In this document: positions 1 through 64,000 of the stretch, piece after piece | How the letters are laid out: every line of letters begins with the position of its first letter | How positions within the stretch are numbered: position 1 is the stretch's first letter | Source: Halohasta litchfieldiae | Lineage (GTDB): Archaea; Halobacteriota; Halobacteria; Halobacteriales; Haloferacaceae | Direction: 5' to 3' | DNA: 64,000 nucleotides | Assembly: GCF_002788215.1 (NCBI RefSeq) | Contig: NZ_CP024845.1 | Location: 2,976,001 to 3,040,000, forward strand | Made by a program: the position numbers and the translations under genes | The notes under the pieces: model-generated | What the model was told of the DNA's origin: nothing | Database searches by the model: none | Seen by the model: only the letters and a program-made list of their open reading frames with translations

Positions 1-273
1 GACTCAGTAGAAGCAGTATCCCGCCGTATACGGCGTATTTACGGGCTCTTGTTTTCGGTGCTCGGTGTCTCCTGGGTTGCAAAAGTGACGCTGTTCACGC
101 CGGAGTCCCAGTGGACTGAGGCCGCAGAGTTACCGGGCATACCGGGTGAGATCGTTGCAGTTCTGCTTGGGATATTCTATCTGGGTCTCCTACTGATAGC
201 GAAATGGCCGCTGGACCGAGAAGCGAAAGGAGAAATCCAGGGCAATAAATCGGGTGAGTGGAAAGAAGAGTAG
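1..273 (+). CDS. Membrane protein, 3' part only
   Basis: The reading frame is open from base 1 to a TAG at 271-273, so the real start lies upstream of the window; the internal TTG at 49 is probably not the start. The 90 visible residues hold two hydrophobic stretches (near residues 14-33 and 50-72) and end in a charged, glutamate-rich tail, as expected of a small or C-terminal membrane segment. I do not recognise the family. A TATA-like ttttatag follows the stop, probably serving the next gene. Confidence 0.6.
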   Translation, partial: DSVEAVSRRIRRIYGLLFSVLGVSWVAKVTLFTPESQWTEAAELPGIPGEIVAVLLGIFYLGLLLIAKWPLDREAKGEIQGNKSGEWKEE

Positions 274-419
274 GTGTCGGCCTTTTATAGACAACTCCGG
301 TACGTTCACAACTTTGTATTCATCATATATGTGTGATTAGCATCCCGTGATCGCACAACCGTTTTTTGCGAGGCAAACGGTCAAGCCCGTCGACCGCCAA
401 ACGACTGCCACTCGCTCCC

Positions 420-1730
420 ATGGCACCCCGACTCGAAACACCGATTCAGATCGGCGACCTCACGGTCCCAAATCGGCTCTATCGCGCGCCGCTGTTGGAA
501 TGTGCAGGCAATGGACCGGATGCCGTCGACACCCTCATCGCTGATCTCGAACCCGCGGCCGCGTCGGGGGCCGGCCTCGTCTGTCAGGGCGCGACCCTCG
601 TCCGCGGGCCGGGCGGCTGTGCCGCGCCGAATATGACCTACGTCGACGATCCGGACTTTGTCGCAGACCTCTCGCGGCTCACCGACGCGATCCACGACCA
701 CGACGCGAAGATTGCGATTCAGCTCGAACACGGTGGCCTGCGGAGTATGGAGACGTGGCACCACGGCTACCGTCAGGCCAATCCCGATCTCCAACAGCTC
801 GCGGTCTCGCGGCCGCCGCGCCCCCTCCGCGTCCTCGACCGGCTTGGGTTGCTCTCCTACGACCCCCACGTCCTGTCGACTGAGGAAGTCTACGAGTTGG
901 CCGCGGATTTCGGTCGCTCTGCGGCGTGGGCCAGTGAGGCGGGCTACGACATGATCCACATCGCGGGAGCCAACATGGGGATCGTCCACCAGTTTCTGTC
1001 TCCCTTTTATAATCAACGCGAGGACGAGTTTGCCGATGGAACGCGGTTCCTCGAACTCATCGCCGCCGAGATCCGCGACCGCTGTGGCGACGTGCCGCTG
1101 CTGACCAAAGTGCCGGCGGAGTCGACCGCGCCGCCCGGCGTCGGTCCACGGCTCACCGACGCTGATGCAGTTGGGATCTGCGAACGACTCGAAGACGCCG
1201 GCTTCGACGCCCTCGTTCCGGTCACCGGCTCGGTGATCTGGGATCTGAGTATTATAAAGGGCGAGTATCCTGGCCGGGCATGGGACGACGAACAGTTCAG
1301 CGAGGCGTACGCGGCGGCGTTTGGCGGTCGACTCCGAAAACGGCTCGCGGCCGCTGCGACATGGCTCGATTCGCTGCTGTATGAGTTCGAACCGGCGTGG
1401 AACAGTGGACTATGTCGACAGGTTCGCGAGCGGGTCGACATCCCGGTACTCGCAGAAGGAGGGATTCGGACTCGTGGGCAGATCGACGAGATGCTGGGGA
1501 GCAGTTGTGATATGGTCGGGTTGGGTCGACCGTTCTACGCCGAGCCGCGGCTCCCGGCCCGGCTTTTAAATTCGGACGCCGAGACGGCGGTCGTCTGCGA
1601 GAACTGTAACAACTGCACTGTCCCACAGGTCGCGGGCAAACCGGGGATCTGTCGGACGCCAGCGGTGCTTCGGGAGGCGGGTCGACTCCGAAAGGCCGGA
1701 GCGTACGACCGGCCCGACTCCGATTCCTGA
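420..1730 (+). CDS. Old yellow enzyme family NADH:flavin oxidoreductase
   Basis: A 436-aa TIM-barrel flavin oxidoreductase of the OYE/2,4-dienoyl-CoA reductase class, expected to bind FMN and reduce enoate-type or related substrates. The N terminus (TPIQIGDLTVPNRL) is typical of the family, QLEHGG near residue 108 matches the OYE QLxHxG segment, and GLGRPFYAEP near residue 370 is the FMN phosphate-binding region. Near the C terminus Cys393, Cys396, Cys399 and Cys411 form a CxxCxxC-x11-C set like the 4Fe-4S ligands of the longer members, but no pyridine nucleotide domain follows. The ATG at 420 was preferred because the 18 upstream codons are basic and non-conserved. Its substrate cannot be told from sequence. 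Confidence 0.85.
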   Translation: MAPRLETPIQIGDLTVPNRLYRAPLLECAGNGPDAVDTLIADLEPAAASGAGLVCQGATLVRGPGGCAAPNMTYVDDPDFVADLSRLTDAIHDHDAKIAIQLEHGGLRSMETWHHGYRQANPDLQQLAVSRPPRPLRVLDRLGLLSYDPHVLSTEEVYELAADFGRSAAWASEAGYDMIHIAGANMGIVHQFLSPFYNQREDEFADGTRFLELIAAEIRDRCGDVPLLTKVPAESTAPPGVGPRLTDADAVGICERLEDAGFDALVPVTGSVIWDLSIIKGEYPGRAWDDEQFSEAYAAAFGGRLRKRLAAAATWLDSLLYEFEPAWNSGLCRQVRERVDIPVLAEGGIRTRGQIDEMLGSSCDMVGLGRPFYAEPRLPARLLNSDAETAVVCENCNNCTVPQVAGKPGICRTPAVLREAGRLRKAGAYDRPDSDS

Positions 1731-1785
1731 CCGTGGATGTCTGACGCCCCGAGTGAGTTTTATACTCCGACTCAATGCAGATGGT

Positions 1786-2397
1786 ATGAACCGGGCAACA
1801 ACGTTCGTCACCGGAGCCATCAGTGGGCTTGCTGCGCTGGCTGGCTGGCGGTACTACCGCTCACATGCCACCGAGCGGGTCGACTACAAGACTCTGCGGC
1901 TGCACGACGATATCGAACTCAGGCAGTATCCAGCCGTCGTCGTTGCCGAAACTGTCGCCGACAGCGCCAGCGAGGCTCGCAGTCGACTCACAAGCTATCT
2001 GGCCGGCGCAAACGAGGCCAAGGCGGCGATTCCGGCAACGACGCCGATTCGAACACACACTGAACCGCTCGAACTGGCGACACCCACACAACAGGAGTCG
2101 TCGACCGACCGATCTCGTGTCGGTGTCTACCTCCCCCAGTCCTACAGTCCGAAAACCGCACCCAGCCCCGACGATAGCTCGGTGGTGCTCACCGTCGAAA
2201 CACCGCGAACGGTGGCTGTTCGCCCCGTCCGATTGTATCCCCGCGTCGACCGGTTCGAGCAGGCCACCGCACGGCTCCGGTCGACCATCGTGGACTCCGA
2301 GTTGGTTGCGGTCGGTTCACCGTTCGTCCTCAGCTACGATAACGCCGTGCTCGGCTCGCTGACGGGACGGGCCGAAGTCGGCGTCGAAATCGCCTGA
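1786..2397 (+). CDS. SOUL-type haem-binding family protein
   Basis: A 203-aa protein with an N-terminal hydrophobic helix (about residues 5-22) followed by a SOUL/HBP-like domain: the start YKTLRLHDDIELRQYPAVVV is the classic family opening, and the C-terminal FVLSYDNAVLG resembles the SOUL ending. SOUL proteins bind haem or porphyrin; here the protein would be membrane anchored. I chose the ATG at 1786 over an in-frame GTG at 1753 because it begins directly before the membrane helix. It lies 55 bp after the flavin oxidoreductase on the same strand; co-transcription is possible but unproven. Confidence 0.8.
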   Translation: MNRATTFVTGAISGLAALAGWRYYRSHATERVDYKTLRLHDDIELRQYPAVVVAETVADSASEARSRLTSYLAGANEAKAAIPATTPIRTHTEPLELATPTQQESSTDRSRVGVYLPQSYSPKTAPSPDDSSVVLTVETPRTVAVRPVRLYPRVDRFEQATARLRSTIVDSELVAVGSPFVLSYDNAVLGSLTGRAEVGVEIA

Positions 2398-2503
2398 AGG
2401 GTCTTCGTCACGCTGTGGTCCAAACGAGTCTGTATCGAAGGGAATCACGTGTAGAGGGTGAGAAACGGAAAGCATACACATCTCAGTGCTGGAATGGGTA
2501 CGT

Positions 2504-3568
2504 ATGAGCAATTCGACCCCGAGTCGGAGACGATTGCTGCAGGTCGGAGGGAGCGCGATACTCGCCACCATTGCAGGCTGTACCGGGCAACCCTCCCAAA
2601 ACGCCACCGAGTCGGACTCGCAGTCGGATTCCTCGACCGATCCACAAACGCAAGTGTATCAGGAGACGATTGATTCGGTCGTCCTCGTCCAGACTGACGA
2701 AGGAGCCGGAACGGGGTTCATATACGACAATACTCACGTCGTCACGAACGCCCACGTCGTCGGTGAGGCCGCGTCGACCGAGATTCGCTTCTCGGAGGGT
2801 CAGTGGACCACCGGCGAGGTCGTCGGCACGGATCGACACAGCGACCTCGCTGTGATCGCTGTCGAGACGGTCCCGGAGCGAGCGACCCCACTCTCGTTTA
2901 TTGACGGTGAAACCGAGGTCGGCCAGAACGTCGTTGCGATTGGCAACCCATTCAGTTTCGATGGTACCGCCACCGCAGGCATCGTCAGCGGCGTCGACCG
3001 GTCGATACCCTCGCCGACCGGGTTCACGATTCCCGATGCGATCCAGACCGATGCCGCGGTCAACCCCGGCAACAGCGGCGGCCCGCTGATGTCGCTGGAG
3101 GGCCGGATCGTTGCGGTGATCAACTCCGGCGGCGGCGATAACCTCGGCTTCGGTATCTCCGCTCCGCTCGCCCGGCGCGTCATCCCGGAACTCATCGAGA
3201 CGGGCTCGTACGAACACAGCTATATGGGCGTCTCGTTTGCCAACGTTACCCCCGACATCGCCGAGGCAAACGGGATGGACGAACCCCGTGGCCTGCTCGT
3301 CGACGAAGTCGTCGACGATGGCCCGGCGGCGGGTGTCCTCCAGCCGAGCGAGGAGAGCGAAACCGTCGACGGAACACAGCTCCCGGTCGGCGGCGACGTC
3401 ATGCTCGCACTCGACGGCACCGAACTGCTGACCAGCGAGGATCTCGGCAACTATCTCGCCTTACAGACCCGTCCCGGCGACACGGTCGAACTGACCATTC
3501 TCCGAGACGGCAGCGAACAGAGCGTCGAGATGACACTCGGCACGCGCCCGGACGAACTCTCACGATAA
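2504..3568 (+). CDS. HtrA/DegP-like serine protease, Tat lipoprotein
   Basis: A 354-aa trypsin-like protease with one PDZ domain. The N terminus has twin arginines (SRRRLLQ, residues 7-13), a hydrophobic stretch and a lipobox ending at Cys26 (TIAGC), so it is probably exported by Tat and anchored outside the membrane through lipid. A Ser/Thr/Asp-rich linker follows. The catalytic triad is visible: His84 in TNAHVV, Asp114 in HSDLAV, Ser191 in GNSGGP. The PDZ domain covers about residues 235-345 (YMGVSFANVTPD onward). The likely role is extracytoplasmic protein quality control. The ATG at 2504 places the twin arginines at the usual distance from the N terminus; an upstream ATG at 2486 adds six residues. 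Confidence 0.92.
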   Translation: MSNSTPSRRRLLQVGGSAILATIAGCTGQPSQNATESDSQSDSSTDPQTQVYQETIDSVVLVQTDEGAGTGFIYDNTHVVTNAHVVGEAASTEIRFSEGQWTTGEVVGTDRHSDLAVIAVETVPERATPLSFIDGETEVGQNVVAIGNPFSFDGTATAGIVSGVDRSIPSPTGFTIPDAIQTDAAVNPGNSGGPLMSLEGRIVAVINSGGGDNLGFGISAPLARRVIPELIETGSYEHSYMGVSFANVTPDIAEANGMDEPRGLLVDEVVDDGPAAGVLQPSEESETVDGTQLPVGGDVMLALDGTELLTSEDLGNYLALQTRPGDTVELTILRDGSEQSVEMTLGTRPDELSR

Positions 3569-3661
3569 CAGTCAGCACCCGGTAGACGATAGGTCGGTTC
3601 GATAACTCGGTCCGATACCGTTCAGTTGTCGGGAAAATATGGGTCTGTGAGTCGGCTTCTT

Positions 3662-4813
3662 TTATAAGTAGCCGTGTTCGACCAGCCGGTCGACCGCCTC
3701 ACGGAGTCGCTCTTCGCTGGCGGCATACGAGATCCGAGCGTAGCCGGGCGCGCCGAAGGCACTGCCCGGCACGGTCGCCACGTGGGCTTCCTGGATCGCG
3801 CCCTCACACCAGGCTTGATCGTCGTCGTCGACCGGGATCATCATATAAAAGGCCCCGTCGCCGACCGGCACGTCGACGTCGTGTTCCGCAAAGAGGTCCG
3901 AGAGCATGTCGCGGCGCTCGCGGAACGCCTCGCGCATCTCGTCGACCGAGTCGTCGGTGCGCTCGGAGAGCGCTTCGAGGCCGGCGTGCTGGACGAAATT
4001 CACGGCGCACGAAACCGAATGCGAGTGGAGTTTGCTTGCCTCGTCGATGAGATCCTGTGGGGCGTGGATGTAGCCGAGCCGCCAGCCGGTCATCGAGAAC
4101 GCCTTCGAAAAGCCGTTCAGGGTGATCGTTCGGTCTTCCATCCCATCGAGTGAGCCGAGCGAGGTCGGCTCGACGCCATACGTAATGCGCTCGTAGATCT
4201 CGTCGGAAATGACGGCGAAGTCGTGTTCGACTGCGAGGTCACGAACGCCTTCGAGCGCCTCGTCGGAGTACACTGCGCCAGTCGGGTTCGACGGCGAGTT
4301 GACGATCACGAGTTCGGTCTCGTCGGAAACCGCCTCGGCGAGATCGTCGAGACCCGGTTCGAGTTGGAAGCCGTACGGCGAGAGGTCGACGCGGTTGAGC
4401 GAGCCACCGGCGAGTTTGACCATCGCCTCGTAGGACACCCACGCCGGATCGAGCAGGACGACCTCGTCGCCGTCGTCGATCAGCGTGTTGATCGCCTCGT
4501 AGAGACCCTGCTTGCCACCCGGCGTCACGATAATCTCGTCGGAGTTGGCGTCGACGCCCTGATCGGTCAGCTTCTCGGCGAGTGCCTCTCGAAGTTCGAG
4601 AATCCCGTTCGAGGAGGTGTAGCCGGTGTGGCCGGCGTCCATCGCGTCTTTGCCCGCCTCGATGATGTTCTGTGGGGTTGGGAAATCAGGCTCGCCAACC
4701 GAGAGGTCGACGATGTCGATTCCCTCGGCTTCAAGTTCGCTCGACAGGTTGCTGATCGCCAACGTCGCGCTCGGTTCGACCCGGCCGACTCGGTCCGCAA
4801 ACTCCATGTTCAT
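3662..4813 (-). CDS. aspC: Pyridoxal-phosphate aspartate/aromatic aminotransferase
   Basis: A 383-aa fold-type I aminotransferase that moves amino groups between amino acids such as aspartate and 2-oxoglutarate using PLP. Lys237 in NGFSKAFSMTGWR is the Schiff-base lysine; NSPSNPTG (residues 172-179) and the C-terminal GYARISYA (substrate carboxylate arginine) are family motifs. The start is ATG at 4813, which overlaps the stop of ribH in an ATGA arrangement; the frame stays open far upstream through ribH but that part is shadow. Exact substrate preference (Asp, Tyr or broad) is not decidable. Confidence 0.9.
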   Translation of the reverse strand: MNMEFADRVGRVEPSATLAISNLSSELEAEGIDIVDLSVGEPDFPTPQNIIEAGKDAMDAGHTGYTSSNGILELREALAEKLTDQGVDANSDEIIVTPGGKQGLYEAINTLIDDGDEVVLLDPAWVSYEAMVKLAGGSLNRVDLSPYGFQLEPGLDDLAEAVSDETELVIVNSPSNPTGAVYSDEALEGVRDLAVEHDFAVISDEIYERITYGVEPTSLGSLDGMEDRTITLNGFSKAFSMTGWRLGYIHAPQDLIDEASKLHSHSVSCAVNFVQHAGLEALSERTDDSVDEMREAFRERRDMLSDLFAEHDVDVPVGDGAFYMMIPVDDDDQAWCEGAIQEAHVATVPGSAFGAPGYARISYAASEERLREAVDRLVEHGYL

Positions 4814-5214
4814 GCTAGTACCTCTACCATATCCACGGCGGCGTTTACCGCTTCCGCTCCTTTGTCGACGCGCTCGCGGGCCTCCGCACCGCTCATTCCG
4901 GGGCCACTGACGCCGAAGGTGACCGGCGTATCGCGGTCGCGGCTGACGTCGGTCAGTCCTTGGGCCGCGGCGTCGGCGATGACACGGTCGTGGTCGGTGT
5001 CGCCGGAGACGATGGCTCCGAGAACGGCGACGGCGTCGATGTCGTCGCGACGGGCCAGTCGGTCGGCCGCCAGCGGCGAGTCGTATGCGCCCGGTACTTC
5101 GAGAATCTCGGCTATTTCGGCGTTCCGGTCGGCGGCAGCCTCCTCGGCGGCGGCCTGCATCTTCGAGGTGACCGAATCGTTGAATTGGGCCACTACCAGT
5201 CCCAGTGCTGTCAT
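4810..5214 (-). CDS. ribH: 6,7-dimethyl-8-ribityllumazine synthase
   Basis: A 134-aa lumazine synthase, the penultimate enzyme of riboflavin synthesis, condensing 5-amino-6-ribitylaminouracil with 3,4-dihydroxy-2-butanone 4-phosphate. The opening VVAQFND, the EVPGAYDSPLAA loop, the AVLGAIVSGDTDHDRV segment with the catalytic histidine, and TPVTFGV are all present. Length is usual for archaeal RibH. It is the first gene of a two-gene unit with aspC, joined by a 4-nt stop/start overlap, and is divergent from the PiT transporter. Confidence 0.93.
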   Translation of the reverse strand: MTALGLVVAQFNDSVTSKMQAAAEEAAADRNAEIAEILEVPGAYDSPLAADRLARRDDIDAVAVLGAIVSGDTDHDRVIADAAAQGLTDVSRDRDTPVTFGVSGPGMSGAEARERVDKGAEAVNAAVDMVEVLA

Positions 5215-5361
5215 AGCCGGAGGTTGGACGGTTCGGCAAAAGAACTACCGTTCGCGGGTCGGTAGAACCCGGTCGACCGCTCTGGCTCCATATCGTCGTA
5301 CTGAAAACACAACTATATGTTCTCACCCACTAGTTCTGTACCATCTGATGGATAGCGACCG

Positions 5362-6564
5362 ATGACAGTCGTCTTCTGGACGCTCGTGGCGTTTGCGACC
5401 GTTAGCTCGGTGCTCATGGCGTGGGCGCTGGGTGCAAACAGCAACTCACCACCGTTTGCGCCCGCGATTGGCGCGAACGCGGTGTCGACGATGCGCGCGG
5501 CGTTCCTGATTGGGATTCTCGCCGCTGCCGGCGCACTGACACAGGGTGGCGCGATCTCCGAGACCATCGGGGCGAACCTGATCGGCGGCGTGACGATCAC
5601 GCCGCTGGCGGCGGCATCCGGCTTGCTGGTCGCGGCGGGGTTCATGGCGTTCGGCGTCTACAGCGGCTACCCCGTCCCGGCGGCGTTCGCGACCACCGGC
5701 GCCATAGTCGGCGTCGGCCTCTCGCTGGGCGGCGATCCGGCGTTCGACACCTACCGGCGAATCGTGACGTTCTGGCTCCTCGTCCCACCGACATCCGGCG
5801 GATTGGCGTACGTTACCGCCAAACTGCTCCGTCGTGATGACGTCCCCGAGACAGTATCGATTCCGTTTCTCGCGGCAGTGGTCGCCGGCATCCTCGCCAA
5901 CGTTCGGCTCGGCGTGATTCCGCATCCCGACCGCGCCCAAGGGTCGGTCGCCGAGGCGGTCGCGCGGCTCGTTGGCGATCCGTCGGTGTTCGGTATCGAG
6001 TTCGCCGTCGTCCTCGTCACGCTGGCGTTTGCAGCCCTCGGCTTTCGGTATATCCGTCGACGGACCCAAGCGTCGGTCGACACGGGTATCCGGACGCTGT
6101 TGCTCGGACTCGGCAGTGTCGTCGCGTTTTCAAGTGGCGGCAGTCAGGTCGGCCTCGCCACCGGTCCGCTCGAAAATTTGTACGGTGCGGAACTCGGCCT
6201 CCCCAGTATCGTCCTGCTGGCCATCGGTGCGGCAGGTATCCTCGCGGGCGCGTGGATGGGCGCGCCTCGACTCCTGCAGGCGACCTCGCGGGAGTACGCC
6301 CAACTCGGACTCCGGCGGTCGATTGCCGCGCTCGTCCCCGGTTTTATTATCGCTCAGTTGGCGATCACGCTCGGGATTCCGATTTCCTTTAACAACATCA
6401 TCATCTCCGGTGTAATCGGTGGCGGGCTCGCGGCGGGGTCGGCCGGCGTCTCCCGCCGGAAAATCGGCGTGACTGTCGGCTTTTGGCTCATCACGCTCGC
6501 GGGGTCGATTGGTATCGGGTTCGGGCTCTACCGACTGTTGTCGACCGTCCTCGGTATTCAGTAA
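5362..6564 (+). CDS. PiT-family inorganic phosphate permease
   Basis: A 400-aa polytopic membrane protein with about ten to eleven hydrophobic segments. The first helix region contains ALGANSNSPPFAPAIGAN, the halobacterial version of the PiT GANDVANAF signature, and the C-terminal half repeats a related element around FNNIIISGVIGGGLAAG, consistent with the internal duplication of PiT carriers. The likely role is phosphate uptake coupled to Na+ or H+. It is divergent from ribH across a 147-bp region; a TATA-like aactatatg lies at about 5310-5318. Confidence 0.85.
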   Translation: MTVVFWTLVAFATVSSVLMAWALGANSNSPPFAPAIGANAVSTMRAAFLIGILAAAGALTQGGAISETIGANLIGGVTITPLAAASGLLVAAGFMAFGVYSGYPVPAAFATTGAIVGVGLSLGGDPAFDTYRRIVTFWLLVPPTSGGLAYVTAKLLRRDDVPETVSIPFLAAVVAGILANVRLGVIPHPDRAQGSVAEAVARLVGDPSVFGIEFAVVLVTLAFAALGFRYIRRRTQASVDTGIRTLLLGLGSVVAFSSGGSQVGLATGPLENLYGAELGLPSIVLLAIGAAGILAGAWMGAPRLLQATSREYAQLGLRRSIAALVPGFIIAQLAITLGIPISFNNIIISGVIGGGLAAGSAGVSRRKIGVTVGFWLITLAGSIGIGFGLYRLLSTVLGIQ

Positions 6565-6614
6565 CTGGCTCTTACTGTTATATATCGACCGCTGGCTGGT
6601 CTCCACCAGTCGGA

Positions 6615-7046
6615 CTACCGGACGACAGTCACTGTGACGGGGGCTTCGCCGAGAACTGCTGTGGCAACAGTCCCTAACAGCCGTCTGGCGAGTTCGCCGC
6701 GCTCGCCGCCGTGGCCGCCCATCACGATGTGGTCGACCGTGTGCTGCTCGGCGTAGTCGACGATGGCCGAGGCGGGGTCGCCCGTTTCGACAGTCGTCTC
6801 AACCGAGCGGTCGGCGGCTGCAGCCTCGGCCTTTGCAGTCTTGATGAGTTGATCGGCGCGCTCGCGGGCGTCGGCCTGTCGACTCTCGTCGGGTTCCAGT
6901 ATCCCGCCCTCGCTCATTCCGGCATCAAGCGGCGTAACGATGTTCAGCACGGTTACTCGACAGTCGAAGGCCGCAAGCGCGTGCTGGAGGGCCTCGTCGG
7001 CCAGCGGCGAGCCATCCAGCGGGACGAGAACGTGTGAGGGGAGCAT
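6615..7046 (-). CDS. UspA-type universal stress protein
   Basis: A 143-aa single-domain universal stress protein: LVPLDGSPLADEALQHA at the start, and VMGGHGGERGELARRLLGTVATAV near the end, matching the ATP-binding G-2x-G-9x-G-S/T signature. Such proteins bind nucleotide and respond to stress; a specific function is not visible. I placed the start at ATG 7046 (MLPSHVLV) because the in-frame extension to 7199 covers the divergent promoter region and overlaps the next gene. It ends 50 bp from the convergent PiT gene. Confidence 0.88.
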   Translation of the reverse strand: MLPSHVLVPLDGSPLADEALQHALAAFDCRVTVLNIVTPLDAGMSEGGILEPDESRQADARERADQLIKTAKAEAAAADRSVETTVETGDPASAIVDYAEQHTVDHIVMGGHGGERGELARRLLGTVATAVLGEAPVTVTVVR

Positions 7047-7183
7047 ACGACCAGTAGAAAGGGGCCATACAAATATCATCCACTGTTCGATAGCAGACTG
7101 GTTCTCCATATGACGCCCACCCAAAGCCACAGCACTGGCGCTCGAAACAGAACGCTTTCTACCGCAACGCCGAACCATCAACT

Positions 7184-8365
7184 GTGACATCGAGCCCAAG
7201 TGCAGACAGTCGACAGAGTTGGCTGGTTGCGGTCGTCGGGGCGATTGCGATGATCTTCACGTTCGGCACGCCGCTGTCCTACGGCATCTTCAGCAAGCCG
7301 TTCAGCGAAGCGTTTGGTATCTCGCCGGTTGCGCTGTCGACCATCTTTTCGGTGATGCTCCTAACTTTCTTTATCGGCTCCGGAGCGGTCGGCGTGTTCG
7401 CGGTCCGGGTTCCGGCGCGAGTCGTCCTGCTGGCGGCGGCGGGCGCAACCGGCCTCGTCACGCCCTCGCTGTATTTCGTCGACTCCTATCTCGGCTTGCT
7501 CGTCGTCTTTGCGGTGCTTGGCCTCTCGCTGGGCACTGTTTTCGTCCTGCTGGCCTCGATTGTCCCGCGGTGGTTCGACAAGCGACGCGGTGCGGCGACA
7601 GGACTCATCTTCGTCGGCAACGGGCTTGGGCTGTTTATCCTCCCGCCGCTGTGGCAAACGGCGTTTTCCACAGTCGGTGTCCGACAAGGATTTGTGACGA
7701 TTATGGGTGCGACGGCAGTCGCGTTTCTGCTCGCCGGAGTAGTCTGTCGACGACCACCGTGGACCACCCAATCGACGGCGACGACCGGCGAACTCGTCGA
7801 CTGGGTCAGCGGGCTGGCCAGAACCCGTCGGTTCCAGCAGTTGTTCATCGGGATGGGACTGGCCTTCGCGTGGTACCAACTGCTGGCGGCCTACGCGGTC
7901 GACCTGTTTGCCGCCCGTGGGTTGACCGAGACGGCGGCGTCGACTGCGTTCGGACTGATCGGTGGCGTGAGTATCATTTCCCGAATCGGCGGCGGCTATC
8001 TCGGTGATCAACTCGGCTCCAGACGGGCGTTTCTCGGCTCACTGAGCTTCGCCACAGCCGGAATTGTGCTGCTCATACTTCCGCAGGTTCCCCTCCTACT
8101 GGCCGCCATCTTCTTTATTGGCCTCGGATTGGGTGGCTGTGCGACGCTGTACATCCCTGTTCTCATGAACGTGTATCCGCCCGAGAAGGATACCGCAGTC
8201 ATCGGCGTGTTCAACGTCGCAGGCGGGCTCGGCTCGCTGCTGATGCCGCCGCTGGGAACCGCGAGTATCGCCTACACGGATGGGTATACCGCAGCAATTC
8301 TGCTGACCGTCGCCGTTACGCTGGTCGCCTTCTGGCTGATTGTCGCCGGTACGAGAGCCGGGTAG
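7184..8365 (+). CDS. Major facilitator superfamily transporter
   Basis: A 393-aa MFS carrier with about twelve hydrophobic helices. The opening (TFGTPLSYGIFSKPFSEAFG), the RWFDKRRGAATG segment between helices 4 and 5 and GGGYLGDQLGSRRAFLG between helices 8 and 9 resemble oxalate/formate or monocarboxylate antiporter-like MFS proteins. The substrate is unknown. The start is a GTG at 7184, divergent from uspA with a 137-bp shared promoter region. The gene stands alone, so the context does not narrow its role. Confidence 0.85.
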   Translation: MTSSPSADSRQSWLVAVVGAIAMIFTFGTPLSYGIFSKPFSEAFGISPVALSTIFSVMLLTFFIGSGAVGVFAVRVPARVVLLAAAGATGLVTPSLYFVDSYLGLLVVFAVLGLSLGTVFVLLASIVPRWFDKRRGAATGLIFVGNGLGLFILPPLWQTAFSTVGVRQGFVTIMGATAVAFLLAGVVCRRPPWTTQSTATTGELVDWVSGLARTRRFQQLFIGMGLAFAWYQLLAAYAVDLFAARGLTETAASTAFGLIGGVSIISRIGGGYLGDQLGSRRAFLGSLSFATAGIVLLILPQVPLLLAAIFFIGLGLGGCATLYIPVLMNVYPPEKDTAVIGVFNVAGGLGSLLMPPLGTASIAYTDGYTAAILLTVAVTLVAFWLIVAGTRAG

Positions 8366-8429
8366 GCGTCGAAAAATCCATCTGACAAGAATTACCCAAA
8401 CTTTTCTACATAGAATATGATATCCGGGT

Positions 8430-8747
8430 ATGGCAGCAAACACAGGAGTCAGCACTGATAGTCTCACAGACCAGTATTCAACGGTGGTTTGGATCGCCGC
8501 CATCGTTGTCGGGCTGATATCGTTCCCGGTTGGACTACTCGTCCCGGCGTATTTCTACATTAAGGCCGACAAAGGTCAGGGAAGAAGCCAGAGTGGGTTG
8601 GAAATCTGGACGGTCGTTCTCCTCGGTCTCTTCGGCATCGCAGCGGTCGAGCTCGGCGGCCGAAAGGGAGCAAAAATTCTCTGGGCCATTGCTGCGGCAC
8701 TGTTCGTGCTGTCGCTGCTGGGTGTGGTGGCACTGCTGGTGATCTAG
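8430..8747 (+). CDS. Small three-helix membrane protein
   Basis: A 105-aa protein with three hydrophobic stretches (about residues 19-43, 57-75 and 82-104) separated by a short basic loop (KADKGQGRSQ). The start is an ATG at 8430 preceded by the AT-rich run agaatatgatat, a plausible TATA region. No catalytic motif is visible and I do not recognise the family. It sits between the MFS transporter and purK on the same strand. Confidence 0.65.
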   Translation: MAANTGVSTDSLTDQYSTVVWIAAIVVGLISFPVGLLVPAYFYIKADKGQGRSQSGLEIWTVVLLGLFGIAAVELGGRKGAKILWAIAAALFVLSLLGVVALLVI

Positions 8748-8826
8748 CGAGTCACTGTCGGTGCAGTCGTAGTGTCGGTGTCCCCAGTTGGGAATTCTTA
8801 TGCACCGTCGACCGAATCCCTCAGGT

Positions 8827-10014
8827 ATGACAGTCACGCTTCCCGGCCCAACGCTGGGCGTCGTCGGCGGCGGCCAGCTCGGGCGGATGCTCGCCGAAGC
8901 CGCCGCACCGCTCGGCGTCGAGGTAATCGTTCTCGATCCAACCCCGGAGTGTCCCGCGTCGACGGTCGCCCGCGATCAGATCGTTGGCGAGTTCGACGAT
9001 CCCGACGCCGTCAGGGAACTCGCCGCCGTTAGTGACGCCCTCACGTTCGAAATCGAGCTTGCAGATCCGGATCTCCTCGACGAGGTTGCCGAGGAGTACG
9101 ACATCCCAATTAATCCAGATCCGGGTACGCTCCGGACGATCCAAGACAAACTCGTCCAGAAGGAGGCGCTGGCCGACGCCGTGATTCCGGTGCCGGAGTT
9201 CATCGGCATCGGCGGCGAGAAAGACCTCAAACGCGTCGTCGACGAACTCGATGGCGTCATGCTCAAAGCCCGCCGCGGCGGCTACGACGGTCGAGGTAAC
9301 ACACCCGTCCAAGAGCCCGAAGATGCTGCGGCCGCCCTTGAGGAGTTGGGCGTCGACACGATGGCCGAATCGTTCGTCCCGTTCGCCCGCGAACTCTCGG
9401 TGATCGGCGTCAAGGGAGCCGACGAGGTGGCGACCTACCCCGTCACCGAGACGATCCACGAGGACGAAATCCTCCGAGCCAGCGTCTCGCCGGCCCGAAC
9501 CGACGACGGAACGCTCGCCCAAGCCCGAGAAGTTGCGACCGATGTTCTCGAATTTCTCGACGGCTGGGGCGTCTACGGGATCGAACTGTTCGAGACCGAA
9601 GACGGCGAGATTCTGGTCAACGAGATCGCTCCGCGGCCCCACAACTCCGGCCATTGGACCATCGAGGGCGCACAGACCTCACAGTTCGAGAACCACGTCC
9701 GGGCGGTTCTTGGCTGGCCGCTTGGTCCGACGGAGATTCGAGAGCCGACCGTCTCGGCCAACATTCTGGGCGACGTCGACGAACCTTCGGAGGCGACGCT
9801 GTATAATGTCGACTCAGTTCTCGACGCGCCGAACGCCCACATGCACTGGTACGGCAAAAAACAGGCTCGGCCGCTCCGCAAAATGGGCCATATTACGGTT
9901 ACCGATCCGGAGGTCGACGCCGACGAGGCCACTGAAGCCGATTTCGACGCGTTGGTCGACCGCACCGAATCGCTCCGTGATGGACTCACGTTTGTCGACG
10001 GCGACAGCGAATAG
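8827..10014 (+). CDS. purK: N5-carboxyaminoimidazole ribonucleotide synthase
   Basis: A 395-aa ATP-grasp enzyme that converts AIR, ATP and bicarbonate to N5-CAIR in purine synthesis. GVVGGGQLGRMLAEAA at residues 9-24 is the nucleotide-binding N-terminal loop, KARRGGYDGRGN is the ATP-grasp lysine/glycine loop, and NEIAPRPHNSGHWT is the C-terminal metal-binding segment. The ATG at 8827 begins 7 residues before the glycine loop; an in-frame ATG at 8788 is probably upstream noncoding. purE follows 58 bp downstream, so the two sequential enzymes are probably co-expressed. Confidence 0.96.
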   Translation: MTVTLPGPTLGVVGGGQLGRMLAEAAAPLGVEVIVLDPTPECPASTVARDQIVGEFDDPDAVRELAAVSDALTFEIELADPDLLDEVAEEYDIPINPDPGTLRTIQDKLVQKEALADAVIPVPEFIGIGGEKDLKRVVDELDGVMLKARRGGYDGRGNTPVQEPEDAAAALEELGVDTMAESFVPFARELSVIGVKGADEVATYPVTETIHEDEILRASVSPARTDDGTLAQAREVATDVLEFLDGWGVYGIELFETEDGEILVNEIAPRPHNSGHWTIEGAQTSQFENHVRAVLGWPLGPTEIREPTVSANILGDVDEPSEATLYNVDSVLDAPNAHMHWYGKKQARPLRKMGHITVTDPEVDADEATEADFDALVDRTESLRDGLTFVDGDSE

Positions 10015-10072
10015 ACCGTCGAGAACAAAACGTCGTAGGAACCGCCTACCAATTATACCATACTAATAACCA

Positions 10073-10696
10073 ATGACTACCGCACCCGAAGTCCAAGACC
10101 TGATCGACCGACTCGAAGCCGAAGCCGCAGCCGAGCACAATCCAGCCACCACACCCGACGTAGGAATCATCATGGGCTCGGATTCGGATCTCGATGTGAT
10201 GGCCGGAGCCTACGAAGCCCTCGAAGAACTCGGCTTCGCCGAACAGACCGATTTCGAGAACCCACCCGAGAGCCGGTTTACCTTCGAGAGCTACGTCGTC
10301 TCGGCCCACCGAACGCCCGAGTTAATGTACGTCTACGGCGAGACCGCCGCCGCTCGCGGAATTGATGCAATTATCGCGGGCGCGGGCGGAAAATCCGCCG
10401 ACCTGCCAAACATGACCGCCTCGATTGCCTACCCGATTCCCGTCATCGGGGTCCCAGTGCAAGAGAAGTCTGTCGACTCGGTGATCGGGATGCCGACTGG
10501 CGCACCGATTACGGCGGTCGACGCCGGGAAATCGTTCAATGCGGGACTGTCGGCTGGCCAGATTCTTTCGCGAGAACACGACGAAATTGAGGAGGCGCTG
10601 GTCGACTACCACGACTCGCTACAGGGCGGCGTCGGCGAGGTCTCGAAAGCGCTGCACGATCTGGGAATCGACGGCTTCCGCGAGCGCGAGGAGTAA
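10073..10696 (+). CDS. purE: N5-CAIR mutase (class I PurE)
   Basis: A 207-aa enzyme that rearranges N5-CAIR to CAIR, the step after PurK. MGSDSDLDVM, SAHRTPELM with the conserved serine and histidine, and GAGGKSADLPNMTAS are the class I signatures. About 35 N-terminal residues precede the usual catalytic core (bacterial PurE is about 165 aa), forming an acidic/alanine-rich extension. It follows purK in the same direction. Confidence 0.96.
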   Translation: MTTAPEVQDLIDRLEAEAAAEHNPATTPDVGIIMGSDSDLDVMAGAYEALEELGFAEQTDFENPPESRFTFESYVVSAHRTPELMYVYGETAAARGIDAIIAGAGGKSADLPNMTASIAYPIPVIGVPVQEKSVDSVIGMPTGAPITAVDAGKSFNAGLSAGQILSREHDEIEEALVDYHDSLQGGVGEVSKALHDLGIDGFREREE

Positions 10697-10730
10697 CGTA
10701 CTGGCTACCGGCGTTCAGAACGCAGTGTCG

Positions 10731-11360
10731 TCAAAATGCAGCGTCGTCGACCAGCAGTTCGCTTCGGATGTAGGATTCGAGTTCCTCCCGGAGTAGCCCG
10801 ACCGGCTCGTCGGTCCGGGTGGTTTGCTGGAGGTTGATCCCTTCGAGCGTGGCGCTGAGGAACTCCGCCGTCCGGTGAGGGTCGACCGATCTGAACACGC
10901 CCGCATCGATCCCAGTTTGGATGATTTCGGCGAGGTAGTCGACCAGATCGGCCGACATCTCGGTAAACTCCTCACGGAACGCTGGGTTCTGGATCGCCTG
11001 CGACCGCAGTTCGAGATAGGTGCCGATCCGCTCGCCGGCGTCCGGTGTTCCCTCCGGGGCGGGGTATTCGCCGAGCGAGATGGTGATATAGGCCTTCAGA
11101 TCGCCGACCGGATCACCCGCGGATTCGATCCGATAGCCACGCTCGAAGTAGTCCCGCATATATTGGACGAACGACAGCAGAATGTCGTCTTTGCCGTCGA
11201 AATGGTGGTAGAACGTCGACTTGGTGAGATCCGACTCGTCGGCGATCCGCTGGATCGAGATGCCGGGATAGCCGTGTTTCTGTAGGGCGGCAAACGTCGC
11301 CATCATAATCGCCTCGTGGGTGTCGGCCGGCTCGCCGTCGAGCGGAGCCTCGTCACTCAT
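10731..11360 (-). CDS. TetR/AcrR family transcriptional regulator
   Basis: A 209-aa repressor-type protein. The N-terminal helix-turn-helix covers about residues 16-60: GISIQRIADESDLTKSTFYHHFDGKDDILLS follows the TetR pattern (given here in part), and the C-terminal half is an all-helical ligand domain. It lies downstream of the multi-pass membrane protein on the same strand with a 198-bp gap; its own TATA-like gctatatttt sits about 25 bp upstream of the ATG, fitting a near-leaderless transcript. Target and ligand are unknown; a 14-bp palindrome upstream of the membrane gene is one candidate operator. Confidence 0.88.
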   Translation of the reverse strand: MSDEAPLDGEPADTHEAIMMATFAALQKHGYPGISIQRIADESDLTKSTFYHHFDGKDDILLSFVQYMRDYFERGYRIESAGDPVGDLKAYITISLGEYPAPEGTPDAGERIGTYLELRSQAIQNPAFREEFTEMSADLVDYLAEIIQTGIDAGVFRSVDPHRTAEFLSATLEGINLQQTTRTDEPVGLLREELESYIRSELLVDDAAF

Positions 11361-11558
11361 TGGATGCTGGTTATCGATCAGGGAAAATATAGCTTGTTAC
11401 TGGCCGAAAGAATCCTCATGCGATGTGGGCAGTTTCGGTTAGACAGTCGACTGACGGGTGTCTCACGTCGTTGAACAAGGAGTGTGGTGGCAGCCGACCA
11501 GTGGGCTGCCGGGTCGACTCGCGTGAGGTCCGCGAGCACAGCTACCGATGACTATCGA

Positions 11559-12692
11559 TTAGACCGTACCGGGGATCCAAACGCCGGTTGGAATGAGTCC
11601 AGCCACGTACAGCAGTCCGATACCGAACGACCAGAGAACGATTGCCATCGCTGGTGGATCGATGTGGGTCCGGCCGTGGGCATAGAAGATTCGCTGGGTG
11701 AGTTCACCGAGGATCGCCGCGACGAACCCGAGCCCACCGGCGATAAGCAGCCCAGCGGTGACCGAAAGCCCGGCAAGGGCTGCGTCACCGGAGGCGGTTA
11801 CCGCGAGGAAGACCGTCGACCCAGCCAGCGTGATGTGGTGGGTAACCGGGAAGTTCTCGACGCCGAGATTCAAGAACAGTAGCGAGGCGGCACTGATACC
11901 GAATCCGAGGAACGGACTCCCGGTTCGGAACGCGAGATAGCCGGAGACAAGTCCCGCGACGACACCGATTGCACCGACCTCGGCCCATTTGTACTGCTGG
12001 GGAAGCCACGGCTCGGTTGCGAGCCAGTTGTGCTGTGCCGCACCGCCGTTTTCGACTGCTCCACCGTCGGTTGCGACGTCACTACCGGTGGTCGTGTCGC
12101 TGACCGTCTCTCCGCGCTCGAACGGACCCATATCCAACAGCCCGCTGCCACTTGTTTTACCGATGAGTGCGTAGCCGAACACCGCACGGTGGACGAACGC
12201 GCTGATCACGATACTTACCGGGATCGGGTCGACAGTGATCAGGAGATTTCGAGACAGTTGTTCGATGGCGATACCGAGCATGCCGAAGACACCACCGACA
12301 GCCAGCACATCGGGTTTGTTACCGAGGGCAAAACCGATGTCCTTGGCGTTGTGGTAGTCGAAGCCCGACTCCATATAGCCCTTTTTGGCTGCGTAGGCCG
12401 CGGCTGCGGCCCCACCCGCAAAGGAGATGTGAGGGCCGAGCACGTGGCCGAAGCCGATCCCGACGAGGTCGACCGAGCCCTCGGGGGCGACGCCGACGAT
12501 GTTGGCAGCCGCACCGGCAACCACAAGCAGGCCAGTGAGCACGAATGCCGGCAGCGCACCGATGGCTGCACCGAACGCGCCGCCAGCGAACGCGCCGACC
12601 CAGATCGACGGTTCGCCGAGGACGCTCGCCACGTCGCCGAACGAGCCGCCGAACGCCTGTAGGGCGAGTTCGGGTGCGAGTTCAGCAGGCAT
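11559..12692 (-). CDS. Unrecognised multi-pass membrane protein
   Basis: A 377-aa protein with roughly nine hydrophobic segments rich in Gly and Ala, split into an N-terminal and C-terminal half by a Ser/Thr/Gly/Asp-rich loop at about residues 190-225. Small charged or polar residues sit within helices (FGHVLGPHISF, VTHHITLAG), which could be functional. I have no confident family assignment; it looks like a conserved haloarchaeal membrane protein, perhaps a channel or transporter. It may be the second cistron of a transcript starting near 12855, since a 52-aa ORF overlaps its start and an operator-like palindrome and TATA box lie further upstream. Confidence 0.7.
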   Translation of the reverse strand: MPAELAPELALQAFGGSFGDVASVLGEPSIWVGAFAGGAFGAAIGALPAFVLTGLLVVAGAAANIVGVAPEGSVDLVGIGFGHVLGPHISFAGGAAAAAYAAKKGYMESGFDYHNAKDIGFALGNKPDVLAVGGVFGMLGIAIEQLSRNLLITVDPIPVSIVISAFVHRAVFGYALIGKTSGSGLLDMGPFERGETVSDTTTGSDVATDGGAVENGGAAQHNWLATEPWLPQQYKWAEVGAIGVVAGLVSGYLAFRTGSPFLGFGISAASLLFLNLGVENFPVTHHITLAGSTVFLAVTASGDAALAGLSVTAGLLIAGGLGFVAAILGELTQRIFYAHGRTHIDPPAMAIVLWSFGIGLLYVAGLIPTGVWIPGTV

Positions 12693-12840
12693 CCACGATC
12701 ACCGCCTTCGTTCGTCGGGTGGTCGACTGGCTGCTGTCTGTCGTTGCTGTGCTGGATTCGCCGCTACCGTCGCGGAACGCACCACATCGTGGGTCAGACC
12801 CTACCGATATCGTGGCTCCGTTGACTGGATTCCGTCTCAT
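12682..12840 (-). CDS. Possible 52-aa leader ORF
   Basis: A short ORF beginning with ATG at 12840 and ending in TGA at 12682-12684, 11 nt inside the start of the membrane protein gene. The ATG is about 12-15 nt from the transcription start predicted from the TATA-like taataataaa at 12876-12886 on the minus strand. The peptide is rich in Ser, Thr and Arg and is not acidic, unlike most proteins here, so it could be a translational-coupling leader or chance. No motif is recognised. Confidence 0.3.
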   Translation of the reverse strand: MRRNPVNGATISVGSDPRCGAFRDGSGESSTATTDSSQSTTRRTKAVIVDAC

Positions 12841-12861
12841 GTATTCTCTATCCGCGTCTCG

Positions 12862-12875
12862 AACGAACGTTCGTT
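12862..12875. promoter_or_regulatory. 14-bp perfect palindrome, operator candidate
   Basis: AACGAACGTTCGTT is a perfect palindrome. On the minus strand it follows an AT-rich TATA-like element (about 12876-12886) and precedes the predicted transcription start near 12855, the usual place for a repressor site. It would control the 52-aa ORF and membrane protein, and perhaps the TetR gene downstream. TetR-family operators often have this form, but binding is inferred. Confidence 0.5.
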
Positions 12876-13096
12876 TTATTATTAATGTGTTGGTTTTTCC
12901 TGAATGAAGGTCAGTTCGGCAAAGCGCGGTCGAAACCAGCGTGTCGACAATCGAACAGTTCGCCCAGCCGTTGGCCAATTGGTGAGTTCTGCACTGGATC
13001 AGCTGTTTGGCTGACCATACCGCCCGTGGCGGCCGGTCAAAAATCAACGCTTATGAGGGGCGGGTTCAAACCTTCGGACGTTACGGAGAACCCGGA
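12876..13096. other. Promoter region between membrane protein and nuo operon
   Basis: Together with the 52-aa ORF and palindrome this forms a 404-bp stretch between the divergent genes. Besides the minus-strand TATA-like run, the right part carries ggtcaaaaatc and gcttatgag, weak candidates for the nuo promoter, and GGAG at 13085-13088, 8 nt before the nuoA ATG, a Shine-Dalgarno site implying that the nuo mRNA has a leader. I see no RNA gene here. Confidence 0.5.
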
Positions 13097-13510
13097 ATGT
13101 CATGGATAGCAATCGGGGCATTGGCGCTCGTCGGTATCGCCATCCCACTCGCGATGATGGCGGTGTCGGCGCTCCTGCGTCCAAGTGTCCCCGAACAAGG
13201 CAAGACTACAACCTACGAGAGCGGTGAGATCCCGACCGGCTCGGGGCGCGTCCAGCTTAATATTCAGTATTACATGGTCGCGCTGCTGTTCGTCGTCTTC
13301 GATATCGAGACGGTGATGATCTTCCCGTGGGCGGTCATGTACCGCAGCGCACTCGAAGCGGGCGTCCCGCTATCGCAGGCGCTGGCCCCAATGCTGCTGT
13401 TCGTTGGGATCCTCGTCATCGGTCTCGTATGGGCGTGGCGCATCGGTGCAGTCGAGTGGACACGGAGTCTGCGTGCCGCCTCGCGAAAGACAGAGAGACA
13501 GAACACATGA
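13097..13510 (+). CDS. nuoA: NADH-quinone oxidoreductase-type subunit A
   Basis: A 137-aa membrane subunit of respiratory complex I with three helices. TTTYESGEIPTGSGRVQLNIQYY is the family loop (shown in part here), followed by FVVFDIETVMIFPWA, the hallmark second helix with buried acidic residues. The ATG at 13097 gives a normal length; the frame extends to 13007 but that part is intergenic. It is the first of eleven overlapping genes; its stop overlaps the nuoB start as ATGA. Confidence 0.95.
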   Translation: MSWIAIGALALVGIAIPLAMMAVSALLRPSVPEQGKTTTYESGEIPTGSGRVQLNIQYYMVALLFVVFDIETVMIFPWAVMYRSALEAGVPLSQALAPMLLFVGILVIGLVWAWRIGAVEWTRSLRAASRKTERQNT

Positions 13511-14214
13511 GTAGCGACAACCAACAACCATTCGTCACCGACGACAGTGCGAACGTAGCAACAGACACCCGCGAGGCACGGCTTGCGGGCCAAGACGACC
13601 GATTCAACTCCCGACTGCGGGAGGCGTTCGACTCCTCGCCGTTCATCCTCACCAAGTTCGATAAGTTCATGAACTGGGTGCGTGGCTCCTCGATGTTCAT
13701 GCTCCAGTTCGGGATCGCCTGCTGCAGCATCGAGATGATGCACACCTATGCGGTCAAACACGATCTTGACCGCTTCGGTGCTGGCGTCCCGCGTGCCTCG
13801 CCGCGACAGGCTGACGTAATCATCATCCCCGGGACAATCGTCTCGAAGTTCGCCCCGCGGATGAAACGCGTCTACGACCAGATGCCGGAACCGAAGTTCG
13901 TCGTTGGGATGGGCTCCTGTACGATCTCAGGCGGTCCGTTCCAAGAGGGGTACAACGTCGTCAAAGGCGCAGAAGAGGTCATCCCGGTCGACATCCACGT
14001 CCCGGGCTGTCCGCCACGCCCTGAAGCGTTGATCTACGGCGTCGCCAAACTGCAGGAGCGAATCGCCAACGGCGAGTCCGCGCCTGTCGTGGTCAAACCC
14101 TACGAGTTAGAGCAGTTCGGCGACCTCGAACAGGACGAAATCGTCGACCAGCTCTCGAAGGAAATCGACGTCGACGATCTCGTCATGCGGTACAACTGGG
14201 CTGATTCACCATGA
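13507..14214 (+). CDS. nuoB: Complex I subunit B (N2 cluster)
   Basis: A 235-aa peripheral subunit that carries the terminal 4Fe-4S cluster N2 next to the quinone site. The cluster ligands are visible: the vicinal cysteines in GIACCSIEMM, the cysteine in GMGSCTISGG and the one in VPGCPPRPEAL. About 50 acidic N-terminal residues precede the conserved core and about 45 follow it, a usual haloarchaeal feature. It overlaps nuoA and nuoCD by 4 nt at each end. Confidence 0.97.
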   Translation: MSSDNQQPFVTDDSANVATDTREARLAGQDDRFNSRLREAFDSSPFILTKFDKFMNWVRGSSMFMLQFGIACCSIEMMHTYAVKHDLDRFGAGVPRASPRQADVIIIPGTIVSKFAPRMKRVYDQMPEPKFVVGMGSCTISGGPFQEGYNVVKGAEEVIPVDIHVPGCPPRPEALIYGVAKLQERIANGESAPVVVKPYELEQFGDLEQDEIVDQLSKEIDVDDLVMRYNWADSP

Positions 14215-15884
14215 GCATGGAATTTCCCGATACGTCAGGCGTTGCCGAACAGACGCCCGAGGAGATCGAAGCGCTGCTCGGCGATCTCGTGATCGGCCGC
14301 GACGATCACCTCAACGCCCCCGGCTTCGTCATCAAACCCGACACCGTCGTCGACACACTCAGTCGACTGCGCGACGACGCGGGCTTCGACCACCTCTCGT
14401 GTGTCACCGCCCAGGAGTACGAAGATCGGTTCGAATCGATCTACCACCTCACAAAGTTCGGTGACCGAACCCAAGAGGTCTCCATTGTCGTGCCTGCGGA
14501 CAAGGAAAACCCCGTCAGCCAGTCGGCAAACGAGGTCTTCCGCACCGCAGACTGGCACGAACGCGAAGCCTACGACCTAGTAGGCATCGAGTACGAGGAG
14601 CATCCCGACCACCGTCGCATTCTGCTCCCTGAAACGTGGCAGGGCCACCCACTCGGCATGGACTACGATCAGGACCAGCCACAGGTCGTCCCACTGCGAG
14701 AACACGCCAACCCGCTGCTCGAAGACCAGAAGGCCGAGGCCGAAAGCGACGGCGACACCGAGACGATGTTCCTCAACATCGGCCCGCACCATCCGGCGAC
14801 TCACGGTGTCCTGCACATCAAAACCGTCCTCGACGGCGAACAGGTCGTCGACCTCGAACCCGATATCGGCTACCTCCATCGCTGTGAGGAGCAGGTCTGT
14901 CAGAACAGCACCTACCGCTACCAGATCATGCCCTACCCCGACCGGTGGGACTACATCTCGGCTGGCCTGCTCAACGAGTGGGCCTACGCGCGCGCCGCGG
15001 AGGACATGGCTGATATCGAGGTGCCGGAGTACGCCCAGATCATCCGAACGATGGGCGCAGAACTGTGTCGCATGGCGGCACACTTCCTCGCACTGGGGAC
15101 GTTCGCCCTCGACATCTACGGCGACTTCACCGCCATCTTCATGTACTCGATCCGCGACCGAGAGCGTGTCCAGAACATTCTGGAAGACCTCACCGGTCAG
15201 CGGCTGATGTTCAACTACTTCCGACTCGGTGGCGTCGTCTGGGATCTGCCAGAACCCCGTGAGGAGTTCTTCGAGAACACGCGGGACTTCCTCGACGAAC
15301 TCCCGACCGCCCTCGAAGAGTACCACGACATGATCACCTCCAACGAGATCCTGCAGATGCGGACCGTTGGAACCGGCGTCCTGCCGAAAGACGTCGCCAA
15401 AAGCTACGGCGCGACCGGCCCGGTCGCCCGTGGCTCGGGGATCGACTACGACCTTCGGCGTGACGACCCATACGGCTACTACGACAAACTCGACTGGGAC
15501 GTTGCGGTCGAAGACGGCTGTGACAACTACAGTCGACTGCTCGTGCGCATGCGTGAGGTCGAAGAGTCGGCCAAGATCGTCGAACAGTGTATCGACCTGC
15601 TCGAAGAATGGCCCGAAGACGAGCGCAATATTCAGGCCAACGTTCCACGGACGATCAAGCCCGACGACGACACGGAGATCTACCGGGCTGTCGAAGGTGC
15701 GAAAGGCGAGCTCGGGATCTACATGCGTGCGGATGGCACCGAAAAGCCAGCCCGATTCAAGATCCGGAGTCCGTGTTTCTCGAACCTCCAGACACTGCCC
15801 GAGATGTCGAACGGCGAGTACGTCCCTGACGCAATCGCCAGCCTCGGTAGCCTCGACATCGTGCTCGGCGAGGTGGATCGGTAA
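14211..15884 (+). CDS. nuoCD: Fused complex I subunits C and D
   Basis: A 557-aa fusion. Residues 1 to about 175 are NuoC-like (RTADWHEREAYDLVGIEYEEHPDHRRILLPE, quoted in part), and from about 185 the NuoD part begins with LNIGPHHPATHGVLHI, the quinone-site histidine loop. PSLGSLDIVLGEVDR-like residues end the protein, as in NuoD (here ASLGSLDIVLGEVDR). Together with NuoB it forms the quinone-reducing module. Fusion of C and D occurs in various lineages and keeps the subunits in equal amounts. Confidence 0.96.
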   Translation: MSMEFPDTSGVAEQTPEEIEALLGDLVIGRDDHLNAPGFVIKPDTVVDTLSRLRDDAGFDHLSCVTAQEYEDRFESIYHLTKFGDRTQEVSIVVPADKENPVSQSANEVFRTADWHEREAYDLVGIEYEEHPDHRRILLPETWQGHPLGMDYDQDQPQVVPLREHANPLLEDQKAEAESDGDTETMFLNIGPHHPATHGVLHIKTVLDGEQVVDLEPDIGYLHRCEEQVCQNSTYRYQIMPYPDRWDYISAGLLNEWAYARAAEDMADIEVPEYAQIIRTMGAELCRMAAHFLALGTFALDIYGDFTAIFMYSIRDRERVQNILEDLTGQRLMFNYFRLGGVVWDLPEPREEFFENTRDFLDELPTALEEYHDMITSNEILQMRTVGTGVLPKDVAKSYGATGPVARGSGIDYDLRRDDPYGYYDKLDWDVAVEDGCDNYSRLLVRMREVEESAKIVEQCIDLLEEWPEDERNIQANVPRTIKPDDDTEIYRAVEGAKGELGIYMRADGTEKPARFKIRSPCFSNLQTLPEMSNGEYVPDAIASLGSLDIVLGEVDR

Positions 15885-16948
15885 TGGTGGGTCCACTACA
15901 GAGCGAAGTAGTGCTGCTCCCCGAACGGATCGCCAACCTGCTCGGATTGGGTGGCACACTCGGCGAAGTTGTCGGCGCGCTGATCGGCGCGTTCATCGTC
16001 GGCAACATCATGCTCGCGTTCACCGGCGTCGCCGGTCCGTGGGCCAAACGAAAGATTACGGCGGCGTTCACAGACCGGATCGCAGTCAACCGGATTGGGC
16101 CATTTGGCTTACTTATCATCGTCGCTGACTCGGTGCGCCTGCTCTCGAAAGAGCTGATTATCCCGGACGGCGCGGACCGACCGTCCTACGATCTCGCACC
16201 GATTATTCTGCCTGCCTCTGCACTGCTCGGCTTTTCAGTAATTCCGATGGGCAGTGGGATTCAGCTTGCAGACCCCGAGGCTGGGCTTGCACTGGTGTTC
16301 GCCTTCGCCTCAATCGCCTCCATTGCACTGATTATGGGTGGCTACGCATCGAACAACAAGTACTCGCTGATGGGCGGGCTGCGTGCGGTCGCCCAGAATA
16401 TCGCCTACGAGATTCCGCTGATCGTCACCGCGATGTCGGTCGTCGTCTTCGCTGGCTCGCTGCAGATGAGTACCATCGTCGCCGAACAGACGTCGACGCT
16501 CATCTCCCTTGGAGGGATCTCGATTCCGGCGTGGTACGCGTTCGTCAACCCGTTCGCGTTCGTGCTGTTTCTGGTGGCGAACATGGCCGAGATCGGTCGG
16601 AACCCCTTCGACATTCCGGAGGCTCCGACCGAGATCGTCGCTGGCTACCAGACCGAGTACTCCTCAGTGTATTTCGTGCTGTTCTACCTCGGGGAGTTCC
16701 TCCACGTCTTCCTCGGTGGCGCAATCATGGCGACGATCTTCCTTGGCGGACCGGCCGGGCCGGTCCTGCCGGGCTTCGTTTGGTTCGTCATCAAGATCTG
16801 GGCGTTCTTCCTGTTCACCCAGTGGTGCCGCTCGGCGCTGCCCCGCGTTCGTATCGACCAGTTGATCGAAATCGGTTGGAAAGGAATGTTGGTGCTCTCG
16901 TTCGCTAACTTGGTGCTCACGGCCATTATCGTGGGAGTGATCGCATAA
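15884..16948 (+). CDS. nuoH: Complex I membrane subunit H
   Basis: A 354-aa protein with about eight helices that forms the quinone-entry chamber. KRKITAAFTDRIAVNRIGPFGLL matches the NuoH first-loop region (Q/E-RxGPN type; quoted in part), and GRNPFDIPEAPTEIVAGYQTEYS contains the conserved acidic loop near the quinone channel. Start and stop share single-base overlaps with nuoCD and nuoI, showing a polycistronic unit. Confidence 0.96.
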   Translation: MVGPLQSEVVLLPERIANLLGLGGTLGEVVGALIGAFIVGNIMLAFTGVAGPWAKRKITAAFTDRIAVNRIGPFGLLIIVADSVRLLSKELIIPDGADRPSYDLAPIILPASALLGFSVIPMGSGIQLADPEAGLALVFAFASIASIALIMGGYASNNKYSLMGGLRAVAQNIAYEIPLIVTAMSVVVFAGSLQMSTIVAEQTSTLISLGGISIPAWYAFVNPFAFVLFLVANMAEIGRNPFDIPEAPTEIVAGYQTEYSSVYFVLFYLGEFLHVFLGGAIMATIFLGGPAGPVLPGFVWFVIKIWAFFLFTQWCRSALPRVRIDQLIEIGWKGMLVLSFANLVLTAIIVGVIA

Positions 16949-17409
16949 TGATCGGACTACTCAAAGGCATGGCAACGACGATGAAACACGCTCTCGACGG
17001 CAAGACGTTTACCGTCGAGTATCCCGAGACCGCACCCGAAGTCAGCCCGCGGTTCCGGGGTGTCCACAAGTTCAGCCAAGAGCGCTGTATCTGGTGTCGA
17101 CAGTGCGAGAACGTCTGTCCGAACGATACGATTCAGATCGTGATGGACGACCAGCGCAACGGCGAGCAGTACAACCTCCATATCGGCCAGTGCATTTATT
17201 GCCGACTCTGTGAGGAAGTCTGTCCCGTCGACGCCATTCTACTGACTCAGAACTTCGAGTTCACGGCCGACACCAAAGACGAGTTCGTCTACAACAAAGA
17301 ACAGCTCAAGAACGTGCCGTGGTACAAGGGGATCGACCCCCTCAACTCGCGCAACCCAGACCGGGGTGCGTGGATCGGCGAGGGCGACGGCGAAGTCGAC
17401 TATCAGTAG
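16948..17409 (+). CDS. nuoI: Complex I ferredoxin-like subunit I
   Basis: A 153-aa subunit with two 4Fe-4S motifs: CIWCRQCENVCP near residues 49-60 and CIYCRLCEEVCP near residues 88-99, each followed by the partner proline-containing segment. It passes electrons toward NuoB. In a complex without NuoEFG this subunit is the likely docking point for the unknown electron donor (ferredoxin or another carrier). A 50-bp gap follows before nuoJ1. Confidence 0.97.
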   Translation: MIGLLKGMATTMKHALDGKTFTVEYPETAPEVSPRFRGVHKFSQERCIWCRQCENVCPNDTIQIVMDDQRNGEQYNLHIGQCIYCRLCEEVCPVDAILLTQNFEFTADTKDEFVYNKEQLKNVPWYKGIDPLNSRNPDRGAWIGEGDGEVDYQ

Positions 17410-17459
17410 TCGAATCGTTCTCGAAATCTTCAAAGGGATACCTTAAGCATACACATACA

Positions 17460-17726
17460 ATGGTTTATGAGACAATTGCGTTCGCGCTGTTTGCCCTCAT
17501 GACAGTGGGCTTCAGCCTGGGTGTCGTCCTTGCCGATGACGTGTTTCACGCGTCGTTGCTGTTGGGCGGGGCCCTGTTGAGCGTCGCGGTACATTACGTA
17601 CTGCTGCAAGCAGAGTTCCTTGCAGCGATGCAGATCCTCGTCTACGTTGGCGGGGTTCTCATTCTGATTACGTTCGCCGTGATGCTGACGCGAACCGACA
17701 CAGAGACGGAGGTGAGTAACGTATGA
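17460..17726 (+). CDS. nuoJ1: Complex I subunit J, N-terminal half
   Basis: An 88-aa membrane protein equal to the first three helices of NuoJ: FALFALMTVGFSLGVVLADDVFHASLLLGG and the VHYVLLQAEFLAAMQILVYVGGV segment (quoted in part) containing the conserved glutamate-bearing helix. NuoJ is split into two genes here, with the second half encoded next door. The ATG at 17460 is preceded by a 50-bp gap after nuoI with a possible internal TATA-like ccttaagc. Confidence 0.92.
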   Translation: MVYETIAFALFALMTVGFSLGVVLADDVFHASLLLGGALLSVAVHYVLLQAEFLAAMQILVYVGGVLILITFAVMLTRTDTETEVSNV

Positions 17727-18085
17727 CCGACGACAAACCGGGATCGTCACGCAAACCCGGTCTTGCGGCAGTCGCGCTGTTCGGCGTTCTCGCTGCGATA
17801 ATTTTGAGTTCAGCGAGCGGGTTTGCCCCAGCCACGGGGTTCCCCGCGGGCGAATCAATCGTCCACAACATCGGCTATGCGCTGTTCGATATCGAACTCG
17901 GCGAGATCGCCTCGGAAGGCTTCCTCGCCGCGTTCCTGATTATCGCGCTTGCGCTGGATGTCGCACTCGACAGTGCGATCTACCTCGCAAAGCAGGAAGA
18001 CGAGGGCACGATCATCTCGGCGCTGACCGACGGTGGCCGCGATGTTTCGGGAAACATCGACAACAACCGCGGAGGTGACTCCTGA
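17723..18085 (+). CDS. nuoJ2: Complex I subunit J, C-terminal half
   Basis: A 120-aa membrane protein corresponding to the rest of NuoJ. It has a helix at about residues 13-30, another around 68-88 (FLAAFLIIALALDVALDSAIYLA) and a polar tail. It overlaps nuoJ1 by 4 nt (ATGA) and nuoK by one base. The split gene is a known haloarchaeal arrangement rather than a frameshift: each piece has its own start in a different frame. Confidence 0.85.
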   Translation: MTDDKPGSSRKPGLAAVALFGVLAAIILSSASGFAPATGFPAGESIVHNIGYALFDIELGEIASEGFLAAFLIIALALDVALDSAIYLAKQEDEGTIISALTDGGRDVSGNIDNNRGGDS

Positions 18086-18390
18086 TGGTAGTCGCCATGG
18101 AGTACTATCTCCTGTTGTCGTCGGCAATCTTCTGTATCGGTCTGTTCGGCGTGCTGACTCGGCGGAACGCGCTGTACTTCCTGATGTCGGTCGAGCTGAT
18201 GTTGAACGCAGCCAACATCAACCTGATCGCCTTTTCGTTCTACTGGGGGAACCTCACCGGCCAAACGTTCGCGCTGTTCGCCATCGCGCTGGCGGCCGCG
18301 GAGGTCGCAGTCGGTATCGGGATCATCCTGACGCTGTACCGGAACTTCGGAGACGTCGACGTGATGAAAGCCGCAACAATGAGGTGGTAA
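18085..18390 (+). CDS. nuoK: Complex I subunit K
   Basis: A 101-aa three-helix subunit. IFCIGLFGVLTRRNALYFLMSVELMLNAANIN (quoted in part) holds the conserved MSVELMLN motif with the proton-channel glutamate, and AAAEVAVGIGIILTLYR has the second glutamate. Either ATG at 18085 or the one at 18097 could start it; the first overlaps the nuoJ2 stop and is preferred. Confidence 0.95.
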   Translation: MVVAMEYYLLLSSAIFCIGLFGVLTRRNALYFLMSVELMLNAANINLIAFSFYWGNLTGQTFALFAIALAAAEVAVGIGIILTLYRNFGDVDVMKAATMRW

Positions 18391-18394
18391 ATAG

Positions 18395-20425
18395 ATGGTA
18401 TCCGCATCCGCATACGTTCCGGCAATCGTTCTGTTGCCGTTCGTCTCGTTTATCGTCGCACTGTTCGGTGGCAAATACCTCCCCAAGCGGGGGGCCTACG
18501 GCGGAATCGCTGCGACCGCGGGAGCGTTCCTGCTGTCGCTGTGGGTTCTCGTCTCGGTCCGCAACGGCGCAGCGTTCCAAGAGACCTACTACACGTGGGC
18601 AAGTGGTGTCGGCGGTCAAGCCTGGACCCTCGAGTTCGGCGCGCTGATCGACCCGCTGTCGTCGCTCATGCTCGTCATCGTGGCGCTGATCGCGACGCTC
18701 GTCCACGTCTTCAGTCTCGGCTACATGAACGACGAGGGCGAACGCGACCTGCCGCGCTACTACGCCGGACTCGGCCTATTTACGGCCAGTATGCTCGGCT
18801 TCGTCATCGCGGACAACCTGCTGATGGCGTTCATGTTCTTCGAGCTCGTGGGGCTGTGTTCGTTCCTGCTGATCGGCTTCCACTTCCGCGAGCCCGGCCC
18901 GCCGTCGGCCGCCAAGAAGGCGTTCCTCGTCACCCGCTTCGGTGACTACTTCTTCCTCGTCGGCGTCGTCGCCGTCTTTACGACGTTCGGGACCGCAGCC
19001 TTCTCCGGTGCCGAATCGTTCCCGGCACTCGCCGAGGCCGCACTCGCAGGAACCGTCGACGTCTGGACACCCGGCAACCTCGGTGTCATGACATGGTTCA
19101 CTGTCATTGGCCTGCTCGTCTTGGGCGGGGTCATCGGCAAATCCGCACAGTTCCCACTGCACACGTGGCTGCCTGACGCGATGGAGGGTCCGACCCCCGT
19201 CTCGGCACTGATCCACGCGGCGACGATGGTCGCGGCTGGCGTCTATCTCGTTGCCCGGATGTACGGCTTCTACGTGCTGACGCCGACGACAATGGGCATT
19301 ATCGCCCTCGTCGGGGGATTCACCGCCCTGTTCGCGGCGACGATGGGCGTCGTCAAAAAGGAACTCAAACAGGTACTCGCCTACTCGACGATCTCACAGT
19401 ACGGCTATATGATGCTCGCCCTCGGGTCGGGCGGCTACGTGGCCGCAGTCTTCCACCTGACCACTCACGCCTTCTTCAAGGCACTGCTGTTCTTGGGTGC
19501 TGGCTCGGTCATCATCGCCATGCACCACAACGAGAACATGTGGGATATGGGTGGCCTCAAAAACAAGATGCCAGTCACCTACTGGACGTTCCTCGCGGGC
19601 TCGCTCGCGCTGGCAGGCATCTTCCCGTTCGCAGGCTTCTGGTCGAAAGACGAGATCCTCTACGAGGCACTGATTCACGGCCTCAACGAGCCGCTCATCT
19701 TAGTGGGCTACGTCTTCGGTCTGCTCGCGGTGCCAGTCACTGCGTTCTACACCTTCCGGATGGTGTTCCTCACCTTCCACGGCAACGCACGCACTGAACT
19801 CGCTCGGAACCCCGAGCCGGTTCGCTGGAACGTCAAAGGACCGCTGTCGGTCCTCGGCGTGCTCGCCGCGGTCACTGGCATCATCAACATGGTGCCGGTC
19901 CAGAAGGTCCTCGGTATCGAGGGCATCGACTACCTCCACCTGTGGCTCGACAACGAGTGGGGCGGCATCGAGGGGCTTTCGTCGCACCACTACGCCGACA
20001 TCGGCCCGTACAGTAGCAGCTACCTGTTCGGCGGCGAAGTCGGCACTGTCGTTGCTGGTGCGGCCGTCTCGCTTGGCCTCGCGGTCGCTGGCCTGCTGCT
20101 GGCATGGAAACTCTACAACGTTGCCGAGCCGGTCGAACACACCGACAAACTCGGCGGCGCAAAATCGCTGCTGTACAACAACTACTACCAAGACGAGTTC
20201 CAGATCTGGCTGGCCAACCGCACCCGAGGCGTCTCAGGTGGGGCCGACACCTTCGATCAGGGCGTCGTCGACGGCGTCGTCAACGGCGTCTCGTCGGTCA
20301 GCCTCCTGAGCGGTGACCGGATCAAACGCATCCAGACCGGGATCGTCGGCAACTACGCGCTGCTGCTCACGGTGAGCCTGACGGCGCTACTTGTTGCCTT
20401 CGCACTCTTGGGAGGGTGGTTCTGA
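18395..20425 (+). CDS. nuoL: Complex I antiporter-like subunit L
   Basis: A 676-aa antiporter-like membrane subunit with about 16 helices. MAFMFFELVGLCSFLLIGF carries the key glutamate of the first half-channel, PLHTWLPDAMEGPTPVSALIHAAT is the family signature (quoted in part) with the lysine/histidine path, and VVKKELKQVLAYSTISQYGYM the second. The C-terminal part carries the long amphipathic arm. It begins 4 nt after nuoK and overlaps the nuoM start. Confidence 0.97.
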   Translation: MVSASAYVPAIVLLPFVSFIVALFGGKYLPKRGAYGGIAATAGAFLLSLWVLVSVRNGAAFQETYYTWASGVGGQAWTLEFGALIDPLSSLMLVIVALIATLVHVFSLGYMNDEGERDLPRYYAGLGLFTASMLGFVIADNLLMAFMFFELVGLCSFLLIGFHFREPGPPSAAKKAFLVTRFGDYFFLVGVVAVFTTFGTAAFSGAESFPALAEAALAGTVDVWTPGNLGVMTWFTVIGLLVLGGVIGKSAQFPLHTWLPDAMEGPTPVSALIHAATMVAAGVYLVARMYGFYVLTPTTMGIIALVGGFTALFAATMGVVKKELKQVLAYSTISQYGYMMLALGSGGYVAAVFHLTTHAFFKALLFLGAGSVIIAMHHNENMWDMGGLKNKMPVTYWTFLAGSLALAGIFPFAGFWSKDEILYEALIHGLNEPLILVGYVFGLLAVPVTAFYTFRMVFLTFHGNARTELARNPEPVRWNVKGPLSVLGVLAAVTGIINMVPVQKVLGIEGIDYLHLWLDNEWGGIEGLSSHHYADIGPYSSSYLFGGEVGTVVAGAAVSLGLAVAGLLLAWKLYNVAEPVEHTDKLGGAKSLLYNNYYQDEFQIWLANRTRGVSGGADTFDQGVVDGVVNGVSSVSLLSGDRIKRIQTGIVGNYALLLTVSLTALLVAFALLGGWF

Positions 20426-21951
20426 TGATTATTGAAGCACTACTCGCATTCACGTTCGCCGCCGCATTGCTCGTCATGGCCGTTCCGGACAAGTACGCCC
20501 ACAAACTGGCCTTCGGGCTCAGTCTGGGGCCTATCGCCGGGGCGCTCTACATGTGGTCGAACTTCGAGGCCGGTGGCAACGCGCTCACCGGCGGCGATAT
20601 CGCCTTCGAGACGATGGTTCCGTGGTTCGAAGCCGGGGGCTACACACTGCAGTGGTTCGTCGGCGTCGACGGGATTAGCCTGCCGCTGGTCATCCTGACG
20701 ACGTTCCTCACGACGCTGGCAATCGTCAGCGCGTGGACGCCGATTGACGAGCGACAGAGCCAGTTCTACGGGCTGATGCTCCTGATGGAGGCCAACCTGA
20801 TTGGCGTCTTTACCGCGCTGGACTTCTTCGTCTGGTTCGTCTTCTGGGAGGCCGTGTTGGTCCCGATGTACTTCCTCATCGGCGTCTGGGGCGGTCCACG
20901 CCGGAAGTACGCCGCGATCAAGTTCTTCGTCTACACCAACATCGCCTCGCTTGTCATGTTCATCGGCTTCATGACGTTGGTGTTCTCCCTGCCAGTGTCG
21001 ACGTTCGGCCTGCCGGAGATCACCCAGTCGCTTGCAGCGGGTGAACTCACAGGCTTCTACGGACTGCCCGCAGAAACGCTGGCGTTGGTCGCCTTCGCGG
21101 CGATCTTCATCGGCTTTGCGGTCAAGGTACCGGTCGTCCCGGTCCACACGTGGCTGCCGGACGCTCACGTTGAAGCCCCGACACCGGTCTCCGTCATGTT
21201 GGCTGGCGTGCTCCTGAAGATGGGGACCTACGCCATGCTCCGGTTCAACTTTACCATGTTACCTGAGCAGGCAAGCACGTTTGCGATCCCGATTGCGATC
21301 ATCGCGGTCGTCTCGGTGATCTACGGCGCAATGTTAGCACTCGCCCAGACGGACCTCAAGCGGATCGTCGCCTACTCCTCAGTGTCGTCGATGGGCTACG
21401 TCATCCTCGGACTCATTGCGTTCACCGAGTTCGGCATGGGTGGCGCGACGTTCCAGATGGTCGCCCACGGCCTCATCTCGGGGCTGATGTTCATGGCGGT
21501 CGGCGTCATCTACAACGCGACCCACACCCGAATCGTCGGCGACATGTCCGGACTGGCTGACCGAATGCCGGTTGCGGTCTGGATTCTCGTGGCCGGCGCG
21601 TTCGCCTACATGGGACTGCCGCTGATGGCTGGCTTCGCCGGGGAGTTCTTCATCTTCGTTGGCTCCTTCGGCTCTACGGCCCTGCCGTACGCACCGATCT
21701 TCACGGCACTGGCGATGTTCGGCATCGTCATCGTCGCCGGCTACCTCCTGCTGGCGATGCAGGACACGCTGTTCGGCCCGTTCCGACTTGAGACCGACTA
21801 CGAGATCGGTCGCGCGCCGTTCCACGACGTCGCACCGCTCGTGGTGCTGCTCGGGGCGATCATCCTGCTCGGCGTCGCACCCTCGTTGTTCTTCGATATG
21901 ATACTCGATGCAACCGTTCCGATCCTTGAGTTGACTGGAGGTGGGCTCTAA
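20425..21951 (+). CDS. nuoM: Complex I antiporter-like subunit M
   Basis: A 508-aa proton-pumping subunit with about 14 helices. FFVWFVFWEAVLVPMYFLIG contains the conserved glutamate, KVPVVPVHTWLPDAHVEAPTP is the signature loop (quoted in part) and LAQTDLKRIVAYSSVSSMGYV the second lysine region. The ATG at 20425 shares its A with the nuoL TGA; an upstream GTG three codons earlier is less likely. Confidence 0.97.
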   Translation: MIIEALLAFTFAAALLVMAVPDKYAHKLAFGLSLGPIAGALYMWSNFEAGGNALTGGDIAFETMVPWFEAGGYTLQWFVGVDGISLPLVILTTFLTTLAIVSAWTPIDERQSQFYGLMLLMEANLIGVFTALDFFVWFVFWEAVLVPMYFLIGVWGGPRRKYAAIKFFVYTNIASLVMFIGFMTLVFSLPVSTFGLPEITQSLAAGELTGFYGLPAETLALVAFAAIFIGFAVKVPVVPVHTWLPDAHVEAPTPVSVMLAGVLLKMGTYAMLRFNFTMLPEQASTFAIPIAIIAVVSVIYGAMLALAQTDLKRIVAYSSVSSMGYVILGLIAFTEFGMGGATFQMVAHGLISGLMFMAVGVIYNATHTRIVGDMSGLADRMPVAVWILVAGAFAYMGLPLMAGFAGEFFIFVGSFGSTALPYAPIFTALAMFGIVIVAGYLLLAMQDTLFGPFRLETDYEIGRAPFHDVAPLVVLLGAIILLGVAPSLFFDMILDATVPILELTGGGL

Positions 21952-23480
21952 TGAGCACGCTCCTACAGACCGAACCGACGAACTGGCTGTACGCTATCTG
22001 GTCGCTCCAGCCGACGGTGATTCTGGCAGTGACCGCACTGCTGGTGTTGGCCATCGACAGTCTCTGGCCGGATGCCCGCTCGAACACGACGCTGGCTATC
22101 ACTGCAGCAGCCGGAACGCTCCTCTCGGTGGGCGTCACAGTCTGGTATCTCGTCGCAGGCACTGGTCAAGGCGCAACCGGTGGTGCGATCAGCCTGTTCA
22201 GTGATGCCATCGTCGTCGACGGGATGGGGCTGTTCTTCACGGCCATCTTCACCAGCGTCGCCGCCTTGGTCGTCGTCGCGAGCTACGACTACCTCGAAGA
22301 CGACGAGAACCCGGCGGCGTTCTACTCGCTGCTGCTGTTTGCGACGACCGCGATGTCGATCATGGCAGTCTCGAACTCGCTGTCGACCGTCTTCATCAGC
22401 CTCGAGATGGCCTCGCTGCCATCCTACGCGTTGGTCGCCTACCTCAAGACCAACCGTGGGAGCGTCGAAGCAGGCCTGAAATACTTCCTGATCGGCGCGC
22501 TGTCGGCAGCGGTCTTCGCGTTCGGTATTAGCCTCGTCTACGGGGCAACCGGGACGCTCCTGCTGCCGGAGATTGCGGCCCAGATCGGTGGCGTCGGTGA
22601 CCTCCAAGGAATCCTCGGCGTGGGGATTCTGATGGTCGCCGGTGGCTTCCTGTTCAAGACGGCCTCGGTGCCGTTCCACTTCTGGGCACCCGAAGCCTAC
22701 GAGGGCGCACCCGCACCCGTGAGTGCGTTCCTCTCGTCGGCCTCGAAGGCTGCCGGATTTGTGGTGGCGTTCCGCGTGTTCGCAGTTGCGTTCATGCCTG
22801 CGCTCGATATCGCGATCAACTGGGCGCTGCTGTTCGGGATTCTCGCAGTCGTCACGATGACACTCGGGAACTTCGCTGCCGCGACCCAGACGAACGTCAA
22901 GCGCATGCTGGCGTACTCCTCGATTGGACAGGCTGGCTACGCGCTGATCGGCCTCGCAGCCATTACGGCCGGTGCGAACGAGGCTAACGCCGCAGTCATG
23001 GGCGCAGCGATGGCCCACCTGCTGGTCTATGGCTTCATGAACACGGGCGCGTTCCTGTTTATCGCCATGGTCGAATACTGGGGCGTCGGCCGTACCTTCG
23101 AGGACTACGCTGGACTCGGACGAAAGGCACCGATGGCCTCGATGGCGATGGCTGTCTTCATGTTCAGTCTGGCTGGCCTGCCGGTGGCTGGTGGATTCTT
23201 CTCGAAGTACTTCCTGTTCGCCAGTGCAATCGACGCCGGCTTCTGGTGGCTCGCGGCGGTCGGTGCGGTCACCAGTGCGCTGTCGCTGTTCTACTACAGC
23301 CGCGTCGTCAAGGCGCTGTGGATCGAGGAGCCAAACGGAAACCTCGACGCACTCGACAGCAAGCCAACCGGCTTGTATGCCGCAGTCATCGTCGCTGGCG
23401 TGATCACCGTGCTACTGCTGCCCGGCTTCGGTCCGGTCATCGAGACCGCACAGACAGCTGCTGGCGCACTGTTCGCCTAA
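21951..23480 (+). CDS. nuoN: Complex I antiporter-like subunit N
   Basis: A 509-aa proton-pumping subunit and the last gene of the operon. VFISLEMASLPSYALVAYLK has the conserved glutamate, ASVPFHFWAPEAYEGAPAPVS is the NuoN signature, and ATQTNVKRMLAYSSIGQAGYA the second half-channel. It starts at the last base of nuoM. After its TAA a T-rich cactgtttttcgct may act in termination. Confidence 0.97.
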   Translation: MSTLLQTEPTNWLYAIWSLQPTVILAVTALLVLAIDSLWPDARSNTTLAITAAAGTLLSVGVTVWYLVAGTGQGATGGAISLFSDAIVVDGMGLFFTAIFTSVAALVVVASYDYLEDDENPAAFYSLLLFATTAMSIMAVSNSLSTVFISLEMASLPSYALVAYLKTNRGSVEAGLKYFLIGALSAAVFAFGISLVYGATGTLLLPEIAAQIGGVGDLQGILGVGILMVAGGFLFKTASVPFHFWAPEAYEGAPAPVSAFLSSASKAAGFVVAFRVFAVAFMPALDIAINWALLFGILAVVTMTLGNFAAATQTNVKRMLAYSSIGQAGYALIGLAAITAGANEANAAVMGAAMAHLLVYGFMNTGAFLFIAMVEYWGVGRTFEDYAGLGRKAPMASMAMAVFMFSLAGLPVAGGFFSKYFLFASAIDAGFWWLAAVGAVTSALSLFYYSRVVKALWIEEPNGNLDALDSKPTGLYAAVIVAGVITVLLLPGFGPVIETAQTAAGALFA

Positions 23481-23562
23481 TCAGCAGCCACTGTTTTTCG
23501 CTGTCGACCCTCTTGAATAGCGACACGGCACCGTTTTCCCGGTCGACCACCTGTGGCTAGCT

Positions 23563-25020
23563 ATGATGCGTCGGCTCGTTCTCGGTGATGGGGCACTCGG
23601 TCGGACCCTGATAGACCGTGCGGTCTCACAGCCGGGCGAGCTGTACGTCGTTACCGCCGACAGCGGCTGGGTGACGACGCTCCGGGACGACAGTATTGCG
23701 GCCGTCGAGGGCGATCCCGCCGATCCAACGCAGTACCCCTCAGCCGCCGATATCGTCGTCATCGCTGCCGATGATCCGGCACAAACCGAACGAATTACCG
23801 ACACTGCCAGACAGCAGTTCCCCGACTCAATGCTGCTCGTCACTATCGGCGTGGATGCCACAGCCGCACAACGGCGTCGACTCGGGGAGGTGGCCGACAC
23901 GGTGGTCGATCCCCGAGAAAAAATCACGGACCGAGTGATCGAGGCGACCGCACACACGCAGGGTGGTGGAATGGGGCTGCTGTTGTCGACGCTCCGGTCA
24001 CTCTCCAAACCGCTGGCCGTGGTGGCTCACGACAACCCCGATCCGGACGCGATTGCGAGTGCGGTCGGGCTGGTTCGGATCGCCGAATCGGTCGGTGTCC
24101 CGGCCGAAGCCTGCTACTTCGGCGAGATTTCTCATCAAGAGAACCGTGCGCTGGTCAACCTCCTAGATCTCACGCTCCGGCCGGTCGACACCGATGTGTT
24201 CGATCCCGACGACTACGGTGCAATCGCGCTGGTCGACCACGCCCAGCCGGGTGTTAATGACAGCCTACCGCCGGAAACACCCGTCCAAATCGTCGTCGAC
24301 CACCACCCAGCCCGGATGCCAATCGACACAACCGACAGATACGTCGACATTCGGCCGGACGTCGGCTCGACGAGCACGATTATCACCGAGTATTTCCGAC
24401 GGCTTGGTATCTCGCCCGACCAACAGCTGTCGACGGCCCTGCTGTATGGAATTCAGACCGATACCAAACGGTTCACCAGGGAGGTCTCGGAGGCCGATTT
24501 CGAGGCCGCAGCTACCCTCACAGGAACCGCCAGCGAGGCCGATCTCGAACGGATCGAATCACCGAGCGTTACCCCGTCGGTCGTCGAAACGCTGGCCACC
24601 GCGATTCAGCGACGTGATGTCCGGGGATCAGCACTGGCAACGTGTGTCGGCGCGATCACCGACCGAGACGCCCTCGCTCAAGCCGCCGACGATCTGCTGG
24701 ATATGGAGGGGATTTCGACGGTGCTCGTCTATGGCTACACCGAGGAGATGATCTATGTCTCGGGACGGACACGCGGCGGGACAGTCGACCTCGGCGAGAC
24801 ACTTCGGGAGGCGCTCGATCAGATCGGGAGTGCCGGTGGCCACGCGAACATGGCCGGCGCACAGCTCCCGCTCGGTATTCTGAATGACCTCTGTGAGAGC
24901 GATGAGCTCGCCGATGTCGTTCACGACCTGATCGCAGGGCGGTTTTTCGCCGCACTCGATGCGGCGACGGAGTCAGCCGAGTACATGATCAACCCACCGC
25001 TCGGCGGCTCGAAACAGTAG
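23563..25020 (+). CDS. DHH phosphoesterase with N-terminal Rossmann domain
   Basis: A 485-aa two-part protein. Residues 1 to about 130 form a TrkA-N-like nucleotide-binding domain (LVLGDGALGRTLIDRA). From about 150 a DHH hydrolase follows: HDNPDPDAIAS (156-166), ALVDHAQPG, and the DHH triad at 246-248 in VVDHHPAR; the C-terminal DHHA1 part ends with GSAGGHANMAGAQLP. The metal ligands are complete, so it is probably an active phosphodiesterase on short oligonucleotides or a cyclic dinucleotide. The Rossmann domain may sense NAD or another nucleotide. An upstream ATG pair at 23563 and 23566 is possible; I used the first. Confidence 0.85.
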   Translation: MMRRLVLGDGALGRTLIDRAVSQPGELYVVTADSGWVTTLRDDSIAAVEGDPADPTQYPSAADIVVIAADDPAQTERITDTARQQFPDSMLLVTIGVDATAAQRRRLGEVADTVVDPREKITDRVIEATAHTQGGGMGLLLSTLRSLSKPLAVVAHDNPDPDAIASAVGLVRIAESVGVPAEACYFGEISHQENRALVNLLDLTLRPVDTDVFDPDDYGAIALVDHAQPGVNDSLPPETPVQIVVDHHPARMPIDTTDRYVDIRPDVGSTSTIITEYFRRLGISPDQQLSTALLYGIQTDTKRFTREVSEADFEAAATLTGTASEADLERIESPSVTPSVVETLATAIQRRDVRGSALATCVGAITDRDALAQAADDLLDMEGISTVLVYGYTEEMIYVSGRTRGGTVDLGETLREALDQIGSAGGHANMAGAQLPLGILNDLCESDELADVVHDLIAGRFFAALDAATESAEYMINPPLGGSKQ

Positions 25021-25095
25021 TCACTGCCTACTGCGACACAGGGTATGCCGACGAGTCGACCGTAGCTTTTTGCCCACGTTGGGCCAACACCAGCT

Positions 25096-25905
25096 ATGGA
25101 GAGCAAGCCGCGGGTCAAGGAGTATATGACTCACGAAGTCTCGACGGTGTCGCCGGACGATTCGGTCGACGAAGTGACACGCCGGATCGTCGAAAGCGAG
25201 GGCCACAACGGGTTTCCGGTCTGTCGAGAGCTGACCGTCAAGGGGTTCGTGACCGCCCGAGATCTGCTTGCAGCCGACAGCGAGACGCCGATTTCGGCAG
25301 TGATGACTCCCGATATTCTGGTTGCCGATCCCGAAATGGCGGTGACCGATGCTGCTCGCGTAATTCTTCGGTCGGGGATTCAGAAGCTCCCGGTCGTCGA
25401 CGACGAGGGTCGACTGATCGGTATTCTCTCGAACACCGATGTGGTCCGGAGCCAGATCGAACGCGTCACACCCGAGAAGGTGGGCAAACTCCGGCGGAGC
25501 CTCGAACAGATCCACAATGGGGTCGAACTCACCGAGGAGCGACGAACCGTTTCGCTGGCCGATCTCACACCGACACAGGAGCGCGTCTACGCCGACGAAC
25601 TCGCCGGTCGACGCTACGAACTCGAACGGGGACTCGCCGAGCCGCTGGTCGTCATCGACAACACCGGAACAGCCGACACCGATACTCCCGAACTGTATCT
25701 CGCCGATGGCCACCATCGCGTGTTGGCCGCCGACAGTCTAGATATTCCTGAGATGGACGCCTACGTAATCGTCCTCAACGAGTCTGTCGACCTCGGGATC
25801 GCGAAGACAGCCAACAAACACGACCTGACGAGCATCGAAGACATCGCAATCGTCGATTACGCCCGCCACCCGCTCGTCGAGACGACCGAGCGGCTTCAGG
25901 AGTAG
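25096..25905 (+). CDS. CBS-pair protein with ParB-like C-terminal domain
   Basis: A 269-aa protein with two CBS motifs in residues 1 to about 125 (VKEYMTHEVSTVSPDDSVDE and SAVMTPDILVADPEMAV, each ending in a GFV/GIL strand) followed by a domain containing ELYLADGHHRVLAADSL, similar to the ParB/sulfiredoxin-like DGHHR motif. CBS pairs bind adenine nucleotides. The ParB-like half might be an NTP-dependent switch or nuclease, but that is inference. The gene lies 75 bp after the DHH phosphoesterase on the same strand, so the two nucleotide-related proteins could be functionally linked. Confidence 0.75.
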   Translation: MESKPRVKEYMTHEVSTVSPDDSVDEVTRRIVESEGHNGFPVCRELTVKGFVTARDLLAADSETPISAVMTPDILVADPEMAVTDAARVILRSGIQKLPVVDDEGRLIGILSNTDVVRSQIERVTPEKVGKLRRSLEQIHNGVELTEERRTVSLADLTPTQERVYADELAGRRYELERGLAEPLVVIDNTGTADTDTPELYLADGHHRVLAADSLDIPEMDAYVIVLNESVDLGIAKTANKHDLTSIEDIAIVDYARHPLVETTERLQE

Positions 25906-25978
25906 GTAATCACTAAGTCCGTGGCAGACAGCCTGCGAGTATGTACACTATTCACGCACACAGTTGGAGTGACAGATA

Positions 25979-28003
25979 GTGAGTACGGACGCCAGCGAGG
26001 AGCAACCGACGGTTATCGGCGTCGACGTCGGCGGTACCTTCACTGATGTCGTCCTGTTGGCCGACGGTGAACTGACGACACTGAAAGTACCGACCACCAA
26101 AGACCAAAGCAAGGGCGTTATGCAGGGCCTAACGCGGGCCTGTTCGGCCGCAGATATCGCCCCGAGTGAGATCGATGCGTTCAGCCACGCGATGACCGTC
26201 TCGGTCAACGCCTTGTTGGAGGAAAACGGCGCAAAAACGGCGCTGATTACCACCGAGGGGTTCCGGGATGTGCTCGAAATCGGTCGACAGGACCGCCCCG
26301 CACTTTACGATCTGAACGCCGACAAACCGACGCCACTCGTTCCCCGACGGCGACGGTTTGAACTCGGCGAACGGGCGACAACAGAGGGTATCGAACGGCC
26401 AGTCGACGACAGTGAGATCGACAGGCTCGTCGACACAATCGTCGACAGTGAAATTGAAAGCGTCGCCGTCTGTCTGCTTCATGCCTACGCCCATCCGGAC
26501 AACGAAAAACGGGTCGCAGCGCGACTCCGTGAGCGGCTCGATGTTCCGGTGTCTGCCTCCCATGAGGTGCTGGCGGAGTTCCGCGAGTACGAACGGAGTT
26601 CGACGACAGTAGTCGACGCCTACGTCCGTCCGCCAATCGAACGCTATCTCTCACGACTCGAAGGGCGCGCCGTCGACGCTGGTGTGCCAACCCCACGTAT
26701 TATGCAGTCCAACGGTGGCATCGCCGACAGCGAGACCGTCCGAAAGCGGGCAGTCACCACCGTTCTCTCCGGGCCCGCGGCGGGCGTTACCAGCGCGAGT
26801 GCGGTTGAAACCGACAAGGAGGGACTGATCACCTTCGATATGGGCGGTACCTCCAGCGATGTGAGTCTCGTCCGAGAGGGAGGCGCGGAGATCACAACCG
26901 ACGCCAAAATCGGTGGTCGACCCATCGGCGTGCCGATGGTCGACGTCCATACGGTCGGCGCGGGCGGCGGCTCGATTGGGTGGGTCGACGCCGGTGGCGC
27001 GCTTCGGGTCGGCCCGGAGTCCGCCGGCGCGATGCCGGGACCCGCGGCCTACGGTCGCGGCGGCACCAAGCCGACGGTCACCGACGCCAACCTCGTGTTG
27101 GGGTATATCGGCGACGACGCCGAACTCGGCGGTGATCTTTCGCTGGATGCCGAGGCCGCACGGACAGCACTCGACTCGCTCGCAGCAGAGGCCGGGGTAG
27201 ACGGCCCACTAGCTGCCGCCCGCGGTGTCTACCGAATTGCCAACGCCAACATGACACGGGCGATTCGGGCGGTCACGGTCGAACGCGGCCACGATCCACG
27301 CCAGTTTGGCCTCTGTGCGTTCGGCGGCGCTGGCCCGATGCACGCCGCGCAGATGGCCGAAACGCTCGGCGTCGACAGGGTAGTCGTCCCCTACGCCAGC
27401 GGCGTCCGGTCGGCGTTCGGCCTGCTGTCGGCCGACGAGAAACACGACGCGGCCCAAACAGTTCGAACACCGCTTTCGGCGGTCGACTCGGAGTTAATTG
27501 ACGAGACGCTCTCGGAACTCCGGTCGGATGTGCTCTCTCGGCTGGGTTCTGGAGTCGACGAGACGGCGGCGAGAGTCGAGTATGCGGCTGATCTCCGCTA
27601 CAGCGGCCAGAGCTTCGAACTCACCGTACCGATTTCGCGGCCGGTCGACATCGAGACGGTCGACTCGGCGTTCCACGCGGCTCACGAACAGAACTCGGGC
27701 TACCGAATGGACGATCCAGTCGAACTCGTCACGCTCCGGGCGACTGCAGTGGCCGAACGTGAGCCACCAGCAGTCGTCTACGAGCCGGAGGCACCGGCCC
27801 AGATTGGCCACCGGGAGGCGTTTTTCGACGACGAGTTTGTCGAGACACCGATCTACAACCGTGGTGAGATTGCGGTCGACCACTCGGTTGGGGGCCCAGC
27901 GATCATCGAGGCCGACGAGTCGACGACGGTTGTCCCACCTACCTGGACGGCGACCGTCAGTGCGGATGGGACACTCAGACTCAGACGGGAGGACTCTATA
28001 TGA
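25979..28003 (+). CDS. hyuA: Hydantoinase/5-oxoprolinase subunit A
   Basis: A 674-aa ATP-dependent hydrolase subunit of the HyuA family. GVDVGGTFTDVVLL at the N terminus is the actin-like phosphate loop, VNALLEENGAKTALITTEGF and FDMGGTSSDVSLV are family segments, and CAFGGAGPMHA lies in the C-terminal half. With HyuB it would open N-methylhydantoin, 5-oxoproline or a related ring. The start is GTG at 25979, supported by GGAG 8-12 nt upstream. It overlaps hyuB by 4 nt. Acetone carboxylase is the main related alternative, but no third subunit is present. Confidence 0.9.
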   Translation: MSTDASEEQPTVIGVDVGGTFTDVVLLADGELTTLKVPTTKDQSKGVMQGLTRACSAADIAPSEIDAFSHAMTVSVNALLEENGAKTALITTEGFRDVLEIGRQDRPALYDLNADKPTPLVPRRRRFELGERATTEGIERPVDDSEIDRLVDTIVDSEIESVAVCLLHAYAHPDNEKRVAARLRERLDVPVSASHEVLAEFREYERSSTTVVDAYVRPPIERYLSRLEGRAVDAGVPTPRIMQSNGGIADSETVRKRAVTTVLSGPAAGVTSASAVETDKEGLITFDMGGTSSDVSLVREGGAEITTDAKIGGRPIGVPMVDVHTVGAGGGSIGWVDAGGALRVGPESAGAMPGPAAYGRGGTKPTVTDANLVLGYIGDDAELGGDLSLDAEAARTALDSLAAEAGVDGPLAAARGVYRIANANMTRAIRAVTVERGHDPRQFGLCAFGGAGPMHAAQMAETLGVDRVVVPYASGVRSAFGLLSADEKHDAAQTVRTPLSAVDSELIDETLSELRSDVLSRLGSGVDETAARVEYAADLRYSGQSFELTVPISRPVDIETVDSAFHAAHEQNSGYRMDDPVELVTLRATAVAEREPPAVVYEPEAPAQIGHREAFFDDEFVETPIYNRGEIAVDHSVGGPAIIEADESTTVVPPTWTATVSADGTLRLRREDSI

Positions 28004-29667
28004 CAGACACCACCGAAAGCTCCGATGTCGCCGAGGAGATTGATCCTGTGACGCTCGAAATCATGCGTAACCAGCTAGAGGGCGTCGCCGAGGAGATGGG
28101 ACAAGTGCTAGTAGCCGGTGCCTACTCGCCGAATATCAAGGAGCGACGGGACTGTTCGACCGCGCTGTTCGACACCGAGGGTCGACTCATAGCCCAAGCC
28201 GAACACATACCGGTTCATCTGGGTGCGATGCCGGAGGCCGTCGAGGCGGTCCGCCAACAGGACCCACAGCCGGGCGATATCTGGCTGCTCAACGACCCGT
28301 TTGCCGGTGGTACCCATCTCCCAGATCTGACGATGGTCTCGCCGATAACGCTCGACGGTGAGCCAGTCGGCTACGCCGTCTCGCGGGCCCACCATGCCGA
28401 TATCGGCGGGATGGTACCCGGAAGCATGCCTGCCGGGGCCAGAGAGATCTATCAGGAGGGAGTTCGGATTCCACCAGTCAGAATCGTTGCGGAGGGAGAA
28501 CGGAACGAGGAACTGCTGTCGCTGCTGTTGGCGAACGTCCGCAACAGCGAGGAACGACGGGCCGATCTTCGTGCACAGATCGCCGCCAACGACCGGGCCG
28601 AACTGCGGCTCTCGGAGCTTCGAGACGACCACGGCACCGAGACACTCCGCGCGGCTTTCGACGCCGTCATCGACTATTCCCGAGAGCGCATGGAAGCCGC
28701 AATCGCGGAGCTTCCAACCGGTACGTTCGCCGCCGAAGACTTCCTCGAAGGCGACGGCATCACCGACGAGGATGTCCCAATTAGGGCGCGTATAACGATT
28801 CACAACAACTCTTTGACCGTCGACTTTACCGACACGGCCCCACAGGTCGACGGTAACGTCAACGCGCCGCGAGCGGTCACCAAAAGTGCAGTCTACTTCG
28901 TCGTCCGCGCGGTGACTGATCCTGATATACCACCGAACGAGGGCTGTTATCAGCCCGTTTCGGTTGAGATTCCGAGTGGAAGTCTCCTTGATCCGGAGCC
29001 ACCTGCAGCCGTTGTGGGCGGCAACGTCGAGACCAGCCAGCGAGTAACTGATACGGTGCTGTCGGCGTTCGCGGAGGCAGTCCCCGACCAACTACCGGCA
29101 CAGGGACAGGGGACGATGAACAACCTCACAATCGGAAGCCGGGATGGCGAAGGGTTCAGCTACTACGAGACGATTGGTGGTGGGTTCGGCGGTCGACCGA
29201 CCAAAGATGGGATGGACGGCGTCCAAGTCGGGATGACGAACACGCTGAATACGCCGGTCGAGGCGCTTGAGGCCGAGTATCCGCTCCGGGTGACGCGCTA
29301 CGCGCTGCGCCCTGACAGCGGCGGTCGTGGCCAGTATCGCGGCGGGCTTGGCATCGAACGCCGCATAACAACCGAGGTTCCAGCCACCGTGTCACTACTG
29401 ACCGAGCGTCGACGCTACCCGCCTCGTGGCGTTGCTGGCGGCGAGGACGGCGCGTGTGGAACAAATTTGATCGATGGCGAGCCAGTGGGCGCGAAAACAA
29501 CAGTTGAGGTCGACGCCGGAACCACAGTCACAGTTCGAACACCGGGTGGCGGCGGTCACGGGCCACCGAAAAAACGGGACGAGCAGTCGACGGCGACTGA
29601 TGTTACCGATGGGAAACGGACCAAGTCGGTCGACCAAGAGCACACTGACGCCGAAGACGCCGAGTAG
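28000..29667 (+). CDS. hyuB: Hydantoinase/5-oxoprolinase subunit B
   Basis: A 555-aa partner of HyuA. IDPVTLEIMRNQLEGVAEEMG is the family opening (quoted in part), AEHIPVHLGAMPEAV, LNDPFAGGTHLPDLTMVSP and YETIGGGFGGRP follow in the usual order, and RTPGGGGHGPP closes the conserved part. A hydrophilic tail of about 30 residues is added after it. The start overlaps the hyuA stop as ATGA, so the two subunits are translationally coupled. Confidence 0.92.
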   Translation: MTDTTESSDVAEEIDPVTLEIMRNQLEGVAEEMGQVLVAGAYSPNIKERRDCSTALFDTEGRLIAQAEHIPVHLGAMPEAVEAVRQQDPQPGDIWLLNDPFAGGTHLPDLTMVSPITLDGEPVGYAVSRAHHADIGGMVPGSMPAGAREIYQEGVRIPPVRIVAEGERNEELLSLLLANVRNSEERRADLRAQIAANDRAELRLSELRDDHGTETLRAAFDAVIDYSRERMEAAIAELPTGTFAAEDFLEGDGITDEDVPIRARITIHNNSLTVDFTDTAPQVDGNVNAPRAVTKSAVYFVVRAVTDPDIPPNEGCYQPVSVEIPSGSLLDPEPPAAVVGGNVETSQRVTDTVLSAFAEAVPDQLPAQGQGTMNNLTIGSRDGEGFSYYETIGGGFGGRPTKDGMDGVQVGMTNTLNTPVEALEAEYPLRVTRYALRPDSGGRGQYRGGLGIERRITTEVPATVSLLTERRRYPPRGVAGGEDGACGTNLIDGEPVGAKTTVEVDAGTTVTVRTPGGGGHGPPKKRDEQSTATDVTDGKRTKSVDQEHTDAEDAE

Positions 29668-29674
29668 GCGGCGA

Positions 29675-29917
29675 CTACTCCGATGTCTCGTCGGCGGGAA
29701 CGGCTTCGGCCTGCCACTCGTCGACCAACTGTTCGGCGGCTTCGCGGTTTTCGACAACTTCGTACTCGTAGCCGCGTCCCTCGTTGGCCTGATACAGCCG
29801 GTCGAGTCGGACCGCAAACTGGTCGTCAGTGCGTCGACGGAGCCGGATGCTTGCGTTGTCGTCGGCGCGAGTCCACTCTTCGAGACCGTCTTCGGCTGTC
29901 GTCTGCTCCCAATCCAT
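29675..29917 (-). CDS. Small conserved-type acidic protein, unknown function
   Basis: An 80-aa acidic protein (many Asp/Glu, few Lys), with WEQTTAEDGLEEWTRADD at its start and AAEQLVDEWQAEAVPADE near the end. The composition is that of a genuine haloarchaeal cytoplasmic protein. I recognise no catalytic motif. It converges with hyuB (7-bp gap). The upstream region holds a perfect dyad at 29944-29961 where promoter elements would be expected, followed by a long hairpin. Confidence 0.65.
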   Translation of the reverse strand: MDWEQTTAEDGLEEWTRADDNASIRLRRRTDDQFAVRLDRLYQANEGRGYEYEVVENREAAEQLVDEWQAEAVPADETSE

Positions 29918-29943
29918 GCCGTATCAACGGGAGGCGGCTACAC

Positions 29944-29961
29944 GTACGTTACGGAACGTAC
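29944..29961. promoter_or_regulatory. 18-bp dyad upstream of small acidic gene
   Basis: GTACGTT-ACGG-AACGTAC is a perfect 7-bp inverted repeat with a 4-nt centre, 27-44 bp upstream of the ATG at 29917 (minus strand). This overlaps the expected TATA/BRE area, so it may be a regulator site or the base of an RNA hairpin. Confidence 0.4.
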
Positions 29962-29974
29962 CTTTCATACTGTC

Positions 29975-30038
29975 TGCTGTAGACGGTTCCCGCTTGACCA
30001 CCTAACGGTCGGGGTCAAGACGGGAACTTCCTACAGCA
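29975..30038. other. Long near-perfect hairpin, 22 paired bases
   Basis: Three consecutive helices pair: 29975-29982 with 30031-30038 (8 bp), 29986-29992 with 30021-30027 (7 bp) and 29993-29999 with 30013-30019 (7 bp), with a 3x3 internal loop, one bulged A at 30020 and a 13-nt loop. It lies 7 nt beyond the stop of the 56-aa zinc-ribbon gene on the minus strand. There is no clear U run after it, so it is not a typical archaeal terminator; it could be a processing or stability element. Confidence 0.6.
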
Positions 30039-30045
30039 AACCGTA

Positions 30046-30216
30046 TCAGTCGGACTGAGCGGTTGCAGCCAGCTGCTGTTCCTCACCGCCTTCGGCCGAC
30101 CGAATGACCGTTCCACAGTTCGGACAGAGCGGGTAACCGAAATCGTCGTATCGGGTTGCAGTTGGAATGATGTTACAGGAGGGACACGCGTTCGCGGAGA
30201 GCCATTGGAAGGGCAT
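30046..30216 (-). CDS. 56-aa zinc-ribbon protein
   Basis: A very short ORF, ATG at 30216 to TGA at 30046-30048. It encodes a single zinc ribbon: ACPSCN (Cys11, Cys14) and PLCPNCGT (Cys31, Cys34), 16 residues apart, then a Glu/Gln/Ala-rich tail. The fourfold cysteine pattern and codon quality argue that it is real. Such proteins may bind nucleic acid or another protein; the specific role is unknown. It is divergent from the M24 peptidase and upstream of the long hairpin. Confidence 0.7.
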   Translation of the reverse strand: MPFQWLSANACPSCNIIPTATRYDDFGYPLCPNCGTVIRSAEGGEEQQLAATAQSD

Positions 30217-30330
30217 ACACCATCTGTTTTCGGTATCCTACCTAAGTAATCGGCCTCTAGCTTTTAAAGCGATGTTTCAGACACTGGTTTCGGTCGACAC
30301 TGCTTTGGAGATGGCCGGACAGATACTGCC

Positions 30331-31437
30331 ATGTCATCACATGCGGATCGATTGGCGGCCTGTCGACGGCGGCTTGCGGATGTCGACGCCGATGGGATCG
30401 TTTGTTTCCCGAGTCGAAATCTCGAATATCTCACCGGCTTCGCCGAGGAGCCAAGCGAGCGAGCACTGTTTTTGTTTCTGACGACCGATCACGAACCGGT
30501 GTTTTTCGTCCCCGAACTGGCCGCGCAACAAATTGAGGACCGAACTCCAGTCGACAGAATTCGAACGTGGAGCGACAGCGAGGGACCGACCGAACCGCTT
30601 GCAGAGTTGTGTTCGGAGCTTGGGCTCGACGGTGGCCACCTCCTTGTCGACGAGACGATGTGGGCGCGGTTTACCCAGCTGCTGGAGTCGATACTCCCGA
30701 ATACGACGTTTGGACTGGCCGACGAGCTACTGGCTGAACTTCGGATACGGAAGGACAACGCCGAACTCGCCGCACTCCGCCGGGCTGCGACAGCTGCCGA
30801 CACTGCAATGACGGCTGTTCGAGAGCTCGGCTCCGAGGCGGTCGGGATGACTGAAGCCGAACTCGCTAGCCGGATCGAAGCCGAACTCACCGCTGCTGGT
30901 GGGAAAGAACCTTCATTTGAGCTAATCGTCGGCTCGGGGGCCAACGGCGCAATGCCACACCACACCCATGGCGACCGTACCATCGAATCGGGCGACCCTG
31001 TGGTTCTGGATTTCGGAACCCGCGTCGACGGCTACCCCTCCGACCAAACCCGAACAGTTGTCTTCGACGGCGAGCCCAGCGAGGAGTTTAAAAGGGTCCA
31101 CGATATCGTCAACCGGGCACAGCAGGCCGCTATCGAGACTGTTGAGCCGGGGATGACCGCAGGGAAGGTCGACGCGGCGGTCCGCGAGATCATCAGGGAG
31201 GCGGGCTACGGCGAGCAGTTCATCCACCGGACGGGCCACGGCGTCGGCCTTGATATTCACGAAGAACCACTGATCGTCGACGGTAGTGACCGCCTACTCG
31301 AACCACAGATGGTGTTTTCGGTGGAGCCGGGTGTATATCTCTCTGGCGAGTTCGGCGTCCGAATCGAGGATCTCGTGGTTGTAACTCAGGATGGCTGTGA
31401 GCGACTCAATACCACGTCGCGCGAGTGGCGTATATAA
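30331..31437 (+). CDS. M24 family aminopeptidase/Xaa-Pro dipeptidase
   Basis: A 368-aa creatinase-fold metallopeptidase. The N-terminal domain (residues 1 to about 130) is the creatinase N-domain; the catalytic domain shows all five metal ligands: two Asp in [16 protein letters not shown], His in [12 protein letters not shown], Glu in FSVEPGVY and Glu in [10 protein letters not shown]. It likely cleaves Xaa-Pro dipeptides or N-terminal Xaa-Pro bonds. A TATA-like cttttaaag is centred near 30264, giving a leader of about 40 nt. It converges with psmA. Confidence 0.9.
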
Positions 31438-31451
31438 CAATTAGTCAGCGA

Positions 31452-32222
31452 CTACTCGTCTTCGTCGGCGTCGTCTTCTTCTTCTTCGTCGGTGGCCAGC
31501 AGTTCGGTTTCTTCGAGGACAGCTTCGACCTCGTCGACCGAGTACTGGTGGTAAGCTTCGTCCTCAACGGTGATCGTCGCCAGACCGAGTCCATCCGGTT
31601 CGAGCAGTTCATCTGTGGCATCCGACAGCGCGCCGAGTGCGAGTTCGATTCCCTCGTCGAGAGTCAGTTCCTCGGTGAATCCTTCTTCGAGGTATTCACG
31701 GATGTCGGCTCTGTTCTCGCCGATAGCCAGTGCTTTCCACTCGTAGGGCGTCCCCGACGGATCGGTCTCGAACAGTCGTGGCTCGCCGTTTTCGATGCCG
31801 CCGACCACCAGCGCAACCCCGAACGGTCGGGCACCGCCGATCTGGGTGTACTGCTGGATGTAGTCGGTAACCGTTTTGGTCAGCGTTTCGACGCCCATCG
31901 GCTCGCCGTAGCGGAGGTGTTCGACCTGTGCCTGTCGACGGGCGAAATCGATCAGTTGGCGGGCGTCAGCGACGTGGCCAGCCGAGGCGATGCCGACGTG
32001 GTCGTCGGCCTTGTGGAGCTTTTCGATGCTTTCGGGCTCCATAAGCGGCGAATGGCTACGTTTGTCTGCGAGCAGTACGACTCCGTCTGCGGTTCGGACG
32101 CCGATGGACGCCGAGCCGCGTTTGACTGCTTCGCGGGCGTATTCGACCTGGTAGAGTCGACCGTCCGGCGAGAAGATGGTGATGCCACGGTCGTACGCCT
32201 GCTGTTGGGATTGTCCCTGCAT
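31452..32222 (-). CDS. psmA: Proteasome alpha subunit
   Basis: A 256-aa alpha subunit of the 20S proteasome, forming the outer gating rings. AYDRGITIFSPDGRLYQVEYA is the canonical N-terminal signature (quoted in part), followed by VKRGSASIGVR and KLHKADDHVGIASAGHVADAR. The C-terminal tail is extremely acidic (a run of Glu and Asp), as usual in haloarchaea. It is the last gene of a folCP-rnp3-rnp2-psmA unit, 6 nt after rnp2; a second alpha subunit gene may exist elsewhere. Confidence 0.97.
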   Translation of the reverse strand: MQGQSQQQAYDRGITIFSPDGRLYQVEYAREAVKRGSASIGVRTADGVVLLADKRSHSPLMEPESIEKLHKADDHVGIASAGHVADARQLIDFARRQAQVEHLRYGEPMGVETLTKTVTDYIQQYTQIGGARPFGVALVVGGIENGEPRLFETDPSGTPYEWKALAIGENRADIREYLEEGFTEELTLDEGIELALGALSDATDELLEPDGLGLATITVEDEAYHQYSVDEVEAVLEETELLATDEEEEDDADEDE

Positions 32223-32228
32223 ATAATC

Positions 32229-32708
32229 TCACTCGAAATCGAGTTCCGTCGCACTCACCAACCCCCTCGGCATCGATACCTCGACTGCCTCACCCCGTGA
32301 GACAGCAGCCCGACGGGCGTCCGCGAATACGACGTGTCTCTGCTCGAAATCTCCGGTCCGGCGTCCTAAATAGCTTTCCTCACAGGCTCGGACGGTCCCC
32401 GAAATCCCACGAACGACAACCCCGACCGGCTCGCCGTCGATTGCGTCGACACAGGCCACTGCGGCTCGCGCAGCGTCGGTTTCGCCCCGCCGGACACGGA
32501 TGATCGTCTCTCCAACACCATCCTCGAACCGGAAATCGTACACCGTGAGGTCTGCATCGGCACTCCCCGGATCGCCCAGCAGGTTCCCCGCAGCATACCA
32601 GAGTTCCCGCTGGAAGGTCCCGCGGTCAATCTTTGCGTCGGGCGTCGACTCGATGTCGACCGCGAGATACCGCCACCGTGGCCGGATGTGTTTCGGGAGG
32701 TGTTTCAT
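32229..32708 (-). CDS. rnp2: RNase P protein component 2 (Pop5)
   Basis: A 159-aa archaeal RNase P subunit of the Pop5/Rpp14 family, which with the p30 subunit helps the RNA catalyse tRNA 5' end maturation. The start KHLPKHIRPRWRYLAVDIES matches the family opening; VRRGETDAARAAVACV and GISGTVRACEE are conserved core strands. The start is ATG at 32708, overlapping the rnp3 stop by 4 nt. Its partner p30 is encoded directly upstream, so the two are made together. Confidence 0.92.
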   Translation of the reverse strand: MKHLPKHIRPRWRYLAVDIESTPDAKIDRGTFQRELWYAAGNLLGDPGSADADLTVYDFRFEDGVGETIIRVRRGETDAARAAVACVDAIDGEPVGVVVRGISGTVRACEESYLGRRTGDFEQRHVVFADARRAAVSRGEAVEVSMPRGLVSATELDFE

Positions 32709-33430
32709 CGTGGCTCCTCCGGTTGGCTGTTGTCTGCAGTGTATCGGCCGCGTGTGACGCCCGGCTCGATGAACGAGTCGGCCGCTCGCTGCCTGTTGCG
32801 GGCCGCAAGCCGCTCCCACTCTTCGAGGCCGCTTTCGATCTGGGCGGCCGAAAACCCAATCTGCTCGCCGAGGGCGATCAGTTCCCGCGGGGCGCGAAGC
32901 CACAGATGGGTCGTCGCGCTCGCGCTGACAACGTATGGCGTGTCGTACTGGTCGACCAACTCACGGAGTTTGCGGAGTCCGCGGAGCGCTTGGACGCGCT
33001 GGCCGCCGCTGGATCGGAGGACGGGGCCGAAATCGAACTCGACGCGGACGCCGTGGGTTTTGGCGGCGCGGGCGAGTACGTGGTTGAAATTCCCGTCGCC
33101 AGCCATCGGTCGTGTGAGCACGTCGACCCGATCCTGTTCGACGGCGTACCGATTGAGTGCGTTCGTGCCGCCGCGGACCAAAAGCAGGGTACAGTCCCGT
33201 CGGAAGTTGCCTATCGATCCCGAGAGGCTGTCCGGACTGTCGGCCTCGACTTCGATTCCGGCAACGATGTCGACGCCATAGCGGTCGGCGATTGCCTCGG
33301 CGTCGTAGTCGGCGTCCCGCGTTCGGACAACGAGCCCATCGTAGCCGAGGCTCGCGGCCGTCTTCGCACAGCGGCTGACGGTGCTCGTCCCGTCGGGGTA
33401 GGCGGCGACCGCCTCGTACATACTCGTCAT
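32705..33430 (-). CDS. rnp3: RNase P protein component 3 (p30)
   Basis: A TIM-barrel-like p30 subunit (about 240 aa). MYEAVAAYPDGTSTVSRCAKTAASLGYDGLVVR (quoted in part) is the archaeal p30 opening, and DNFNH-type residues appear as MAGDGNFNHVLARAAKTHGVRVEFDF. Starts at 33430 (MTSMYEA) or 33421 (MYEA) are both possible; the frame reaches 33472. The stop overlaps rnp2 as ATGA. The gene lies about 40 nt after folCP. Confidence 0.9.
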   Translation of the reverse strand: MTSMYEAVAAYPDGTSTVSRCAKTAASLGYDGLVVRTRDADYDAEAIADRYGVDIVAGIEVEADSPDSLSGSIGNFRRDCTLLLVRGGTNALNRYAVEQDRVDVLTRPMAGDGNFNHVLARAAKTHGVRVEFDFGPVLRSSGGQRVQALRGLRKLRELVDQYDTPYVVSASATTHLWLRAPRELIALGEQIGFSAAQIESGLEEWERLAARNRQRAADSFIEPGVTRGRYTADNSQPEEPR

Positions 33431-33468
33431 TGTCGTGTCGGTGGCTTTGTGGTTCCGGTTCGCTCTGC

Positions 33469-36018
33469 TCAATCGGCGTCTTCATCTCGGCTGGCCGGAT
33501 CGCTGGTCGCCTGCTGGACGTCGACGGCGGCCCGATTCTCGGCGACGTCGTGAACCCGAACGATGTCGGCCCCACGCTCGGCGGCCAGCGCAGTGGCGGC
33601 GACAGTCGCATCGCGTCGATCATCGGGCGTCCGGTCGACGTGGTCGAACATCGATTTGTGGGAGTGACCGACCAAAATCGGACAGCCGAGGGCCCGGAAC
33701 TCGTCGAGTCGACCGAGGAGTTCGAAGCTCTCGGCGGGGGTTTTGCCGAAGCCGAGTCCGGGGTCGACGATGATGCGTTCGCGGGGAATACCGGCTTTTT
33801 CGGCGAGAACGACACGCTCGTTGAGGGATCGGATCACGTCGTCGACGACGTCCTCGTAGTCGACGTCCCTATCGGGGACGACCGGCGTATCGATGGAGTG
33901 CATGACGATCACCGGCACCTCGCGGTCGGCAGCGAGGAACCGCATCTCGGGGTCTTCGAGTCCGGCGACATCGTTGAGGATGTCCGCCCCGGCATCGAGT
34001 GCGGCCTCGGCGACCGCCGCCTTCCGGGTGTCGACCGAGATCCAGACGTCGAGATCGGAGATGGCCTCGATGATTGGCACGACGCGTTCGATTTCCTCCT
34101 CGACAGGCACCGGATCGGCTCCCGGACGGGTACTTTCGCCCCCAATGTCGATGATGTCGGCACCTTCGTCGACCAGTTGTTTGGCTCCCGCAATGGCGGC
34201 CTCCGGGTCGAAAAACTCCCCGCCGTCGTGGAAGCTATTGGGCGTCACGTTGAGAATTCCCATGACTGCGGTCCCCTCGTCCCATGGATACGGCATATCG
34301 GGGTCGTTGCTGTCTGTTCGTTCGGCAAGCCCAACTTGTCGACGGATTTCGTCGGCAATGCCCGCAAGGCCGAACGGCTGGCTATCGAGTGTCGCCGTGA
34401 GTTGACGGAACTGGGCGAGAGTACCCATCAGAACGACGTCGTGGAGTTCGCCCGCGGCGGTGACACCAGAGGTGCCACAACTCCCACCGAGCGACCGGAG
34501 TTCTCGGTCGAGGATCGTCGCCTGTCGACCTTCGACTGCCATCGTCGCTACGCGGTGGACCGCTCGCTCGGCTTCGGTGTCGGTTTCCCACTCAGTCACG
34601 TGGGCCTTTGACAGCACGTCTCTGGCAGTCTGGCTGTCGTCGACGCGCTTCGGAACTCCTCGCCGTGTCATCGTCGTCCGAGCCTCGCCGACCGCGAACA
34701 GCGAACCAGTGACGAGCAAACAGTCGTCGGGGCCAGCACGCTCCTTGGCTTGCTCGAAGGCCTCGGCGACCGACGAGCCAGCAGCCACATCGTCGACACC
34801 GGTGCTTTCGAAAACTTTGGCGAGCACGGCGGGGTCCTCGGCGCGTTCGAGATTCGGTCGACAGGTGATGACAGAGTCGGCAGTCGGCAGCGTTTCGATC
34901 ATTTCACGGTGAGATTTGTCGTGCATCGCGCCGAAGACGAGATGCAAGTCGTCGTAGTCAAACGTCGACAGCGTCTCGGCCAGCGTCGCGGTCGCCTCGG
35001 GGTTGTGTGCGCCGTCGAGTACGACAAGCGGCTCCTCGCGCATGACCTCGAACCGACCGGGCCAGTGGGCGTTGCGGAGTCCACGATGGATCGTCTCAGC
35101 ACTGACGTCGACTGTGTCATTGTCGACCGCCCCAAAGAGTTGGCTGGCCAGCGTCGTGGCGATCCCGGCGTTGAGTGCCTGATGTTCGCCGAGCAGTGGG
35201 AACCGGACGTCGAGACCGCCGGTGCCAACAGTCGAGGCGAGGCCGCCAGTGCCATTGGTCGGGTCAAGGCCGCCGTCGACCGGGAGTTCGATCCGCGCAC
35301 CGGCTTCGGTGTGATTGACTCGACCCTCGTAGCTGACGGTGACATCCGAGGGCTCGCCGCCAGCCGTGCCGACGGTCAGCAGTTCGCCAGCCTCCCCACG
35401 GATGACGTCGCGGGCTTCACCGGTCGCACCGGTGACCAGTGGTGTCCCGCCGCCGGGAGCGACTTTGGCTTTCGTGGTGGCAATTTCTTCGATGGTATCG
35501 CCGAGAACCGAGGTGTGTTCGAGCGTGACTGTGGTTACACAGCTCGCGATTGGGTCGACCACGCTCGTGGCGTCGTACTCGCCGCCGAGGCCGACTTCGA
35601 GAACCGCGACGTCGACGTCTTCGCGGTCGAAATACCAGATCCCCATCATCGTGATGACCTCGAAGAAGGTTAGCGGCTCGCCGTCTGCGGCGCGGTCGAC
35701 CAGCCACGGTTTGGTCCGTTCGATGAACTCGGTGATCGCACTGGCGGTAATCGGTCGGCCGTCGACCTGAACCCGTTCGTCCAGCGAGACCAGATGCGGT
35801 GAGCTATACAGCCCGACCGACAGCCCGCTCTCCCGGAGGATCGATTCGACCATCTTCGCCGTGCTGCCCTTCCCGTTCGAGCCCGCGATCTGGACGAACG
35901 GGATGTCAGCGCCCGGCTCGTTGAGTTCCGCTCTGAGATCAGCGATAGCGTCGGTACCGGGGCGAACCGAGAAACGGCGGAGGTCGAAAAGAAAGTTAGC
36001 CGCCTCGTAATACTCCAT
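33469..36018 (-). CDS. folCP: Fused folylpolyglutamate synthase and dihydropteroate synthase
   Basis: An 849-aa bifunctional folate enzyme. Residues 1 to about 420 are FolC-like: PFVQIAGSNGKGSTAKMVESIL contains the ATP loop (quoted in part), then SSPHLVSLDERVQVDGRPIT and TLEHTSVLGDTIEEIA. After a linker of about 150 residues comes dihydropteroate synthase: VMGILNVTPNSFHDGGEF, ADIIDIGGESTRPGADPV, ILVGHSHKSMFDHV and ADIVRVHDVAENRAAV. The fusion is known in haloarchaea. It makes dihydropteroate and then the (poly)glutamylated form. glyA and folD, which use folate, lie within 7 kb. Confidence 0.95.
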   Translation of the reverse strand: MEYYEAANFLFDLRRFSVRPGTDAIADLRAELNEPGADIPFVQIAGSNGKGSTAKMVESILRESGLSVGLYSSPHLVSLDERVQVDGRPITASAITEFIERTKPWLVDRAADGEPLTFFEVITMMGIWYFDREDVDVAVLEVGLGGEYDATSVVDPIASCVTTVTLEHTSVLGDTIEEIATTKAKVAPGGGTPLVTGATGEARDVIRGEAGELLTVGTAGGEPSDVTVSYEGRVNHTEAGARIELPVDGGLDPTNGTGGLASTVGTGGLDVRFPLLGEHQALNAGIATTLASQLFGAVDNDTVDVSAETIHRGLRNAHWPGRFEVMREEPLVVLDGAHNPEATATLAETLSTFDYDDLHLVFGAMHDKSHREMIETLPTADSVITCRPNLERAEDPAVLAKVFESTGVDDVAAGSSVAEAFEQAKERAGPDDCLLVTGSLFAVGEARTTMTRRGVPKRVDDSQTARDVLSKAHVTEWETDTEAERAVHRVATMAVEGRQATILDRELRSLGGSCGTSGVTAAGELHDVVLMGTLAQFRQLTATLDSQPFGLAGIADEIRRQVGLAERTDSNDPDMPYPWDEGTAVMGILNVTPNSFHDGGEFFDPEAAIAGAKQLVDEGADIIDIGGESTRPGADPVPVEEEIERVVPIIEAISDLDVWISVDTRKAAVAEAALDAGADILNDVAGLEDPEMRFLAADREVPVIVMHSIDTPVVPDRDVDYEDVVDDVIRSLNERVVLAEKAGIPRERIIVDPGLGFGKTPAESFELLGRLDEFRALGCPILVGHSHKSMFDHVDRTPDDRRDATVAATALAAERGADIVRVHDVAENRAAVDVQQATSDPASRDEDAD

Positions 36019-36196
36019 ACTCCAGCATCCAACTGCCGCTGGTTATCTGCTTCGGTGCTCGGTGACCAGCACCGCGATCAACTGTACGACAAGTCTCGAA
36101 GGAACCACCGATCCAATCACCGATTCACGGAGCGATACGGCAGGAGCGGCGGTCGGGCAGTGAACGCTTTTGTAGTCTCCCGTGTGTCGTAGTAGT

Positions 36197-37405
36197 ATGG
36201 ATCTGCCAGCCGGAGAGGTGTCGTCGACGCCAATCGAATACGAGCCCGTCAGCGTCAAAGACGTGCTCGTCGAGATGAAAGACACCGCCGAGCTGTTGAT
36301 CGATCTCGCCTACTCGGCAGTGCTCCACCAGAGCGACGAGATCGCCACCGAAGTGCTCCGCTTGGAGCAGAAAATGGACGTCCTCGAAATCCGAGCCCAG
36401 ATGAGCCTCCTGATGGCCGCCCGAAGCCCGTCGGACGCCGAGGCGCTCGCCCCGGTGTTGAGCATCGTCAACGCGGCTGACCAGATCAGCGACGCCGCCG
36501 GGGATATCGCCAAAATCGTCCTCGAAGACATCGGGCTGCCGGAGGCGATGCGGGCGGCACTCCCCGAAGCCGTCGAGACGCTGGTTCGGGGCGTCGTCGA
36601 CGCCGAGTCGGCGTACGCCAACCGGAGGCTCGGGGATATCGATCTCGAATCCGAAACCGGCGTTCGGGTGATCGCGCTCCGCCGGGGCGACGACTGGCTG
36701 CTGAACCCCGGTCCGGACACCGTGGTCTGTGCCGGCGATATCGCGCTCCTCCGCGGTCCCGAAGCCGAAATCGGGGGTGTCTACGAGACGCTGAGTGCGA
36801 CACCGTACGATCCCGTCGTGCCGGAGGCCCCCGAACTCGATGATCTCGAACGCGCCGTCGACACCATCGTCCACATGAAGAACCTCTCGGAACTCGCGGT
36901 CGACCTCGCCTACAGCAGCGTGCTGTTCGACGACGCCGAACTCGCCGAGGAGGTCAGCAACCTCGAAGTCGAGGTCGACGCCCTAGAGTCCAGATTCGAG
37001 GCGTGGGTCCTCCAAGCCGCGGCCGACGCTGAGGACCCCGTTACGCTTCGCGGACTAATCCACCTCGGAACCAGCACAGAGGTGATCAGCGATGCCGCAC
37101 ACGACATCAGCGAGGGCGTCCTCCGGGATATCGAGGTGCATCCGGTGGTCCAACTCGCCGTCCAAGAGAGCGACGAGATCATCACTCGTGCCGAAATCAC
37201 GACCGGGAGCCAGCTTGACGGCACCACCGTCTCCGAGGGCGTCCCGGATGCCGACGTGACGATGTCGGTAATTGCGATTCGTCGACCCGGTGACGGCTGG
37301 ATTCTGGTCGCCGATGCCGACGCCGAACTCCGCGGCGGTGACATCGTCATCGCCAAAGGAACCCGGACCGCTGCCGAGCAGTTCCGAACGGTAGCCGACG
37401 CCTAA
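36197..37405 (+). CDS. Tandem PhoU-like / TrkA_C (RCK_C) protein
   Basis: A 402-aa soluble protein built from two similar halves. Each half has a PhoU-like helical part (VEMKDTAELLIDLAYSAVL and VHMKNLSELAVDLAYSSVL are near duplicates) followed by an RCK_C-like beta domain (GVRVIALRRGDDWLLNPGPD and VTMSVIAIRRPGDGWILVAD). RCK_C domains bind ligands that gate K+ transporters, so this is probably a regulatory subunit of an ion transporter; no membrane helix is present. The ATG at 36197 is about 26 nt after a TATA-like acgctttt, fitting a leaderless mRNA. The transporter partner is not in the window. Confidence 0.8.
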   Translation: MDLPAGEVSSTPIEYEPVSVKDVLVEMKDTAELLIDLAYSAVLHQSDEIATEVLRLEQKMDVLEIRAQMSLLMAARSPSDAEALAPVLSIVNAADQISDAAGDIAKIVLEDIGLPEAMRAALPEAVETLVRGVVDAESAYANRRLGDIDLESETGVRVIALRRGDDWLLNPGPDTVVCAGDIALLRGPEAEIGGVYETLSATPYDPVVPEAPELDDLERAVDTIVHMKNLSELAVDLAYSSVLFDDAELAEEVSNLEVEVDALESRFEAWVLQAAADAEDPVTLRGLIHLGTSTEVISDAAHDISEGVLRDIEVHPVVQLAVQESDEIITRAEITTGSQLDGTTVSEGVPDADVTMSVIAIRRPGDGWILVADADAELRGGDIVIAKGTRTAAEQFRTVADA

Positions 37406-37442
37406 CGAACCACTTATTGGGATGAGCGGCCCCGTTTTGGGT

Positions 37443-38690
37443 ATGAACTACGAGCAGGTCCGGTCGGTCGACCCGGCGGTCGCAGACGCCCTCGAAGGCG
37501 AAGATTCGCGGCAGGAAGGCACACTGGCGATGATCGCCAGCGAGAACCACGTCAGCAAAGCCGTCCTTGAGGCACAAGGGAGTGCGCTGACCAACAAGTA
37601 CGCCGAAGGCTATCCCGGCAAGCGCTACTACGCCGGCTGTGAGTACGCCGACGACATCGAACAACTGGCCATCGACCGCGCCAAAGAGCTCTGGGGTGCC
37701 GAACACGTCAACGTCCAGCCCCACTCCGGCACGCAGGCCAACCAGTCGGTCTACTTTGCCACGCTCGAACCCGGCGACAAGATCCTCTCGCTGGATCTGA
37801 CTCACGGCGGCCACCTCAGCCACGGCCACCCCGCCAACTTCGTCGGCCAGTTCTACAACGTCGAGCAGTACGAAGTCGACCCCGAAACGGGCTACGTCGA
37901 CTACGAAGGTCTCGCCGAGATGGCCGCGGAGTTCGAACCGGATATGATCGTTTCGGGCTACTCCGCCTACCCGCGTGAGGTTGAGTGGGAGACGATCCAG
38001 GACGTCGCCGACGACGTGGGAGCCTACCACCTCGCCGACATCGCCCACATCACTGGTCTCGTTGCTGGGGGCGTCCACCGCTCGCCGGTCGGCATCGCCG
38101 ACTTCGTCACGGGGTCGACTCACAAGACGATCCGCGCCGGTCGCGGTGGCATCGTGATGACGAGCGAGGAACACGCCGACGATATCGACAACGCCGTCTT
38201 CCCCGGTGGTCAGGGCGGACCCCTCATGCACAACATCGCGGGCAAGGCAGTCGGCTTCGGTGAGGCCCTCGAGCCTGAGTTCGAGGCGTACGCCGAACAG
38301 GTCGTCGACAACGCTGAGGTCCTCGCCGAGCGGTTCGCCGACCACGGTTTCGAGGTCGTTTCGGGCGGAACGGACACCCACCTCGTCCTCGTGGATCTCC
38401 GGGAGTCCCATCCCGACCTGCCGGGCAGCGACGCCGAAGACGCCCTTGCGGATGCTGGCATCGTGCTCAACGCAAACACCGTGCCGGGCGAGACGCGCTC
38501 GCCGTTCAACCCCAGCGGGATTCGCGCCGGAACGCCCGCGCTCACCACGCGTGGCTTCGACGAGGAGACGATGGCCGAGGTCGCCGATCTGATTTACAAG
38601 GTCGTCGACAACCACGACGACGACGAGGTTATCGCCGAGGTCAGCGAACGTGTCGACGAACTGTGTGCTGAGCATCCGCTCTACGAGTAA
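37443..38690 (+). CDS. glyA: Serine hydroxymethyltransferase
   Basis: A 415-aa PLP enzyme interconverting serine and glycine with a folate one-carbon carrier. EGEDSRQEGTLAMIASENHVS, NKYAEGYPGKRYYAGCEYAD and DFVTGSTHKTIRAGRGG (with the Schiff-base lysine) are diagnostic. I used ATG 37443 (MNYEQVRSVDP) because the homologous N terminus begins there; ATG 37422 adds seven residues. It follows the PhoU-like gene by 37 bp. Confidence 0.97.
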   Translation: MNYEQVRSVDPAVADALEGEDSRQEGTLAMIASENHVSKAVLEAQGSALTNKYAEGYPGKRYYAGCEYADDIEQLAIDRAKELWGAEHVNVQPHSGTQANQSVYFATLEPGDKILSLDLTHGGHLSHGHPANFVGQFYNVEQYEVDPETGYVDYEGLAEMAAEFEPDMIVSGYSAYPREVEWETIQDVADDVGAYHLADIAHITGLVAGGVHRSPVGIADFVTGSTHKTIRAGRGGIVMTSEEHADDIDNAVFPGGQGGPLMHNIAGKAVGFGEALEPEFEAYAEQVVDNAEVLAERFADHGFEVVSGGTDTHLVLVDLRESHPDLPGSDAEDALADAGIVLNANTVPGETRSPFNPSGIRAGTPALTTRGFDEETMAEVADLIYKVVDNHDDDEVIAEVSERVDELCAEHPLYE

Positions 38691-38840
38691 TTCCCGGACC
38701 TGCCAACCGCAGTTGTAGATATTTCGACGGTGTCCAACGGTCAGGACGTAGATTTTTGTTCAACAAGAGAGAATCCTGTCGTGACACTCGTCCGTCAGAT
38801 ATATGCCTGATTTTGGCTATATTATCAATACAGAGAAAAG

Positions 38841-39152
38841 ATGGAACATAGGAAATACCATCTCGTTGGCTACGGACTGGCGCTGATTGGGTGTCTCACA
38901 ATCAGTGCCAGTTTCATACTCTCCGAGAGTCTCGTGCTCTCTGAAGTAGCCCCCATAGTTCTCCTCGTTCTTGGGAATGCTGTCGCCCTCGTATTCGGGC
39001 TCAGGAACGTCTTCACAAAGACGGAGAGCGAGTACGATCTGGAACACTCATTCGCCTACCGAGTTGTTAATGTGGGCGCTGTGATCATTACGGTCACTTC
39101 CGGGTTGTTGATATTTGTAGTTGGGATCGTGTCTCTCGGTGTCTTTGGGTGA
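38841..39152 (+). CDS. Small membrane protein, unknown
   Basis: A 103-aa protein with three likely helices (residues 9-27, 35-55, 75-101). The start at 38841 is preceded by cagatatatgc and ctatattatc, which offer TATA candidates. It has fewer acidic residues than neighbours. The family is not recognised. It converges with the CaCA exchanger (35-bp gap). Confidence 0.6.
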   Translation: MEHRKYHLVGYGLALIGCLTISASFILSESLVLSEVAPIVLLVLGNAVALVFGLRNVFTKTESEYDLEHSFAYRVVNVGAVIITVTSGLLIFVVGIVSLGVFG

Positions 39153-39187
39153 GTCCGGGTGTGTTTTATCTGAGAGGGAGCTCGTTG

Positions 39188-40537
39188 TCAGTCCGCGTGT
39201 TCAGGTCGACTGTTCGACCCACCGAGCGCTGTGCGGGCAGTTGCAAAGGTACGCGTAATGATCTCAGAGACACTCTGTCGACGCTTGAGAAACAGTCCAA
39301 GGCCGAGAACCATGTAGACAGCAGTGTAGGCATACAACACCAAGATGCTAATTTCGGTCACGGCTGGCTCAGTAAACGTTCGAATCACGTAGAACTCCAG
39401 CAGAACCTGTGTACTAAACAGTACGAGGAGGACGAGTGCCTCGCGGATACTGATCTCGAAGTTCACCAAAATGGCGATGGCAAACAGGCTCTGTGCGGCG
39501 GTGATCCAGATCTCGGCGGACTGCTTCGGGTCAAACGAAAGCGTGCCAATCGCACCGGCTGAGATGGAGTAGACGACTGCGAGCGTCCCGATCAGCAGCG
39601 TCCACTGATTGAGTTTCGAGGAGATGAGCGCGTTGAACCCGGCGGTCGACCGGGCTTTGTTCACCAAGTAGGCAACGACGATGAGTTCGGGGCTTTCGGA
39701 GGCCAGCGGGGCGATCCATTGAATCATGAAGAACTCGGGGATGCCGTACTGCAGCCCCAACTGTTCGAGTCCCTCGGCGAACGGATGGACGGCGGTGAAA
39801 ATGATCGCCCCTGAAAACACGAAGCCGAGGAGAACGACTGCGATTCGCGGGAGTTTGGGATACTGCTGAAAGTAGGACGGAACGCCAACGTGGCCCTCGG
39901 GCTCTTCGACATCACCACGGATGATGATCGAGATGTAGAGGAGGAACAGTCCAACGAGGAACAGCGAATCGATCGGTCCGATGCCGCCACCCAGCGGGAT
40001 GAAAAACGCGAACGCCGTGGCGATAAGCAGGAACGTGATCTCGGTTGCAATCCCGCGGTCGAGCGTGACCGCATCCCTGAGGAATCCCGAGCGGCTCTCA
40101 ACCGCCGAATCGCGGGTTGTCTTGGCGCGGTAGATCGTAAACAGGGCGATGCCGGACCAACCGAGTCCGATGAGAATCCGATTCGCACCGGTCATATTGG
40201 CGACCGCGAGGTTACCGGCTTGGGCGGAGCCAGCCCCAGCCTGCCACGCGTACAGCGCGTCGACGGCGTATTCGGGGGCGACCGCGAGCACCGCCAACAC
40301 GGCAATCGCAAACGCCCGAGGGACGTCCTTTTCTGCGGTTTCGGCCGCCCACGCGAGCAGAAACGCCGCACCAAGGATAGCGATACCGGCAATGAAAACG
40401 GCCATCACTGGGGTGATGTTCTCGCCGGGATGGACGGTTCCGTACCCGCCAGCCGAAACGAACGTAGCGATCCAAGGGACTGTCAGTAACAGGGTGAGAG
40501 CGACAGCAACGAGTGGATGGCGAAACCGAGCGAGCAT
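39188..40537 (-). CDS. Na+/Ca2+ exchanger (CaCA) family protein
   Basis: A 449-aa polytopic exchanger with about eleven helices in two inverted halves. The alpha-1 repeat reads LAVLAVAPEYAVDALYAW with ANMTGANRILIGLGWSG after it, and alpha-2 reads IQWIAPLASESPELIVVAYL with FNALISSKLNQWTLLIG, both with the acidic ion-binding residues of the family. It probably exports Ca2+ or another cation in exchange for Na+ or H+. It is divergent from folD. Confidence 0.88.
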   Translation of the reverse strand: MLARFRHPLVAVALTLLLTVPWIATFVSAGGYGTVHPGENITPVMAVFIAGIAILGAAFLLAWAAETAEKDVPRAFAIAVLAVLAVAPEYAVDALYAWQAGAGSAQAGNLAVANMTGANRILIGLGWSGIALFTIYRAKTTRDSAVESRSGFLRDAVTLDRGIATEITFLLIATAFAFFIPLGGGIGPIDSLFLVGLFLLYISIIIRGDVEEPEGHVGVPSYFQQYPKLPRIAVVLLGFVFSGAIIFTAVHPFAEGLEQLGLQYGIPEFFMIQWIAPLASESPELIVVAYLVNKARSTAGFNALISSKLNQWTLLIGTLAVVYSISAGAIGTLSFDPKQSAEIWITAAQSLFAIAILVNFEISIREALVLLVLFSTQVLLEFYVIRTFTEPAVTEISILVLYAYTAVYMVLGLGLFLKRRQSVSEIITRTFATARTALGGSNSRPEHAD

Positions 40538-40683
40538 TGGTGGAACAACAACAGGAACGTACCTACCTCTTTTGTTTGTCGGTGAGTGGTTGGGTTCGTT
40601 CGATCCTGCTGGGATCGGTTTGTGCTGTCACCCGCCGCAGTGGTTCCGAATCCTTTTGTCGACTCCCCACCGTCTATCACCCA

Positions 40684-41577
40684 ATGACAGAGATTATCGA
40701 CGGCAAAGCCGTCGCAAGCGACATTCGGAGCGAGATCACCGGCTGCGTCGACAGCCTCGAAGACGCCGGCGTCACCCCCGGCCTCGCCACCGTCCTGATG
40801 AGCGACGACGCCGCCAGCGAAACCTACGTCTCGATGAAACAGCGCGACTGCGAGGAGGTCGGCATCAACGGCATCCACGTCGAGATCGACCCCGAGGCCC
40901 CCGCCGAGGAACTCTTTGAGACGATTGACCAACTCAACGACGACCCCGAGGTCCACGGCATCCTCGTTCAGCTTCCGGTCCCCGACCACGTCGACAAACG
41001 CGAGGTCATCCGCGCGATTGATCCCGCCAAAGACGTCGACGGGTTCCACCCCGAGAACGTGGGTCGACTGGTCGCTGGCGACGCCCGATTCAAACCCTGT
41101 ACGCCCCACGGCGTCCAGAAACTGCTCGAATACTACGAAATCGAAACCGAAGGCGCTGATGCGGTCGTCGTCGGCCGATCCGATATCGTCGGCAAACCGC
41201 TGGCCAATCTCCTCATCCAGAAGGCCCCACAGGGCAACGCGACAACGACGATCTGTCACTCACGCACTGACGACCTCGCCGCCAAAACAGGCGATGCGGA
41301 CATCGTCGTTGCTGCCGCAGGCGTCCCGCAGTTCATCGACGGCTCGATGCTCAAGGAGGGTGCGACCGTCATCGACGTGGGTGTCAATCGCGTCGACGCG
41401 GACAATGATAAGGGATATAAACTCGTCGGCGACGTCGACTACGAGAGCGCCGAGGACGTGGCTGGCGCAATCACCCCGGTCCCCGGCGGCGTCGGCCCGA
41501 TGACCCGCGCGATGCTCCTATATAATACGGTGAAAGCCGCAGGCGAGCAGGAAGGCGTCGACGTCGAACTTCCCTGA
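40684..41577 (+). CDS. folD: Methylene-THF dehydrogenase/cyclohydrolase
   Basis: A 297-aa bifunctional folate enzyme oxidising 5,10-methylene-THF to 10-formyl-THF with NADP+. SYVSMKQRDCEEVGINGI contains the catalytic lysine context, VQLPVPDHVDKREVIRAIDPAKDVDGFHPENVGRL (quoted in part) and VVGRSDIVGKPLANLLIQ are signatures, and PVPGGVGPMTRAMLLYNT closes it. The ATG at 40684 was chosen; upstream in-frame codons cover the divergent promoter. Its product supplies the formyl groups of purine synthesis. Confidence 0.96.
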   Translation: MTEIIDGKAVASDIRSEITGCVDSLEDAGVTPGLATVLMSDDAASETYVSMKQRDCEEVGINGIHVEIDPEAPAEELFETIDQLNDDPEVHGILVQLPVPDHVDKREVIRAIDPAKDVDGFHPENVGRLVAGDARFKPCTPHGVQKLLEYYEIETEGADAVVVGRSDIVGKPLANLLIQKAPQGNATTTICHSRTDDLAAKTGDADIVVAAAGVPQFIDGSMLKEGATVIDVGVNRVDADNDKGYKLVGDVDYESAEDVAGAITPVPGGVGPMTRAMLLYNTVKAAGEQEGVDVELP

Positions 41578-41589
41578 TCGGTCCCGCGG

Positions 41590-41820
41590 TTAGTGCCGAA
41601 ACAGGTAGATAGCGTCGTCCTGATGGAGGAGACAGAAACTCGCGCCGTCGTTTTCCGGGAACGTTGTCTCACGTTTTTTCGTCAGAAACAGTCGGTCAAA
41701 CGGGTCGTTGCAGACCGGACACGGGACGTCTTTCCGGTTGTCGTACAGCCCGGTTTTCCCCGTGTCTCTGAGCTGTTTCATCTCGTGTCGGTGGTCGTGG
41801 ACGTCGAACGTCGCGGGCAT
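41590..41820 (-). CDS. Small zinc-binding-type protein, haloarchaeal
   Basis: A 76-aa protein with a CPVC pair (PCPVCNDPFDRLF) and a further Cys/His set (FCLLHQDD), suggesting one zinc site, and ending YLFRH. A similar short protein is often labelled flagella (archaellum) cluster protein in haloarchaea, but that name is from memory and no archaellum genes lie in the window. It converges with folD and precedes another zinc-ribbon gene. Confidence 0.65.
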   Translation of the reverse strand: MPATFDVHDHRHEMKQLRDTGKTGLYDNRKDVPCPVCNDPFDRLFLTKKRETTFPENDGASFCLLHQDDAIYLFRH

Positions 41821-41860
41821 ATCGTAGCTAATGACAGTCTATTGATTTGGTATTTTCGGG

Positions 41861-42574
41861 CTACTGGAGTCGCTGGAGTCGGTCACGAGCCGAGGCGAGG
41901 GCGTTTTCATCACCGGTTCGGAGATACTGTCCGATGGCGCGGGCCGCCGCGACCAGACTGTTGGTAGTCCCGAGCGACACCTCGCCCTGCAGGGCCTCGG
42001 CGCGTTTGATCTGTTCTCGGAGCGAGCCGAGCGTCTTGGTTGCCTCGGGATCGGGGTGGTCTTCGAGCCACGTCCGCAGATCACGCCGGTAGGCCTCGAC
42101 GGCCTCGGCGACTGCCAACCCTCTGGCGGCCGCAAGCGAGTCGGGGATCTCGGTTTCGGGCGGCCACTCACCGCGGTCGGTGCCGCCGAGGAGTTCGAGG
42201 ACGTACAGCTCTTCGGTCTCGGTTGGACTATGGCTTCGAGCCGCCAGATCCGCCGCATGGAGCAGCTCTCTGGCGGCGAGATAGCGGTCGTCGAGCGGCT
42301 GGAGCTCGCCGCCCTTGATGAATCCTCGCTTGCGCGTGTACTCCCGAAGCCGTTGTTTGAGATCGTCGACCGCGTGCTCCAACGGCTCGGTCGCCAACGT
42401 CCGCCGAACCGGCTCCAGATCCAACTCAGCCGGTGAATCCGTGTGCTCTCGGCGGTCCTCGTCGACGCCGACACTCCGCATCGACCCACAGTTCGGACAG
42501 CGAACACTCCCGGTCTCGTAGTATGACCACTGCGCATCACAGGACTGACACTCACGCGTCCCCCGTATCTTCAT
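41861..42574 (-). CDS. Zinc-ribbon protein with helical C-terminal region
   Basis: A 237-aa protein with a TFIIB-like zinc ribbon at the N terminus (ECQSCDAQWSYYETGSVRCPNCGS, cysteines CxxC-x14-CxxC, quoted in part) followed by a long helical, charged region. It looks like a haloarchaeal conserved family with a possible nucleic-acid or RNA polymerase related role, but function is unknown. I used ATG 42574; ATG 42580 adds two residues. The divergent promoter region upstream also drives the candidate small RNA. Confidence 0.7.
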   Translation of the reverse strand: MKIRGTRECQSCDAQWSYYETGSVRCPNCGSMRSVGVDEDRREHTDSPAELDLEPVRRTLATEPLEHAVDDLKQRLREYTRKRGFIKGGELQPLDDRYLAARELLHAADLAARSHSPTETEELYVLELLGGTDRGEWPPETEIPDSLAAARGLAVAEAVEAYRRDLRTWLEDHPDPEATKTLGSLREQIKRAEALQGEVSLGTTNSLVAAARAIGQYLRTGDENALASARDRLQRLQ

Positions 42575-42651
42575 ACACACCGTTCGGCTGGGGTGCCGAA
42601 AAACCGTTCGTGGTCAGTCGGTCGACCACTCGAAATTCGTGACAACTCGTA

Positions 42652-42684
42652 ATCAAATTTGATAGCTACAAAGATATATTTATA
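42652..42684 (+). promoter_or_regulatory. Palindrome plus TATA box of candidate small RNA
   Basis: ATCAAATTTGAT (42652-42663) is a perfect 12-bp palindrome. It is followed by a purine-rich acaaaga (BRE-like) and TATATTTATA (42675-42684), one of the strongest TATA elements in the window. The BRE is on the left, which favours rightward transcription starting near 42705-42708. Confidence 0.6.
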
Positions 42685-42704
42685 CCTATGCGGTTCTCAA
42701 TCGG

Positions 42705-42796
42705 TAATGACGCTTCGCTTTGGAGGGCCGAAGCGTCAGCGGGGACCACAACGGAACGGACGGCACGTTTTCTGTGCCGCTTACGTTCCCCTTTTC
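42705..42796 (+). ncRNA. Candidate small structured RNA
   Basis: About 26 nt after the TATA box the sequence forms two strong hairpins. Hairpin 1: 42709-42717 with 42729-42737, 9 bp perfect, 11-nt loop. Hairpin 2: 42761-42766 with 42774-42779 (6 bp, 7-nt loop), extended by 42753-42758 with 42784-42789 (6 bp). It ends in CCCCTTTTC, a U run suited to archaeal termination. An overlapping ORF from the ATG at 42707 is highly basic with almost no acidic residues and runs antisense through the amphi-Trp gene, so coding is unlikely. The 3' end faces the amphi-Trp gene 37 bp away. Confidence 0.5.
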
Positions 42797-42832
42797 AAAA
42801 CACTACGAGCAAACAGCGGCAGTTCGGTATCG

Positions 42833-43120
42833 CTACTCGATGCTCAAAGAGCCACCGCTGCTGCCGCTCGATCCGTTTTCATCCCACTCGATTTCGAGTT
42901 CGAGAGACTTCTCTGGGTTCCCACCACTGCTGTCGGTTTCGCGTTCGGCTTTGACCTCGAAGGTCGGTCGGTCGGGGATCTCCATGGTCACGCTGTCGTC
43001 ACCGGCCGACAGCGACACTGCCTCACCAGCGGACAACCGATCAGCGACTGCTCGCAGATAGTCGGCGATCTCTTGGCGGGACTGTGTCGACTCCGATTTA
43101 AACAGTACCTCTTCTGGCAT
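42833..43120 (-). CDS. Amphi-Trp domain protein
   Basis: A 95-aa acidic protein matching the short amphi-Trp domain family: EEVLFKSESTQSRQEIADYLRAVADRLSAG (quoted in part) and a C-terminal LELEIEWDE strand. The function of the family is unknown. Start ATG 43120; a TATA-like tttattag at about 43144-43151 (minus strand) suits a leaderless mRNA. Two dyads upstream may regulate it. Confidence 0.8.
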   Translation of the reverse strand: MPEEVLFKSESTQSRQEIADYLRAVADRLSAGEAVSLSAGDDSVTMEIPDRPTFEVKAERETDSSGGNPEKSLELEIEWDENGSSGSSGGSLSIE

Positions 43121-43150
43121 AGTTACCAAAAGGGTCGCTCAACTAATAAA

Positions 43151-43199
43151 TGATTAGCATGCAATCAATTACTTCTTTATCTGATATGTTACGTATCAG
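43151..43199. promoter_or_regulatory. Two dyads upstream of amphi-Trp gene
   Basis: TGATT-A-GCATGC-AATCA (43151-43167) is a palindrome broken by one base, directly upstream of the minus-strand TATA box. CTGATA-tgttacg-TATCAG (43181-43199) is a 6-bp inverted repeat further up. Both lie in the 204-bp region shared with the padR gene, so they may bind that or another regulator. Confidence 0.4.
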
Positions 43200-43324
43200 T
43201 TGTCAGGATACACCCGCTCTCAATAGCAAATCCTGCCGGTACTCTCCCAACCCACACATTCAGTCCGCTGTCAGGTCGGTAAATTTATTTGTTTTAGAGA
43301 ATAAGCTGTGATCAGATATTACCA

Positions 43325-43600
43325 ATGTACGACCTAACGGGATTCCAACGTGATCTGCTCTACGTTATCGCCGGGCTTGACGAACCACACGGGCTGGCGA
43401 TCAAAGATGAACTCGAAGAGTACTACGAAAAAGAGATTCATCACGGTCGACTGTATCCGAATCTCGACACGCTGGTCGACAAGGGACTCGTCGAGAAGGG
43501 CCAGCGGGACCGCCGTACCAACTTCTACACGATGACGCGTCGCGGTCGTCGTGAGATCGACGCTCGCTCGGACTGGGAAGAGCAGTACCTTCCGGCCTGA
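43325..43600 (+). CDS. PadR-type winged-helix regulator
   Basis: A 91-aa protein consisting of the PadR winged helix only: LTGFQRDLLYVIAGLDEPHG, IKDELEEYYEKEIHHGRLYPNLDTLVDKGLVEKG (quoted in part) and RRTNFYTMTRRGRREI are diagnostic. This short form is common in haloarchaea. A TATA-like aaatttatttg lies at 43289-43299, about 30 bp before the ATG. It may control the divergent amphi-Trp gene or itself. It converges with the AI-2E-type permease gene. Confidence 0.88.
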   Translation: MYDLTGFQRDLLYVIAGLDEPHGLAIKDELEEYYEKEIHHGRLYPNLDTLVDKGLVEKGQRDRRTNFYTMTRRGRREIDARSDWEEQYLPA

Positions 43601-43617
43601 TCGGCCTGTTTTCGGAG

Positions 43618-44793
43618 TTACTCCGTCGACTGTTCTGACCGGGGCAGAGAGCCATCCTCGGCGGGTTCGACGGGCTGAGACGGTCTGAGCGGGACCCCAA
43701 CCAGTTCCATCGGCGTCGACGGCTCATCGGCGAGGAGATCCGGCAACACGATTCTGGCGAACTGCACCACCAACACCAGCAGGACGGGCATCAGGAACAA
43801 CCCGTACCAGCCGAACAGCAGCGGCCCAAGCGTGTAGGCCAACATCAGCGCGCCGACGTGGACGTTCCGTCCCGAGACGTAGGGCCGCAACACGAGATCC
43901 GGAATCGAGTCGACGACGACTAACGACAGCAGGAAAAATAGGACAACGAACCAGAGGGTTTCGGTGCCGGCGGTCGTGATGCTTTGGATCGTCATATAGA
44001 GTCCGACCGGCACGTAGATGAGTTTCATCCCGACGACCGGAATCAGACTCGCAACCCCTGCCAGCAGGCCAACGAGTGCGGCCGCCGGAATCGGGAGGGC
44101 GGGCGGTGCGATCACGTTCAAAACCGAGTAGGTGATGACCGCAATCGTCCCGGCGAACACCGCGTTGAGAATATTCCCGAAGAAAATGTCTTTGAGATCT
44201 CGGTCGACGGCAACGAGATAGCGTCGAAACAGCGTTCCCTTGTCGCCGAAAGCGTCCAACAGCCACGCCGAGATCCGGTGGTCATCTCGGAGGAGATAGA
44301 AGGCGAGCGCAACCATCGCAAACAGGTTGATAATCGCAATCGCAAACACCGACAGCGTCTCGACAGCCGAGGTGAGCGAGCCAAGCACCGACCCCACCAG
44401 TTCGGCGCTCAGGAACTCCCGAATGTCGGTCGACAACAACACTGCTGGATCGGTTATCCGGTTGAAAACAGCCGGATCGAGACCGAAATCCGTGGGATCG
44501 AGCGCTGTCGTCCGCGTGAGTTCGTTAAGCTGTCTAAAGACGATCAACAGCGCATAGGTGACAAGCGCCAGAGCGGGCAGTGCAAGGGCGAAAATCGAGA
44601 TCCCCGCGGCCACGCTCGGATTGCCAACGCGACCTTCGATCCGGTTGTACACCGGTCGCGTCGAGTAGTAGAGAAACAGTCCGAACACCAGTGTCCCAAT
44701 AAAGGAACTAACGACGTAAGCAACAGCACCAAGCAGGGCGATGCCGACCAACATCCAGATCGGATGCTGACGGAGCGTCGATTGGATCGACAT
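43618..44793 (-). CDS. AI-2E family transporter-like permease
   Basis: A 391-aa membrane protein with eight likely helices: two near the N terminus, an extracellular/soluble part around residues 75-160, and a C-terminal bundle. FLLRDDHRISAWLLDAFG and PALVGLLAGVASLIPVVGMKLIYVP-like segments (here PAAALVGLLAGVASLIPVVG) with PDLVLRPYVSGRNVHVGALML are typical of the AI-2E/PerM (UPF0118) family. Some members move signalling compounds or act as Na+/H+ antiporters; the substrate here is unknown. Confidence 0.88.
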   Translation of the reverse strand: MSIQSTLRQHPIWMLVGIALLGAVAYVVSSFIGTLVFGLFLYYSTRPVYNRIEGRVGNPSVAAGISIFALALPALALVTYALLIVFRQLNELTRTTALDPTDFGLDPAVFNRITDPAVLLSTDIREFLSAELVGSVLGSLTSAVETLSVFAIAIINLFAMVALAFYLLRDDHRISAWLLDAFGDKGTLFRRYLVAVDRDLKDIFFGNILNAVFAGTIAVITYSVLNVIAPPALPIPAAALVGLLAGVASLIPVVGMKLIYVPVGLYMTIQSITTAGTETLWFVVLFFLLSLVVVDSIPDLVLRPYVSGRNVHVGALMLAYTLGPLLFGWYGLFLMPVLLVLVVQFARIVLPDLLADEPSTPMELVGVPLRPSQPVEPAEDGSLPRSEQSTE

Positions 44794-44904
44794 AGCTAAA
44801 CAGCCTCGGGGGGAGGGAAAAAGGATGTCGGCTTGCTGTCAGCAGGTGGCTGGTGGGTTACGACGGCCAACCGGGCGGTGTGTTGAAACCGCCAGCGTTC
44901 AAAC

Positions 44905-46209
44905 ATGTGGGAAATGGCGTCGACGATCCTCCAGACGGGCACGTTTTTCGGGTTCTCGTTCGACGAGCCAGTGGTTCAACTCGCGATGGCCGCCGCACTC
45001 GGATTGTTTCTCGGCCTCGAACGCGAGTGGTCCGAAAAGCCCGCCGGGATCCGAACCTTCTCGTTGACCTGTCTGCTCGGGGCCCTGTTTACGGTTATCG
45101 CCCGCGAAACCCAGTACGGAGCCCTCCTGATCGCCATCGGTGGCCTGTTCGTTATCAGCCAAAGCGTGCTCATCGGGGTCCAAGGGCTGTTGCCCTCCCG
45201 GTCGACCGACTCACTCTCGCTGACGACCTCGGTCTCGATGTTGGTGACCTACGGCGTTGGAATTCTGGTCGCCTCCGGCTTCGTCCTCGAAGGCGTCACC
45301 GTCGCCGTGGTGTCGTCGACGCTGCTCGTGCTCAAACGCGAACTCCACGAGATAGCTGGCGCCCTCTCTCGGGAAGAGATCCAGTCGGCCATCGAGTTCG
45401 CCATTTTGGCGTTCGTCATCTATCCCCTCCTCCCGACGGGGGTCATTGAGGTGGGACCGGTCCCATTCGAGCCACGCATCGCATGGCTGATGGTCGTCAC
45501 AGTGGCGGGAATCGGTATTCTCAACTACGCACTGGTGCGAAGCTACGGCGGGCGAGGAATCGCGGTCACTGGGTTTTTCGGTGGGTTGGCCTCCTCGGCG
45601 GCAGTTGTCGGCGCAATGTTAGACCACGTCGACCAAAACACTGAGGCCGCCCAGTACGGCGTCGCGGCGGTGTTGCTGGCCAACGCCGCAATGGCGCTCC
45701 GGAATCTCGGCATTGCAGTCGCCTTTACCATCTCGGCAGGGACTGTACTCTACGGTGTGGTTGCCCCCCTTGGCGTGCTGGTCGTCGGCAGTTTCCTCAT
45801 CGCGTGGCTCATCGCCGACTGGAACCAGGAGATCGAAATGGAGTTCGCCAGCCCGTTTTCGCTCCAAAATGCTTTGGCGTTCGGCTCGGTGTTCCTTTTT
45901 ATTCTCGCCGGGAGCACCGTCGCCCAAGCCGAGTTCGGCACTGCTGGGCTGTATCTCAGCGCACTCATCTCTGGGTTGGTCTCCTCGGCAGGCGTGACGA
46001 CCTCCGCGGTGTTGCTGTTCCGTGCCGGAACCATCGGCTCGTCGGAAACCGTCGTCGCAATTTTGCTTGCGACCGCCGCCAGCGTGCTCGTCAAAGTCGG
46101 CCTCTCTACTGCGGGTCCCAAACCGTTCGCCCGGGACGTGACACTCTGGAGCAGCGTCCTGCTGGCAGTCACCGGTCTCGTCACTGTCGGTGTGGTCTAC
46201 GTCGGCTAG
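44905..46209 (+). CDS. MgtC/SapB-DUF4010 family membrane protein
   Basis: A 434-aa membrane protein. The N-terminal part (AAALGLFLGLEREWSEKPAGIRTFSLTCLLGALF, quoted in part) is the MgtC/SapB domain with its GLERE and GIRTF motifs; the remaining ten or so helices match the DUF4010 part, with FFGGLASSAAVVGAML. MgtC proteins are linked to Mg2+ or phosphate stress, but function here is inference. ATG 44905 or 44914 could be the start. The IS element lies 47 bp downstream of its stop. Confidence 0.85.
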   Translation: MWEMASTILQTGTFFGFSFDEPVVQLAMAAALGLFLGLEREWSEKPAGIRTFSLTCLLGALFTVIARETQYGALLIAIGGLFVISQSVLIGVQGLLPSRSTDSLSLTTSVSMLVTYGVGILVASGFVLEGVTVAVVSSTLLVLKRELHEIAGALSREEIQSAIEFAILAFVIYPLLPTGVIEVGPVPFEPRIAWLMVVTVAGIGILNYALVRSYGGRGIAVTGFFGGLASSAAVVGAMLDHVDQNTEAAQYGVAAVLLANAAMALRNLGIAVAFTISAGTVLYGVVAPLGVLVVGSFLIAWLIADWNQEIEMEFASPFSLQNALAFGSVFLFILAGSTVAQAEFGTAGLYLSALISGLVSSAGVTTSAVLLFRAGTIGSSETVVAILLATAASVLVKVGLSTAGPKPFARDVTLWSSVLLAVTGLVTVGVVYVG

Positions 46210-46256
46210 AAATCTGCTGTCAACGGACACTAGGGAGGTATCCTTATGCCCCTCAG

Positions 46257-47323
46257 AGGGTGTCATAGAATAGTTCTCATAGCGTGATGACGGTGCTTCC
46301 TGGATTGTCTCCGCGTTCGTCGTTGGTGATCGCAATAACGAGACGAAGGCACAGCGCGAGGAACACTTGTGCTCGTGCGTGGACGCGGCCTCGGGCGCGA
46401 ACGTGCCCGAGGCCGCAGTCCTTGACGGCGTCGTTGGTTCGTTCGACTCCACTCCGGCGGTTGTACGTCTCGTCTAGCGTCGATTGCTTCAGCTGAACGT
46501 CCTCGCTGTGTTCGTCGATGCGGGCTTCGACCCTGTACTCGATGTCTTTCGGATCGTCGGTGTTTCGTGCGTTGTACGGAGCGACTGGCACGACCCCTGC
46601 GGCCAGCAGGTGGTCGTGCCAGCCGAGCGTGTCGTAGGCGCTGTCTCCAAGCATCCAGATCGGTTTCTCGACGGCGAGCGCGTCACACGTGACGCGCATC
46701 GCCGTCTCCTCTGGCGCTTGCTTGCTCTCGGTGAACTCCGCGGCAATCGGGATCTTTTGCCCGGTCGAGACGATCGTACAGCCGTAGCCGTGGTAGTACT
46801 CTTCGGCGGTTGGATCGTAGCCTTTCGACGCGTCTTGGTCGGCGGGCATCGTCCTCACGTCGGTGGAATCGATGGAGTAGGTCAAGTCGAGCAGGCCGCG
46901 GCAGGCGGCCTGCTCGACGAGGCGGTCGAAGACCTCGTCGACGACGTGTTCGAGGTCGGTGAGGAAGCGATCGACCGCGTCTCTCGACGGCGGTCGATCG
47001 AAGCCACAGCTGAGCCAGACGACCGTGTTCTGGAGTTCTCGCGTGACTGGACGGATGCCGTAGACGTTCTTGTAGTAGCAGTGCAGGAACGCTCGGAAGA
47101 GTGCTGGTGGGTGATGATCTCGTGTTCGCCCCCGGCGAGCGGGGGCGAACACATCGAATTCTTCGAGAAAGTCGAACTCAAGATGCTCGAACAACGCGAG
47201 CGTCTCGGTCGCCATTACATTGAAGAACTCGTCGATAGAAGTCTCCTCTTGCAGGATGCTGGCGCTCGTAGACACAGTTCCAACATCCTGCGTCTTCGTG
47301 TGTGACGCTTTCTATGACACCCT
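46257..47323. mobile_element. IS5-like insertion sequence, 1067 bp, intact
   Basis: The ends are perfect 14-bp inverted repeats, AGGGTGTCATAGAA at 46257-46270 and its complement at 47310-47323. Flanking both sides is the 8-bp direct repeat CCCCTCAG (46249-46256 and 47324-47331), a clear target-site duplication. One full-length transposase fills the element. Size, DDE transposase and 8-bp duplication fit the ISH1-like branch of IS5. The perfect duplication suggests recent insertion. Confidence 0.93.
46277..47275 (-). CDS. IS5-like DDE transposase
   Basis: A 332-aa transposase with an intact frame. The N-terminal part has a DDHH-type helical region; the catalytic acids are visible as YSIDSTDVRTMP (first Asp), MLGDSAYDTLGWH (second Asp) and RRSGVERTNDAVKDCGL (Glu in the Y/R-ExxR-like position). 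Its stop is 20 nt inside the left end of the element and its ATG 48 nt from the right end. No frameshift is seen, so the copy may be active. Confidence 0.93.
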   Translation of the reverse strand: MSTSASILQEETSIDEFFNVMATETLALFEHLEFDFLEEFDVFAPARRGRTRDHHPPALFRAFLHCYYKNVYGIRPVTRELQNTVVWLSCGFDRPPSRDAVDRFLTDLEHVVDEVFDRLVEQAACRGLLDLTYSIDSTDVRTMPADQDASKGYDPTAEEYYHGYGCTIVSTGQKIPIAAEFTESKQAPEETAMRVTCDALAVEKPIWMLGDSAYDTLGWHDHLLAAGVVPVAPYNARNTDDPKDIEYRVEARIDEHSEDVQLKQSTLDETYNRRSGVERTNDAVKDCGLGHVRARGRVHARAQVFLALCLRLVIAITNDERGDNPGSTVITL

Positions 47324-47376
47324 CCCCTCAGGCAACTATCTAGTCCTACAGAGAATATCTCGTATCACGTTATACT

Positions 47377-49101
47377 ATGCTTACTAAACTACTGACTGCG
47401 CCGGAACCCGTCCAGACGTCCATCCCGCTGTTCGAGATCTATCTGGTCGTGTTCGGGGCCGCTGCAGTCGCCTGTTTTGCGAGCCTGAGTCGCGCGGCGG
47501 AGATCACGAACAACGACACCCGACGAGGATTGGTGGCGCTGTTGGTGACCAGTGGCCTCTGGGCGACGTTCCACGTCGGCTATCTCGCCGCACCAACCGC
47601 CGAACTCCAGTACGGCTTTTATATGGCCGGCCTCATCGTTGGTCTGAGCACGGTCGGGCCGTGGCTCTACTTCTGTTCGGCCTACACCGGCCGGACGCTC
47701 CACCGAAATCCGACCTACCAGCAGGCCGCTGTCGGCCTCTACCTCTCGATCGTTGCGGTGAAGCTCACGAACCCGTTCCACGGCCTGTACTTCACCGCAC
47801 GGCCCGTCGAGACGCCGTTTCCCCACCTGCTGATCGAGCATGGGGCGCTCCACTGGGCTGCGATGGGACTGGCCTACGCGCTCGCCGTCGTCGGCATTTT
47901 CATGCTGTTCGAGTTGTTCGCACAGGTCGACTACGACACGACGCCGTTCGTGATTCTCGTCGGGCTGACCGCGCTGCCGGTCGTCCTCGATATCGTTGGC
48001 TTCGTCAGCCCACAGTTTCTCGATGTCTCCTACTCGTCGGTCGGAGTGGCAGTGTTCGCCGTCGGCGTGCTGTTCATCTACACAGACCAGTTCCAGACGA
48101 TCCAACTGGCTGGCCCGTACGACGATCCGGTGATCGTCGTCGACGACGAACAGGGGATTCGAGACTACAATCAGGCTGCCCTGTCGCTGTTTCCGGCGCT
48201 CGAAGACGCCATCGACGCGGAGCTATCGAGCGTCGTGCCCCGAATCGCGGTCGCGCTCACGACCGACAACACGCTCGAATGTCGGTCCAACGGCGAGAGT
48301 CGGTATTTCAGCGTCTCCTCGAACCACTTCAGCACCGGCAAGGCCCAACTCGGCCAAATCGTGCTGTTGCAAGATATCACCGAACAGGAACGCTACCGCA
48401 TCGATCTCGAAAACCAAAACACACGCTTAGAGAAGTTCACTGGGATAGTATCACACGACCTCCGGAACCCACTCAACATCGCCCAAGGAAACATCGACCT
48501 TGCCATCGAGACTGGTGACGACGACACCCTCGACACAGTCAAAACCGCCCTCGACCGGATGGAAGAACTCATCGCCGATCTGCTCGCGTTGGCCCGCCAA
48601 GGCAAGCCCATCGACGAAACCGAACGGGTTTCGCTGGCCGAACTCGTCGAGTCGTGTTGGAAAATGGTCGACGTCGCCGAGGCCCAACTCGACATTGAGG
48701 CCGACCTGACTCTCGATGCTGACCCCGACCGTCTCCAACAGCTGTTGGAGAACCTCATTCGCAACGCGGTCGAGCATGGCGGCGAGAGTGTGACCATCTC
48801 CGTAGGACCGCTCGCCGACGACAGAGGGTTCTATCTCGAAGACGACGGTCCGGGAATCCCCGAGGACACACAGGACGACGTCTTCGATTCGGGCTACACC
48901 ACCTCACGAAACGGCACCGGGTTCGGACTCAGTATCGTCAAGGAGATCGTCGACGCCCACGGCTGGACGATTCGGGTCACGAACGGCGACAGCGGCGGCG
49001 CACGGTTCGAAATCGAAACAGGGGGCCAGTCGAGAGATGAGACTACTGAAAAAGGCGACGAGACCGAACCGGAACAAGAAGCAACAGTCGACCGGGTCTA
49101 A
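47377..49101 (+). CDS. Sensor histidine kinase with 7TM N terminus
   Basis: A 574-aa membrane kinase. Residues 1 to about 235 hold seven helices of the 7TM histidine-kinase N-terminal type; a PAS-like domain covers about 240-345 (VVDDEQGIRDYNQAALSLFP). The dimerisation box has the phosphorylated His in GIVSHDLRNPLNIAQG; the ATPase domain shows LENLIRNAVEHGG, DDGPGIPED and GTGFGLSIVKE. A hydrophilic tail ends it. No response regulator is adjacent. The IS element ends 53 bp upstream; a TATA-like gaatatct at about 47352-47359 remains intact. Its stop overlaps the convergent tfb stop by 4 nt. Confidence 0.92.
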   Translation: MLTKLLTAPEPVQTSIPLFEIYLVVFGAAAVACFASLSRAAEITNNDTRRGLVALLVTSGLWATFHVGYLAAPTAELQYGFYMAGLIVGLSTVGPWLYFCSAYTGRTLHRNPTYQQAAVGLYLSIVAVKLTNPFHGLYFTARPVETPFPHLLIEHGALHWAAMGLAYALAVVGIFMLFELFAQVDYDTTPFVILVGLTALPVVLDIVGFVSPQFLDVSYSSVGVAVFAVGVLFIYTDQFQTIQLAGPYDDPVIVVDDEQGIRDYNQAALSLFPALEDAIDAELSSVVPRIAVALTTDNTLECRSNGESRYFSVSSNHFSTGKAQLGQIVLLQDITEQERYRIDLENQNTRLEKFTGIVSHDLRNPLNIAQGNIDLAIETGDDDTLDTVKTALDRMEELIADLLALARQGKPIDETERVSLAELVESCWKMVDVAEAQLDIEADLTLDADPDRLQQLLENLIRNAVEHGGESVTISVGPLADDRGFYLEDDGPGIPEDTQDDVFDSGYTTSRNGTGFGLSIVKEIVDAHGWTIRVTNGDSGGARFEIETGGQSRDETTEKGDETEPEQEATVDRV

Positions 49102-50096
49102 ACCAGCATCTCTTCTTCGGCTTCGAGCAGCTCGTGGTACCGGTTGCGGATGGTGACTTCGGAGATGTCAGCGACCTCCGAGACTGCGGCTTGGGTGGTC
49201 TTCTCGTTGGTCAGCAGTGCGGCCGCGTACACCGCGGCTGCAGCGAGGCCGACCGGCGATTTGCCGCTGTGGACGCCCTGTTCTTTGGCGTTTTTCAGCA
49301 GCTGTTTGGCCCGCATTTCGGACTCCTCGGAGAGCTCCAGCGACGAAGCAAACCGCGGGACGTACTGTTCGGGGTCGGCTGGTCGGACTTCGAGCGAAAG
49401 CTCACGGACGACATAACGGTAGGTCCGGGCAATCTCGCTTTTCTCGACTCGGGAGACGTCGGCAATCTCGTCGAGGCTCCGTGGGACGCCTGCCATCCGG
49501 GCGGCAGCGTACACGCAGGACGTCGACACACCCTCAATCGAGCGACCCGGCAGCAGGTCCTCGTTGAGCGCGCGGCGGTAGATGACCGAGGCGGTCTCCC
49601 GAACGTTGTCCGGCAGGCCAAGGGCGGAGGCCATCCGGTCGATCTCGCCGAGGGCCTGTTTGAGGTTCCGCTCTTTGGAGTCGCGGGTACGGAACCGCTC
49701 GTTCCATTTGCGGAGTCGCTGCATCTTCTGGCGCTGCCGAGCACCCAGCGAGCGACCGTAGGCGTCCTTGTTCCGCCAGTCGATGTTCGTCGACAACCCT
49801 TTGTCGTGCATCGTGTTGGTGGTCGGCGCACCGACACGCGATTTCTGGTCCTTTTCGGCGCTGTCAAACGCTCGCCACTCGGGACCACGGTCGACGGAGT
49901 CCTCGGTGATCACGAGGCCACAGTCGTCACAGACGGTCTCGCCGTGTTCGTCGTCGGTGATGACGTTCCCACTACATTCGGGGCACTGGAGCGTATCGCT
50001 TTCGCTTTCGGTTTCTGATTCGGTTTCGGAGGCAGTTCCTTGCCGCTCTCGGGACCGCGAGCGGCCGTTAGTCGAGGTAAACGTTCGTTCACTCAT
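49098..50096 (-). CDS. tfb: Transcription initiation factor IIB
   Basis: A 332-aa TFB, recruiting RNA polymerase to TBP-bound promoters. Zinc ribbon CPECSGNV...CDDCGLVI near residues 38-62; the B-finger/core linker follows with GPEWRAFD and RVGAPTTNTMHDKGLSTNIDW (quoted in part); two cyclin repeats cover about 130-330 (ASVIYRRALNEDLLPGRSIEGV, and SVEVRPADPEQYVPRFAS-like LEVRPADPEQYVPRFA). The N-terminal 30 residues are Ser/Arg/Glu rich. Haloarchaea have several TFBs; this one may be a housekeeping or specialised copy. A TATA-like gtatttttatt lies at about 50125-50137. Confidence 0.96.
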   Translation of the reverse strand: MSERTFTSTNGRSRSRERQGTASETESETESESDTLQCPECSGNVITDDEHGETVCDDCGLVITEDSVDRGPEWRAFDSAEKDQKSRVGAPTTNTMHDKGLSTNIDWRNKDAYGRSLGARQRQKMQRLRKWNERFRTRDSKERNLKQALGEIDRMASALGLPDNVRETASVIYRRALNEDLLPGRSIEGVSTSCVYAAARMAGVPRSLDEIADVSRVEKSEIARTYRYVVRELSLEVRPADPEQYVPRFASSLELSEESEMRAKQLLKNAKEQGVHSGKSPVGLAAAAVYAAALLTNEKTTQAAVSEVADISEVTIRNRYHELLEAEEEMLV

Positions 50097-50332
50097 TGTG
50101 TCTAAATCGCCCCCGTTATGCTGAATAAAAATACGGGAACGGTCGTTGCAAATACGAAGACAGAATATTACTTAAGCAGTTTGGTATTGGACGGAGGCCG
50201 CCGGATACAGCCACGAATACGGCGAACGAACCTGATAGTTTGTCGTCGGCATATCGGTAGTTGCCGAATGTATTGCGAACTGACATCGATAGCGACCGCG
50301 TTGTTTTCGGTCGTGTAGCTCCCAGTCGACCT

Positions 50333-51091
50333 ATGAGCAGTCTCCGAATCGTCTCGCTGGCCCCGAGTGCGACCGCCACGCTCTCGGCGCTCGGCCTCGC
50401 CGAGCAGGTAGTGGGCGTCACAGCTCACTGTGACCTCGACCGTCCGGTCGTCGGTGGGTGGCTGAACCCTGACTACGACGAAATCGCCGCGCTGTCGCCG
50501 GATCTCGTCTGTACGAGCGACGGGCTCCAGCGAGAGATTCGTGACGAACTCCGCGGCCGGGGGTATAGCATCCACCACGACGAACCCAGTCGACTCGACG
50601 ATGTGCTGGCGGGGTTCGAATCGCTGGGCGTGGCCGTCGACGCCCCCGAGGCTGGAGCCGACCTCCGAGCCGATGCAACTCGGCGACTCGATTTAGTCGC
50701 CGAGCGAGTCGACCAGCAACTCGCCGGCACTGACGCTGATACCGACCGCAGTCGACCGGCCGTCTACTGTGAGGAGTGGTCCGATCCGCCGATGGCCGCC
50801 GGGAATTGGGTTCCGGATGCTGTCGAAGCCGCCGGTGGGCGGTATCCATTTGTCGACCCCGGCGAGCGCTCACAGGAAGTCGACCACGAAACCGTCGCGG
50901 CAGCCGATCCAGATCATGCCGTCCTGCATATCTGTGGGACCGGCGATCAAGTATCACCTGACCGCCTGACAGAGCGAGGCTGGGAACTCGATTGGTCGGT
51001 CCACGTTGTCGACGACTCCCTGTTAAACCAGCCGAGCCCACGGCTGATCGATGGTATCGAACTCCTTGCCGAGCGACTGTATTCTATTTAA
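50333..51091 (+). CDS. BtuF-like cobalamin ABC substrate-binding protein
   Basis: A 252-aa type III periplasmic-binding-fold protein: RIVSLAPSATATLSALGLAEQVVGVTAHCD (quoted in part), GGWLNPDYDEIAALSPDLV and a C-terminal ADPDHAVLHICG. This matches BtuF/FhuD-like proteins that bind corrinoids or iron chelates. No signal peptide or lipobox is visible, so it may act in the cytoplasm or be exported in another way; the ABC permease and ATPase are not nearby. ATG 50333 is 3 nt after a GTCGAC copy. Confidence 0.82.
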   Translation: MSSLRIVSLAPSATATLSALGLAEQVVGVTAHCDLDRPVVGGWLNPDYDEIAALSPDLVCTSDGLQREIRDELRGRGYSIHHDEPSRLDDVLAGFESLGVAVDAPEAGADLRADATRRLDLVAERVDQQLAGTDADTDRSRPAVYCEEWSDPPMAAGNWVPDAVEAAGGRYPFVDPGERSQEVDHETVAAADPDHAVLHICGTGDQVSPDRLTERGWELDWSVHVVDDSLLNQPSPRLIDGIELLAERLYSI

Positions 51092-51106
51092 AAAGACGGA
51101 GGGTGC

Positions 51107-52438
51107 CTACGAGATGGCCGGTGTACCGGGCTGTTGTTGGACGTTCCGGTAGAGTCGACTCGCCAGAATCATCCCGCCGACGCCGAGGACGAGATAGATC
51201 ACGAACCCGGTGGCGTAGCCGTCGACGCCTTGGAAGTCGACGAACAGCCCGAGCAACGGCGGGACGACGAAGCCGCCGAACGCGCCGAGTCCGCCGACGA
51301 GTCCCGAGGCTCCGCCAACTGCTTCGGGGACATATTTGGGGACGAGTTGGAACACCGCAGCGTTCGCAACACCCATCCCGACCGCCAGCAGGAACGTGGC
51401 GGCAATTGCGGTCCACAGATCACGAGTGATGACGAGTAGGATCGAACTACAGCCGATAGCCCCGAAGCTGACGATGGCGGTCGGCTCGCCGCCGACGGTG
51501 TCGCTGACCCAGCCGCCGGGCACCCGAATCAGTGCCGCCACAAGTACGAACGTGATCGCGGTCACGACGCCCGCCGAGCGAATGTCGAGGCCGTGGAGTT
51601 CGATCCAGTAGGAGGGCAACCAGACAGAGAGCGCCAGAAAACCACCGAAAGAAACGAAAAACATCGCCACCAGCGCCCAGACGCGCCGAATCTTGGCCGC
51701 GTTGCGGATCGATTCCATCGCATTGCCGGAGGGAAACAGCTCTTGGCCCTCGGCTTGTGCCTGCTCTTTGGCTGGTTCGGCGTTGAGACCCTGCTTGCGG
51801 AGTTGGAAGTAGTAGGGGTCGACCGTGTAGTAGGCAAAGATGCCAGTGCCGACGACCAGCAGGCCGAGCCACAGCAGGTAGGTCTGGGTGATCCCGACGG
51901 CGGTGATGACGACCGGAACGATGAGCGTTGCCACGCCGGGAGAACTGTTGCCGAGTCCGGCGTAGATGGCGAGTGCGGTTCCCTGTTTATCCGTCGGATA
52001 CCAGTAGGAGGTCTGGGCACTACCGATGGAGAAGACCGCGATGCCACAGCCGCTCAGCGAGCCGAAGAGGAAGACGAGCGGGAAGTGCCGGAACGCCAGC
52101 CCGTCGGGATACAGGTACAGTAAGATCACTGCCAGCCCGGTCATCCCGACAATCGAGAGCAGGAGGAGGATGATAAACGGGCGCTTCGCGCCAACGTCGT
52201 CGGTCCACGCGCCGAAGGGGATGCGGAGCAGCGAGCCACTCAACTGCGGCGCGGCCACGAGCAACCCCAACAGGAAGCCCGACAGCCCCATTGCCTCGCC
52301 GAACTGTGGCGCAACAGGTCCGTACAACACGACACCGGCAAACCCAATGAAAAACCCAAAGGTTGCGGTTATCAGCCCTTGTTGGGGAGAACCGCGAAGA
52401 TCGGAACCATCCATACGACTGAGTGCACGATCATCCAC
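51107..52438 (-). CDS. narK: NarK-type nitrate/nitrite MFS transporter
   Basis: A 443-aa twelve-helix carrier of the nitrate/nitrite porter family. Nitrate signatures are visible: IYAGLGNSSPGVATLIVPV in helix 5 and ASGLVGGLGAFGGFVVPPLLG in helix 11; RIPFGAWTDDVGAKRP is the MFS loop. The start may be GTG 52438, about 24 nt downstream of a TATA-like ttatat (leaderless), or ATG 52414 (MDGSDLRG). No nitrate reductase genes lie in the window; a second NarK-type gene lies at 55251. Confidence 0.85.
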   Translation of the reverse strand: MDDRALSRMDGSDLRGSPQQGLITATFGFFIGFAGVVLYGPVAPQFGEAMGLSGFLLGLLVAAPQLSGSLLRIPFGAWTDDVGAKRPFIILLLLSIVGMTGLAVILLYLYPDGLAFRHFPLVFLFGSLSGCGIAVFSIGSAQTSYWYPTDKQGTALAIYAGLGNSSPGVATLIVPVVITAVGITQTYLLWLGLLVVGTGIFAYYTVDPYYFQLRKQGLNAEPAKEQAQAEGQELFPSGNAMESIRNAAKIRRVWALVAMFFVSFGGFLALSVWLPSYWIELHGLDIRSAGVVTAITFVLVAALIRVPGGWVSDTVGGEPTAIVSFGAIGCSSILLVITRDLWTAIAATFLLAVGMGVANAAVFQLVPKYVPEAVGGASGLVGGLGAFGGFVVPPLLGLFVDFQGVDGYATGFVIYLVLGVGGMILASRLYRNVQQQPGTPAIS

Positions 52439-52640
52439 TAAAATAGCACTGATTCAGATATAATTTAACTAATTTACACCAAATTATTCAAAAGGTCGAT
52501 CCTATGCGTGTTTTCTGGACATTCCGTCTCTTTTCAACTGGGCAGTATTTGACAAACCACTCGCTCGACGCCACGTAGCGAGGAACAACTGGATATACGT
52601 CCGCATCTGTCGACCGTTTAAATACAGTCGTGGCTGGCCA

Positions 52641-53678
52641 TCACTGGTCGACAGTCGTCGACCAGAACCCGGCTTCGAGATCCAACCACGTGACGATGAT
52701 GACGTGGGGGGCGGTCAGGACTGCGATGCCGACCAGATAGATGGCAAAGAGGTCGGGCCAGTCGACCGGTGCGACGGGGACCGCGAGTGCCAACCCGCCG
52801 AAGATGGCGAGTGCGCCGATTGATAAGGGCGTGGCCTGTCGACCGAAGCGACTCAACGCGCCCCGAAGATGCCTTTCGCTGAGTTGACTGGCGGCGACAT
52901 CGTCCAACAGCAGGAGCCGAGTGATGTGGCGCACCGAGTGCCAACAGCAGAAGAAGACGCCGATAGCGAGAATCGGTGGCACCGTGAGAAAGTAGACGCT
53001 TAAAAAGACGAGTTCGCCAGCGTCGACGCGCCACGCGTGTCGACTCTCGCTACTGTGATAGCCGATGACCAGTGAGGCAACGATCAGGGTGGCAACCACG
53101 GCGGCAACGATAGTTCTGGCTGTGGGCGAAAACAGCGGATCGAGGAGCGTGGTGTCGACGCCGAACAGGCCGACGAGTTGGCCCGCAACCCAGCGGTACT
53201 CGCCGGGAAACGCCACCAGTGGGAGGGCCATCGGGAGCGCCCCCCGAACTGCAATCGTCAACAGTCGCGCGCCTCGGGTTCGAAGATGGGTCGGGCCACG
53301 CAGTTCGATGAGTGGCTGCAGGTCACCTTGACCCCAGTGGAACCACGTCATGAGAATAAATAGCCCGAAGGCGACCACCGGGGCGAGAAACCAAACACTC
53401 GCGTACGCGAGACCAACGATGAGGTACAGTCCGCCGACAACCGCGAGCCAGCGCCGGGTCAGCGGCTCACCAAGGGCCCACGGCAGTGTGAGATGGTCGA
53501 CTGCGCCGTGCGGAAGCCCAAACAGCACGATGCTTGCGGCGAACGGCAGGAGCTGATAGACTCGCGAAGGCGGCCCAAACAAGAAGACGGCGATAGCGGT
53601 GATAGCGAGGGCGACCCACGGGACCACAAACGCTAGTCGAAAGACGGTTCGATCACGGCCTGCGGTGGTGGAGATCAT
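52641..53678 (-). CDS. blh: Brp/Blh beta-carotene 15,15'-dioxygenase
   Basis: A 345-aa membrane enzyme that cleaves beta-carotene into two retinals. The iron-binding histidine pattern of the family is present: GLPHGAVDH, MTWFHWGQGD, CCWHSVRH and LTAPHVIIV. About eight helices are predicted by eye. It is downstream of crtY, overlapping by 4 nt, so lycopene cyclisation and carotene cleavage are co-expressed. The retinal-binding opsin that would use the product is not in the window. Confidence 0.93.
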   Translation of the reverse strand: MISTTAGRDRTVFRLAFVVPWVALAITAIAVFLFGPPSRVYQLLPFAASIVLFGLPHGAVDHLTLPWALGEPLTRRWLAVVGGLYLIVGLAYASVWFLAPVVAFGLFILMTWFHWGQGDLQPLIELRGPTHLRTRGARLLTIAVRGALPMALPLVAFPGEYRWVAGQLVGLFGVDTTLLDPLFSPTARTIVAAVVATLIVASLVIGYHSSESRHAWRVDAGELVFLSVYFLTVPPILAIGVFFCCWHSVRHITRLLLLDDVAASQLSERHLRGALSRFGRQATPLSIGALAIFGGLALAVPVAPVDWPDLFAIYLVGIAVLTAPHVIIVTWLDLEAGFWSTTVDQ

Positions 53679-54412
53679 TTCGACCAGTCACCCCATCGGT
53701 CCAACAGCCACGCGTAGAGTACCAACCCTTGGATGACAAATAGGTTCGTCACGAGAAAGAAGACCATCTCCTCGACGGGAAGCCCAAGCGGAGCGATGCC
53801 GACGGTATAATCGGGTGAGATAGTCCACAGTTCCAGCGAGATGGCCGTCCAGTCGACCACCCACAGATACAGCGTCGGTACGGCGACCGCCAGCCCGACG
53901 GTTCGGCGGCAGTGCCAGAGCTGTGTCCAGCCGAACCCCCACTGGAGCGCGAAGATGGGCGCGGCCCACGCGAGAATCGCCCCGAGGTAGAACGTCGACC
54001 CACCAGTCAGGAGGCCAGCACCGACCACACCCACACCGACGCCCGCGAGGATGCCCGCCGCCCGCTGGCGGGTCGACAGTGCCAGCGGCGTGGTGGTTGA
54101 GATTGAAAATCGGGAGAGCCACAACGCAGTGAAAATCGGTTGGAGGACGAAAAACAGGGCTTCACCCACTGGAACTGCCCAGAGTCGACCGGCGACGACC
54201 CCCTCGCCGTAGGTCCAGACGCCGCGTCTGATGAGGAAGTTATCCCACGGCAGCGTGTAGCAAACCGCGAGAACGGTAATGATGGCCAGTCCAGTTGCGG
54301 CTCGTCGGCGGTCGTGGCCGGAGGGCCGGAGCCACGCAAGCAGTGCCAACCCGACGATTGGCGGAAGTATGGCGACTGTATGGAACTGTAAATACGTTTC
54401 CGGTGGGATCAT
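53675..54412 (-). CDS. crtY: Lycopene beta-cyclase (CrtYcd-type)
   Basis: A 245-aa membrane protein with two lycopene cyclase domains of the heterodimeric type in one chain: PVGEALFFVLQPIFTALW and LPVEEMVFFLVTNLFVIQG both carry the PxxExxFF motif. It converts lycopene to beta-carotene, the substrate of Blh. Start ATG 54412; a TATA-like ctatattcg lies at about 54475-54483 (minus strand), giving a leader of roughly 40 nt. Confidence 0.93.
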   Translation of the reverse strand: MIPPETYLQFHTVAILPPIVGLALLAWLRPSGHDRRRAATGLAIITVLAVCYTLPWDNFLIRRGVWTYGEGVVAGRLWAVPVGEALFFVLQPIFTALWLSRFSISTTTPLALSTRQRAAGILAGVGVGVVGAGLLTGGSTFYLGAILAWAAPIFALQWGFGWTQLWHCRRTVGLAVAVPTLYLWVVDWTAISLELWTISPDYTVGIAPLGLPVEEMVFFLVTNLFVIQGLVLYAWLLDRWGDWSK

Positions 54413-54598
54413 GTGGCAACCAGTCTGGGGGCCGGATGCTCCACAGTTGGTGTCGACTACAGACGGCCAACGAATATAGCGGTTCGGTCTCTTGCTGGTC
54501 GCTACATGTGGCCCAAAGAGTCAGTACTAACTCAGAGTCGCTCTGCGAGCGCGGTCAGCGGGACCGACGGAGTAGAGGGACCGAGAGAACGAGCTGTG

Positions 54599-54763
54599 TT
54601 ACCGCGAAAGGGTGACGATACAGTCGGTTGCGATCCAGCCGTCGCAGTTGCCCTCTTCGGTGAATACAGTTCGATCTGGGGAGGATTTGAGCGCAGAGAT
54701 ACAGGGTGAGCTATCAGTGTCGTCAGCCTCCCGACGCGTCTCGCGTGTGTCCGTGACTTCCAT
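54599..54763 (-). CDS. 54-aa protein behind iron-box-like promoter
   Basis: A short acidic ORF starting at ATG 54763. It begins MEVTDTRETRREADD and ends WIATDCIVTLSR; three cysteines (SSPCIS, GNCDGW, ATDCIV) and a C-terminal beta-type segment are seen. It resembles the short haloarchaeal proteins ending in a W-I-x-S/T-D strand, but I cannot name the family with certainty. A TATA-like CCTATATC is centred 28 nt upstream of the ATG, so the mRNA is probably leaderless. Two DtxR-like boxes flank that TATA box. Confidence 0.6.
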   Translation of the reverse strand: MEVTDTRETRREADDTDSSPCISALKSSPDRTVFTEEGNCDGWIATDCIVTLSR

Positions 54764-54770
54764 ATCCGAG

Positions 54771-54784
54771 TTAGGTGGGCCTAA
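54771..54784. promoter_or_regulatory. DtxR/Idr-like iron box 1
   Basis: TTAGGTGGGCCTAA matches 12 of 14 positions of the TTAGGTTAGCCTAA-type box of DtxR/IdeR-family repressors and has perfect TTAGG/CCTAA arms. It lies between the TATA box and the ATG of the 54-aa gene, where binding would block initiation. Confidence 0.5.
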
Positions 54785-54796
54785 ACTGATATAGGT

Positions 54797-54810
54797 TTTG
54801 GTTGGCCTAA
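54797..54810. promoter_or_regulatory. DtxR/Idr-like iron box 2
   Basis: TTTGGTTGGCCTAA matches 12 of 14 positions of the same box. It lies just upstream of the TATA box (54788-54795, minus strand), over the BRE position, 26 bp from box 1 start to start. Confidence 0.45.
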
Positions 54811-55101
54811 GACTCTGGGCGTCGTGACAGTTGACGGGGCCGAACTGCGCGCCACCCACCGAGCAAGAAAATACACCGCTCGCTCACGACTTCAGCAACC
54901 AGCCCAGTCGCGGTTGGTGTCGACCAATTATGAGGGATACACGAACGTGAACACCAGTTGTTGAGAACTGTTCGATTTCGGCGCTCGAAACTACGCGTAC
55001 TGTGCCTTATATGACCTAATACAGATACAAGAGTATGCCTCTGTATCAATATTTGAACAGCCAAATTTATATACCATCTCGGATCAGGGGCAAGCGTAAC
55101 G
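54811..55101. other. Intergenic promoter region upstream of narK leader
   Basis: A stretch between divergent small genes. It holds TTCGA-tttcggcgc-TCGAA near 54976-54994, then nested inverted repeats ATACAGA/TCTGTAT (55019-55025 and 55040-55046) and GATACA/TGTATC (55024-55029 and 55042-55047), and the TATA box of the next unit. No NarO-like CGAAC-N4-GTTCG site was found. No RNA gene or longer ORF is convincing. Confidence 0.5.
55066..55073 (+). promoter_or_regulatory. TATA box of narK leader operon
   Basis: TTTATATA, preceded by the A-rich gccaaa (BRE-like). The expected start lies about 25-28 nt downstream, at 55097-55101, immediately before the ATG at 55102, as in leaderless haloarchaeal mRNAs. 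Confidence 0.65.
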
Positions 55102-55260
55102 ATGTCCGAAACCACAACTGAAATTGGTGAATCGGGGCTGGTTCGTCAACCAGTTTGCTCACAGAAGATGATATTCAAATCAAAATTGTGGGTTGAGTGT
55201 CCGAAATGGAAATCAGAATCTGGTAGCCTGTCGACCGGAGGTGAGTCCGTATGGGGCTGA
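55102..55260 (+). CDS. 52-aa leaderless ORF overlapping narK
   Basis: ATG at 55102 sits right at the start predicted from the TATA box; the frame ends at TGA 55258-55260, 10 nt inside the narK coding region. The peptide starts [12 protein letters not shown], holds two cysteines (PVCSQK, VECPKW) and is not obviously related to anything I know. The narK gene downstream carries a strong SD, which in haloarchaea is typical of a second cistron. It may be a real small protein, a translational-coupling leader or a remnant of a larger gene. Confidence 0.5.
55237..55245 (+). promoter_or_regulatory. Strong Shine-Dalgarno of narK
   Basis: GGAGGTGAG ends 5 nt before the ATG at 55251 and is nearly fully complementary to the 16S rRNA tail. 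It fixes the narK start and lies within the upstream ORF. Confidence 0.8.
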
Positions 55261-56573
55261 TCAAGATGACGAAGTACCGGACGCTGATCCTCGCAACCAT
55301 TGGGTTCAACTTCTCGTTCTTGATTTGGTTCTCGTTTGCGCCGTTTACCGGACCGATGGCCGAGGAGTTCGGCTTGTCGACCGCAGAAATCGGGATTCTG
55401 GCGAGTTCGGCCATCTGGATGGCACCGTTCGGACGAATGTTGACCGGCTGGCTCTCGGATAAGTACGGCGCGCCGACGATCTTCGCCATCGTGTTGGCCT
55501 ACGTGGGCGTGTTCTCGATCGGCAGCGCATTCGCCCAAGACTACTCGGTGTTCTTCGTCACGCGGCTGATCGTCGCCACGGCGGGAATCACGTTCGTGAT
55601 CGGCATTCAGCACGTCGCCGAATGGTGGGAAGAAGAAAACCTCGGGCTGGCCGAGGGGATCTACGCCGGGATCGGCAACGCCGGTGCAGCCGGCGGTGCG
55701 CTCATCCTCCCGCGTGTGTTCCCACAGTCTTGGAGTGGACCGTTGTTCTCGACGAGCTGGCGAGCGGCGTTCTTCTACACCGGGATCGTTTCGATCTTCC
55801 TTGCAATCGCCTACTACCTGCTCGGTGAGGCAGCCAAATCCGAGGAGAAACGCCAGGCGACCAAAGACAACGCGAGCTTCAAAGAGTGGCTCCACACGGC
55901 CACGCGATACGGAACTGTCGTCCTCGCGCTGGGATACATTATGACGTTCGGGCTCGAACTCTCGATGAACGGCTGGCTTGCGACCTACTACCGCGAAGCG
56001 TTCAACCAGGACAACCTCGTGGTTGCAAGCACGTTCGCGGCGACGTTCTCGGTCGCAGCCGGGCTACTCCGGCCGTTCGGCGGCTACGGCAGCGATCTGC
56101 TGATGCGCAAAGAGATGAACATCCTGCCGTGGTTCAAAGGCCGCTACCGCGAACAGTGGACGTTCGTCTCGCTGTGTTTCGTCGTGATCACGATGTTTGC
56201 GATGACGCTGGCCGGACTCTCCGGTGTGCTGATGAACGCCGTCATCGTCGGCTTCCTCGTCGGAACCGGCTGTGCATGGGCTGAAGGAGCGATCTTCGCG
56301 CAGGTGCCGTCGATGTTCCCCAACAGCTCCGGGGCCGTGGCGGGCGTCGTCGGCGGGATCGGGACGGTCGGCGGCATCATCTACCCGCTGATCTACTCCG
56401 CGCCGTGGCTGGCCAACCTCCACATCGGCTACTCCATCGTCGCCGCCTCCATGATCCCCTTCGTGCTGCTGACGGCATGGGTGTTCCAGCCGGAGATCGC
56501 CGCCGTGGCCAACACCGCCGGCTTCATTGGTGATAGTGGATCCTCGACGTCGAGTGTTCCAAGCGATGACTAA
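55251..56573 (+). CDS. narK: NarK-type nitrate/nitrite MFS transporter
   Basis: A 440-aa twelve-helix carrier. [20 protein letters not shown] is the MFS loop, [21 protein letters not shown] the first nitrate signature and [20 protein letters not shown] the second. The helix 8-9 loop is long and basic ([19 protein letters not shown]). It is clearly a different paralogue from the gene at 51107. In this family some members import nitrate and others exchange nitrate for nitrite; the direction is not decidable. Start set by the strong SD. It is the second cistron after the 52-aa ORF. Confidence 0.9.
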
Positions 56574-56701
56574 GCTGTAGCACTATCCCTGACAGTCGAC
56601 CGAATGGTCTCCACACATCACTGACGCTACTGCCCTCCCCTCCACTGCGTTGCAACTGTTTTCACCACACCCTTATTCGAGACGCGTCCCAACGACAGGG
56701 T

Positions 56702-57484
56702 ATGACCCCTTCTCGTGACCGCCCGCGGGACCGCGACGAGTTGGAAGACCAACTCGACGAACTGGAGGAGACGCTGACCGATCTCCGGAGCGAGCTTCGT
56801 TCCGAGCGTCGACGCGGCCCACCCAAACCCCCGAGCCTTAGTGAACTGCTCCGATTTACCGAGGAGTACACGATTCCGACCCTGATCGCCCTGCTTGAGG
56901 CGACGATCCAGTCGCTGAAACTGCTTCGGCGCACTCTCCGGCTGGCCGACCCCAACCGCGCCGTCCGCGAGGAGAGCGAGGCCGCCCGGAGTCGACTCGA
57001 CCGAGTCGGCACCGAGGCCGGCAATCAACTTGCAGGCGCGCTTTCGGAGCTTCGAACTGCGCTCTCGGAGGCCGACCTCCCCGACAACCCGGAGTCACGT
57101 CGACTGATCGACGACGCGCGGGATCTGACCGGCGAAATCGAAGGTCGACTGCGGGATGCAGAGCAGTCGGTACGGGACAACCGCGACCGCGAGCGTCGTG
57201 CTGGACGGGACGAGCCACGAGATAACGGCTCGACACGGGACCGCGGCGTGATGATCGACGTCACCGATGCCGGCGATGGCGGACAGGGAGATGCTGACGA
57301 GGGCGATGCCGAGGCCGATGCGGGCGATAGCGAAGCCCCAGAAGTCGACGTCGAATCAGAGCTCGAATCGATCAAGGACGAACTCGACCGATCACAGCGG
57401 GCCCTCGACGAGGCCGACGAGGGAGACCCCGAATCCCACCAGCCCGACGAGGACGACGGTGAGGAAACCGACGACTCTGCGTAA
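56702..57484 (+). CDS. Acidic coiled-coil protein, unknown
   Basis: A 260-aa protein. Residues 10-45 form a heptad-like charged helix (DELEDQLDELEETLTDLRSE), the middle has an amphipathic stretch (PTLIALLEATIQSLKLLRRTLRLADP) that could touch membrane or protein, and the C-terminal 90 residues are Asp/Glu-rich and low in complexity, with a second short helix. No enzyme motif. It looks like a haloarchaeal scaffold-type protein. A TATA-like cccttattcg lies about 25 nt upstream of the ATG. Confidence 0.7.
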   Translation: MTPSRDRPRDRDELEDQLDELEETLTDLRSELRSERRRGPPKPPSLSELLRFTEEYTIPTLIALLEATIQSLKLLRRTLRLADPNRAVREESEAARSRLDRVGTEAGNQLAGALSELRTALSEADLPDNPESRRLIDDARDLTGEIEGRLRDAEQSVRDNRDRERRAGRDEPRDNGSTRDRGVMIDVTDAGDGGQGDADEGDAEADAGDSEAPEVDVESELESIKDELDRSQRALDEADEGDPESHQPDEDDGEETDDSA

Positions 57485-57552
57485 GTATATTTAACCCGTT
57501 CTAATTATATTTAATTAGTGTCGAAGACGGTCGACGAACGACGGTCGGCCAC

Positions 57553-58317
57553 TTACAGCGACGTGGCGATATGCTGTTCGATCTGGTCGACGAGTTCCGG
57601 GCGGAACGTCCAAAACCCGTCCCAGAGGTTGGGTTCGTCTTCGAGGGCGACGAGCGCCGCCGGGTCGATATTACCCTCGTCCGGCGGGGTGAAGACGACG
57701 AACCACGACCGGCGGTAGGGGTACGAATCGCCGGTGTGGACCGCCACAGGGAAGGCCTCCGGCGGCGTCCAGTCGTCGACGCCATACACGTGGACGTCGG
57801 TCCCACTGTTGCCAACCGCTTCGTATACGTCTCGTGTCCCCTGCTCGTCGGTCAGCCGCGAAAGTCGCTGGAACGACGCCCGGAGCGTGCCACTCCCGCT
57901 CTCGGCGGCCCGCCGCTCGATCACCCGCGACATCGTTATCAGGAGGAGTTTTTCTTTGTTCGAGGCGGGATACCCCCGAACTCGGAACGGAATCTCGTCG
58001 AGCCCTTCGAGCACGGCCGGCAACGACACCTCGTCGAGTTCCCGTGAGCCTGTTTTGTACAGATCCGAGTTGATCATCAGAATCGAGTTGAGGAGGTCGT
58101 CCAGCGTCGACTGGGCGATCACCTCGCTGTCTTCGACCAGCGCGACGATATCGGTATCACTGTCGGGCCGCTGAATCTCGTCAATTGATACCGATTGACC
58201 TTCGAGCAGTGTGCCCAGCAGATTGCGAATCGCATCCGGCGACGAGCGGTTGATCAGTACGAGGGTCCGGTTCGGATTGTCTACGTCGTCAAAGAACCCA
58301 CGTAGTGAGGTAGCCAT
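57553..58317 (-). CDS. DICT sensory-domain protein
   Basis: A 254-aa soluble protein resembling the DICT domain (sensor found with diguanylate cyclases and two-component systems): RTLVLINRSSPDAIRNLLGTLL at the start, LVEDSEVIAQSTLDDLLNSILMINSDLY in the middle (quoted in part), KEKLLLITMSRVIERRA and DVHVYGVDDW later, ending in DGFWTFRPELVDQIE. It stands alone without an output domain, as many haloarchaeal copies do, so it may be a signalling adaptor. The ligand is unknown. Confidence 0.78.
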   Translation of the reverse strand: MATSLRGFFDDVDNPNRTLVLINRSSPDAIRNLLGTLLEGQSVSIDEIQRPDSDTDIVALVEDSEVIAQSTLDDLLNSILMINSDLYKTGSRELDEVSLPAVLEGLDEIPFRVRGYPASNKEKLLLITMSRVIERRAAESGSGTLRASFQRLSRLTDEQGTRDVYEAVGNSGTDVHVYGVDDWTPPEAFPVAVHTGDSYPYRRSWFVVFTPPDEGNIDPAALVALEDEPNLWDGFWTFRPELVDQIEQHIATSL

Positions 58318-58382
58318 TAGTTACTAGTTGGCATGATCTATCAAAGAGTCTTTGCTTGGCGAGTCGGCGAGGGAGGGACAGC

Positions 58383-58787
58383 CTACTCGATTGGCTGGAA
58401 CTGGTAGCCGTCCCACGACTGACTCTCTGGCTCTCGGATTCCGGCTCCCGGCTCGCGGAGTTCTTTGCTGTAGACGGTCTCGACTTCCTGACCGATGTCG
58501 ACCTCGTTGGTTGTGAGTTGGCCAACCGCCCGCACCGACTCGCCATCCACGTCGAACTCGACGATCCCGATATGGTTGGGTTGGCGGACGCCCGGCGGGG
58601 TCGCCGTCGACGTCGTCCATGTAATGAGCGTTGCCGTATACTCACTGAGGTCGACCGTCCCGACCGGCTCCTCGCCATCCGGCCCAAGCGGATGCGGCGG
58701 GTAGAGAATCGTGCCGTCAGGATATCGGGCCGCTTCCATCGGTGGCTGTCCGGTGGTCTCCTCACTGTCGGTAGTGGTGTCGCTCAT
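58383..58787 (-). CDS. DUF35-type OB-fold partner of thiolase
   Basis: A 134-aa protein with the OB-fold half of the DUF35 family (GTVDLSEYTATLITWTTSTATPPGVRQPNHIGIVEFD, quoted in part). DUF35 proteins usually bridge thiolase and HMG-CoA synthase and have an N-terminal zinc ribbon; here no cysteine is present, so the rubredoxin-like ribbon is missing. The start overlaps the thiolase stop by 4 nt, supporting a thiolase-DUF35 complex. Confidence 0.8.
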   Translation of the reverse strand: MSDTTTDSEETTGQPPMEAARYPDGTILYPPHPLGPDGEEPVGTVDLSEYTATLITWTTSTATPPGVRQPNHIGIVEFDVDGESVRAVGQLTTNEVDIGQEVETVYSKELREPGAGIREPESQSWDGYQFQPIE

Positions 58788-59938
58788 TGGCTTGCCTCCA
58801 GAATCGTTGTAATGACACAGTTCCCAAAGCCGCCGACGTTACACGCGAGGCCGGTTTCGGCCTCAACCTGCCGCGGTCCGGCGGTGCCCATCAGCTGTTG
58901 ATACACTTCGTAAATCTGAGCAACCCCACTGGCGCCGAGCGGATGACCCTTTGATTTGAGGCCGCCGGAGGTGTTGATCGGGAGTTCGCCGTCCCGGTCG
59001 GTGATCCCTTCCTCGACGGCTTTCCAGCCTTCGCCTTTTTCGAAGAACCCGAGGCCCTCCGACTGGAGGAATTCGAGAATCGTGAACATGTCGTGGAGTT
59101 CGGCCATATCGATGTCGTCGGGACCGAGTCCGGCCATCTCGTAGGCGATCTCACTGGAGTCGACGACGCCACCCATCACGGTCGGGTCGTCGCGCTCGTG
59201 GACGACGTGGGTATCAGTTGCGCCGCCGATACCGGCGACCGTCACGTAGTCGTCAGTGTGTTCTTTGGCGACTGACTCGGGACAGAACATGAGCGCGGCC
59301 GAGCCATCGGTGATCGGACAGAAGTCATAGAGTCGGAGGGGATCGGCGATGATCGGCGACTTCATAACGGTCTCCAGATCGACTTCCTTCTGGAACTGGG
59401 CGTGTGGGTTGTCGACGCCGTTTTTGTGGTTTTTGACCGCGACCTTGGCGAGACTCTCCCGCGGTGCGTCGTGGATGTGGAGATAACGCCGAGCGGTCAG
59501 TCCCGCAAACGACGGCAGCGTGAGCCCGTGTTTGTACTCGGCGGGGTGGGTTAGGGAGGCAATAACGTCGGTTGCTTCCGCAGTGCTTCGGTGGGTCATC
59601 TTCTCGCCGCCGACCAGCATCGTCATCTCGCTGGCACCGGAGGCGACAGACTGCCAAGCGCTGTAGACACCAGCGCCGCCGGAGGAGCTGGTTTGATCGA
59701 TTCGTGCGGTGTAGGCCGGGATTGCATCGAGGTCGTGGGCTACGGCGTTCGGGATTCCGGTCTGGCCCTCAAATTCGCCGCTTGCCATATTCGACACATA
59801 GAGATGATCGATATCCGAGCCGTCGACGCCAGCATCGTCCAGACAGGCGAGTCCGGCCTCGGCCAGCAGTTCGCGGATCCAACTGTCACGCTGGCCGAAC
59901 TGGGTCATCGACGCCCCAATAATCGCAACACGTTCCAT
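58784..59938 (-). CDS. Thiolase-like acetyl-CoA acetyltransferase
   Basis: A 384-aa thiolase-fold protein of the SCP2-thiolase-like type. VAIIGASMTQFGQRD opens it; GHPLGASGVAQIYE carries the conserved histidine and LACNVGGFGNCVIT the second cysteine. At the place of the nucleophilic cysteine the sequence reads DQTSSSGGAG, with Ser84 where Cys is expected, so normal Claisen catalysis may be absent or changed. Start ATG 59938; the frame extends to 60106 but that is noncoding. It is co-directional with the DUF35 partner. Confidence 0.88.
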   Translation of the reverse strand: MERVAIIGASMTQFGQRDSWIRELLAEAGLACLDDAGVDGSDIDHLYVSNMASGEFEGQTGIPNAVAHDLDAIPAYTARIDQTSSSGGAGVYSAWQSVASGASEMTMLVGGEKMTHRSTAEATDVIASLTHPAEYKHGLTLPSFAGLTARRYLHIHDAPRESLAKVAVKNHKNGVDNPHAQFQKEVDLETVMKSPIIADPLRLYDFCPITDGSAALMFCPESVAKEHTDDYVTVAGIGGATDTHVVHERDDPTVMGGVVDSSEIAYEMAGLGPDDIDMAELHDMFTILEFLQSEGLGFFEKGEGWKAVEEGITDRDGELPINTSGGLKSKGHPLGASGVAQIYEVYQQLMGTAGPRQVEAETGLACNVGGFGNCVITTILEASQ

Positions 59939-60056
59939 ACTCACCCTGCCCACGGCCAGCCGCTTACCGATTTCCCTTCTATCGAACTGTCGTTTGCAAT
60001 CCTGACCGTCGACTGGTCTCGGTTCATTTAATGCGTCGTTGATCCAACGAGCAGCC

Positions 60057-60470
60057 ATGGAACGTGAACGGCTCGCCCCGTATCTCGGGGCTGTCGCGTG
60101 TCTCATCCTCGTGGCGTTGTTGTCGGCTCCCTATTTCGTGATCGAAAGCCAACCCCCACTGTTAGGCGACTACTACAGCGCTGGCCCACTCGGGATCGTT
60201 GGTGCGCTCTTCCTCGCAACACTCGGTGTTGTGATCTTCTTATCGAGCGTTCGCGGGCGGGCCGATCCCGAACTGGTCGCCGGAATCATGCTCGTGGTCG
60301 GTGTGACCATCTTCGGACTCACCGCGCTGTGGGCAGTTGCTATCGACTCGACGCTGCTGTTTAGCTTCCCGGCCGACTACTCTTGGATCGAGTACCACCC
60401 ATGGGCGAGTCTCGCAGTCAGCGGTGTCGTCGCCGGAGCAGCCGCCATCTATGCGGCCGCCGTCTACTGA
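60057..60470 (+). CDS. Four-helix membrane protein, unknown
   Basis: A 137-aa protein with four hydrophobic helices (about residues 8-28, 41-62, 73-95 and 113-136). YFVIESQPPLLGDYYSAGPLG after helix 1 looks like an extracellular loop. The family appears to be a conserved haloarchaeal membrane protein of unknown function. ATG 60057 was preferred to 60039. It is divergent from the thiolase gene. Confidence 0.7.
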   Translation: MERERLAPYLGAVACLILVALLSAPYFVIESQPPLLGDYYSAGPLGIVGALFLATLGVVIFLSSVRGRADPELVAGIMLVVGVTIFGLTALWAVAIDSTLLFSFPADYSWIEYHPWASLAVSGVVAGAAAIYAAAVY

Positions 60471-60540
60471 TTTTTCGACGCCCGTTGTCGACTCCTCATA
60501 CCGGAGACGAAAGGCCCTTAAGGTCGACCGGGCTACGTAT

Positions 60541-60822
60541 GGATGGACTAGGTCGGGCAGTTAGGCCCTGCTCTGCACCCGTGAGACAGTCTTTAGCGGG
60601 GACCGAATGCCGGGGACGTCGGGTCGAACCGACACAGGCCTCGGAAGCCAACGTCGAAACCTCGTCCACCGGGGACAGTGGACCGGTGTGCTCACCCGCA
60701 GGGGTGTCACACACTGGTTTGCCGGCGGTAGTGGGTCAGGCGCGGAAGCGAGCAGCCCACCGCTGGACACCCGTCGCTCGTTGGATCGCGGGGTGGAGGA
60801 GGCGACCGAGATTCCCTGTGTT
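60541..60822 (+). ncRNA. ffs: Signal recognition particle RNA (7S)
   Basis: The SRP54-binding helix 8 is clear at 60731-60760: GTGGG pairs with CCCAC around the symmetric loop AGGC..GAGCAG with a GGAA tetraloop at 60744-60747. The 5' part (ggtcgggcagttaggccctg) matches the archaeal Alu-like region, and ggtcg (60551-60555) can pair with cgacc (60813-60817) to close helix 1. A TATA-like cttaagg lies at 60517-60523. Ends are estimated to within about 15 nt. Short ORFs here are shadows. Confidence 0.85.
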
Positions 60823-60858
60823 TGGAACACCCGGCAATCCCGGTGTGTCCGTCATTCA
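60823..60858 (+). terminator. Hairpin after SRP RNA
   Basis: GGAACACCCGG (60824-60834) pairs imperfectly with CCGGTGTGTCC (60840-60850) around cAATC, just past the SRP RNA. It could be a terminator or processing hairpin; the T content after it is low. Confidence 0.35.
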
Positions 60859-60990
60859 TACCGTATTCTACTTCGGGAGCCGTGGCTCTGGATTCGTCTC
60901 TACCTGTAAATTAGTCAGTGCATACCTCCGTCAACACGATCTACGCAGTCACACCACACAGTCGACCAGTTCGTAACCGCCACTGTTTGA

Positions 60991-62481
60991 TTATTCCTCG
61001 TCGCGGAAATGACTCCCAGCAGGCGTCTCGACGCGAAGGTATGGCTCCTCGTGGGTCGCCTCGACAAGCCCCGTCGATCCGACGCTGCCAGTCGGTGATT
61101 TCTGGAGCGTCAGATACTGCAGCCCCTCGTTTCGGTAGCCCGTTTCGATGATCTGCTCGGCCGAATCACAGTAGAAGGCGGCCACGGAGTCGTCGACAAC
61201 GGCGGGATTTAACAAATGAACCAGCAGTTCGGAGCCCTTCAAGAACTGTAGCTCCTCGTTGTACCGGAGTTCACGGGCGTCGTCCTCGCCGAGGGCCTCG
61301 ACCATCGACGTCGTCCCTTCGATGGTGATCCAGTCGCCGTCGGAATCCCGCTCGATGGTCTCGAAATACTGTCTGATCTCGGCGACCGTCGAGCCGTGTG
61401 TGAACACGTTGGGATTGGTGGTGTCCCAGCCGCCGATCTGATCGATGACGAACAGCTTGTCGTCTGCGAACAGTTGCGACAGCGAGAGACCGAATTGGTC
61501 GAGAAGCTGTTTCGTTCGCTCGTGATGGAGTTCAAGCGTCGGGACGAGGACGACTCCCATTCCGTTTTCGATGGCCTGTTTGAACAGGCTCCCGAGCAGG
61601 GCAGTGAGACCAGCCCGACCGTCATGAGACAGCAGTACCCCCGCACCGGAGACAAAGCCACCGCCGGTTAGCGTATCCAGCCCATCGATTCCAGTCGACA
61701 CCATCGACTGCTCAGGCAGGGTTGTCAGATGGCTCCGTCGCTGGGGGGCTGCACACACCGTCCCGTCGCGGATCGTCAGTTCGACCCGGCGGCGGTCGTG
61801 GTCGACGCCACGCATCTTCGGCACCGAGAGGAACCGCCGAGAGCTGTTGTTGATCTGGTCAGTTTCGAGCTGAATAACGCCATGGGCAGTGAACTGCAAC
61901 ACGTCACCCCGCTTGTCGCCGGGGTAATCCTCGGCGGTGAACAGTGTTGTTGCGCCGAGTTCGTCGGTGAAAAACCGGATAAGATCGAAGACGAGTCGAC
62001 GATAGCGCTCGATGTCCTCGGTGATGACCGCTAACCCGGAAGTACTGTCGAAGACGACCCGGTCACAGGGGCTGTAGTTGCGGAGATGGTCCTCAATGTA
62101 GGTCCCAGTAAACGGGGCATCGAAGCCGCGGTCGAGCCATTCATTGTCGTCCTGTGTCTGGAGTGTGTAGGTGTCGTTTTCCTCTATCGTCTCACCGCGC
62201 CGTGCGTGAATTGTCGCATAACTGAGATTCTCGTGGTCGAGATCGAAATCGAATCCCGAAAACGCCCCGCGAAGTTCGTCGACCGTCTGTTCGGTACTCA
62301 CGTAGAGACAGTTCTCGCCCGCGGCAAGTCCAGCCTGCAGAAACTGCATTCCAAGCGTCGATTTCCCGGTTCCCGGTCCACCCGTCACCAGTGTTGCCCT
62401 GTCTCGTGGGAGCCCACCGCCCAACATCCCGTCGAGTACGTCGACGCCTGTCGAAGCAGGCTCTTCCGGCGTACGTTTCAT
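60991..62481 (-). CDS. KaiC-like RecA-superfamily ATPase
   Basis: A 496-aa protein with two KaiC-type domains. The first has Walker A GGPGTGKST (residues 34-42) and Walker B RVVFDSTSG with normal catalytic glutamates nearby. In the second, starting at about residue 255 (STGIDGLDTLTGGGF), the P-loop reads LSHDGRAGLTAL, so it is degenerate and probably does not bind ATP in the usual way. Archaeal KaiC homologues act in signalling with histidine kinases rather than as clocks. Start ATG 62481; divergent from the 92-aa gene. Confidence 0.87.
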   Translation of the reverse strand: MKRTPEEPASTGVDVLDGMLGGGLPRDRATLVTGGPGTGKSTLGMQFLQAGLAAGENCLYVSTEQTVDELRGAFSGFDFDLDHENLSYATIHARRGETIEENDTYTLQTQDDNEWLDRGFDAPFTGTYIEDHLRNYSPCDRVVFDSTSGLAVITEDIERYRRLVFDLIRFFTDELGATTLFTAEDYPGDKRGDVLQFTAHGVIQLETDQINNSSRRFLSVPKMRGVDHDRRRVELTIRDGTVCAAPQRRSHLTTLPEQSMVSTGIDGLDTLTGGGFVSGAGVLLSHDGRAGLTALLGSLFKQAIENGMGVVLVPTLELHHERTKQLLDQFGLSLSQLFADDKLFVIDQIGGWDTTNPNVFTHGSTVAEIRQYFETIERDSDGDWITIEGTTSMVEALGEDDARELRYNEELQFLKGSELLVHLLNPAVVDDSVAAFYCDSAEQIIETGYRNEGLQYLTLQKSPTGSVGSTGLVEATHEEPYLRVETPAGSHFRDEE

Positions 62482-62595
62482 TTAGTTAATCACTGTTTAC
62501 CAGAACTATCATATAAATACTTTCCATGTCTATCCCGATTAATCAACGACTACTCAACCGACAGTTTCGATTACCCCGCGGCCGTGGTCGGTATC

Positions 62596-62874
62596 ATGAA
62601 TGACGACGCCCGCGAGCGGGCGACCGATATCAAGGTAGAGTATCGAGAGACCGACGGTGAGCGTCGACTCAGCTTCGACCGAGAGGGTCGAACTGCAGTC
62701 GTCGCCCAAAATATCGATGGCTATGCGATGGTCTCGGTTCGACCGACTGCTGATGGGACTGAACTCGAACGCTACTACGGGTTTGATATGGCACTCGACC
62801 ACGCCGCGGAGCTACTGGGCGTCGACCCCGCTGGCCTTCCGATTCCGGACGCGGCCGCGGATATGGGGATGTAA
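62596..62874 (+). CDS. Small acidic protein, unknown
   Basis: A 92-aa acidic protein (MNDDARERATDIKVEYRE start; DMALDHAAELLGVDPAGLP near the end), with a beta-rich centre (RLSFDREGRTAVVAQNIDGYAMVSVR, quoted in part). The composition is typical for haloarchaea. Family not recognised. Start ATG 62596; the long in-frame extension upstream is antisense to the KaiC-like gene and rejected. Its stop lies 7 nt from the convergent pssA stop. Confidence 0.7.
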   Translation: MNDDARERATDIKVEYRETDGERRLSFDREGRTAVVAQNIDGYAMVSVRPTADGTELERYYGFDMALDHAAELLGVDPAGLPIPDAAADMGM

Positions 62875-62881
62875 AAGCGAG

Positions 62882-63619
62882 TTAGGCACCGCGGAACCGG
62901 ATGCGGTCGCTGTCGAGACCGTCCTGCCAGTAGAATCGGGGGGCGAGGGTGAGATAGGCGAGTGCTAAAAACAGCAGTGCGAAAGCGAACACCCGACCGG
63001 AGGTGCCTGACAACAAGATCGCTGCTGTCTGGACCACACCCATCACCAGCGCGTCTTGGGCGTGGAGATCCGGATACGTAACTGTCGACACCATCAACAG
63101 GGCAAGCACGCCGACCAGTGGGACAAGAATCTCGGGAGACGTGTAGCCCGCAAGCACCGCTGAGGCGAGAATCGTCGCCGCCAGCGTCGTCTGGACGCCC
63201 TCGGTCTCCTTGCTGTCGACATCGTAGGCCGTGTACATTCCGAGTCGAGTGACGGCCATCGCCACGAACACCGCCGGGATGACGAACCCGGCACCGAACA
63301 CCAGCGGGTCGACGCCGAGTGCTGTGGGGTCGGCAGTGGGCATCCACTCCTCGATGACGACCGCGGCAACGACGATAGCCGGTGCCACCCCGAAGGAGGC
63401 CACGTCGGCCAGCGAGTCGAGATACGGGCCGACCGGTGTTCCACCGCGGTAGCGAGCGACGACGCCGTCGAGTGCGTCGGTCATCGCAGCAAGGAGGATG
63501 AGCCGCGCTGCGAGGTCGACGTTCACCAACGCGAGCGCAGCCGCTAAAAAGCCGAGTGCGGCGTTCGACACCGTCACGGCATCGGCAAGCCCCAGACGAC
63601 CGACGAACCGGGGTTTCAT
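62882..63619 (-). CDS. pssA: CDP-alcohol phosphatidyltransferase, archaetidylserine synthase type
   Basis: A 245-aa membrane enzyme joining CDP-archaeol with serine (or another alcohol). The family motif is complete: DALDGVVARYRGGTPVGPYLDSLAD, i.e. D-x2-DG-x2-AR...G-x3-D-x3-D (quoted within limit as DALDGVVARYR and GPYLDSLAD). About six helices follow. The N-terminal RLGLADAVTVSNAALGFLA is typical of PssA. Substrate alcohol is inferred from this pattern. Confidence 0.9.
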   Translation of the reverse strand: MKPRFVGRLGLADAVTVSNAALGFLAAALALVNVDLAARLILLAAMTDALDGVVARYRGGTPVGPYLDSLADVASFGVAPAIVVAAVVIEEWMPTADPTALGVDPLVFGAGFVIPAVFVAMAVTRLGMYTAYDVDSKETEGVQTTLAATILASAVLAGYTSPEILVPLVGVLALLMVSTVTYPDLHAQDALVMGVVQTAAILLSGTSGRVFAFALLFLALAYLTLAPRFYWQDGLDSDRIRFRGA

Positions 63620-63746
63620 ACTACTCGGTCAGAGGGGAGCGGTTCACCCTTTTATATTCACCGACTCGGTTCGGTCACTCGTTGACACGGCCAACGCATA
63701 CCCCGGAAACCGCACGTCTATATGCCGGTAGTGGCTACGAATACGT

Positions 63747-64000
63747 ATGCAGAAGGGCGTCTCCCGTCGGTCGTTTCTCGCCGTCGTTGGGTCGACAGCA
63801 ACCGCCGGGTTGACCGGCTGTCTCGGACTGTTCGAGCGTGAGCCGTTCGATATCGGCATGACCGCCACCGCGTTCAACCCACCGACGTTCAGTGTGCCAG
63901 TGGGAACGACTGTCGTCTGGAGGAACACCAGCACCCGAGGCCACACGGTCACCGCCTACGAGGGATCGCTCCCGGAGGGTGCCGCCTTTTTCGCAAGCGG
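63747..64000 (+). CDS. Halocyanin-like cupredoxin lipoprotein, 5' part
   Basis: Only the first 84 codons lie in the window. The N terminus is a Tat lipoprotein signal: SRRSFLAVVGST with twin arginines, then a lipobox ending in Cys25 (GLTGC). The mature part has FNPPTFSVPVGTTVVWRN and RGHTVTAYEG, matching the first copper-site histidine region of plastocyanin-like cupredoxins. It would be a membrane-anchored electron carrier on the outer face. The other copper ligands lie beyond the window. Confidence 0.85.
   Translation, partial: MQKGVSRRSFLAVVGSTATAGLTGCLGLFEREPFDIGMTATAFNPPTFSVPVGTTVVWRNTSTRGHTVTAYEGSLPEGAAFFAS

Follow-up and report, generated by a model that had tools for sequence, protein, structure and literature searches.

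A probable hyperconserved small non-coding RNA family of Halobacteria, viewed from a Halohasta litchfieldiae locus

Published work concluded that the small RNAs of haloarchaea mostly evolve fast, with 22 of 27 confined to Haloferax volcanii (PMC3956466). One described member of this repertoire, hts10 (HVO_2213s), lies on the forward strand (CHR 2078656-2078816), is listed after HVO_2213 at 161 nt with a reported transcript, occurs in 18 other haloarchaeal genomes and gave only a mild change in lag phase and yield when deleted (PMC3956466). Another, rancRNA_s194 of H. volcanii, demonstrates that the ribosome can be a target of RNAs of this kind (PMC6104027). Like the family described here, it is an intergenic haloarchaeal RNA of ~97 nt with its own promoter; it is, however, a different gene, conserved in Haloferax species only. 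Methanosarcina sRNA154 offers a further likeness, being a conserved sRNA of archaea that acts in trans and has functional loops (PMC5867862), but it belongs to another lineage and regulon, and the genomes sampled outside Halobacteria gave no match to the present family.

We analysed a window of 64,000 nucleotides from Halohasta litchfieldiae (NZ_CP024845.1, 2,976,001 to 3,040,000, forward strand), to which all positions below refer unless stated. Positions 42707-42795 are almost certainly the locus-A copy of a hyperconserved, independently transcribed non-coding RNA family of ~90–105 nt that is typical of Halobacteria. The element is thus larger in scope than the first-pass annotation of this window had seen, which described a single candidate small RNA, and belongs to a class-wide, multi-locus family.

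The predicted RNA and its promoter

The element and its surroundings comprise the following features.

42652..42663, no strand: 12-bp palindrome ATCAAATTTGAT, at -56 to -45 from the first stem base
42672..42684, + strand: core promoter, with BRE-like positions and the TATA box TTTATA at 42679-42684 (sequence; 175-copy consensus)
42707..42795, + strand: predicted small RNA of ~90 nt (same-genus conserved block shares its ends; fold z -2.9)
42708..42738, + strand: head hairpin of 10 bp with loop CTTTGGAGGGC, arms 42708-42717 and 42729-42738 (model R1, E=1e-16)
42739..42747, + strand: linker GCGGGGACC, invariant in 39 of 39 rows of alignment A2
42753..42789, + strand: compound 3' hairpin, outer stem GGAACG/CGTTCC, inner stem CGGCACG/TGTGCCG
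42790..42796, + strand: CCTTTTC tail, a probable termination tract (sequence; same-genus comparison)
43325..43600, + strand: PadR-family winged-helix gene, RosR-like, a locus-A hallmark lying outside the RNA (Pfam PF03551, E=6e-17)

The first-pass annotation had described a palindrome, a BRE-like and a TATA element, a 9-bp hairpin and a second compound hairpin with a T-rich end. The palindrome is present, as is the compound hairpin with CCCCTTTTC directly 3' of it; the first hairpin is also there, one base pair longer than given. The TATA box stands, while the BRE-like part fits the family consensus only partly: across 175 copies, C/G occupies -36/-35 in 86–89%, and the window copy has A, not C, at -36. 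The same 175 copies carry T/T/A at -28/-27/-26 in 95–98% of cases, within a family upstream pattern of CG at -36/-35, TTTAAGT from -29 to -23 and TT near -10. TCAGG immediately precedes the stem, and the distance from promoter to hairpin is fixed, so transcription probably starts 1–3 nt 5' of the hairpin.

The ends of the RNA are predictions, the 5' end to within ±2 nt and the 3' end within the T run. In three same-genus copies the conserved block opens at the predicted transcript start and closes at CCCCTTTT, with diverged flanks on both sides. The region 42705-42800 folds at -38.9 kcal/mol against a mean of -28.3 for dinucleotide shuffles (z -2.9), and 2 of 200 shuffles fold as well. By its sequence, the window RNA is intergenic, short and non-coding and has its own archaeal promoter, as do haloarchaeal intergenic sRNAs. 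A scan of the window for tRNAs found none; sigma-70 promoter and terminator predictions carry no information where the DNA is archaeal.

ATCAAATTTGAT is expected by chance 0.03 times per window with at most one mismatch allowed, and its ATCA-N4-TGAT inverted repeat, near position -50 relative to the RNA, is kept in the two other same-genus copies. Palindromes upstream of the 175 copies were no commoner than in shuffles, and ATCAAATTTGAT is kept in the genus only; it is a possible lineage-specific operator or regulator binding site. A ACATGTGA-like element recurs upstream of the TATA box in copies L035, L118, L122, L124, L133 and L145. Seen at several locus-A copies, it too is possibly a regulator site.

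Distribution and conserved architecture

The 41-nt core TGACGCTTCGCTTTGGAGGGCCGAAGCGTCAGCGGGGACCA was found by BLAST in 55 of 60 related genomes, usually one to three times per genome; in the window's own genome it matched four times, two of them partial. Scanning named genomes for an exact pattern gave at least 119 stretches. Among the matches listed, the titles were haloarchaeal or those of metagenome-assembled genomes named as haloarchaeal or uncultured archaea, and the genera included Haloferax, Halorubrum, Haloarcula, Natrialba, Natrinema, Halococcus and Haloquadratum. A covariance model, R1, built from 39 distinct copies, scored the window element at E=1e-16. This score and the presence of the core in 55 of 60 relatives place the element beyond chance.

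In a genome sampling that was even across the class rather than exhaustive, R1 matched 289 of 292 Halobacteria genomes, representing 74 of 77 genera. Beyond the class, ~242 genomes of its phylum were sampled, and R1 matched none of them. A laxer model search of five earlier-negative genomes (G036, G043, G045, G052 and G058) gave chance-level hits only (best E 0.3), searches of phages and viral contigs for the family gave no match, and Rfam 15 had no match to 42600-42900 at the gathering threshold or at E≤10. In contrast to the published picture of fast-evolving sRNAs, this RNA has a head that is essentially identical in those 74 of 77 sampled genera, and it is absent from Rfam; these properties mark it as a strong candidate for an RNA with a core function in haloarchaea.

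The near-invariant head makes up ~40 nt at the front of the RNA and consists of the 10-bp hairpin with a GGAGGG loop followed by GCGGGGACC. Its stem is nearly invariant in the 39 distinct copies of A2, with 97.4% of cells paired. Because it hardly varies, covariation support for it is thin: one A2 copy has double compensatory changes at two pairs, and copy L198 has a further double change (UA to CG). In mobile divergent copies, stem bases are changed and partly compensated while loop and linker are kept, and some of these copies are mismatched at the base of the stem. The loop itself differs in length by one base, with 2 or 3 pyrimidines before TGG. Its UGGA apex is the most exposed conserved part (predicted probability unpaired 0.93–0.99); the linker is predicted to be only about half unpaired and, in the window copy, is mostly paired. 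We considered a loop-linker pseudoknot (UUGG with CCAA) and dropped it, since linker letters after ACC vary and loop changes do not match them.

The 3' hairpin varies in sequence across the family and is followed by a short U tract. A strong equivalent was present in 171 of 171 copies tested (mean -31 kcal/mol), and in a 60-copy subset it folded at -30 kcal/mol versus -17 for shuffled sequences. Among 24 orthologs it showed 10 covarying pairs, and double-change cells numbered 48 where shuffles gave 17. The stems, whose conservation in relatives the first-pass annotation had proposed as the check on its reading, are therefore kept.

Two loci, mobile copies and neighbouring genes

Copies of the RNA occupy two main chromosomal loci, A (that of the window) and B. 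At 113 of 172 copies the neighbours are those of locus A: DUF7117 flanks the RNA on one side, while amphi-Trp, PadR and an AI-2E transporter are the genes of the opposite side. Locus-B neighbours, DUF5813 together with an AsnC-ligand-domain gene, were found at 22. Five of the 172, of which one also counts as locus A, sit ~0.13 kb from a divergent 325-aa gene that has no Pfam match. Neither locus type was recognised for 33; in many of these cases the available contig or stretch stops close by.

Divergent copies ~0.13 kb from a divergently oriented ~325-aa haloarchaeal protein (HLAC_RS16120) are L032, L033, L111, L195, L197 and L198. L032 and L033 belong to the window's own genome (C1, ~1497262 and ~1522724, minus strand), and L195 lies on plasmid pHLAC01 (5996-6056). 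The ~325-aa gene has a patchy distribution, with 25 of 60 relatives carrying it, and seems to be mobile; archaellin- or pilin-like genes lie downstream of L032 and L195.

In Haloferax, the locus-B order is a TrkA-type gene, a 78-aa AsnC-domain gene, DUF5813, the RNA and a large membrane protein, the last read by eye as a chemotaxis transducer. HVO_2212 of H. volcanii is likewise 78 aa long (PMC12850539). The neighbours agree in length, order and strand, and hts10 is thus very probably the locus-B member in H. volcanii, an assignment made by gene order and not by sequence; the two differ in length, hts10 being listed at 161 nt and the family member predicted at ~97 nt. A second copy of the RNA is present in those Haloferax genomes that were searched, which suggests a reason for the mild effect of deleting only the probable H. 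volcanii copy. Neither PMC3956466 nor the other open-licence papers covered mention a family spanning the class, a second locus, the invariant head or covariation, and a search of such papers for the core sequence itself found none. H225.2R was considered as the H. volcanii name of the family and rejected, as it adjoins the 16S gene HVO_1728 (PMC3956466, PMC4983044).

Three readings would tie the conserved block to a gene at or near the locus. Reading frames are open over the RNA, among them an 88-aa ORF from ATG 42688, and a small basic protein might start there or at ATG 42707. One-base loop indels break the frame across the family, which rules out the overlapping ORF as a gene, and within the genus the frames diverge instead of being conserved; the ORF is also basic in an organism with an acidic proteome and has no Pfam match. 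We give the protein next to no credence. The preference for RNA over protein in the first-pass annotation is upheld by these indels together with the fixed promoter spacing, the two conserved hairpins and the covariation. The PadR gene makes a better case for a cis-acting 5' leader (attenuator or riboswitch): its synteny with the RNA is strong throughout Halobacteria, it lies near 99 of 172 copies, downstream and on the RNA's strand in 97 of these, and the RNA closes with a hairpin and a T run. In the window, the protein matches hsRosR structures at E=1e-23 and is for that reason called RosR-like, a likeness in sequence and not a statement of orthology. Yet PadR starts at least 246 nt (median ~416 nt) past the RNA loop, and in 58 of 95 cases a simple TATA-like match closely precedes it, which makes a leader very unlikely; moreover, an opposite-strand amphi-Trp gene often lies between the two, and locus B and the mobile copies have no PadR gene downstream, so that continuity of RNA and gene does not extend to all copies. 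That amphi-Trp gene, convergent with the RNA and 37 nt from it tail to tail in the window, was a regulatory target suggested by the first-pass annotation, and the RNA might act on it as an antisense or 3'-UTR regulator. As a conserved role this is not supported, because amphi-Trp was found near a minority of copies only (35 of 172); the RNA also sits at unrelated loci, and the conserved block closes before the amphi-Trp gene. We consider this reading highly improbable.

What the conserved head may do

The copies lie amid unrelated neighbours at locus A, at locus B and in mobile settings, which implies a free-standing, trans-acting product; action in trans, the other option raised by the first-pass annotation, is plausible. 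We tentatively favour an RNA whose loop and linker are offered to a partner, either another RNA or a protein. In this view the 3' hairpin, with its U tract, would terminate and shield the transcript, and the active part would be the head. Most likely acting in trans, the RNA would present its G-rich linker and its UGGA loop apex, the latter predicted to be unpaired, to a partner that all haloarchaea share. This partner could be C-rich RNA sites, met by base pairing, or an RNA-binding protein, and the outcome would be an adjustment of the translation or stability of several mRNAs. Exposed GGA in a hairpin loop is a feature of the CsrB/RsmY-type sponge RNAs, which carry many such hairpins. The present RNA has a single one, so the likeness is an analogy only; CsrA is reported absent from H. 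volcanii (PMC6104027). Several points count against this mechanism: the rRNA operon and SRP RNA yielded no target, the linker is mostly paired in the window copy, covariation of the head stem is thin, some mobile copies are mismatched at the stem base and, if locus B is hts10, deletion of a member has only mild growth effects.

The head could instead belong to a housekeeping ribonucleoprotein RNA, in which the ribosome or a conserved protein of haloarchaea would bind it and it would have no seed role towards multiple mRNAs; its GGAGG loop might, for example, touch the anti-Shine-Dalgarno end of 16S rRNA. We regard this as possible but doubtful. It would suit an RNA that is near-universal, mostly in one or two copies, and whose paired and unpaired bases are alike invariant, and GGAGG has its complement in the CACCUCC with which 16S ends. 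H. volcanii also has abundant sRNAs with ribosome occupancy and no protein product, none of them shown to be the present RNA (PMC12482152). Five-base matches to the anti-Shine-Dalgarno sequence are common, however, and complementarity to the rRNA operon was not in excess, the core binding it no better than shuffled queries did. If hts10 is a family member, its deletion is viable, though a second copy remains. Rather unlikely, by our estimate, is the broader proposal of a near-universal housekeeping RNA that defines the haloarchaea, with the head as an undescribed ribonucleoprotein or ribosome-directed regulator, and with redundant encoding at two loci in one family and capture by mobile elements. 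If true, it would be a housekeeping RNA comparable to 7S RNA in its distribution within the class.

Against SRP RNA, too, the core showed no pairing of note and no excess over shuffled queries. The window also contains an archaeal SRP (7S) RNA gene, at 60541-60854 (Rfam RF01857, E=8e-47).
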